Origin: Siniperca chuatsi
Taxonomy: Eukaryota > Chordata > Actinopteri > Centrarchiformes > Sinipercidae
Assembly (NCBI RefSeq): GCF_020085105.1
Contig: NC_058065.1
Span: 3,102,218-3,166,217, forward strand
Direction: 5' to 3'
Length of the DNA stretch: 64,000 nt
Shown in pieces: positions 1 through 64,000 of the stretch (the first letter of the stretch is position 1; every line of letters begins with the position of its first letter). Both the position numbers and the translations under genes were made by a program. The notes beneath the pieces were generated by a model. That model had not been told where the DNA came from. It searched no databases and saw only the letters and a program-made list of their open reading frames with translations.

Positions 1-1242
1 TTTAAATCCCTTAGAATATAATCACTCTTCAAAGTGTTGTGTTGTGTTTTAATCCAAATTACACACAGCGTTTAGATTTTGGAGAGATTTTAGTATTTAA
101 AATCCATAAAGTAGTTTTTGGAGAAACATAAATCTTTCTGCAAATTAAATAAATTAGTTTATAAGAAAATATTTCACTTGGGTTAAGTAATAACAGGTGC
201 TGAACTTTCATGCCAGTAGTTGAAGAAGAATGATGGATATTTATTATCCAGCAACCTTTTGCGCGCTGTGTAAAAGTGTGTATCTTTGTAAATTAAAGTC
301 ACACAATCCAGTTTTTACATGTTGTGACTGTTGGTAATGTGTCATATTATTCAATTAATATCAAAACAGCACAGCTTTTCACAACAAAACGTGTGTTTGA
401 CAATCTTTGTGTATCTAAATATTAAATTGCCAAATACATTGTTCACATGTGGCCCTAATCCTCTTCCGTAGCCAACTGTTATAACTAACTATTAGATAAA
501 ACAGACCAGTGAGGTAAAACCAGTAAGAGCAGTGACGGCTACTGGGACAATCCTCACAAACTCACGCTCGCATAAACATAAATACACTCTTGTCTACATT
601 TTGGAACGGTCACAGCCTTTCAAATAACTATAGTGGGAGTAACAGATGCTCCAGTAACAGAAAACCAGCTCTGTCAGACCGCAGAACTGCTGATACCTGC
701 AGCATTTTGAATCCACAAATTTCCCCCGAAGAAGCACACAAACCTGACACTTACATCACGAGTCATCACGTGTGCAGCGCTGACCTTTTGTCCCGAGGGC
801 GGTGCAAAATAAAAACTCACAGATTGTACAAGATGCTCAGTGAATTACCTGGTGATCTGCCCAGATTTAGATCTTCCTTGTGCAGCCTACAAGTGGCTTA
901 TGTGGGCTGATGGTGGCGCTAGAGGAAAGGTCATGGGGTCGCTTGGAACGTTAGGATTCAATCTTCTGGGGCCAAAACCCTCAACGAATTTGAAGGAAAT
1001 CGGGCCAAGATATAATGGAAATGAGTGTTGATGGAAGGTAAATGTTGTCCTGATGCTGCTGCTAGAGGAAAGGTCAGAGCGTCACCAAAATAATCAGGGT
1101 TCATCCTCTGGGGATCATAAATATTTACAGCAAATTTCATGCTAATCTGTTCAGTAGTTTTGACACATTTTGCTCTTGTGTTTGACAAGCAGAACAGTCG
1201 ACTAGACAAAAGATAATTTAACATTTTAATGATTTCTTCCAG
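1..1242 (+). other. mstna intron 1 (right part) with interspersed repeat copies
   Basis: No coding exon was found here. Two diverged copies of a fish interspersed repeat sharing the core ggtggcgctagaggaaagg lie at about 905-1000 and 1050-1165. The rest is AT-rich intron. The exon 1 signal-peptide region is not in this stretch. Confidence 0.6.
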
Positions 1243-1613
1243 CTAATCCGATCACCCAGGACGAGTTGTCCTCCTGTTGCCTGTTCAGCCTCAGTCCGAA
1301 GATCCAACCCAAAAACATCCTGCGCGCTCAGCTGTGGGTTCACCTGCGGCCGGCCGACATGGTCACCACCGTCTTCCTGCAGATCTCCCGCCTCAAGCCC
1401 GGGAAGGAGGGAAACAGCACCCGAGTCAGAGTCCGCTCCCTGAAGATCGACACCGAAGCCGGCTCCGGCTCCTGGCAGAGCATTGACATCAAGTCTCTGC
1501 TGCAGGCCTGGCTGCGTCAGCCGGAGACCAACTACGGGATCGAGATCAACGCCTATGACTCCAACGGGAACGATTTGGCCGTCACCTCAGCAGAGCCTGG
1601 AGAGGAAGGACTG
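1243..1613 (+). CDS. mstna: mstna exon 2 (propeptide)
   Basis: 371 bp. The translation has the latency-associated propeptide pattern, with [53 protein letters not shown] and PGEEGL at the donor. It starts in codon position 2 and ends in phase 0. Confidence 0.93.
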
Positions 1614-2695
1614 GTGAGCGCAGTCAGATTATTAACTTACAACTTAAAAAGCACTTTTAACATATTATCGGTATTAAACCTCGTTCTTCAAATCTGGCTC
1701 AACTAATCCAGGCTATGTTATCCAGCGAAGATGATCATCCAGTTAACTCGGTTCTTTAAACACAGTTAGAAGTTCGATCTGTCAATCTGGCTACATTTTT
1801 GCAGATTTGGGTTTAAGGACTTGTTCGAGGTCAACTTTAAGCCACCATTCAAAAACTAGAAAATCAAGGTTTGTGTCTGATCATCGACAACCCAATCGAG
1901 CTAAGGCCGTTATCCATGTATGAAGAAGGGGACGCTAATTTCACAGGAAATTTGTAGTTACACAAATAAAATGCTGGATTCGACAAGAAAACATTTGTTT
2001 TACATTGAGTACAAATGACTTTGCTCAAAGGGTGGCGTGTTCACATCTACTTGATTGCTTGTATGTTATTCCTAAACTGCAGCTCTGTATTATTCATCGA
2101 GGGGTGACTTGTCTACTGTTCATTATTATTGTCAGTTTCTCTCCGCATTTATTGTGCAAATTATTTAAAACTACATTTGTAAACTTGCACTCTGGCGACC
2201 CCCAGTGGAGGGAAGAAATCCTGCATCGTCAGTAAAGTCTGTAATGTTTTTCGCCCAAAAGTCAGCAGGTGATTTGTCCGTTGCATTGTCAGATCATTTT
2301 CAATTCCTTTCCAGCAACCGTTCATCGAAGTGAAGATCCTCGACAGCCCCAAGAGATCCCGCCGTGACTCGGGCCTCAACTGCGACGAGGAGTCTGCGGA
2401 AACCCGCTGCTGCCGCTACCCGCTCACCGTCGACTTCGAGGAGTTCGGCTGGGACTGGATCATCGCGCCCAAACGCTACCGGGCCAACTACTGCTCGGGG
2501 GAGTGCGAGTTCATGCACCTGCAGCAGTACCCGCACGCACACCTGGTGAACAAGGCCAACCCGCGGGGCACCGCGGGGCCCTGCTGCACGCCCACCAAGA
2601 TGTCGCCCATCAACATGCTCTACTTCAACCGCAAGGAGCAGATCATCTACGGAAAGATCCCGTCCATGGTGGTCGACCACTGCGGCTGCTCCTGA
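1243..2695 (+). CDS. mstna: Myostatin (GDF8), MSTN-2/mstna type; 3' partial (exons 2-3)
   Basis: Secreted TGF-beta-family ligand that restrains skeletal muscle growth. Two coding exons are visible: 1243-1613 (propeptide) and 2315-2695 (end of propeptide, furin site, mature domain). Splice sites are canonical (ttccag/ before 1243, /gtgagc after 1613, ttccag/ before 2315). Exon 2 starts with two bases of a split codon, so a coding exon 1 with signal peptide must lie left of the window. Exon 3 carries a furin site RSRR (codons 2354-2365), then a 109-residue mature domain with nine cysteines in the family pattern (RCCRYPL, CSGEC, GPCC, final CGCS). The domain has the myostatin rather than GDF11 pattern. 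[20 protein letters not shown] and the DHCGCS end match fish MSTN-2 more than MSTN-1. The paralog call rests on remembered family differences; the myostatin call is firm. The stop is TGA at 2693-2695. Confidence 0.93.
1614..2314 (+). other. mstna intron 2
   Basis: 701-bp AT-rich intron between gtgagc and ttccag. I see no further feature in it. Confidence 0.85.
2315..2695 (+). CDS. mstna: mstna exon 3 (furin site and mature ligand)
   Basis: 381 bp, 127 codons including the stop. It begins [18 protein letters not shown]. The mature ligand runs from codon 2366 to 2692 and is strongly GC-rich compared with the flanking DNA. No frameshift is seen. Confidence 0.95.
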
Positions 2696-2925
2696 GGACA
2701 TCGGCTCAATCACAGAAGCTTTGTTTTCAGCAAAATGCAAAAGTTCGATATTTTGTTAAAAATCTAAACTTAAACCCAGTAGTTCCTGAAAAGAAGCATA
2801 ACATCCCATCTGCGAAAGAGATGCAACGAGTATTTTCAAGGACAGGACTCCCAAAGCTGTTTTTAGTTTCATACTTTCGTGCTTTTATCCAAATACAAAT
2901 AAAAAACATAACAAAAATTAGATTG
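2696..2925 (+). other. mstna: mstna 3'UTR, proximal poly(A) signal
   Basis: AT-rich sequence after the TGA. The first canonical AATAAA is at 2898-2903. More distal signals exist in this AT-rich DNA, so the true end is uncertain. Confidence 0.45.
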
Positions 2926-4811
2926 TGAGACCAAACATAACAGAAACAGATATTAGTACCAACTAAAGGTCATAAAAGGCACAACAGAGATCACAGAAAT
3001 TCCTAAATAATCTAAACTTTTGCAATAATATTTAAGTCACAGTGAAACGGAGGTTATAGCTTCTTTATCTGCTGGTTTCTGGTACAAATGTCAGGAACTT
3101 TCTTGAATATTAACTTTCCTTTACAGAAAATACTATCATTTGACTTTAAGACTCAGTAACTTGTATAGATAGACAGATAGACTCCTGCTGCTTCCTGTCC
3201 TCCTGTTTTATGAAAACGTGTCCTGATTTCGGCCTTGACCAGAACAAACTCTGCTGGGCGTCTGTTCCACGTGCGCCTTTATTTTGAAAAACATGAACCT
3301 AATGACTCTGAGCTGACAGATCGCCCTTCCCTGTCTCAAAGCTTGTTTGCAAACTCCTCGCTGTGATCTGCTCTCAAGAGCATCACAGTGACGCGAGAGA
3401 GAAAGACACTGTTTTTAAGGACGTTGTTGCAGGTGTGTTGTGATTTTTATTCTGTCAATTGTGCGTTCTTTGTGGTGGATTGTGTGGCATATTGTAAACA
3501 TGAAAAGTCAATCAGTTTGTCAGTATTATGAGCTTAAAAGTTGAATGCATTTTTAATAATATTTTCCTTCATCTTCTGTCAACACATTTGCAGGATAAAG
3601 AGTAACTTAACTGCCCTAAAAGTGGCTAAAAGTCTGTTTCACCTCTGACGCGTGCTTTGTTGCCCCTGTAAAAACACCTAGCAGTGATGTCACAGCGTAC
3701 CGACACGCCCTGGAGTACACGTCTACATCACCGCAGCGGGATGCAAAGTTAAACCACCGGAGGTCGCCAGAAACACAGATTTTAGGGGGTGTTGGTACAA
3801 GACATCAAATAGTAACATTTTATGTTTAACATTGTACAAATAAATGAAATAAAATAAACTAGAAGAGCGTAATCTACAAACAAGATGAGGACCTGCTCAT
3901 ATAAACACACTGAGCTACTAGTGGTCAAATATAAAGGTTTCACAGCCACAGGAAATCTTTATATCCTCTTGTAGACGCAGTAATATTCCTGATTTTCCTG
4001 TTATAATCAGCATCTGGACATCAGAAGGACTGCAGCTGAAGGCCCTTCAACGCTGTCAGTCATACTGGTTTATAGACGGTAAAAAACTAAGACTTTTATG
4101 CAGTTAGGAAGCAGTAATAAATTAGATTTTCATGGCTCCACACCAACACCGCTGACCTCTGAACTCAGACGGCTCAGTGGAGGAACTATAACCTCCCTTC
4201 CACGGAGCAAAAACCTCAAGAAAATCAGAACCAGCCTTTGTCTAGAGGGAAGTTTTGGATCCATCAGCCAATTACAACGTGAGGGCAGGAACTCTCAGAG
4301 GGAGGTTTGATCTCGATTTGAAGCCGAGTACAGATGTCCTGACTGTTGTTGTGCTTCACGGGGGGTTTCTGACCCAAAAGTCTTTGTTCTGCTGTTGGAA
4401 CAGAAAGTCCACGAGTGACACAGCGCCACGTTTGTGATTCTGCAGTAAACAAAATGTCCATCCAAGTTATTTGGTGCACATCGGTTTGCTTTCGTTGAGC
4501 AGTTTCGTTACGTTCATCTCTATAAAAGTGCAAGAAAGTAGGATTATTCCACTTCGTGAGATTTTAAATCTCAATAAAATTACTAAATAAAATGTCACTG
4601 TGGATGTTTTTGATATGTTCTGTCACCATAAGAAATCTGAGGATAAATGCCTTTAAAGAAAGCTATTGACTTGGATGGATATTTGTTGTATCTTGCGTTT
4701 CTTACGGCTGAGACTGAAGCTGAACGTTTGCCAAGTTTGTTGCTGTTTATCTCTAAACGAGGATGATTTGATTGTTAGAGTTAAAATGTTCTCCTACAAC
4801 AAGTATATGTG

Positions 4812-4833
4812 CACACACACACACACACACACA
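4812..4833. repeat. (CA)n microsatellite
   Basis: About 11 CA units in the mstna-stat1a intergenic region. Confidence 0.9.
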
Positions 4834-5417
4834 ACGTAAGTAAGCAAAACATCAGGCCACGTTGCTGCATTTGTGGTCAGTTGTTGTTCTGAACGTGAAG
4901 GAGAGATGGGATGGTGCATTGAGGGACACGCCGACAAATGAAATCTGACCCTGAAGACAATGAGTAAACACATTGGCATCACTTGAAAAAGGGTAAAAAC
5001 AGCTCTGAGATTATCTTCACTGCATCTTTGTGTCTTTGAAAGCACCAACAGTTTAGGAGCACTTCTTGCATTTACCTATAACGTCACATTATCACTAATA
5101 AAGGCCGCGCTGTAAGTGTCACGTTGTTCACTGTGATCGCTAACATATTTCAAGGATGTTTCAAGTTTCTGCAAGTTGATTTTCTCACAAAATATTGCCG
5201 AAATCGACTGAAATCAGTGATTGTGTGCGTTGGAAAATGGTCAGCAGTAATGTAAAGTATGTGCTAATAAAGTTTAAGCAGTTTTAAACACAAGGATGGT
5301 CCTTTAAAGCTGTTTTTTTTATTTCTCCCCTGGTTATCAGTGCTGTGTGAAAACTGCTTCACACAGGGATTGTAAAGTGTCAACCCCAAATGTTTCTGGG
5401 TAATGAAGTCCTTCAAA

Positions 5418-5455
5418 TATATATATATATAGATATAGATATAAATATATATATT
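5418..5455. repeat. AT-rich simple repeat
   Basis: Runs of atatat interrupted by agatat units. Confidence 0.85.
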
Positions 5456-6091
5456 AAAAAGCTACTTATTTCTGCCACAAGATGACGCCAATGTGCACTG
5501 TTTCCAAATTGAGGTAGTAAGAACATGACCTTTAAAGTAGAGTACAAATTTTGAATACCACCTGTGTGCTTTACATATTTGCACCAGTCAAAAGACGCTC
5601 TATGAATGAATAATCATAAATGTACTATAAATACTACAAATACTCTAAAGTGTTTAAGTGTGTGAGGAAAAGGTGACAACACAGCTGCGTGGTGAAGACG
5701 TATTACTCATATAAATGCATGAATTGCAGCATTATCACATATTTTATCATGTTTTGGTGAGCAAACTAACAGGCTTGGATGCATTTGTATCATGATCATA
5801 AAAACTTTAAAGAGTTTAAACTCCTCAGATGCATGTTAACCCATTAAAGGTGTCCCCATATCACTATATGTACAGGAAGTTATTGTTATTATTGTTATTG
5901 GGGCCAAATCTGACACACAAAAGTGTTTTTTACTATCCAACGTTTTTTGTTTATAAATAAAGTTTAATTTTCCAATCATATGTTATATGTTGTTTTGGAA
6001 ATGACCATAAAATGACCTTGTGCTGATTGAATTAACTTATTTTTTATCATAAATTAGGTTTCAGTTTCAGAGCTGTAGGTGTTTAGGTTAC

Positions 6092-6101
6092 TTTCTCTTT
6101 C
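6092..6101 (+). promoter_or_regulatory. ISRE-like element upstream of stat1a
   Basis: TTTCTCTTTC matches the ISRE/IRF core TTTCNNTTTC exactly and is followed by TCT. It lies about 450 bp upstream of the proposed first-exon donor. STAT1 is a classical interferon-induced gene, so an ISRE here is expected from family knowledge; function is inferred. Two TTCCTCC(C)GAA near-palindromes at about 6153-6167 resemble loose STAT sites but have N4/N5 spacing, so they are weaker. Confidence 0.5.
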
Positions 6102-6370
6102 TCTGAAAACACGTGGTCTGTAAGCTGTTCCGCCTGTTGGCTTTCCTCCCGAAAACCTTCCTCCGAAAACTCTATATTATTTTGCTTTTAATCATTTTAA
6201 AATATATTTTACATACAGTTTGACACATTTAGGGTGTGTGAAAAAATAAATCACGAGTTTGTTCTTCGTCTTGTGCTCATACTACCAAATTTACATGAAA
6301 TACACACTGCGTATAAACGTTATTACGGGTAAGCTTGCTAACTGACGGAACAGCCGTTTTCCATCGTTCT

Positions 6371-6427
6371 GATTGGCCGTCACAAGCAAAAGGGCGGGCA
6401 CATGTCACGAATCCTAAGCGATGATTG
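6371..6427 (+). promoter_or_regulatory. stat1a proximal promoter: two inverted CCAAT boxes and a GC box
   Basis: ATTGG (inverted CCAAT) occurs at 6372-6376 and 6423-6427, with a GC box GGGCGGG at 6392-6398 between them. This arrangement and the following donor site suggest a TATA-less promoter. The start site is not known. Confidence 0.5.
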
Positions 6428-6479
6428 GCTGACGCTGTTTCCGTACTGTTAGATACACTACAGGAGCAGCTGCCTGGCA

Positions 6480-6555
6480 CATTCGTTGCACAATTTTTGG
6501 GAAAATATAAACTACATTTCTGTCAGAAACTGTACACCAGTCCTCAAAATAAAAG
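6480..6555 (+). other. stat1a: stat1a non-coding exon 1 (5' end approximate)
   Basis: The donor AAAAG/GTAAGC is at 6555/6556, directly downstream of the CCAAT/GC-box cluster. It has no ATG in a useful frame. The next exon carries the initiator ATG three bases after its acceptor, so a non-coding first exon is required. The 5' boundary is a guess. Confidence 0.45.
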
Positions 6556-8425
6556 GTAAGCTTACTTACTTACTTCTTCGTGCAGTGACAATATGTAGCC
6601 CAAATCCGCTATCTGTTTATTGAGATACACTTAACCCAAACTGACCTACAAAATTGAGTAGTTGAACTTGGCTTTACTCGTAAAAGCACTAAAGGCCAGT
6701 TATCCGTCGCTAGCTTCCACTTGTATATTCGCTATACCGAGCAGCAGTTATAACAAAATTCAACTTTTTATAGGGGGTTTACGGAATATGTCAGCGTCCA
6801 CCACTTTACGTCCACCAACGTTAGTTATTAACTGCCAAGCTGTCCCAAATGTCGTGAACACACACACATAAACACATAAACACAAACTTATACCCAGCGT
6901 TACACTGTGTTACACCAGGTGAATTACATGTAGTCCGAATTCACCGGCGAAAAATAACCATTTAGATAAAGTGTTACTTTTTATTCTGTGACGCTGGTAT
7001 TCGTTGCGATATAGGAGAAATTCTTAAAAAGTCACATTTCTGGACGGAGTTTGGTTTGCGAAAACTATGGGATAAGATTTCTGCTGCAGGTTATTCTTAG
7101 ACTGATGACAGGTGGGGGAAACGAAACCTATGAGGGCTTCTCCTCCTGCATTCACTTTTGCCAGCTAATAATGAAAGTAATAATGGTGAGTTTGACTAAT
7201 TAAAAAATAAGGTTTGATGCAACAACAACCTTTTTAATTTTCCTCGTTTAGCTGAAGAAGCACGTTTTATAAACCAGTTGCAGTTAATCTGTGTAAATAT
7301 CTGCAGCTTTTCAAATGCAAGAATGAGTCAAATCCACTTTCAGGATGGCCATGTTTATTAATTATTTGACTTCCTTTTTTGGATTTCCATCAAAAGAGCA
7401 CACACTGTTTAACACACGACAATAAAGTATCAGATTTTGGACTTTATTAAAACTTTTTAACCTATAACTTTTCATCTAATCCTGAATTAACCTCCATCCT
7501 CGCAGATTAAAGACCTCTTGGCTTTAGTTTCTAATTTAACTGTTTTTCTGTGAGCACAAATGAGTGAGGGAGGTGGGGTGGGGAAACAGATTAAATTATT
7601 AAATGACTGCATTATTCTTATATTTTGAAGGTCTTAAGATGACTTTAGGGTGTAGACGAGACGTGATTGATTGCTGTGGGAACACTGGGAGGTTGCGGAA
7701 GCAAGAAGTGACAAAATCCAACAAAGCAAAAGTAAATTAGAGAAGGAAAACATAATGCAGCAGGGAGTTGCAACACCAGAATTTCCAAAAAACAGTCATG
7801 TTTAGAAACGTGTTAAAGCAACAGTAATACTGCAGGGATTTGAAAAAGAAATATCTTATAAATCTATCTTTGGTGTCAGCATATAGACTGTGCGTCGGCT
7901 GATACGTAACATGAACTTCCTCTGTAAAACATGAAAAAATAAGCAGAAATGACAAACGGGTAATAGTAGAAGTATTTAAATAGTAATAGCATGTATAATA
8001 ATAATGATAATAATGTTTTGTGATGACGGCAACAGAATTATCAGTAATAATAATAACGATAGTGATACTAAAGATGGCGTTAATAATACGTTGTGTTGAC
8101 AGCAATAGTAATATCAGTAATAATAATAGATTACATTGATAATTATAACAAATAATTGTTGTTTTTGTGTTTTGTTGTTGTTTTGTGTTCACCCTGTGTT
8201 GTATGTTTTGCACTCCTAATAAAAAATAAATAAAAAAAGAGGAAAAATAAAAAGAAATTCCTCTGTTTGAGGTGTCTGCATTACATACTTTGTTCACCAG
8301 AGAGCTGTAAAACACTGCTCAGTTCACATTTAACCAGTCCTTTATTAGAAAAATGTTTGTTTATGTTATGTAAAAACAAATATCTGATCATTACCTGTGA
8401 ACTATCAATACTGGTATTGGCCTGA

Positions 8426-25885
<17,460 letters not shown>

Positions 25886-26735
25886 GGACGACAAGAGTTT
25901 CTTCACTCCATCCACGTCACATCGTACTTTATTTCAGAGCTTTTGTTTCTTTAGAGTTCATAAGATCTCGGTTGATCATGTAAAATGCTCTTAGTGGTGT
26001 TGAAACTCTCCTTTTAACCTTGGATAAAGGTCAGTACAATAACCACTCACCAATCACCTTGCAAGAACATTGGAGAGACTCAAGCTCCATTTGGACTGGA
26101 TTAACATTACAGGGGAAGGTGGGGTATCAAATATTTATTGTATATTCACTGAAAATACAGGATGTTTGTCTGTAATAGACATTCAGCAGGAAAAAGATAA
26201 AATGGAGAGACAAAAGCATCCACAGGGGGACGCCGCAGAGTTGAAGGGGAGGCTAAGATACTGCGCGGGTCAGTCAGAAATCGCACTGCTTCATCAGAGG
26301 CATAACTCTGTCAGGTGTGAACACACAGACTCGACACACTGCTATCATTCAGTGCGACTTACGCTTCCCGAAGATGATATTATCTCTGATGTCCGTCCAG
26401 AGTAACCGTCCATAAATCCGCTCAGAACTTGCCTGAGAATCATCAAATTTTTAAGTTTTCTTCAGCATCAAAGTAATCCAGTGATAGTTGTCTGTACATC
26501 CATGGGTTCACTGCAAACAGGAACTGCTAACAGCTCATTCGGCATTCTTTTAATTGAGCTAGTTTGCCAAATTGTAAACAAATATAGGCTAAAAAAAAAA
26601 AAAAAAACAGGCCTCATAAGAGAATACCTGTACCTACCTGTAGCTGACATTTCAGCCCATTTGAGGAGCTTTAAAATATCGCACTGCGCTGCTAAAATAA
26701 AAGGAATAAATAAATAGAGTAGAAGGACACGCAGA
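25886..26735 (+). other. stat1a: stat1a 3'UTR (probable)
   Basis: No coding frame with family similarity. A cluster of overlapping AATAAA signals lies at 26696-26714. The 3' end is inferred. Confidence 0.45.
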
Positions 26736-27938
26736 GATCCACTTTAAAATACAAGTTCACAGAAAAACAGCAGATAATTATTTCTGAGGTGGAGAGAAAA
26801 ACGACCCACATACTGTACGTGCTCCAGACAGACCTCCCCAAGAGAAACAAATCCAGTCCGAATGGGGCTTAAATCAGGTTAAGACTGTCACTTTGCTTGT
26901 GTACATATATCTTTTTTTATTAAATGTGAACTATAAACGCCCCAGTAATCCCAACTGTAAAACAGTTAATGTGATTCAGCATGCCTTCTTCTTTGTAGCA
27001 GAAATACTATGAAAACACACACGAATTCATAGAAAACTGTATTAAAAGTATGATTTTTTTTATGTTTCTGGAAAAATGTAAACATCTTTGCATTTCCTGT
27101 AGCCTGCCTGAGCTTTTTATTTAAGTAACAGAATCATTAGCTGTTCATAAAGGTACAGTGGGACAGCTAAGAGCAATTAAACCACTTGATGACTTGATGA
27201 GTTGTGGTTATTTTTGAAGAAACTTGCTGATGATGATTATTATATATGAAGTAGAAATCAAATGCGCTGTTACTGGAGATCATCCCATGAAGGTCAGGAG
27301 CTCCTGTTAGTTGTTAGTGTCGGCAACCACATGAAGCGCCGTTTAAAAAATATAAAAAGACAAGGAGATATGCTGTAGGACTCAGTATGCGCTGAACATT
27401 ACAACCAGAAAATACACTAAAAAATAACGACCATAATTCACATTAACTGTTACGTTACAATTAACTTTAATGAACTGAAAACACTGAAAGTTCAAGCAAT
27501 ACAGTTCTTTATCGTCTATTTTTCTCTAAATGGGACCATAATTTACAAAATGAACATCATGCTGTATTGCAGAAGACTTGAAACTAGCGACTGAGACCAT
27601 AAAGTCATTATGAAAATGTTTACTGAGGTAATAAATCAAGTGAGAAATTGGCTCATTTTCTCATCGACTTCTATACAATCGGACTTCTTTTAGCAACCAG
27701 TGGAGTCGCCCCCCTGCTGGCCATCAGAGAGAATGCAGGTTTAAGGCGCTTCGCATTGGCTTCACTTTTCAGGCCTGGAGGCTACATCCACTTCTTTTAT
27801 GCAGTCTGTCATCCTGACTTTAGCACGTAGCTCACAAGTTGTGGGTTTAAGGCTTGTAAGTTTTAAAAACCAACATTAAGTTTGAAAATGAAGTCCGACA
27901 GCTGCACTGCTGACGTCAGACTGTAAGGTTGAGGGTTC
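26736..27938. other. Intergenic stretch, nothing recognised
   Basis: AT-rich. The short open frames lack splice context or similarity. No RNA gene was recognised. Confidence 0.5.
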
Positions 27939-28321
27939 AGAATCAGAAATACTTTATTGATCCCCGAAGGGAAACTCTTTGTTACAGCAGCTCGCCTTTA
28001 CGTCAGTGCACACAGGAGAAAGTACCAGCAAACAATATGATACACTATAAAACACTATCAAAACAGGTCAGAAAATAAATTAAGTACCAGGTGGGTATAA
28101 GTATAAGATAAACTAAGTGTCAAGTACCAAGTGGGTTTACCGGTTGATGATGATAATACAGTATAATAATACAATGTACTAATATAAGTAATAAGCAGTG
28201 GTGCATGTACTGTCGAGTTAAGTGTAGCTTATTGAGATTATTAAGATATTACACAGCAGTAATGGAGGTATATAATATCAATGTCAATGAATAGGAAAAA
28301 CTAACATGGGAAAACTAAATA
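27939..28321. mobile_element. Dispersed retroelement-like repeat, copy 2
   Basis: Nearly identical to 22427-22770 but with about 50 extra bases (gtgggtataagtataagat region) at about 28090-28130. It also lacks the short insertion seen in copy 1. Confidence 0.65.
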
Positions 28322-28794
28322 TTGCACGGGAGTAGTCGAACCTCAGTTAGTCTTTACTTTCTGGAAAACAATCTGTCAATATTGAAATGGTGTAAGAAAA
28401 AAATGTTTGCCCAGTGAGCAGTAGTGGCTCAAGCAGGTGCACATCTGACCCAAGACCAGAAGGGTAGGGGTTCAAACCTGACCTTAAAAGCCAACATGTC
28501 ATTGGATTGAAACCTTTAGTTTAACAGAGATCTTTGGAAGCAGACGCCTCGTTAGCAACTCTGAAAGAAGACAAACAAGCCGAACTTCTTACAGAGAGAT
28601 AACTCAGGAGGAGGAGCTGGTGACATTAACGCCGTCTGACCGACTCGTTGTTGGTTGGATCTGCAAACGTTATCCAATCTACCGAGTGTAACGTTCACCT
28701 GCACACATTACCTGGATGATAATCAACCAATTAACAGGGTTACAATTCATCCGGAGGGGAACGTGAATGTCTGAACCGCATTTCACCAAAAGCC

Positions 28795-28900
28795 AAAAAC
28801 ATCAACCTCATGGTGGCGCTAGAGGAGATGTCAGGGGCTCGTTTGTTCGCAGTTTCATGGAAATCTGCCTGAAAAGCTTTAAAAATGAGACTTTCTTTGT
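28795..28900. repeat. Dispersed repeat, ggtggcgctagagg family
   Basis: Shares its core and following sequence with copies at about 905, 1050, 29559 and 43850. Confidence 0.5.
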
Positions 28901-29558
28901 GTCTTGCTCAGTAGCTTCGAGCGTTAGTGGACTCCCTTAAAGAGTTCTAGGTTGTAGGTTTGATCCTCGGGTAATCTTACGAACTGTGACATCCAACACC
29001 CAGAAGAGCTTTATAGATGAGGAGCTCCAGCGGTTAGATGACTCATCAGGTGTATTGAGAACATGGGTTCGATCCCCAGGCGACTAATTTTCTTTAGAAG
29101 TCCAACACCCAAAGTTTAGTCTCAAATGCGCTCAGAGAGAAACTCTGAAGAGGGCACATATGGTGGCTCAATGTGTTCGAAGGCTCAGCAGTAGGTTGAG
29201 GTTTGATCCCCGAGTAACTCAATAACTTTTAAAGTTAAAAGATCATTTCAATGTTTCCGGTCAAGTGTCTCAGGTTGTTAGATGCTACGTCAGGTATTTT
29301 GAGGATGTGGGTTCGGTCCTCATGCTAACCTCTGAATTTTGAAGTCTTATGTCCAAAGGAAAAAGTGAAAAGCTCTAAGAAAGAAACAGGAAGTGTCTCA
29401 GATCAAATACCTCAGGGTGGAAGAAGTCTGGGTTAGACATCAGGGTTAGTGTCCACAAGGTTGGTAGTTCAACGCACTACTCTGCCACATAGTTCCTTTC
29501 CTACTTCAAACAGCGACCCAATTAGTTTTAAATAAATGTGACATGAAGAGGCGTTGCT

Positions 29559-29700
29559 GATGGTGGCGCTAGATGGCCTCTAGTCAGAGGATCAACAAAG
29601 TGATTACAGTTCATCCTGAGGGGAACATCGGGGGTTAGGTATGTCTGAACCGAACTTCACAGCAATCCATCCACTAGTTGTGGAGACATTTCACTAAAAG
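29559..29700. repeat. Dispersed repeat, ggtggcgctagagg family
   Basis: The core is followed by gttcatcctgaggggaacat, then caatccatccactagttgtg, as in the 43850 copy. It interrupts the tRNA-like array. Confidence 0.55.
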
Positions 29701-30024
29701 CCAAAGACTTTTAAAGTCCGAAACTCAGAGGAAAGACTGAAAAGCTTTTAAAAACTATTCTGTTGTTGTCTCTGGCCCACTGAATCAGTGTGTTAGAGGA
29801 CTCTTCCAAAGAGTTTGAGGTATGGGTTTGATCCTTGGATAATGGTGTGTTTTTCAAACACCAAGACGAAAGACTGAAAGGCGTACAAAACGATATGTGC
29901 AATATCTCTGGTCCAGTGGCTCAGGGTTTTAGATATCTGTACTAGATCCTCAAGCCTTTTGAAGTCAGATGTCCAAAGGAAAAAGTGAAAAGCTCTAAAA
30001 AAAAGAGGAGTGATGTGTCTCAGA

Positions 30025-30092
30025 TCTAATAGCTCAGGGTGGAAGAAGACTGCTCAGGAGTTCTCAGGTTGTGGGTTCGATCCTTATGAGGC
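30025..30092 (+). repeat. tRNA-like unit (A box tagctcagggtgg, B box gggttcgatcc)
   Basis: A box at 30030-30042, B box at 30073-30083. One of the best-preserved members of the first subfamily. Confidence 0.6.
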
Positions 30093-30274
30093 TCAGTGAA
30101 CTTTAAAGTCCAGCACCCAAAGTGAAGACTTAAGAGCACTCAGAGAGAAACTCTAAAGAGGGCTGATATGGCGGTTCAATGTGTTAGAAGCTCCTTGCTG
30201 AAGTCTGTGGATTTTGAAGTTGGATGTCCAAAGGAAAAAGTGAAAAGGTCTAAGAAAGATAATGATGTGTCTGA

Positions 30275-30342
30275 ACAAATAGCTCAGCGTGGTAGAAGAC
30301 TAATCAGGACTTCTGAGGATCTGGGTTCAAACCTCATGACGT
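30275..30342 (+). repeat. tRNA-like unit (A box tagctcagcgtgg, B box gggttcaaacc)
   Basis: A box at 30280-30292, B box at 30323-30333. About 250 bp downstream of the previous good unit. Confidence 0.55.
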
Positions 30343-30580
30343 GGCGTCTCCTGCACATTTATGGACGCCAGAGGTGCTATTATTTAATTACCCGCTGTCC
30401 AAAGCAAGGAGTGAACGGAGAAAAACTCAAAAGTCTCCAGACCATTAGCTCGGGATGATAGAGGTCTGCGTGGAGGTCTTGAGAATCTGGGTTTGGTCCC
30501 CATTTGATGATGTGTGTTTTGAAAGCTGATGTTTAAAGCAAAGACTGAAAAGCGCCAAGAAACTGGGTCCAGGTGTCTCC

Positions 30581-30650
30581 TCAGGTAGCTCGGGACGATA
30601 GAGGCCTGCTTGGCAGCTCTGAGGTTGTGGGTTCGATCCTTATCGAGGCT
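30581..30650 (+). repeat. tRNA-like unit (A box tagctcgggacga, B box gggttcgatcc)
   Basis: A box at 30586-30598, B box at 30629-30639. Nearly identical to the displaced unit at 33332-33392. Confidence 0.6.
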
Positions 30651-30721
30651 CGGTGACTTTTGAAGTCCAAAAGAGTGAAGTGAAAAGATAAAAGCGCCCG
30701 GAGAAAAGGTTCTAATGCGAA

Positions 30722-30810
30722 GGGGACGCGGTGGCGTGGAGGGTTTGTCCGTGACCATAAGGGATAAGGTGCTGGCGGTGCGGCACCTGGTTCGAATCCA
30801 ACCCGTTGCC
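30722..30810 (+). repeat. tRNA-like unit, GC-rich subfamily, class-II-like length
   Basis: A box tggcgtggaggg at 30732-30743 and B box ggttcgaatcc at 30789-30799. A short hairpin-like ggtgctggcggtgcggcacc lies just before the B box, resembling a long variable arm. Confidence 0.5.
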
Positions 30811-31049
30811 AGTTCCTGAGCATCAGTGACGTCCCTGACAGGAGGAAGGGAGTGGGGGGGGCCGTGTCTCCCCCCGGGCCCTTGGGAGAGGCAGAAGCAG
30901 GGGGTTATAGGACGGACAACAGTGACTTTTTATTGACGCCAGCACTGGGCTGTTCATTATATTCAACTTTCATATGGAGGATGTGCGTTCAATCATCTTG
31001 AGGCTCAGTGAAGATCTACAAGCGCCCACAGAGACGGCCCCGGTGCGAA

Positions 31050-31132
31050 GGGACTCTGTGGCGCAGGGGGCTCGTCCGGACCTCCAGACACCGGCGGTGC
31101 AGCGTCTCCTGGTTCGAGTCCTGGCCCTGGCC
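31050..31132 (+). repeat. tRNA-like unit, GC-rich subfamily, consensus A and B boxes
   Basis: A box tggcgcaggggg at 31059-31070 and B box ggttcgagtcc at 31111-31121 both fit the eukaryotic tRNA promoter consensus. The flank ggcacctggagaaatacg recurs after the unit at 31741-31812. Confidence 0.55.
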
Positions 31133-31740
31133 GGCACCTGGAGAAATACGAATTTACAACAGTTTTTAAAATGTTGGAAGAGTTGCAACTACTAACATAC
31201 ATATTGCATCTAACATTACACTTCAGGAAAAGAGTAACTTCATTTACTGGTTTGCACACGTGTAACCTCCCAAACGCTCATGGTGTTATCCAGGTAAGTG
31301 GCTGCAGGTGCATGACAGCTGTCAGTAGCTACACTCTGTCTTAGCTTGTGTTGACTTTCCTCTGAGGCTAAGTGTGTTAGCTTTCAAAGGCTACAGGTTC
31401 TACAAGCTAATGAAAGAACTGCACACACACATTCAAGCTCAGTTATCTCTACATTCAGATTCGCAGTTAGTTACCCAAATGTTTGCAGCATGTGCTCCCA
31501 TCCTCGTTCCCGCCAGGTAAAAGGGCCAACTGTCAAACAGGAAGTGGGAGAATCCAATTGTATTTATACAAGGGGGGACCCGGACTGTACCAAGTGGGCT
31601 AGAGTACAGGGGGGTGCGTGGTTGTTGTCAGACTCGGTACAACTGGTAGACTCGGTAGCGATAGCTGAGCTTTTCAAAGATCCTTATGAGGCTCAGTGAA
31701 TTTTAAAGTCCAGCACCCAAAGCGAGGAAATGAAAGGTCC

Positions 31741-31812
31741 CAGTGTGAAGGGGGCTCGGCCGGTTAGACACCGGCGGCGCGGCCCCTGGTTCGAGTCCTG
31801 CCCGTGGCCGGT
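31741..31812 (+). repeat. tRNA-like unit, truncated copy of 31050-31132
   Basis: B box ggttcgagtcc at 31788-31798. The A-box half is missing. Downstream about 70 bp is closely similar to 31132-31215. Confidence 0.5.
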
Positions 31813-32250
31813 ACCTGGAGAAACGTGAATTTACAACAGTTTTTAAGATGTTGGAAGCCTTACTAACTAAAATACTGCATTCAGCATTAGTAACACAGTA
31901 GCCACACAGCAGACCCTTCAGTCTTTTGTCGGTTTAGACATGTCGACCTCCCAAGTGTGTGTGCAGTCAACAACTACTGCTTTACTGATTACTTCTGATT
32001 TTTCATCCCTTTATCTCGAACAGCCACTTATCCCGTTGAGCTGCAGCTCTTGAATTAAATTAAAGCAACTTCAACAGCTGGACTTACAGAAGGTCTGGCT
32101 TGAAAACTGCCATGAAGATTAAATGTAGTAGTATGTGGTGTGGGCAGACCTGTGTTTCTCCTAATAACAATACTTACTGGCTGATGTAGTCGGGCTGTTA
32201 ATGTCAGCTATGTTTGTAAAATGTGATTATCTGAATTGTCTTGTTCGCAG

Positions 32251-32322
32251 GACCAGTTTGAGTTCGCCCTGACAGCCGTCGCTGAGGAGGTCAACGCCAT
32301 CCTCAAAGCTCTGCCCCAGTGA
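32251..32322 (+). CDS. ptprn: Isolated terminal exon encoding the IA-2/phogrin (PTPRN family) C-terminus
   Basis: The acceptor tgtcttgttcgcag precedes 72 bp in phase 0 encoding [12 protein letters not shown], then NAILKALPQ and TGA (32320-32322). To my memory this equals the C-terminal end of the receptor-type tyrosine-phosphatase-like proteins IA-2 (PTPRN) and phogrin (PTPRN2), secretory-granule membrane proteins of neuroendocrine cells. It is followed by a 3'UTR with a well-formed poly(A) signal. No other exon of that gene (catalytic-like HCSDGAGRTG, transmembrane or lumenal parts) is visible upstream on this strand. It may be a stray duplicated exon, a gene whose upstream intron spans stat1a, or an assembly join. 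I cannot choose between ptprn and ptprn2. Confidence 0.75.
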
Positions 32323-33185
32323 AACCAGTACAACCAGCCCCTGCCCCCCTTCTTGCCTTGCCTTTTCTCTCTATGATGATGATGATGATGATGATGATGA
32401 CAAAGAGTGACGTGCTTCTCTGCCCGTTGCGTCATTCCTTGAAACATAGTGGTGATGTCAAAAAAATAAAAATAAATAAAAACACTGTAAGGGTAGGAAG
32501 GATTAAACATGTGATGTGTTCAGGGACGTTCAGAGGGTAGAAGTGCTGAAAGAAAGTGTTGCATCTGAATGAAAATGAAAGCAGGAAGATAAAACAGAGC
32601 AGACAGACTCCTGATGGCTTTTAAAACCACTGTCATGCCTCATAAAGTAACTTTGACTCCAGCCTGTGGAGATCCAGCCTGACGCTCCAGTTTGAGCCAC
32701 ACTGAAGCAGAAACTAATTCTTCGTCTTATATGTGGTTGAAGTTTGTTGAAATTGTGCTGCTGTTGGGTCACGTTTGGCTTTGGTCTCAATAAGGAAGCA
32801 AAATATCATAAATATTGATTTTAAAGCATCAGAAGGCTCCACAAAGCTCAAACGATTAGATGTGTAAAACGCCAAGTGGAAAAGAGAGTTGCAGTGTGAA
32901 AGATACCGGTCCCCGGTGAACCACAGGAGGATCAGGATGAAGTCTGATTGTTTGCACATCCTGCTCGGTCTGTAGCTGCCCTTCCTCTCCTCACGTGACA
33001 ACAACGTCCTTCTCTTTGTGTGCCATTCAGATTATTTTACATCACTGGATATATTGTTGTATACCTCACGCAAATCAGAAAAAGAAAAAAAAAATTAAAA
33101 AAGAAAATGCTATTCTATGAAAACAAGAAAAGCTCTTTTGTACATGTGAGACCTTAAATAAATCTTTTCGTGTTTAAGTGCTGCA
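32323..33185 (+). other. 3'UTR of the ptprn-type exon with (ATG)n repeat
   Basis: Contains an (ATG)n microsatellite at 32373-32400. AATAAA at 33157-33162 is followed by a TG/T-rich downstream element (tcgtgtttaagtg, tgtgtgacttctgtg). An earlier AATAAA cluster lies at about 32464-32478. Confidence 0.6.
33157..33162 (+). terminator. Poly(A) signal AATAAA
   Basis: A canonical hexamer followed by GT-rich sequence, as expected for the 3' end of the ptprn-type transcript. Confidence 0.6.
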
Positions 33186-33260
33186 ATCACTTGTGTGACT
33201 TCTGTGACTTTCTGTACTTAAAAATCCTGATTGTTTGGTTTTTTTGCTTTTTCTTTAGCA

Positions 33261-33392
33261 CACTGTGTTTTGAAAGCTGATGTTTAAAGCAGAGACTGAA
33301 GAGCAGCAAGAAACCGGGTCCAGGTGTCTCCTCAGGTAGCTCGGGACGATAGAGGCCTGCTGGGCAGCTCCGAGGTCGTGGGTTCAACACAC
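33261..33392 (+). repeat. Displaced tRNA-like unit with its flank
   Basis: Positions 33261-33386 closely match 30507-30634, including the leader gaaagctgatgtttaaagca. A box tagctcgggacga at 33337-33349. The copy stops inside the B box (gggttcaacac). Confidence 0.65.
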
Positions 33393-33724
33393 AAAATAAC
33401 ACAACTCATAATATTGTTATAATAAACTCAATCCACCACTGTGAAAGAGTTAGATCTGAAGTGAACGCCCTTAAAATAAGAATATGTCTCGTCGTACCTG
33501 ACAAATTCTCTGATCGGAGATGAAAACTAAACTACCTTTTTCTTCTTAAAGCGTTGAAATAAAAACAACGTTTGGCCATTCATCTTGTGCATCTGCTCTG
33601 GGGAAAACATGTCCAATGCATAACATATTCATAAGTAACTTAGCTTAAAGATTATAGGAGCATTTATGAAACAGAAATATTTCTAACCCTATTTATCTCT
33701 TTCTATTTGGCAAAGGATTGCCAT

Positions 33725-33910
33725 ATATATATATATATATGTTCTTATCCTCCTCTCAGTATCTTAATGTATTGTATTTTCTTTTCAGAACAACCAGGGC
33801 GGTTTGAAAATGCAGAAACCTTTGATGTGAGGATATATATATATAGATTTATATATATATAGATATATATAAGATTTATATATATATAGATATATATATA
33901 TATATAAATC
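33725..33910. repeat. AT-rich simple repeats
   Basis: Three blocks of (AT)n and tagatatata units at 33722-33741 and 33830-33908, able to form hairpins. Confidence 0.85.
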
Positions 33911-34229
33911 CGCTATAAATCTTAAATGCAAAGATTTACAGTGGTTTTAAAGCTAAATGTGCGATTTACTGCCAGGAAAAATACACGAAACGCATTTATT
34001 ATAATGCGGAAGGTGTGAAAGATGACAGCTCGTTGCAGAACAGTAATCAGTGAAATGTGATTAGCTTCAGCTACAGGTAGCCGGCTAGCTTACCATAGCT
34101 TAAAGACAGCTAACAGCTAGCCTAGCGCTGTACAACGGTAACTGAATCCGCCTGGCAGCACCTCTAAGGCTCACTGACTAACACGCTAACAAACGTTTGT
34201 TTAATCCGAACAAAAACCGAGGTGTAAAA

Positions 34230-34350
34230 TCAGCAATTCGCCATTTTTCGGGGTTTTTTGTCATCGGCTATTTCTTGGCTGGGACCAGTAACTTCCTGGA
34301 GTCTCCGGGAGTTGCCTAGCAACCGCTCACAACCAGGAAGTAGTCCGGCA
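34230..34350. promoter_or_regulatory. Promoter-like patch: YY1-, RFX X-box- and ETS-type motifs
   Basis: cgccattttt (YY1-like) is at about 34240. GTTGCCTAGCAAC at 34311-34323 fits the RFX X-box GTNRCC-N-RGYAAC with both half sites. caggaagtag (ETS-like) is at about 34333. No exon was identified on either strand. Confidence 0.35.
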
Positions 34351-34869
34351 CACAATAATACCACTAATTGTCCTTTTTACTCTTATTACCAAAGCAACTG
34401 AAGACAAACTCGATATACAATCTTAATATTCTTAATAACTGTTTATACTGTACATCTACTGACTTGTGGGCGATGCCTCTGGTTTCAGTGCATTTTGTTT
34501 TAATCTGATGTTTCATTGTTTAATGTAATTGTGTCTGAGAACACATTAGTTCCCATTAGAGGGGCCACCAATTATAACTGAAATAGTTTGAGTGTAATTG
34601 TTTAAATGTGTTTTTAAAAATTAATTTAAATATATGTGACAGAAGTGTAATTATTAAATGGGGGTTATATACGAGTTCTATGACTGAATGTTTTTACAGC
34701 ATTTTTAAGAAGTTGTTTTTTATGTTTAAACAGCTAAAATGTAAAGACATCATAAAATCACAAAACACGGGCGTTTCAAATAAAAAACAAAGTTTAGTAA
34801 CCAAATTATATATATATATATATTTTATTATTTCTTAAAGATTCTGTCCTTCAGCCCCCCCCAAAGAAA

Positions 34870-36297
34870 TACAGACATCCATTTGACTTTTATAACTTTT
34901 ATTAAATGTCTGTGAATAAATATCTGAACTGCCTGCAACTAACATGAGCTGAAGCAGCATAAATATACACGAAGAAGAAACAGAACGACACCAAACACGA
35001 TACATTCAGATTACTTCATCTCGGAGACCACTTGACGCAGGTTGGGATCACTTCATTTTCGTATTGCTAATTTTATCTTAAAATATCGATTTTTCCAGGT
35101 ACAGTTTTGTGCTTCTTTTCAGTCACCTTTGACTTTTAAACAATATCAAATCAAGCTGAATGAACTGATCCCGACCTGAGGAACAAAAACGTTTCCCGCT
35201 GCGCTAAACTTGGATTGTGGATTGTTAATCTCGCAGACACGTTGATTGCCTGGTTCAGAAAACAACATCCACGCTACAAACAGACAAAACCTCTGGAGAA
35301 ACTAAACATCTGCAGATTTTAAATAAAAAAACAACAGCAGCTCCTTCTGTTTCAGTGTTTTAAATCTCTTGTGGAAACAGATTACGTACAAACCATCATA
35401 ATTCATGTGATACGTTACAGTCAACACGTTCTCTGCAGTAAAAGTCGCGATTTTTCAGAAAATATGATTTTAAAAAAGACAGGAGTGTTACAGCACGAGT
35501 GAAAGGAAGTGGTGCACTCAACATAGGAATATATTTTACTTTCTTAAAAGTGGCAGTGTTCAGTTAAAGAAGTGTTTTTATAGACTTTAACGTCAGGTCG
35601 GGACATTTTCAACACTCGGCTGCACATAAAACATAAAGATCAGACATTTTTCTGTCACATTTTGCTTTAAAAAAAAAAAACTACAAGTCCCAGAGAGCAT
35701 TGCTGTTAAGAAACAACCAATCAGAGAGCTAAGCTGCATCATTCAGTCACATGGAAATATTCTGGACGTCTTGAGCGTACACACTTTCTCTCACATATTT
35801 AGCATCTTTGGAAACTTTGTGATCTCCACTAGAATTTATAATAAAGTTCGGTGGGTTTGAATAACGTTTGGCTGCACAGCTTGAGTTTGTAACAGACGAT
35901 CTGTCGTGTTTTTCTATCGCCGAGTGACAGAATTCAGACTTTGCTTTCGGACGTTTACAGTAATTCGGCGGCTTCGTCTCTGCAGGAGGAAGCTGCTGTC
36001 GCTGCTGGCAGCGTCAAATAAGATGTTTAGAAAGTCTTTAAACAGTCAGGAGACAACAAACAACAAAATAAATAAAGATCAAAATAAAACTCCAGTTTTT
36101 TTGGGGGGTAAAAACAAACATTAGATAGCAAAACAAAGAGCCTTTAACTCATATCCCCCTTTAAAGGGTGAATATTTAACGCTTTGAATAAACACAAGTG
36201 TTTTAGTGAGATCTACCTCACACACCTCGTGCTGATCGACTACAGAACTACAACTGTACACCTGTACGTATTTACACTCATTTATCCTCATCTCAGG

Positions 36298-36352
<55 letters not shown>

Positions 36353-36862
36353 CATGAATGTACAGTTTATCTTAAATAGATAAATAAATATCACACACAC
36401 ACAAACACACCAAAGTGTTTGGGGGAAGATACATTCCTCCATGTTGTGACGAAGACGTGATGAAGGTTGTTTGTTTGTTTGTTTGTTTTAAAACCAGGGC
36501 ACGAAACTGTCTGTAACACCTGCTCAAAAAAAAATTACACCTGCTACTTCCTGTTACAGCTTTTCAGAATAATAAAAAAAAACGATGATTTTTTTTAAAG
36601 TAAATAACAGAGTCCATCGACTTACCAAAATAAGCCTGCTGACAAAAATACAGAAGGAGAAATTAAATAAAAATATCTTCCCCACTCAAAGTACATACAG
36701 TAATATAATACAAAAACAACATCCAATAACACGAGGAGCTTTAACACTGGAGGGATGGCGGCTGCTCCGTGTTTAAGGAGACTGTTAAGTTTCATCTACG
36801 GGATTTTTTTTTAATACGACTTCCTGTCTGACCTTTCTGATTTAAGACGTTTTCTTTCTCCA
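34870..36862 (-). other. gls: gls 3'UTR
   Basis: About 2 kb of AT-rich sequence follows the gls stop. AATAAA on the minus strand lies at 34898-34903 and marks a probable cleavage site near 34880. A (CA)n microsatellite (36299-36350) lies inside. Confidence 0.6.
36299..36350. repeat. (CA)n microsatellite in gls 3'UTR
   Basis: About 25 CA units. Confidence 0.95.
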
Positions 36863-37016
36863 TCACAGCATCCCGTCCAGGTTCTTCTCTGCGTTCTGCT
36901 TGTCGTCGGTGGTGGTGGTTTCCTGAGGGCTGTACTGGGTGTGGTAATCGCGGAGGATGGTGACCACGTCGTGGTGGCCGAAGTGGACCGCTTCGTCCAT
37001 CGGCGTGTTCCCCCAC
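36863..37016 (-). CDS. gls: gls coding exon 18 (KGA C-terminus, stop)
   Basis: [20 protein letters not shown], then the KGA-specific tail ending [10 protein letters not shown]. Stop at 36863-36865. Confidence 0.96.
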
Positions 37017-40000
37017 CTGCAGCAGAGGGAGCGGTCAGAACATACGCTGGCAGCCATGTTGGACGTCTGCTGCAACATTAAACTATTCATATAAAACACT
37101 GAATATGACTGGAAAACCAACCCAAACCAGTAGAACTGCAACTAAAGATCATTTTTATTATTAATTAATCTGTTTTTGATTGTGTACGTTTAATATTTCA
37201 GCCTATAAAATGTCAGAAAACAGAAACACAGCCGAAGGTGACGAAGATATTTAGTAGAAAACAGAGAACAGCAGCAAATAATCAACATTTGAGAAGCTGA
37301 AACCAGAGAACATGTTTGACATTTTGATTAATGACTTTTATCAGTTATCAAAATTGTTGATTATTTCCTGCGGATCAACCTTAGCACTACGAGTTAACAC
37401 TGATGGTGCTGATATTCAGTGTTAACAGGAAAGGAAAACAAATATTGTCATTTCTGTTAACGGACAATAAGCGGATTTAGTTGAGACGTTCAAAGATTAA
37501 ACGAGGTAACTGCGGACAGCGTGAATTACTAACGTCCCCAGAACTAAACTCAACTAGTGTTTGGTTAAGTATAATCCAGTCGTGTCACACAAACAATATG
37601 AACTGATTTCCAGCCGTCAGTCAGTCCGTTTCCTGGCTGTTTAACGTGTTACCTGTCTTTGGGAACTGGGTTGACTTTACAGGCCTCCAGCAGGAAGCGA
37701 ACCACCTCAGCGTGTCCTGAAACACACACACACACACACACACATCATACATCAGCTCCGCAAACACACCGATCAACGCTGACGGCTTATCAATACATTA
37801 ACAATGACCTCCTCAGTGTTTCACCTTCAGCAGCTGCCACATGCAGGGCCGTCCTGGAGTCGTAGTCCCTCTGCTCCATGTCCATGGAGGACAACGCGAA
37901 CCTGGACGAATGACCGACAAACATTGCCTCAAGAAACTTAATATTAGTGCGATAACAAAAAATAGCTTCCTAGAATGAAGCAGAGACTTGACAGATGGAG
38001 GAAACACTCCTGATGCTAAAGGACACTGAACATGCTTTGACAAAATCGTTTTTTTGGAGTTCAGCAGACGAAAGAAAACACCAGCTGGTCCTTTTTTTAG
38101 TTTTGCAGATTTTAAAATCTGAACATTTTACCCCTTTTGAAGAAAGTAAAAACCGTAAAGAGTAAAGAGTTGGGTTACCTCCTCAGGGCGGAGACGTCTC
38201 CAGTGTAAGCAGCAAACAGCAGATTGATCACTGACTTCACCTGAAACACAACAACAAGCACGTTCGAGCCGAAGAAGAAGAAGAAGAGAGCTGATGAATT
38301 AGAAGAATCAGAAGAAGTTGTTGTTCTCTGCGTTTATGACGAAAATACAAACTCAAACAACATTTAAAGCCATAAATCTACAATTTCTCCAGCCAGATAT
38401 TTACAAAATTTAAAAAAAAATGTATTATAAACTACCAGTGAGACACATATTAAGTTTTAAATGTGACACTGAAGGACATTTTAGGAATGAGGGAATAAAA
38501 ATGAGTTCAGTTTTCGTTGGTGAGTGAACATTCAGTTATTTTCCACCAGATGGCGCCGTGGATTAAAATGCTACACAGCATCCAGGCCGCTGAGCACACA
38601 GTGGGAGGATGTGACGCAGACTGTCTGAAACATGTTTTACTGCCCGTTAAAGTGACGATTTAGACTAAAAATGAACCTCAACAAGAAGTGTAACAAGAGG
38701 AAAATAAGAGTACAGCAGGTGTGCATGTGCAGGAGGACGGACAGGAGCTGGGACTCACCCTCTGGTCTCCTCCCTCCCTGCGAGGATCCAGTTTCTTAGC
38801 AAAGTGTCTCAGGTTATCATAGTTGTGAAAGTTACAGAGGGAAACCAGGTCCTGAAAGAAGAGAACAACCTCAGCTTCACTTCGTACACAGTTACACGAA
38901 TGCACCGCGTTCACGCGGGACAACACGAGTTACTGTCGGGTCGTTCGCTGAGACCAAGCCGACACACGCACATGACTGATGCTTTGCTTTACACCATTTC
39001 CACCGAACGTAAGGTCTCCGCAGCTCGCTGAGCTCGTTCAAGAGGTCAATCAAGCAGATTAACTGTCTGGTTCATCGTCTGCCTTCAGTTACAGATAATA
39101 AAACGCTCATGTTCTATCAAAGTACTTCCTACTCCAAGCGGAAGTACTACCTACTTTATAGTGTACTTTTTATTTTAAAGTTTTAATATAATATTCTATA
39201 AATTCTTCAAATATAAACAGAAAGATTTTGTATATTTGTTTATATTTGAAGAATTTATAGATTATATTGAAACCGTAAATCAATCAACACTGCCCTGTAC
39301 AAAGCACAACTAAATACAATAAATGAAAACAGAAGAAAAACATGAAATTGTAGTACAGCATTGGTCAGTTACTGTATGATAAATAGCCCGAAATAAAATT
39401 ACAGCTGAGACAATTCGTTGACTAAAACCAATCTGCAACTGATTAATTGTCCGGGTCATTTTTAAAAGCAGGAAAACGCCAAATGTTCTCTGCTTCCAAG
39501 CCTCAAACATAAACACTCGTTATCCTTCTCAGACTTAACAGACGGAGCATCTTTGGGCTTCGACTTCTGGTCCTGAAGACGCCACCCTGGGCTCCGGGGA
39601 ACCAGTTTAGCCCCACCCTTACAGTTAGAACAAAAACGTATGGAGACGAAAGTTAAAGCGGGCGTTACCGTGCAGAACTGGATGCCTCTGACGCTGTTGC
39701 CCAGCTTGTCGAGTGGAGGAGACCAACACATGATGCCCATCACATTCGGAACAACCAGCAGAATCCCGCCAGCGACGCCGGATTTGGCCGGCAGACCGAC
39801 CTGCAACCGAAGGAGGACGTGTAAGAAGAAGTCCAACGTGCTCAATGTTCAGAGAGGAGTAAGGCGTAAAGACACTGACGTGGAAAGCGAACTGTCCGGA
39901 GAAGTCGTACATGCCGCAGGAATGCATCAGACTCAGAGTGTTTCGCACCGCCTCGGGGCTCAGCACACGCTCTCCTGTGATTGGACAGAAGCCGCCGTTG

Positions 40001-43000
40001 GCCAGAGTCGCTGCCATGACGCTGGCGCTCTCGCACGTCACCTCGATGGAGCACAGCTGACGGAGAAGCACGTAATATTTATAATGATACATTCACACAG
40101 ATAAAAACAAGTGATTTTTAGTTCGTATAAATTTCCACGGTGACTTCAGTCATGATCAGCTGCACAGCAAGAATCTTAGTTTGAAACACAGTTTTCATTA
40201 TGAAATGGGACTATTGTGTTTAAGATCAAACTTAACATTTATCATATTAAATCCAATTTAAATACTGATTCCAACGTGATGACACTGAGGTGCTTCTGCA
40301 GCTTTAGCTTCTTGTTGCCGGTTTCTGGGTTCAAATAAATTAATCAATCAGCAACAAACTCGAACATTTAAACAGTTCGCCAGTTGAAGAAAATAAGACT
40401 TTTTTCCGCCCAATCAAACCTAAATTAGCGTAAGACTTCTTTCTTTGAATCCCAAATAATAAAACAAATGAAAGGCACTCGTGTTAGCTTCTATGAAACT
40501 CCAAGTCACGGGCTTCCAGGCTTTTAAAAGTGTTTTTCTGAGCTCCATTTACCTGAAAGTAGAAGTCGAGGATGGAGGTCATGTCTGTCCCCTCTGGAAA
40601 ACACTGAAAAACAACAACATTGTCAACATTTAAACACTCGCAGCCTGTCTACCAACACATCTGCTGCTTCTCTTCAGCTAACTCTGGAATAAGGAATCAC
40701 CATCGTCGCTCTAAGGGGCAGAATTACAGAGAAGAGAAAGTGGCTTCTCGCAGCTACAATTTTAATTTGTACACAGCAAATAAAAGGAGAATAAAACGTA
40801 AAATAGAGCTAACGGAAACGCATGAACTTTGCAAAAACAACATCAAAGACTTAAGTTGCAATAAAATGTATGTAAAGTGTATGACGACAGTTTTAATGGC
40901 TTGTCTTGACCAATTTTAGTTCACACTTTTATACAGGTGCAGTTCACCAAAAATGACCAATAAATGTGAATTATGCAACTTGTAATTCGGTAATGTGAGC
41001 TCAGAGAAAAATATAACAAAGTCTGCTTCAGAGAAACAAAACCAGCTGCTGCTCCGTGAGGAGGTTTCTTCAGCTCTCAGCTGAGGATGACCTTTGACCT
41101 TACCTTCTTCTCCTTCAGGTAGTAGCCGATGGCAAAGTTCCTGTCTCCAGACTCGCGCTCCGACTGGAAGCTGGGGCACACAGAGAGGGACGAGGTTTGT
41201 TCTTTAAACGCCGTGACTCAGCGCATGTTATATAAAACACAAACTCTCCCGACTGAGCGATTTCCTCTCCAGAGTTGCTGCGTGACCTCGAATTCAGCTC
41301 TGATACAGAACTGTCCTTCGCACCTCAAAGACTTCAGCTTTAAATACTCAATGTATATAATAAATCAATAAAACGTCTACGTGTTTTATCTGCGCGCAGT
41401 ATATTTCTGTGCTGTTGTACTCACGTGGCGTTGCTGAAGCCAACGTACTCGTTTCCTGCCAGTTTGTTCATGAAGTTCATGACCTGCAGAGCAGAGCAGC
41501 AGGTTTAGGGTAAAGAATCCGCTAATAAACCAAATTAAAATAGATTTAAAAACACCTGCTTGCTATTTCCATCGTTCCCTTTTAAACCTGCAATAACTGA
41601 TTATATTTTGGCTGAATCAGGGCAGCGGAAACAAGCTGTGAAGGCAACACTGACATGCTTAAGTTGAACTTGTTAGCAAACAGCTGCTGATTTCCACGTC
41701 CAGCAGTTACGGAGCAACATTATGATTCATTTGGAGTCGTGTTTGTGGCCACCTGAAGTCTCCGCCAGCTCCTGAGGGAAATATCTGGCTCTTTAGCTGC
41801 TAAATGCTCCACTGTGTTCACTCGCTCTGCGGTTTGCTGCAGAGCAGGTAGTGTACTGTGGCGTTTTACAGTATTTTTAATGAAAACAGCTGCGTGAGAA
41901 CACAGACTGAATCAAAACAATGAAGTAGTGGGCCAGAAAATCTAAACACTGATCTGAAACTCGCTTTAAGGCTCTGTAGAGCCGAGAGGAACTGCAGGTT
42001 TGGTGATATAATACCCATGTGAACCATTGTTAAAATATAAAATATTGATTGAAGCCGCTTTAACGATGAATATCTAAAAAGTACCACATTTTTCCTCCTA
42101 GTTTTGTATGAAAAGCCCGTTTCCTTCCTGTCCCAGTCCACTGATCTGTTCCTCACGTAGCAACAATTTCCAATTTTAATTCCATTTAGAAATAATTGAT
42201 TAATCATTTAAGTACATTTTTAAGTACCCCGCAAAAAAAAAAACCCACTAGTTATGGATTCTCAAATGTGAATATTAGCTGGTTTTCTTATCATCAATCG
42301 TCATTATGATAGTAAACTGAAGATCTTTAAGGTTTGAACTGCTGGTCAGACAAAAAAAACAATTTTTCACTTTTTCTGACATTTTATAAACCAAACAATT
42401 AATCGATTTATTAAGAAATTATTGTAAAATTCATCTATAACGAACATAATAATTAGCTGCAGCCCATTTGGACTTTTAAAGGGGACAGGAACAGTTTTGT
42501 ACATTTGTAACTTCAGTTTGGAAACGGATGCATGTCTTTAACCACAACAAACACAGTAATACTCACGTAATCAAATTTTTCAGCATTGCTTGCCCCTTGC
42601 TGAAACACAAACACAACAATCACAGTATTAAAAATTGCATCTTACCATTTTAAACTGCACATCGAACTGCCACGGACACTAAAAGTTACCCATGTCATGA
42701 CATTAGCTCTATTATGTATGATCCATATCTCTACGATATTAAACTACCACAGGAAAAACAGTGTAAGTTTACATCACTACTGTGTTTAAATTAAAAGCTG
42801 ACTCAAACCAATCGATGAATTAAGATTAGAAGTGGGAGACTAGCTGGAGATGGAGGTGAAATAAAACAGTTAATCCACTCGGGGTTTCTGGTTTTGTAAA
42901 AGAACAGAAAAAACAATCACGGCAAGTTTATATTTTCAACAAGGTAACTACAGAGCGAAGTTAGATGCGGCGGATAGAGGTCTACAGGTGTGTTTATTGT

Positions 43001-46000
43001 ACCGTGGCTGGCGAGTTAGTTTACTTTAAAGGTGCATTCACACTGCGAGCCGCATGATCAACAAGTCAATAGGCGTCTTAAAAGGGCCACTCCACCAGAT
43101 TTCACACGTCAAAGTCAATTTACTGGTCATGTTGAGACTACTCAGCCTGTGAAAACAGTCGCGTGTCTCCTGTAGCTTCGTCAAGTCTGAGAAAATAACC
43201 CTGATGACGTCACTGTGACGTCACCAGGGTAACCTCGGCTTGGGCTCAGAGACTACGAATTTATAACGGAAAGCCCGCGTTACAAACTGGGGGAGTCGAG
43301 TTTAAAAGAAGTGGGATTTTACAAAGCAGAGATGCTATTTGTTGCATTGTGGGAAATGTAGTTTATATGAGCTTAACACGTGTTAAGGACTAAAAGTCAG
43401 AATATTTCGACCTCTGTCGCTTCAATTTTGACAATTGTTTTCTATCTGTGTCTTGTGATTCCCACAACTATAGCGAAGTGCAATACTAACTCTTTAATCA
43501 ATAATTAGGTTTCTGCTCTTCAATTGTTTCACCACATGATCTGATCTGATTGGTTTTGTGAAATATACTGACTGGTGAGAAGATGATTTCATCCATTTAA
43601 ACTTTAATTTGTTTGTCCGTTAGATGAAACCTCTATAAACCTCTATACTACGTAACGTTTTTAAAAGTATTAAAAAACAAGACAAGAGTCTACAGCCATG
43701 CTAGCTGCTATGTGAGTCTGTACTCAGGTGCTAACATCAGCATGCTAACATGCTTGCACTGAAAATGCTAATGCTAATACTGATGGGACTGTCATTAGTT
43801 TTGCAGGTATTTGTTCATAAACCAAAGTATTGAACAAAATGAAACTTTGACCTGATGATGGCGCCAGCTGAAAAGTCAGGAAATCACCACAGTTAGTCCA
43901 ATTCATCCAGAGGGGAACATGAGTGGCTGAACTACATTTTTTTTGCCAATCCATCCAATAGTTGTTGAGATATTTCAGTCTGGACCAAAGTGGTGGACCG
44001 ACCGTCCATCCATATATCCATCGTGCTAGCATGGCTAAAAATATTAGCCATGTGTTTAAAACTATCCAAGACAAGTACACAGATGTACTTGTCTTGGACC
44101 ATTAAAGCTAGGTGATATGATTTAAATCAATATTATTATGTTAGGAAGAATATTTTCTGATATTAACATATATAATGATATGGCAAATGTACGCAAATTT
44201 ACAGATAAAACAATGAAACTGACGTTTAATGCAACAAACAACAGTACGCTCTCCTGCTACAGATTTTATCAAGACAAGGATCTAAAAACGAATAAAACAA
44301 AAACAACTATGCGTGAAATAATTAATTTTGACATAAACGTAACAGGATTTTGTCTCTAAAAGACTTGTTTGCCATGTAGCTTGCAGTGTAAATTCACATT
44401 TTGGGTTTTATCTACTACTGCGGCCGACAGACAAAAACTGATTTTCTGGCGTAGGTTGACAAGAACAAAGACTTGAGCTAAGAAGGTCGCCAGTAACTCA
44501 AATAGATGTATCTGTACTGACTGCTAAATGTAATCTAAGGATGTAAAATTAAAATTAAAAACAAAGAGATCCTTCTCCGCATAAGAATGGAGTATGATAT
44601 AAAACCAGTGTTTGAGTTGAGCCAGAGCTGTTTATAATCCAGAAGTATAAACAGTTTTGAAAAACGCAGGTGCAAAGTGTAAAAGCAACATTTAAAACAC
44701 TCAAACAGCCACGTGAAGGCTAAAAGCTTTTCACAAATCCAGACAAAAAGAGGGGGAAAAATAATTAAAAAGGAAAAATTACCAACGTCATTGACCTGTT
44801 GCAGTGGTCATAATATCCCAAAGATCCTAATGCTGTAAAATATGCAACAACACATAAAACCACACAACGAGCCTTGAACATTGCAAATGAGTGTCTCTTA
44901 GGTGTAGATCTAGATTCAGAGGGGGCGGGGGGGCATGCACAGAACCTGGTTTTATCATTCGGATCAATGAATACGATAGATTCAACCTTCCGCTACAGAA
45001 ATCTCAACAGTGATTGGTTGGGATTCAAAAAGGTTGACGGGAAAGCTGTTTTCATATCATTCAGTAATTCCCTGCTGTACTTTCTTGTTGCTGATAAATC
45101 AGATTATATTTAACCCTTTCCCTGGCCATCATTCGCATACGATCCGTATACACACAGCTGGTGTCATGTAAAATAAGAACAACAGCAGCTATAATGAGGT
45201 TTTCTTGTGTTTTAACACAAAAAGAGTTTCTCTTACAGCTGCATTATGTGCTCTAAGCCCATGTGCAGGCGATTTATCAATTAAAAGTGTCCAACGTTGA
45301 AATCTATTTGGCCAGTAAGGAATATAGCCGGTACGTTTGCAGCTAGCAAACTGTGACTGGTGGGCGGAGAAACTGTTTTATTGTGAGGTTTGGCTGCCTC
45401 TTAATATTTCCGTCTTGACAGTTAGTCTTAGTGATTGCAGATGTTTGTTTAGAGGCATATTAGAAGGATTTAAGGACGTGTTTCTGGTGAGTTATGTGGA
45501 CACAGTGTGTGTTGCTCTCCTGGTTTACGTCCTGCGACACGCACCATAAAGTATTTACACTTCTAACAATGACATAAATAAACTGACAGCTGTTTTAGTT
45601 TTGGAAAAAAAAAACATAATCAAACAGTCCACAGAGGTCTTTTTGTTTCCTAAAGAGCAAGTCATTGGTTGTTAACGGTATAACAGAATTTTATAGTTTA
45701 TTATTTTACCACAGACGGGGGTATTGTACATGAACACAACATTTAGTCTTTCACTATATTTGAATTTATCATAAATTCAGATGATGACAAGTTAATATTT
45801 TCTGTTTTTTACTCACAGAAATGTGCAAAAATGTAAAGATTTTCCCATTCAATACGTCTACATGGAAACAATCAGCACCCAAAGCAAACACTATGCACTG
45901 TGGTCAATACTGAACGGTGCTTAAAACAATCTAAAACATTTCTATTCGATGTTGTGAACGCACTGCAGAGAGAGGCAAGCAGTATCTGATGATCCCCATC

Positions 46001-48521
46001 CAGGCAACACACAAGGGAGAGTTGTAACCCTTCCTGTGGTCGAGCTCTCGCTGGAGAAATGTGAAGGTGTAATTAAACTGCTCGTCAGTCTCCCCTCGTG
46101 ACCCTCGCTGGCCGCTCGAGGAGCGACGGGTCAGAGTCACGGGGAGTTTTAATTGTTAATGTGAGTCTTTAAATCAGCAGGTGGTGTTCTTGCGTTTCCG
46201 ACAGCGTCCTGTCTGAAGGTGTTTAATGAAACATTCGGGTGGCGGAGCGGTTTCTCTGATTAAAGCTGGTAACGTGGCTGAGCTGACCTGACCGTCTCCA
46301 TCTCCGCCCGCTGTAAACTGTGTGTGTGCGTAGGATATCTGAGCGGCGCTGCTTTCAACCAAATCCCCTTTCAGCGTGATTATCTATAACCTTAATCTCC
46401 CTGTATACAGTAATCTGGCGGAAACACGTTCTCCAGACGATTATAATGCCGTTTCATGCACTTCCGCTTCGGATACAACTTTGACGGACTTTCTAGTTGC
46501 AGAAACTGAAAACAAAACCCCTCAAAATCTACATTTTAAAGATGTAAAATGACCAATTTCAGGATTTTTCTGAAACAAACTCTTAAATCACCTACAGTAT
46601 TCTCACAAAATGACATCATCATTTATTATCCCAATTTATTCTTTTGTATTTGAGCTGATCAGTTTCCAAAATAAATGTACTTAATAATTTATGATGGCGA
46701 ATGTAAACGCAGCTTACCTTAATGAGGGAGGTACAGACGATAGCACCGGCATTAACCATGGGGTTGTGTGGTTTATCTGTAGGAGAGAAAACAAATGTTT
46801 GTCAGCAAAGACACAGTATAAATGTTTAAATATAGATGTTTTTTGCCTTTTTCTGATATGTGAAAGAGGAGAGCGACAACAGACTGGATAACCAGCAACT
46901 TAAAATGAACAAAAATGACATAAATTTATAAAAAAATACATTAAAAAAGGGACATTCAGGAACATTTTTATGCCGGAAGTCAAAACACAGCTGAATAATC
47001 AACATAACGAGGTAGGTAACAACACAATATCACAAATACACCACTTCCCCTCTGTGTTTTAATCTTCTTATGCAACAGGCCAGGATGTTTAGAAAAAAAT
47101 GACATCGAAAAGTAAACAGCTGCCAGCGTGTCCTTTGCTCTGTTAGATAACAACAAACGGAGGAAGCCTGGAAACTTTCTCACACCAGATTCCATTCAAA
47201 AAACACACAAAAACTGTTTTTACAGAACCTGACGTCTGGACTTGACGTAATGTCTGCTGAACATTTTCACACATAGGAAACTGACAACATTCATTTATTA
47301 AAGATGCTGAAGGGCGATAATCAAGTTTGCACAATATCTCTACCTTATAAACTGGATTATTAAACTATTCCACATAATTATATCACAATGATAAAACGGA
47401 GCATGGCACTGTGTACCTGATATGGTGGTCTTTAGTCTTTCTCCCATGAAAAAATACATTTTTCAGCACATAACAGTTTTCCCAGTGATTTTTCGGTGAT
47501 TTAAATGAAATTTGCAAACATATAAACAGCTGATAAGTTTGCTTTATCCAGTGATTTCCAAACCAGTGTTAATTTGCTGTGATGAACTGGTTCGAATGCA
47601 GGCAGCAGAGACAAAAAATATCTAAATATCTATATAGTATTGTTTTGTTCTGTTAAGCACAGAGCCTAGTGTTCGATACACTGTATATTTCACATTTTAT
47701 TTACCATTCATCATTAAACCCTCTGAGAAAATGGAACCACGGTAATCTAGTAGTTATACAATTAGGGTTGGGCGCTGTATATCTCTCGCGAAATATCTGG
47801 GCCAACAAAGACGGGAGATACAGTTGTCATCAATAAAGCATCTAGAGAACACCAGGAATTAGACTCGACCCATCCCTGAAACAAACAGCGAGCCGCCCAG
47901 AGATTTTTCTTGCGTTAGACAGATCACACACGCTGCCAACCTGCACAGTCGAAAATGAGGGATTTTAACTCGTTTAACTCTAAGAGCTGTAAAGACGTCA
48001 CACTGTGGCATTTGTAGATGTTTACTGACAAGATTGAAGCTTGTGATTATTTTTTGTAATATTTATTTATTTAAATGGATTTTCTGTGTATAACAATCCT
48101 TGGTCTTTTCAGGCTCTGAATTAGTGGTTGACCGATATTGGTTTTTCAATAACCGATGCCGATATTTAGAGAGCAGGGCGGCTGATGCAGATATCAAAAC
48201 AAAGAAAAGTCAAGTATAATTCCATTATTTAATGCACATTACAATCTAATATATATGTCTATCTTAGCAGTAACATGTTGTTTTTGATGGAATTTTTATT
48301 AATTAGTGAAATAGATAAATACATAGGGTTATGCTGTAGATTTGACAGGTATTTAAAGGAGAGCGGGGTAAAGTAACATAACATATATTTAACGCTAGTC
48401 AGTAACGGTTTTAGATTAGATTCGCTGTCATTTAGGACGGGAGAAACGTGTCAACGTTTAGAAAAGACGATGTTGACTGAGGAAACATTTACAGCAGGAT
48501 GCATGAGAGTTAAAACTCACG

Positions 48522-48557
<36 letters not shown>

Positions 48558-51500
48558 GTGTGTGTGCTAACATCGTTCCACAGCAGCCACACTGACAAGG
48601 CTGCATGCCGATTATCTCAAAACGCCAGATAATCGGCCTTCATCACGACTCTGCGTCTCCTACTGTGGAAGCTCAACAGAAATAGTGACTTTGCGATAAA
48701 TATCAATATCAACTCAAAGTTTCTGCCATATCGCTCGGCCCTATATTCTGAAATAATCTCTATTGCTTGCATGCTCCGACCTCCTGCATGTCTTTGGCTA
48801 AACAGACAGAGCCTCGTTGTCTCTGCTCTTTCTGCTGCTCGGCCCTGGCTGGCTTTATAACGCCACGTGCCGGCAGCTTGTTGGATCTCCAGGTTATTAA
48901 GTATATTCTATACACTGACCGCCCTGTTTTATTCTGCTGTGGTGCTGCAACCTCTCATTAACAATTTATTACGGTTCCATGGCAACCGGGCTTCAAGACG
49001 GCTCCTCGTACAGCGAGTGCGTGAGCCTGGAGAGAAAGTTCACAGCTGGCTGAGTCACGATGCAAACGCAGAGGAGAGGCGAGTGTATGTGATCGGGTAC
49101 GGACGGATTGCTTCCTCACCCTCCTCGTTCAGGAAGAGCTTGTTGAATCGCAGGCCGCTGGGCTCTTTGCCGATGAAGCGGTGTACGTACTCGGTGCCGT
49201 GGTCGTGAACGGCGATGGCGTATTTCAGCGGCTTAACGCAAGACTGCAGACAGAAAGGAACCTTGGTGTCGCCGACTGTGTGCCTGAGGAAGAGACATAC
49301 AGACAGACATTTCTGACATCCGCTTGAGAATTTTAGGTTATTCTAATCACTCGACATTGCATACAAGTGAACATGGAAAAAACAGCAGCCATATAGCTTT
49401 AATAAACAACTTTAATTGTACCTCTGTCCATCGACGGTGCACAGGGCGACGGCCCACAGGTCTGGGCTGAAGCGAGCGAGCTGGGGAATGTAGTCGGCCA
49501 CCTACAGCATCACATAACACACGAAATGATAAAAACAGACATATTTACAGTCAGGAATATCACTTGTTTATATGGCAGCGGTTGCACAAATAGTTCCAGA
49601 TATTGCCAGTGACTGTAAAGGTTACACAAGCAGGTTGTAGCAGCAGATTAAAGCCCGAGTGTGCAGACTGCCAGATCGTCTCTGTATATAATTTTATCTC
49701 CGCATCAGCCTGCCCAGCAGCCCTCACTCACCTGCCCTCCAGACATGTTTTTGGCGTTGTCATAGAGCTCGTCGATGTGTGCGGAGAAAGACTGGAAATC
49801 TGGGATGACAAACTTCTTCCTGAAGGCCTGGGTGAGCAGAACGATGTTGCTCTGGACACATCTAAGACAGGAGACAAGAGTTTAGGCCTCCAGTTGGCCT
49901 ACAGGCATGACTCAGGGGAGCGGTCCTGTCCTGGTGAAGCGTTTGTGTTAACCTACTTGGGACATCAGATGAATGTTTCCTGTTGCGAGAACATATATTC
50001 AGGTTTTTAGCCAAAGAAAATGAGCACAAAATGAAACCTTAAACCTAGACCTGAAGATAGAGATGCTGATACTGGGAAGAGTTTACTCATCGAGTGTCAT
50101 CTGGCCTCCTGGTTACCATGGAAAGAAAACAGTTGACTGAGTTCTGTCTCTTGACTGCTCTGGAGAGGTGATTATTTACACTGTGGCTCACTTGTTTGAT
50201 GGTTAAATGCCTGACAAAGCTTAAAGTTAAGCCTTTGCATAAAGCTAATCATCACACTGGCTTCAGACTTCTTCGGTGTCATAACTAGCTGAACTGGTCC
50301 AATTCTTCACACACCAGCTGCCACAGTGAGACATCAGCTGCTGGACTTAAACATCATGTAATTAGCCGTGTTTTCTGGTTCAGTGCCTTTATTTCCAGGC
50401 TAAAATCTCCTCTTCCGCACCTCTGTTTAACCAAACTGAATCCTTAGATTTCCACAGCGCATTGTGCTGATCTTCCACTGCAATGATTTTTCTTGGTTTC
50501 TCAATGGCATGCGGTGAGAATAAACTATCAGCATTTCTCCCAAATGTTATCAGGGCTTCCAGATTTTGTCCTGATCCTTTTCATTTGAGCGATTAAGGAC
50601 TACAGGCGGTGAGGTAGTAGCAGAGAGATTTGTGGCTCAGCTATCTCACTGCATCGAACCCTGTCTAATCCCTGTAGCATGGGATCCCCGCAGAGAAAAC
50701 ACACGCTACACTCCTCCGCCCGCTCCCGTGCGTCCCTCCGTGAGGTTGGGCTCTATAAATAAGCCCGGGGAGCGGCTGTGGTGGATCCCAGCCAGGAGCG
50801 GCAGCGCTGGGGTCTGTTCGCTGAGGATTCAGCTCCCTGGTGAGCCGTCATATGCCCCGACTCGCAACGCTGCCACTTCCCAAGCTGTCACCCAATTCTG
50901 TCTCAGCATCGTTTCCTCTGGGGGGGGGGGGGTCAAACAGCAGTGGTGCTACTGTATGGGGGGGGTTAATGTTATTTTATTCCACACCCATCCTTGTTTT
51001 GTTTCCAGTTGTGGTTTTACAGCAGCTTGTGGGGCTAAAAATATTCTTTGATTACTATATAAATATGATTAATACTGACGCTACTTGTCTTAGTGTTATA
51101 AAAACTTACATTTCATTTAATTACGGTGATTTCTGAAATGTAATATTTCCCGACTCTTGTCTTTATGTCTGTATTTAAAAGGGAACTCCACTGATTTTAT
51201 ACATTAAAGTCTGTTTACACGTCTTGAGGAGGACGACGTGCTCAAATCTCTGACCCAATTGTTGGCGGTCAAGTTGCATCGTGGGTAATGTAGGCGCCAG
51301 GTTTTGACGAGGATTTTTTTTGTCCATCGGGGGAGCAATGCTAAATAAGCGGAGTACTGTTTAAAAAATGGTTTTATAAGTTTCTTGGTTGACAAGAAGG
51401 AATGGATGTTTATTAATGTTTTAAGTTACAGTCAAAATGCTTCTTTGCCACCAGAGTCTGTAGTTTTATAATAATTATTTCACCACACGCTCACAATATA

Positions 51501-54500
51501 AACGATCTGACCCTTGATTTAGGTTAGTGAAAGGTCATTCTGTGGGCTGTGTTATATCATGTTTCATCTCCAGTGTGACTCACCCACAACTGTATAATGT
51601 TAAACAGTCTCTTTAATCAGTTCTATCACAAACGCCACTGATCCATCTTCAAATATCTTTAGCAGATGTTTAAAATCATTACCAGATGTTAAGATGATGC
51701 AGTAAGTTTATGTGCTTTCATATATTACACAATTTCCCGTGTCCTAACATAGTTTCTGTTAACATTAACAAAGATGTCACATCATTCGAAATCATAGACT
51801 TCACCTCGTTAAACTGTTGGATGTGTATTTTTCCATGTTACGGTCTGAAGATGGCGGCGTTGTGTTTTCATACGAGAGAGCTTCTTGGAGTTTTATTAAA
51901 CTGATCACATTTTGCTGTTTTTCAAGTCGTTGCTCTTGAATGAATCCAGACGGATGAAAACCTCCACAAGATGCCGATGACGTGCAAACTGAGGAGCGAT
52001 GAATAATTAACGAGCGACCCTTTTCAGCTGCAGAGGACTCTGCCCAGCATTAATAATTCTTATGACAGACTGACGAAAGACTGATGCTGATAATAAAAGG
52101 TGGAACAGCAAGCAGGATATTACTTAAAGAGACCACCGGCTTCAGCTAACAAATAATTGCTATAACATACCACGTATTTTTAGGTCACAATAGAAGAAGT
52201 TTTGATTTGTCAGAAAGTTTCCAAGAGTCTTTATACCTTTGCAAAAATAACTTCCTGACACCTGCAAAATGTGTTGTTCTTATCTTGCCCATAAAAAAAC
52301 GTTTTAACGACTGCAGGTTTTAGAACAATCTTCTCTCTCCTCTGGATCTTTCATTATATTTAAAGGCTTTAATTCAGAAAGTTCTTGGACTGCCAGCGTT
52401 GGCAGACACATTTATGGAATATAGAAACATTTTAAAAACTCTGCCGTTGCTGCTAATTTCCAAAAATAAATATATCTCTTTGGTTACAAAAATACAAGGT
52501 TCAATAAAAAAATAGGAAAACCTACTTTTTGAAGAGGTGTCGGTCCAGCGCGCCGTCAGAGGTCGTCTTCACGGTCACCTTCAGCATCTCCATACATTCT
52601 TTCAGCCGGGGGTCTCCTGTGCGAAGCCCTGTGGATTTAAGAGCCTACACAGAGAGAGAGAGGGAAGGCGGCTTAATGATTAAGACAGCCTGACAGCAAA
52701 TCAATAAAGCTACGAGCCGTGAACTGAGAGTCCTGAAGAGCCTAACAAGAGGAGTCATCCGGCTCGTACTTCAACCAGGGAGAGATCTACAAGCAGCAAC
52801 CATGATTCACTGCCTACCTGCTGTTAAATTATCTACACTCACATTTGTCTACTTGCTATAAATCCTACACTATAGGCCCGTTTTTGTTTTATATTTTTGT
52901 AAATCTTGCATAAAGTAGTTTTGATTTGAAACTAGGCATTTCAAACAGTGATCTTTCCTGCTCTGAGGACTCACTGTGGTGAATTTGTGAGCAGGGATTT
53001 TTTCCTGGCCCTCCGCGATGGTGTAGAAGAGCAGGTCCTCCAGACTGGGCAGGATGCCCGCCTTCCTTCTCCTGCGGGAAAGAAAAATAAAAACACACAG
53101 ACATAAAAAGTGAGAAGCTGCACAGCGAGGCCCGCTGTGTTGGAAACGTGGAGGGGAACTGCGGCAGAGGGAGGAGAAAAAAAAGCTTTTTGACTGCAAG
53201 GAAAAGCAGTGAGTAATAACTGTAATACTGCACTGGAAAACATTAACTTACACTGACCTTAGTTCAGTATTAAAACCTGTGGAAAAGACTTGTACTGTAT
53301 GTTCCTTTCCATAGGTTAATATGCTGCCATAAGGCCACTGTAATGTAAACTGTTAATTGTCTACTTTGCTAGAACACCAGCCAGAAATGTGTTTAAAAAG
53401 CCGATTAACATGTAAGCTAACCGAACAACTCACTACACAGTTTGTAAACCTTTTGACCCAGAATGAAACTCCCTTTGAGGAATGTATGATTGTGAATTGT
53501 GCATTTATTTATCTGGTTTTGGTTTGGGTAAATCCTGGGGGACAGCAGCAGCACAAACAGACCAGAAAAACAACAAATAACCCGGTCTGAGAAAGAAACT
53601 GACGCTGCCTTGCGGGCGTCTCAGTCCACGCTGTGTGTGGGGCAGCGGCGTCGGTGCTACTGCTGCAGCTGTGACGTGGAAGCTTGCCAAAGCTCTCGGC
53701 ACATTAGTGCCGTGTTATTCAGCGGCTGGAAGCAGGCTGACAAACGCCCGCCAGCCTCCTACTAAATGACAGTACAGTCTGTGGTTGTTAAAAACCCTGA
53801 AATCACCTCCAAAGCAACAAGATCACAATGTCACCGGAAGGTCGAATTATTTCTCCCAGAGCTGAGTGAGCAGGGAAAGGTGAACCACGAGCATCTCCAC
53901 AGCTGAACTTCTGACAGCCAATCAGATTTTAATACCTTATTTTTTCCTCTGATTTGTTCTCTGCTTTAGTTACAAGCACCTCAAATGTTATCATGTGAAA
54001 GACTTCTCGTACAAATGTCTCAGACGCAGGATTTGTTATTGATGCTTCCTGCTGGCACTGCTTTTGATTTCTGATTAGCAGTATTTGCTAGCTAGCCATG
54101 TTGGCTAGCTAGCAAAGTGATGCTAAGTGATGCTAAAATAGCAGAAACACTTTAGGTTTGTTCAACAAGCAGGTCTGGGTAATGTCGTTTGACTTTTTTC
54201 CAATATTGGTGTCACTACGATAACTGATACAGAAGCCTTTTGGCTGTCTTAGTTCAGGGAACATAAACATGTTTTATCCCTTTTTTAGCATTTAACAAAA
54301 TATGCCAAAACTGTTGAAGGCATCTGTGTTAAATAAAAAAACGAGTCCTATGTTTAAACACGCTTACAAGCCTCTTATTGTCCACGATGGGCACTTTGCA
54401 TGCAGTGAGCTGAACGGCTGCTTGCAGACTTTAACAAAGCTCAGACTCATATTTCACCCATACTTTTTTACATTTCCTTTGCAATAACTTGTTGTTCCCC

Positions 54501-56326
54501 ATCACGATCGTTGAATTGAACAAACACTTAAAGTGTCTGATGAACTTTATTATCTAGCATTATGGTCTGGCTGGTTTTCTAAGCAGCTCTTCCACACCGA
54601 CACAAGTCGTCTCTGGGAGGAAAGTTAGTAGCATGTCAGGAAGCAGACGGGGCGACCAGCTCACCGCAGGCTCTCTGCTATGATTCATATCAACACCAAA
54701 TTGGATTTGTGCAAAGCTCCTGGGTGCCCCGGCGCACTCTGTCCTGCAATGCATCATGGGGCACTGGCCTGTGCGCTAGGAGAGGATGTCTGAAGGTAGA
54801 GCTTTAGTTGGCAGGTGGCTCCTCGCAGCAGCCAGCCAGATTTAAAGCTGAGTTTGCACCCTTGGAGACATGAGAGCAGAAATCTTCCGGTATGTAATTT
54901 CAGACTCAGCACTGACAGGGTTTCCTCTGGATTCACTCGGTAGCAGTGAGCTATCAGGAAATTGACATGACAACTGTAAAGAGCCAAATTTGCTCTTTGA
55001 CAAGTCGGTGGATGTCGGGGTTTTCATACAAACTGTCAAACCATTTCTCTGCATAATTCTGATAAAACAGCAACAGCATTGGACGTAAATTTGGTCATTT
55101 TGAGATGCGTCAATGCTGCATTCAGCTGATTGCAGCTTTTCCTTTCTTGTGTTCAAGCAAGAGGAGCTTATTCTGTTTTTCTTACTGTCAACAAATCCCA
55201 CCAAAACACCAAAACCAACGAATGTTAGTCCGTCCCTAAATACTGTCTGACTTCCTGTCTGTGGCTCTCAGCTCCGAGCCCACTGGCTCAAACACCTCAC
55301 AAATATATAGTTAAATTTTTAAAAAGGCTCAGTAATTTCCTACAACAGCTTTCGGCAAATGTTACTCAAACAGCAGGAAATAGTGCTTCTGTTGGGGACT
55401 ATTTCCAGCGGCGGATGAATCCACATGTGGTGCTGTAGTGAGTGTTTGGGGCAGCAGGACGGTGTGTGTGGGACTGAGTCAGAATAAACTACAGTGTGTG
55501 TGTTCATGGTGATGAAGCAACATGTCACCCAGTGCAGCAGAGCGGCTCGCTGATGTGTTTTAACAGTTTCTGGACGACGATGGAGCTCTGCGGCTCAGAG
55601 GAGGAAGATCAAGCTTACAGTTCTTGTTAGTACGATTGTTGGTTTTGGTCTTTTCATGGGATTTGTAGACAACAAGAAACATATATGAGTACTGCCAGCC
55701 TTATGCTTTAGAAAACAAGAACCACAATTGGTTTCAACCATAACTGGCTAAACCTAAAAACGTCTGGAGAATTAACATTTTTCCTGGACCGCGCCGCTGC
55801 AGAATAACACAGAGGAAACACTGGGACCAAGTCTTCGACCTGCCACTGAAGCGTCATTACGTATACTGACAGTTCCACTCAGAGTCGGAGGTCGGAAAAT
55901 CGTAATTCCAGCCAAGGTGCGTTTTCTAGTTTCCAAGCTAGAAAAAACAAAACAGGAAACAAATATGGAAGTAAACAAAATCGATTCTTGGCGGGTTGCA
56001 ACAGCCAGTGTCATGTATGAAACTGTAATTTATTAAACCACCTCCACGCTGTTACTTTACTATTGAAACTGCGTGGTGTGTTTTGAGGATTATATACTGT
56101 ATATTAACAGTTGCTTGCTTTCTCCAAGTAGGAAATCTGAATTCCCGACTTTCCAACTCGTGCGTGGAACGCAGCATTATCCAAGGTAAAAATCGTCATC
56201 ATGCACTCTGGATAATCATGTTGTTGCGTCCTTAAAGAACCTGCAACTTTTTCATTGATCGCTGGTGTGCTCTGACCTCATTAATGAGGGTCGATGCCTG
56301 CTGGTGAGGAAGGAATACACATCAGA

Positions 56327-56367
<41 letters not shown>

Positions 56368-59300
56368 GGGAGGGACGGAGGTGAGGTAGAAGGAAGGGGA
56401 TTCAAGCGCAGCCGCCGGGAGGAGGTGAGGTCATTTCAAGGTAAAAGCGGTTTTCGGCTTTCTGCAGAAAACCTCTACATCTACTGGAAAACAGATTAAA
56501 AAAAAAAAAACACTAAAACTAAAATAAAAAATAGAAACATACTTACAAATGCAAAGCAAGCAGATCAACAACATGGAGAGAGTGCAGAGGGAATAATGCT
56601 GAATTAGTAACAGTGAACACATAAGCAGACCATTGCAACAATGAGCATTGATGTAAAACTGATAAGCAAACACATACTGATGCTATGACAAAAAACTAAA
56701 TGTACACAAATATTAAGATAACACACTAAAATGTAAGTGCTGGTGAATGCTAGCATAATTCACAGCTGCAAGAAAAACAGATGAATTAATGGAAAGCATT
56801 AAAACTGTGTCGTAAATCACATTATTTAACGGATCAGAGAATCATAATATGCACTGAATCAACAGTAAGAAACAGTGGCACGTATAATTAGGTTATAATA
56901 ATTAATCCGACTCGCTGCAGTAACATTAAAACGAAGGGGGAAAAACGTCCAAACAGGAAAGACTACACACTGAAACTAACTTAAACGCAGTGTCCGTGAT
57001 TCGTTTCCTTAACTGGTGACTGATTTAAACCAGCCAGTGACGCCCTGTCACCCTTAAAGTACATATTAGACTGTGTATAAGTAACATTATTGTACAGTTA
57101 ATGAGGCCTGTGAGAGACTGCACCTCTGGGAGCGTCATCACCACCGGGTTAGAGGCGAGCACTGGAACATCTGGACCAGTCTGGATCGCCTCATTAATCT
57201 ACCTCAGCTGCTCTCATTAGCGCTCTAGCTTCCCTCCCCTGTATGTTTTTAAAGGTCAGCTGTTATGAAGCACACGCTGTTTGTCCAGAAAGGTGCAAAC
57301 AACTCGCTGTACTGTGGATCCACGAAGGCTGTAGAGCTTTATCTCCATCATAGAGAAACTAGAGAGTGTCTGATATTAAGCTAATAGTCTCCAACCAGGC
57401 TACAGACAAAGATCTAGCTGACGAAGCTAGCAGTGGTTTGTCTGTAGATCAATTAGCAGCGCTCTCTGTCTTATGAAGTAAATTTGTTCTCAGGTTTGTT
57501 TTCATAACTGTAGAGATTTACTCCTCGTCTGTGGCAGTAAACACAACACGCTGAACTGTGCTACGTTCACAGCCCGGTAGACATTCGTGGCTAGCAAAAA
57601 GTAACTTAAATAGAATAAACACGCACGTCGCTATCCACGCTACGCCGCCCGCTGGTCCGACAATGCCAGCGTGGTCATATGCTATGCTAAGTATGTACAC
57701 TAAGACATCTCTACGGCATCTCACACCAAAACAAGCTGGATGGATAAATAGCACCACAGGTAAGATTTTGAGGTGAACTGTCCCTTTAAGTTGAGGTCTG
57801 GATAGTCGTCTGTAGTATTTGTTTGACCCGTTCGATGGTGCTGGCTTCGCTGCCTCGCAGATGTCAGGACAAATTGATGTCGGGTGGAGGCAGACAGCGG
57901 AGCGGGAGCGCTGAGAGGCGGCGCTGCACAAATCAATCTGTGCGAGTGACTCATCTGCTCCTGGAGGCCCCGACAACTGCCGGGCAGCACGCCAGCATCC
58001 AGGCTTTGGTGCAAAAGCCGAGGAAAAGCGACGTGGGCAGGATAAGCTCCCCTGCGTTACAAACGTTTTTAACCCCTCATTAGCCGGAGCACAGCCTCAG
58101 GACCCTCATGACCAGACTGGAGTCGAGGCTGAACGCTGTCAGGACCCCCAGGACTTCAAAAACCCTGTCTTGGATATTATGTTTAACAGATTTATTCATG
58201 TTGTACTGGTCCGATTTACTGACTTACTTTACGTCTAGCACCAGAGCCTGGCGGGTGTCATCTTCTGTGCGATGAGTGAGTGACCGACATTATGTTTTTG
58301 ATAAGTCGACAAGTAGTTTAGTCTATAAAATGTCACAAAATTTATGAAAAATGTCCCTGAGCCCATAATAATGTCTTTGCACGTCACACACTTCAATACA
58401 AATGTAACGTCCTTATCTCTACACTTTATTTTTATCTCAGTACCCTTATGATTACTATTTAGTGCATTTTATTCATTTTTTCCCATGCTTTATTTGTATA
58501 TAGTAGATGTTCATAATGTATTTAATATTGTAGTTATTTAAAGTTACTTATCTGTGACACTTCCCTGTGTCTTACCTTCATTATCGATTCATCTGCCAGT
58601 TACTTTTTAGATTAATCGATAAATCACTTTGAAATGTCAGAGAATCACAGTTTCCAAGAGACCAAAGAGACGTCGTTAAATTACTTGTTTTGTCCAAACA
58701 ACTGTTTAAAATCCAAAAGATACTCAATTGACTATCATAGAGGACTAATTAACCTGTATATATTCACATTTGAGCAGCTGGAACAAGTGATTTTTGGCAG
58801 TTTTGCTTAAAAAAAAAAAGACTTAAACAATTATTTGATCATCAAAATACTGGCTGGTGTGGTGGCTGCTTCAAACGTTAAAAGGAAGACAATCTATTAT
58901 GTAGCATTAATTTCTGCGCAACATGGCGACAACTTAAAACAGCAGCCGAGTAACTGTCTGTTGATCGACTGCTTGCCGACCAACAGTCCAAAACCCAAAT
59001 ATATTCAATTTACTGTTGAAATAACACAGAGAAACGCAGCAAATCCTCTCTTTTAAGAATCTATAAATCAGAGAATATTTGACATTTTTGCTTGATAAAT
59101 AACTCAAAGGAATAATCAATCATCAAAACAGTTGCCCACTAATTGAATAACTGTTTCAGCAGCAGACAAATACACATTATAATTTCTGAGAGCCCAAAGC
59201 AATGGCTTCAAATTGCTTTTTTTTTGACCAACTAACTGTCCAAAACCCAAATATTTTCTATTTACTACGATATAAAACAGAGAAAAGCAGCAAATCCTCA

Positions 59301-62300
59301 CATTAGAGAAGCGGTAACCAGATATCGTTTGACATTTTTGATTGATAAACATGAACAACTGATTTTCAAACCTACCAGCTACCCAACATCACGTATCCAA
59401 CCTTCCTCATTCAAGCCAAAAGACGAAATGCCTAAGCAGCGCTTCTTAACGTTAAACATTTCCGTGACCTTTTGTGTCCGTAGCCAAACGTCGTCTTCCT
59501 GCACGAAGCCTGTTGATGATTTCTCAAACACTAATCTTTACTGCGGATATTTAAACTGAAATTAGCCTCCAGGAGGGAAACAAGACGTTGCGGACAACCG
59601 GTCAGCTGAGCAAAGTGACTGCCTAAACATGGCCGACAGCTTAAGCAAAGCGTCTGTGAATGGAAGCAAATGGGACAACGTCGGCCTGCAGGTGCGATGA
59701 GCCGTTTTATTAACCAGCAAGAATATTAACAGAAAGAAAAACTATTACGTAGCCTTAACTTTCAGCTGACACGCCTGGCAAACATCTTTATTTGGACTTA
59801 TTTCTTGAAATAAATAGCCGTTACTTTATTTAACGCCATGGCAAACTGGCTACTTCTGCACTGCCTTCATCTTCGTCATAAACACTGGCACGACTCGGCG
59901 TGTCTCTGCGCTTTAACAGCTGAAGTTAACACTAACATATCACCAAACGCAGCTTATTAAATTAGATAAAAGCCCGAAATCGAGCTGTGAGCGAAGTCCA
60001 GTAGATTCACTGGGTGATATCTGGGTTGAGGAAGACGAAGCAGGCCTTCGGCAGCATGCAGAGGCCTGAATCAACACTAATGTCTGCAGAGGGAAAGAGG
60101 AAGCATCGCATCACATTGCAGCCAGATTTACATCTCATTAAAATAACAGACTGGATGCTGCTGGCATACAAATGTAAGCACAGACCAACCAGGGCCCACG
60201 ACACCGTCAATAATCTGTAGTACCCGTATGTGAAGTATTGGACATTTGGTTGCTTATAAATATTGAGATTCTTACAACCAAACTAGCTGTTAAGTAGGAT
60301 TTTAAGCAAGTAAGAGCCCGATATAAGTCACTGATAAGTCGATCGACAGATTACACATTAATAATTATAATATATATATATTATTAATATTTTGATAATG
60401 GATAATGTCATTTTTCAGGAAAATACGCCAAATATTCTTTGGTTCCAGCTTCTCAAATGTGAGGATTTGATGCTTTTCGTTGTCTTATATGATAGTAAAC
60501 AGGATATTTTGGGGGGGTTTGCACTGTTAGTTGGGTAAAATTAACAACCTGAAGATGCCATCTTTGGCTCTTGAAAACCATAATGGGCATTTTAAGGACA
60601 AACAAGAAAATAATACTTAAAAATTGCAGCCTTACACGCTATAAAAGTACTGAAAAATCATTATGAGTCAACAAATGGTGCACTGACTGGGACAGAATCA
60701 AGTTATCAGTTTGTTATTGCAGAATTTTTATTAACAGACTAGTTGTTTTAGTCACAATCATACTCATAAAAATACCATATATGTTCGTTAAAGCGTCACA
60801 AGTGCTAAAAGTTTCCGCTGTTTCACATAAAAATAAAGAAAATACTTGTGATTGCTAGTTAGAAATTTGAAGACGTCACTCTGGGTTCCAGTATTTACTA
60901 TTTTTGACATTTTGAAGGCAACTATTTATTATTCATGTGATGGTTAGAGGCAGGTCAAGCACGAACCGACATCTGTACTTCAGTTTTCCAACAACAAATA
61001 CCCCTCGTGATAAAATAATGATAGTTAAGAGGATGGCCAGTGCTCTGCTCCATCCCCTTTTAACCCTATTTATACTAAACTTCAGTGGTTTGGTTTATGT
61101 TTCTTCTTCTTCCCGGAGAGTTTGAAGGCAGAAGATGTTTCCGCAATGTAAAACATTTACGGCAAATAGCAGGTTTTGATGTCAGCCTCTGTAGAGTCAA
61201 AGAGCACCAACGTATAACAATGCACAGTGGGAGAAATCTGTCACAGAAAATTAATATTTTCTACGCTCCAGGAGCTAAAGGCAGTTTGGGATTTGTGTAA
61301 GTGGTGCGTATCCTACTGGGAAATGCAGAACGTCACTAACACTTGACATCAGTGGGTTTTAAGTGGAATCGGGGAGGCCTCATCAACCCGCGGTGGTGAT
61401 GTTTTTGGTGTTTTTGGTCATTAAATGCTTTTAACCTGCATCCAATGTATCGCCAAGAGGACTCTCATCCTCACTTCGCTATCAGCACTCGCTAATTTCC
61501 CCTGTTGAACAATCACCTCTGTCAGACACACTCAATTACAGCCTTATCTGCTGGACTAACACTGCAAATAATCACTGAATACACTTAATGGTCTCTAATT
61601 AATTCAACTTCTTGTGCACGGCCATCCTCAGACATGTGTCTTGTTCATAAAGTGGACCAAAAAGACAGACACTGTTGGTGCTGAAGTTTGTAGCTGTTGG
61701 CGGATATTAGCTGACTGTACATTTCTGATTATCTAAATCATTTATTATATTAAAATCAAATTCACTGGTCTCAGCCTTGCAAATGCAGTTTCTTTATGTC
61801 TTTGTGAATGGGGTTTTTTTGGGGGGCTGTTGATAAAACTAGGCCTCTGGAAATTTCTAACACACATGTGCCATTTGTTATATTATGGATTTAATAACTA
61901 ATGATCAATACATTACATAAATAATAAATAATTGCTGGCTGCCTTCCTAGATTCAATGATGACTGACCTTCATTAGACATTGAGCTGGTCTGTCTGCATG
62001 ATGCATTATGTTGTGATTTTAGGTGTTGTAGTTATATTGTTATATACGGGTCATTCCGTACCGACCCCCGGGGTGAGCGTGGTGTCACCGGCCGCTTCTG
62101 GCCAGACAATCCCGGTTAGCTTAAACCCACACTACAGCCTTAGCTACCCATTAGCTGCCTGGCTAGTTCGTGATTTCAACGAAACGGCGTCTGAGCTAGC
62201 TAGTTAAGCTAACACAAATTAAGACATTTTCATCATACGGTAATATTACGAGCCATTCTTTAATTCGGCATCTATTATGTATGTAAATATTTAGTTATTT

Positions 62301-62708
62301 CAATAGAGAAGAAACTTTAAGGAACGGTTTCCCAAGTGGCATCGCAGTCTTCCATCGCGGATTATCGCTACGGTAAATTGTCAGTTTTTTCTATGGTGTT
62401 CGGCCTGCTGTGGAGCTAGCGGCTAACATCTGCTCGCACACCCGGGTTATCGCCACTCACTTATCTGCTGAAGCGTCCTTGGCGGCTTCATTGTGTCCGT
62501 CACCCTTGGAGCAAAAGCCTCTCACGCCGTGCCTTCTCCACCCGGCAAATGCCCTCCCTCTGCCCGGTGACCTCCCATCCAAACTAACGGTGCTGAGGCA
62601 GGCGGAGGTTGCAGGCGCCGCTTTAACACCAACTCTACCTGTCAACAGAGGCTTCAGCTGGGTTTGAAATAACTCTTTGAGCGCTACCGTTGACCGAAAA
62701 TGTAACAT
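36863..62708 (-). CDS. gls: Glutaminase, kidney type (KGA isoform), complete, 18 coding exons
   Basis: Mitochondrial glutaminase converting glutamine to glutamate and ammonia. Joined minus-strand exons: 62708-62461, 53071-52975, 52644-52526, 49861-49732, 49501-49422, 49283-49120, 46776-46718, 42599-42567, 41483-41425, 41170-41104, 40603-40553, 40056-39880, 39800-39669, 38851-38759, 38240-38179, 37901-37825, 37716-37653 and 37016-36863. They total 1866 nt, 621 residues plus stop (human KGA 669; the N-terminus is shorter here). Catalytic residues are all present: Tyr202, Ser239 and Lys242 (QSCVK), Asn288, Glu334, Asn341, Tyr367, Tyr419 and Val437, a constant offset of 47 from human numbering. 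The tetramer-interface loop [11 protein letters not shown] (Phe271, Leu274, Phe275) is intact. Two or more ankyrin repeats (about 505-600) precede the KGA tail KNLDGML. The N-terminus is Arg/Lys/Ser-rich, as in a mitochondrial presequence. Convergent with stat1a. Confidence 0.96.
37653..37716 (-). CDS. gls: gls coding exon 17 (ankyrin repeat)
   Basis: 64 bp. [21 protein letters not shown] (CA)n run at about 37721-37743 (+) lies directly upstream of its acceptor. Confidence 0.95.
37825..37901 (-). CDS. gls: gls coding exon 16 (ankyrin repeat)
   Basis: 77 bp. [26 protein letters not shown]. Confidence 0.96.
38179..38240 (-). CDS. gls: gls coding exon 15 (start of the KGA-specific region)
   Basis: 62 bp. 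[20 protein letters not shown]. Confidence 0.96.
38759..38851 (-). CDS. gls: gls coding exon 14
   Basis: 93 bp. [31 protein letters not shown]. In mammals this is the last exon shared by KGA and GAC. Confidence 0.96.
39195..39261. repeat. Perfect 24-bp inverted repeat in gls intron
   Basis: Arm tctataaattcttcaaatat plus aaac (39195-39218) is the exact inverse of 39238-39261, with a 19-nt loop. Confidence 0.9.
39669..39800 (-). CDS. gls: gls coding exon 13 (catalytic domain, Val437)
   Basis: 132 bp. [32 protein letters not shown]. Confidence 0.96.
39880..40056 (-). CDS. gls: gls coding exon 12 (catalytic domain, Tyr419)
   Basis: 177 bp. [33 protein letters not shown]. The donor is GTCAGT, less usual than GTAAGT/GTGAGT. 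The valine codon GTC is supplied by the next exon. Confidence 0.96.
40553..40603 (-). CDS. gls: gls coding exon 11 (51 bp, Tyr367)
   Basis: [17 protein letters not shown]. Confidence 0.95.
41104..41170 (-). CDS. gls: gls coding exon 10 (Glu334, Asn341)
   Basis: 67 bp. [20 protein letters not shown]. Confidence 0.96.
41425..41483 (-). CDS. gls: gls coding exon 9
   Basis: 59 bp. [20 protein letters not shown]. Confidence 0.95.
42567..42599 (-). CDS. gls: gls coding exon 8 (33-bp microexon)
   Basis: [11 protein letters not shown], phase 0 at both ends. Acceptor gtttcag, donor GTGAGT. Confidence 0.93.
43690..44010. repeat. Dispersed repeat, ggtggcgctagagg family, with gctaacatgc leader
   Basis: The leader gctaacatcagcatgctaac precedes gatggcgccagctg, cagaggggaacatgagtggc and caatccatccaatagttgtt, a well-known teleost intronic repeat composition. 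Confidence 0.55.
44065..44098. repeat. Perfect 15-bp hairpin in gls intron
   Basis: tccaagacaagtaca (44065-44079) and its exact inverse (44084-44098), with a 4-nt loop. Confidence 0.9.
46718..46776 (-). CDS. gls: gls coding exon 7 (Asn288)
   Basis: 59 bp. [20 protein letters not shown]. Confidence 0.96.
48522..48566. repeat. (GT)n microsatellite in gls intron
   Basis: About 20 GT units with one tgcg interruption. Confidence 0.93.
49120..49283 (-). CDS. gls: gls coding exon 6 (Ser239/Lys242 dyad and activation loop)
   Basis: 164 bp. [32 protein letters not shown]. Confidence 0.97.
49422..49501 (-). CDS. gls: gls coding exon 5 (Tyr202)
   Basis: 80 bp. [26 protein letters not shown]. Confidence 0.96.
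49732..49861 (-). CDS. gls: gls coding exon 4
   Basis: 130 bp. [33 protein letters not shown]. Confidence 0.96.
50753..50839 (+). promoter_or_regulatory. TATA-box promoter-like sequence with a following donor, antisense to gls
   Basis: ctataaataag at about 50752-50762 sits in GC-rich surroundings (tccgcccgctcccg upstream, agcccggggagcgg downstream). A consensus donor ctg/gtgagc lies at 50839/50840. This is compatible with a TATA-driven first exon of about 55 bp on the + strand inside a gls intron. No downstream exon was identified, so it is weak. Confidence 0.3.
50920..50965 (+). repeat. Two long G runs
   Basis: 13 G at 50920-50932 and 8 G at 50958-50965, potentially G-quadruplex forming, 80 bp after the TATA-like site. 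Confidence 0.8.
52526..52644 (-). CDS. gls: gls coding exon 3
   Basis: 119 bp. [33 protein letters not shown]. Confidence 0.96.
52975..53071 (-). CDS. gls: gls coding exon 2
   Basis: 97 bp. [32 protein letters not shown]. Confidence 0.96.
54084..54116. repeat. Perfect 15-bp palindrome with 3-nt loop
   Basis: tttgctagctagcca (54084-54098), loop tgt, exact inverse at 54102-54116. Confidence 0.9.
56326..56362. repeat. (GT)n microsatellite
   Basis: About 18 GT units in gls intron 1. Confidence 0.93.
57830..58030. promoter_or_regulatory. GC-rich intronic patch with AP-1 consensus
   Basis: A CpG- and GC-richer block inside AT-rich intron, with TGACTCA at 57947-57953. Open frames cross it on both strands but have no recognisable family. 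Possible enhancer or alternative promoter; inferred only. Confidence 0.25.
62461..62708 (-). CDS. gls: gls coding exon 1 (start codon, mitochondrial presequence)
   Basis: 248 bp. ATG at 62708-62706, [18 protein letters not shown], rich in Arg/Lys/Ser/Leu and low in acidic residues, as for a matrix-targeting presequence. Donor GTGAGT at 62460. It splices in frame to exon 2 ([14 protein letters not shown]). Confidence 0.88.
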
Positions 62709-62960
62709 TTCAATCCGTCGAGAAGAAGATCCGGATGGTGTAACTACCGTGAGGCCGTGTAAAGAAATCTGGAGAATTAAAGAGCTCAGTTTCTAATGGG
62801 AGTGTCGGCTTTCTCGGTCGAGTAACGGTTTTCCCGGTGACTCAACAACAGATCATTTTCCTCAGTGGGACACAACCTACCTTTGACGCTGCAAGAGCTT
62901 TGATTGGACTATGATAACGCATATCTGCACCTGATTGGCCAAGAGCGCTGTCAATCATCG
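62709..62960 (-). promoter_or_regulatory. gls: gls 5'UTR and proximal promoter
   Basis: Minus-strand CCAAT boxes occur at 62903-62907 and 62934-62938 (ATTGG on +), about 200-230 bp upstream of the ATG. No TATA box is seen at a convincing position. The start site is unknown. Confidence 0.5.
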
Positions 62961-64000
62961 GAACTGTCTCGCCTACTCGGATCGTTGTTTTGATAATTAA
63001 TCTCCATCACTTTTCGACAGTTAAGTTAACATTTTATAGCTATTATGAATACATACTTGCTTTTATAATGTTTTTAAGCACGTTTTCTCACTTTGTAACA
63101 GCTTATGTAAGACACACAAGAACCGAAGCGATCACGTATTTAGAGCTTAGAGAGGAAACATAGCAAAGTATGCGACAGATGCCATCACTACTGACTGAGC
63201 TCCAATTAAGCAATGCAATAATATTATAGTGGATAAAAAACAGATATATACTCATGTTTATGTGCTATTGCAGAAAAAAAACAACTTAAAATCCCCTAAA
63301 AGTTTAATTGTAGGCTATTACTTTAACCTTTTACTGAATACCTCATGCACACTGTACTGTAAGTTCCTAAATAACTATTATAGCCACTTATTTGGGCTAT
63401 AATACAGTGTTTGTGCCTCTAAATCAGATAAAACAGTAGCTCAGTCTGAGAAAAGGGAATAGAGTATTTATAGTTTGAGGTATGGGGGTAGACGTTCTGT
63501 CTAAATTCTTATATATCTATTTTTCCTACTGTATATCTATGTTCTTATTCTTTAGTAATGCTCATGAAGTAGGCCAGGATATAGGGAAGCCTAGACTCGC
63601 AGTGATGTAATGCATTGCTCATTATTTCTTTGTGTTGAGTCAAATCTAATTTAATAAATGGTTAAAAGTAAACATCCAGTCCTCCACTGAGTTCAGGTGG
63701 ATGATTTAAGAGCCACTTTGGTTCCTGAATCTTCACTGCTGCAACTTTATCATGAACTTATTTGATGATTTCAACACACAGGACATGTTAGTGCGTGTTT
63801 TAATGTAGTGATGCGCCACAGATACACTTTAAGTCCTTAAGAGCAGGAAATAAAGCGCCTTAAAGTCAGTGTAAATCACAGCTGAGCATGATGCCTGTTT
63901 TTATGTCTTGTCTTGGTCTGACACCAGGTGAGTTGTTTTGGTACTGCACACATTCAGACTGTGGTTTCCTCAGCAGATGGCGGTCTCTGTCCTGGTTGGA
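62961..64000. other. Upstream intergenic DNA to window edge
   Basis: AT-rich. At the very end, tttcctcag and then an ATG (63977) with seven further open codons could start an exon cut by the edge, but too little is visible. Confidence 0.4.

What the first reader, a model, noticed from the sequence alone, without database searches (positions are those of the whole stretch)
28418..31812. Local array of about 16 diverged tRNA-like units with Pol III A/B-box motifs
Units with tagctcaggg / tggcgcaggg and ggttcgatcc / ggttcgagtcc, 35-55 bp apart, recur every 70-250 bp and share linker sequence (gaagtccaacacccaaag, aaaagtgaaaagctctaaga). They are too diverged and unpaired to be tRNA genes, yet the two promoter boxes are the best preserved parts. 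This could be a lineage-specific Pol III-transcribed cluster, a boundary/insulator array between two convergent genes, or a tRNA-derived SINE amplified in tandem.
Basis: partly seen in the sequence, partly recalled or inferred. Interest (0 to 1): 0.8.

Follow-up and report, generated by a model that had tools for sequence, protein, structure and literature searches.

The report
Decaying tandem array of tRNA-like repeats
In what looks like a fish chromosome, a short tRNA-like DNA unit was copied head to tail about fifteen times between two genes; it looks like a decaying local repeat, although the piece that could attract the small-RNA transcription machinery has changed less than the rest.

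Summary
At 28.4-31.8 kb lie 13 tRNA-like heads of one kind (the first an outlier) and 3 of a second kind, all on the + strand. Self-comparison gives 18 direct and 0 inverted matches; 100 shuffles give none. A profile made from linkers alone finds 10 copies at E<0.02, 9 in the array and 1 at 33.27 kb. Spacing alternates at about 108 and 142 bp, and blocks are copied at shared offsets: local DNA duplication rather than independent SINE insertions.

None is a convincing tRNA gene. 'Both boxes best preserved' is half right: the B box is the most conserved stretch of five linker-defined units, the A box is at background. Three of 13 heads have lost the B box.

Best reading: a locally amplified, tRNA-derived (perhaps tRNA-Ala) repeat array, now mostly decaying, between convergent STAT1 and GLS, beside an orphan PTPRN last exon. 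Retained TFIIIC binding is not excluded. No fish genome could be searched (genome search did not complete), so copies elsewhere are untested.

The parts
28415..28490 (+). u1: isolated tRNA-like head without the shared linker; resembles a recalled human tRNA-Trp (unit boundaries here and below are approximate)
   Evidence: local score 47 against tRNA-Trp, next best 23; shuffling the inter-box part reaches it in 0 of 2000
28740..28845 (+). fragments of a dispersed repeat, apparently copied together with the following unit
   Evidence: 28743-28783 matches 43899-43939 and 28807-28845 matches 907-945; 28740-28786 recurs at 29604-29660 (offset 864) beside 28869/29737 (offset 868)
28902..29011 (+). 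u2: head and tail; linker not recognised by the profile
   Evidence: alignment; 28869-28975 is 71% identical to 29737-29843
29012..29153 (+). u3: head, TTTT and linker
   Evidence: linker-profile hit 29093-29145; 29036-29182 is 76% identical to 30044-30190
29154..29255 (+). u4: head with shortened inter-box part
   Evidence: alignment; B box GGTTTGATCCC
29256..29397 (+). u5: head, TTTT and linker
   Evidence: linker-profile hit 29337-29387, E 2.8e-14
29398..29480 (+). u6: head with A box, B box decayed
   Evidence: alignment; 29337-29430 is 88% identical to 29957-30052
29556..29693 (+). dispersed repeat fragments inside the array
   Evidence: 29557-29693 matches 43852-43977 (68%); 29556-29573 matches 906-923; 29583-29628 matches 1073-1118
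29708..29754 (+). headless linker copy
   Evidence: linker-profile hit, E 1.4e-6
29771..29906 (+). u7: head; linker only weakly recognisable
   Evidence: alignment; linker hit 29868-29883 only at E 6.3
29907..30019 (+). u8: head partly deleted, B box degenerate, linker intact
   Evidence: linker-profile hit 29956-30006
30020..30161 (+). u9: head and linker intact (T-run of only three T)
   Evidence: linker-profile hit 30101-30153; T-run check
30162..30269 (+). u10: B box deleted, linker intact
   Evidence: linker-profile hit 30212-30262
30270..30435 (+). u11: head followed by a sequence that interrupts the linker
   Evidence: 30212-30339 is 81% identical to 29957-30089; linker hit 30393-30415 only at E 0.33
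30436..30575 (+). u12: head, TTTT and linker
   Evidence: linker-profile hit 30517-30569
30576..30721 (+). u13: head resembling a recalled tRNA-Ala, TTTT, weak linker
   Evidence: score 42.5 against tRNA-Ala, next best 30.5; inter-box shuffle p 0.001 for that one isotype; linker hit E 0.017
30722..30818 (+). second-kind unit (u14), B box GGTTCGAATCC
   Evidence: 30774-30818 is 82% identical to 31773-31817
30978..31034 (+). partial first-kind tail before the next second-kind unit
   Evidence: 30978-31012 is 83% identical to 30066-30100
31049..31140 (+). second-kind unit (u16), B box GGTTCGAGTCC
   Evidence: 31065-31200 is 81% identical to 31749-31875
31679..31740 (+). partial first-kind tail and linker
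   Evidence: 31679-31728 is 94% identical to 30079-30128; linker hit E 0.0011
31741..31817 (+). second-kind unit (u18) lacking the A-box part of u16; the only ARAGORN 'tRNA' (Ser, AGA; 31736-31810), judged spurious
   Evidence: ARAGORN; no Rfam tRNA match up to E 10
33264..33385 (+). u19: copy of the u12 linker + u13 head, cut inside the B box, beyond the PTPRN exon
   Evidence: 93% identical to 30513-30634 over 122 bp
32251..32322 (+). neighbour, not part of the array: orphan last coding exon of PTPRN (IA-2), 23 residues and stop
   Evidence: 23 of 23 residues identical to PDB 2i1y chain A 279-301; no other match at E<0.5 to a recalled 156-aa C-terminal probe in the window

Best explanation
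A tRNA-derived, Pol III-type repeat unit (A box, B box about 44 bp further on, a T-run 12-18 bp after that, then an unrelated linker of about 55 bp; head perhaps from tRNA-Ala) came to lie in the DNA between STAT1 and GLS. It was then amplified in place by ordinary unequal recombination or similar DNA-level copying: as single units, as two-unit blocks of about 250 bp, and as larger blocks that carried a neighbouring dispersed repeat along. The array is now mostly inert and decaying by point mutation and deletions. Shown: same-strand, block-wise copying; shared linker; no tRNA fold; excess conservation of the B box in five units. Inferred: the tRNA source, recombination as the copying route, and present inactivity. 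The B-box conservation most simply reflects that the copies descend from units that were once Pol III-competent; residual TFIIIC binding is possible.
For: 18 direct and 0 inverted self-matches, none in 100 shuffles. Linker-only profile: 10 hits at E<0.02, all +, 9 in the array and 1 at 33.27 kb. Block copies at shared offsets: 28740/29604 (dispersed repeat, 864) next to 28869/29737 (868), and 29036-29182/30044-30190 (1008); identities 70-94%, so copying was staggered. A-start spacing 110, 142, 102, 142, then 136, 113, 142, 108, 166, 140, 146. u19 spans linker then head and is cut inside the B box, not what a Pol III transcript starting near the A box would give. Decay: no Rfam tRNA up to E 10; consensus fold of 3 pairs without compensatory change; B box gone in u6, u8, u10 of 13 heads; 7 of 14 B boxes lack the CpG, four of them as TTTG.
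Against: The B box is the most conserved 10-nt stretch of the five linker-defined units with whole heads: 2 changes against 9.8 for random columns, column-permutation p 0.0003. Purely neutral decay after amplification does not predict this. Five related units are few and columns are not independent, so p is rough. The tRNA source is weak: second-kind units score no higher against the recalled tRNAs than the best of 100 shuffles. A dispersed SINE with the same linker cannot be excluded without the genome.
Confidence: 0.62

Rival explanations
1. Hot spot of independent insertions of one or two tRNA-derived SINE families that are dispersed genome-wide.
For: Units have a SINE-like plan (tRNA-like head, unrelated tail). 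Dispersed repeats do occur around and inside the array (27937-28318 against 22423-22773; 28807-28845 against 907-945). A putative tRNA-derived SINE is reported in a fish 5S rDNA spacer (PMC3464664, abstract and passages); that such SINEs are common in fish is recalled.
Against: One strand only, abutting units with alternating ~108/142 bp spacing, shared block offsets, and at the thresholds used no linker copy in the rest of the window apart from u19. No flanking duplications or tails seen between abutting units (by eye; no formal search).
Confidence: 0.15
2. Functional TFIIIC-binding array: B boxes recruit TFIIIC without full Pol III transcription and separate the convergent STAT1 and GLS transcription units, like extra-TFIIIC sites.
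For: B box conserved more than any other stretch while the A box is at background; position between convergent genes. In mouse neurons TFIIIC binds SINEs distal to promoters and regulates gene relocation (PMC3744447, abstract).
Against: Three of 13 heads have lost the B box; 4 of 14 B boxes read TTTG in place of TTCG, which departs from the recalled consensus. No binding data or other species could be examined.
Confidence: 0.12
3. Remnant of a tRNA gene cluster of mixed isotypes, as teleosts are known to have, its genes now pseudogenes.
For: u1 resembles tRNA-Trp and u13 tRNA-Ala, and three units are of another kind. 65% of zebrafish and 87% of stickleback tRNA genes and pseudogenes are clustered (PMC2888827, abstract).
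Against: No unit reaches Rfam's tRNA model even at E 10. Seven heads share one linker. The isotype resemblance rests on recalled human tRNAs and is weak for most units: u5 22.5 against a shuffled mean of 21.2; u14, u16, u18 at or below their shuffled maxima.
Confidence: 0.1

Closest known systems
tRNA-derived SINEs
   Same: tRNA-like head with A and B boxes, tRNA-unrelated tail, no cloverleaf left
   Different: units tandem on one strand; no target-site duplications or 3' tails seen by eye; apart from one fragment about 1.5 kb beyond the array no linker copy was found in the window; genome-wide copies untested
Teleost tRNA gene and pseudogene clusters (PMC2888827, abstract and passages)
   Same: local clusters of tRNA-like units, possibly of more than one isotype
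   Different: no unit is recognised by Rfam's tRNA model; one unit family with a shared linker dominates
Transposable-element-derived tandem repeats (recalled; PMC9659126 seen only as a listing with the start of its abstract)
   Same: a mobile-element-like unit expanded head to tail with two-unit higher-order structure
   Different: short (about 3.4 kb), strongly diverged, not homogenised
Extra-TFIIIC sites / TFIIIC-bound SINEs (PMC3744447, abstract)
   Same: B boxes without functional tRNA genes, between genes
   Different: no occupancy evidence here; several B boxes degraded

Membership tests
tRNA gene | match to the tRNA covariance model / foldable cloverleaf | tested here: not met
   no Rfam match at the gathering threshold in the window, no tRNA match up to E 10 in 27600-32300; ARAGORN unit, lacking the A-box part; consensus fold of 10 heads has 3 pairs
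tRNA-derived SINE | tRNA-related head with A and B boxes | tested here: met
   A+B pairs 8 on + and 0 on - against 0.85 in shuffles; u13 head resembles a recalled tRNA-Ala; second-kind units show no tRNA resemblance beyond shuffles
tRNA-derived SINE | dispersed copies in many genomic places | not testable with these tools
   The genome search did not complete; in the window only u19 lies outside the array
tRNA-derived SINE | target-site duplications and 3' tail at each copy | tested here: inconclusive
   none seen by eye; no formal search made
tandem (satellite-like) repeat | head-to-tail copies with a shared period | tested here: met
   18 direct, 0 inverted matches; alternating ~108/142 bp spacing; Tandem Repeats Finder does not list it
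Pol III transcription unit | A box, B box and T-run terminator in order | tested here: inconclusive
   3 sets in the region at strict recalled consensus against 0.13 in shuffles; TTTT at 9 of 10 linker starts, where the profile itself begins; several units lack a part
TFIIIC (ETC-like) site | TFIIIC occupancy | not testable with these tools
   no ChIP data available here

The most novel reading that the evidence does not exclude
The array is a TFIIIC-binding boundary made by tandem amplification of a tRNA(Ala)-like unit: selection keeps the B boxes (and not the A boxes or the RNA fold), so that a cluster of about a dozen B boxes insulates convergent STAT1 and GLS transcription in this lineage.
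Probability: 0.1. Interest if true: 0.65.

Novelty: new member of a known kind. Interest (0 to 1): 0.3.

Why it matters
If inert, it is a tidy example of a tRNA-derived unit turning into a short tandem array by local duplication. If the B-box conservation proves to be selection, it would be a natural case of a B-box-only array kept between two convergent genes, in which the order of events (unit arrives, tandem growth, loss of RNA function, retention of the TFIIIC site) could be read from sequence.

Tried and rejected
Rfam at gathering and at E<=10 on 27600-32300: no tRNA; the three weak hits (mir-1275, MIAT_exon5_2, PVT1_3) are far under their cut-offs and dismissed. ARAGORN's tRNA-Ser at 31736-31810 rejected: the unit lacks the A-box part seen in its sister at 31059. 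ARAGORN on the consensus of the first-kind units: nothing. Tandem Repeats Finder does not list the array.

Box conservation was measured in several ways. Over 13 units aligned from their A boxes (u19 left out): B 0.69, A 0.60, T4 0.62, between boxes 0.49, linker 0.475; those units were partly found through the boxes, so I do not lean on it. Over blastn local alignments: B 0.91 (131 of 144), A 0.82 (82 of 100), other 0.79 (966 of 1216); none of 116 shifted placements reaches the B value, 43% reach the A value; this may be inflated because several alignments end at the B box, and two of the 14 box positions were one base off. I rely on the linker-defined units: of 10 linker hits, u3, u5, u9, u12, u13 have whole heads; dropped were u8 and u10 (head deleted) and the headless ones at 29708, 31701 and 33268. 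On those five: 2 B-box changes in 10 columns; the four without u13 give the same (3 of 128 windows as low). Pairwise identity on the same five: B 0.855, A 0.667, inter-box 0.682, after 0.693. In one search the figure printed as 'A window' covers bases before the A box; one search gives the right one. CpG: 7 of 14 B boxes lack it, but the three with TTCAA may never have had it, since TTCAA occurs in real tRNAs, so only the four TTTG forms are clear decay.

Paper searches for such arrays (two returned nothing) listed nothing that, by title and start of abstract, describes this array; two searches listed only 15 of 20 and 12 of 69.
Full report
Context. The window is vertebrate and probably a teleost (inference from gene content and recalled fish repeats; the species is not known to me). 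On the + strand it holds myostatin (mature domain 2273-2695: best PDB matches GDF8; Pfam TGF_beta) and STAT1 (STAT coiled-coil at 15.1-15.4 kb and STAT1_TAZ2bind at 23.5-23.9 kb; exon at 21.6-21.9 kb best matching STAT1). On the - strand at 36863-37141 is an exon matching kidney-type glutaminase (GLS; 5u0i E 3.3e-15; the top row is a designed ankyrin protein with no single stretch passing, and only 60 of 171 rows were shown). About 0.4 kb after the array, on the + strand at 32251-32322, is a lone last exon of PTPRN, 23 of 23 residues as in PDB 2i1y; a recalled 156-residue PTPRN C-terminal probe has no other match at E<0.5 in the window. So the array lies between convergent STAT1 and GLS, with an orphan PTPRN exon beside it.

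Is the array real? Yes. Self-blastn of 27600-32300 at E<=1e-3 gives 18 direct and 0 inverted off-diagonal matches; 100 dinucleotide shuffles give none. Of 13 tiles of 4.7 kb covering 1-61100, the one with the array gives 18 direct matches, two polypyrimidine tiles 63 and 38, and the other ten 0 to 5. To avoid finding units through the boxes I built a profile from six linkers only: 10 hits at E<0.02, all on the + strand, 9 in the array and 1 at 33268-33319; the best minus-strand hit has E 1.1. B-box-like words in the region number 12 on + (shuffle mean 2.9, maximum 8 of 300) but also 8 on -, mostly the same sites read backwards. A+B pairs: 8 on +, 0 on - (mean 0.85, maximum 4), one of the 8 looking accidental. 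A+B+TTTT sets: 3 on +, 0 on - (mean 0.13, maximum 2). The whole window has 13 + and 9 - pairs and 4 + and 2 - sets.

Anatomy. A first-kind unit is a head with an A-box-like stretch (best form TAGCTCAGGG), a B box (GGTTCGATCC) usually 44 bp further on, a T-run 12-18 bp after it in u3, u5, u12 and u13, and a linker of about 55 bp. Of 13 heads, 7 (u3, u5, u8, u9, u10, u12, u13) are followed by a linker found at E<0.02; u2, u4, u6, u7 and u11 are not, or only weakly, and u1 has none. TTTT lies at the linker start in 9 of 10 linker hits against 9% of 14-mers at 24-36 kb, but the profile itself begins there. A-start distances are 487, 110, 142, 102, 142, 373, 136, 113, 142, 108, 166, 140, 146, 327: apart from breaks, some filled by dispersed repeats, a two-unit period of about 250 bp. 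The right end has three second-kind units (30.7, 31.05, 31.74 kb), each preceded by a whole or partial first-kind tail. One more copy at 33264-33385, 93% identical to 30513-30634, spans linker then head and stops inside the B box.

How it grew. Copies share offsets over several units and over non-tRNA DNA: the dispersed repeat at 28740 recurs at 29604 (offset 864) beside 28869/29737 (868), and u3 with the start of u4 recurs as u9-u10 (29036-29182 against 30044-30190, offset 1008, 76%). Identities run from 70% to 94%. I read this as block-wise local duplication over a long time, not a burst and not independent insertions (inference).

What the units came from. They are not recognisable tRNA genes: no Rfam match at gathering in the window, no tRNA match up to E 10 in 27600-32300; ARAGORN finds only a second-kind unit without its A-box part and nothing in the first-kind consensus; the consensus fold of ten heads has 3 pairs, none with compensatory change. 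Against 23 recalled human tRNAs, u13 fits Ala best (42.5; next 30.5), anticodon region included; shuffling only its inter-box part reaches that in about 0.1% of 2000 (one isotype, uncorrected). Of the five other first-kind heads put to the panel (u3, u5, u9, u11, u12), Ala is first, tied first or within 0.5 of first in all five, but u5 (22.5) is no better than the shuffled mean (21.2) and u12 (26.5) lies below its shuffled maximum (42); u2, u4, u6, u7, u8 and u10 were not tested. u1 fits Trp (47; next 23; 0 of 2000 shuffles). The second-kind units u14, u16, u18 score 31, 31.5 and 29 at best, under their shuffled maxima of 33, 34 and 34.5, so beyond the boxes they show no tRNA resemblance.

Are the boxes preserved? 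Half. In the five linker-defined units with whole heads (133 gap-free columns) the B box has 2 changes in 10 columns against 9.8 for random columns (p 0.0003 by column permutation); only 3 of 124 ten-column windows are as low, the first starting at column 54 against 56 for the B box. The A box has 11 changes in 12 columns, the same as background (11.1; p 0.57). Against strong present selection: u6, u8 and u10 of 13 heads have lost the B box, and 7 of 14 B boxes lack the CpG, four as TTTG (clear decay) and three as TTCAA (which real tRNAs also use). CpG observed/expected is 0.56 in the array and 0.62 in the window. B-box conservation could mean residual TFIIIC binding, or that copies descend from units once Pol III-competent; five related units do not settle it.

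Conclusion. Observation confirmed; interpretation partly supported. The most economical account is a locally amplified, tRNA-derived repeat array, now mostly decaying; a TFIIIC-array reading survives at low probability. Context from papers: large tRNA gene and pseudogene clusters in zebrafish and stickleback (PMC2888827, abstract and passages); a putative tRNA-derived SINE in a fish 5S rDNA spacer (PMC3464664, abstract and passages); TFIIIC binding to SINEs in mouse neurons (PMC3744447, abstract). The main gap is that no fish genome could be searched, so whether the unit is dispersed elsewhere is unknown.

Noticed in passing
32251-32322 (+): Orphan PTPRN last exon, 23 of 23 residues as in PDB 2i1y, preceded by a splice-acceptor-like CAG and followed by AATAAA motifs about 145 and 835 bp downstream, with no other PTPRN C-terminal match in the window: segmental duplication, misassembly or a gene split elsewhere.
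   Followed up: partly
12223-15216: Very long polypyrimidine (TCC-rich) tracts, about 1.7 kb and 0.75 kb, inside the STAT1 gene region.
   Followed up: no
24514-24689: Eight-copy, 98% matching 22-bp minisatellite between the STAT1 end and the array.
   Followed up: no
27937-28318 and 22423-22773: Two copies (83%) of a dispersed repeat, one just upstream of the array.
   Followed up: no
28740-28845, 29556-29693, 906-945, 1073-1118, 43852-43977: Fragments of another dispersed repeat; two lie inside the array and appear to have been duplicated with it.
   Followed up: partly
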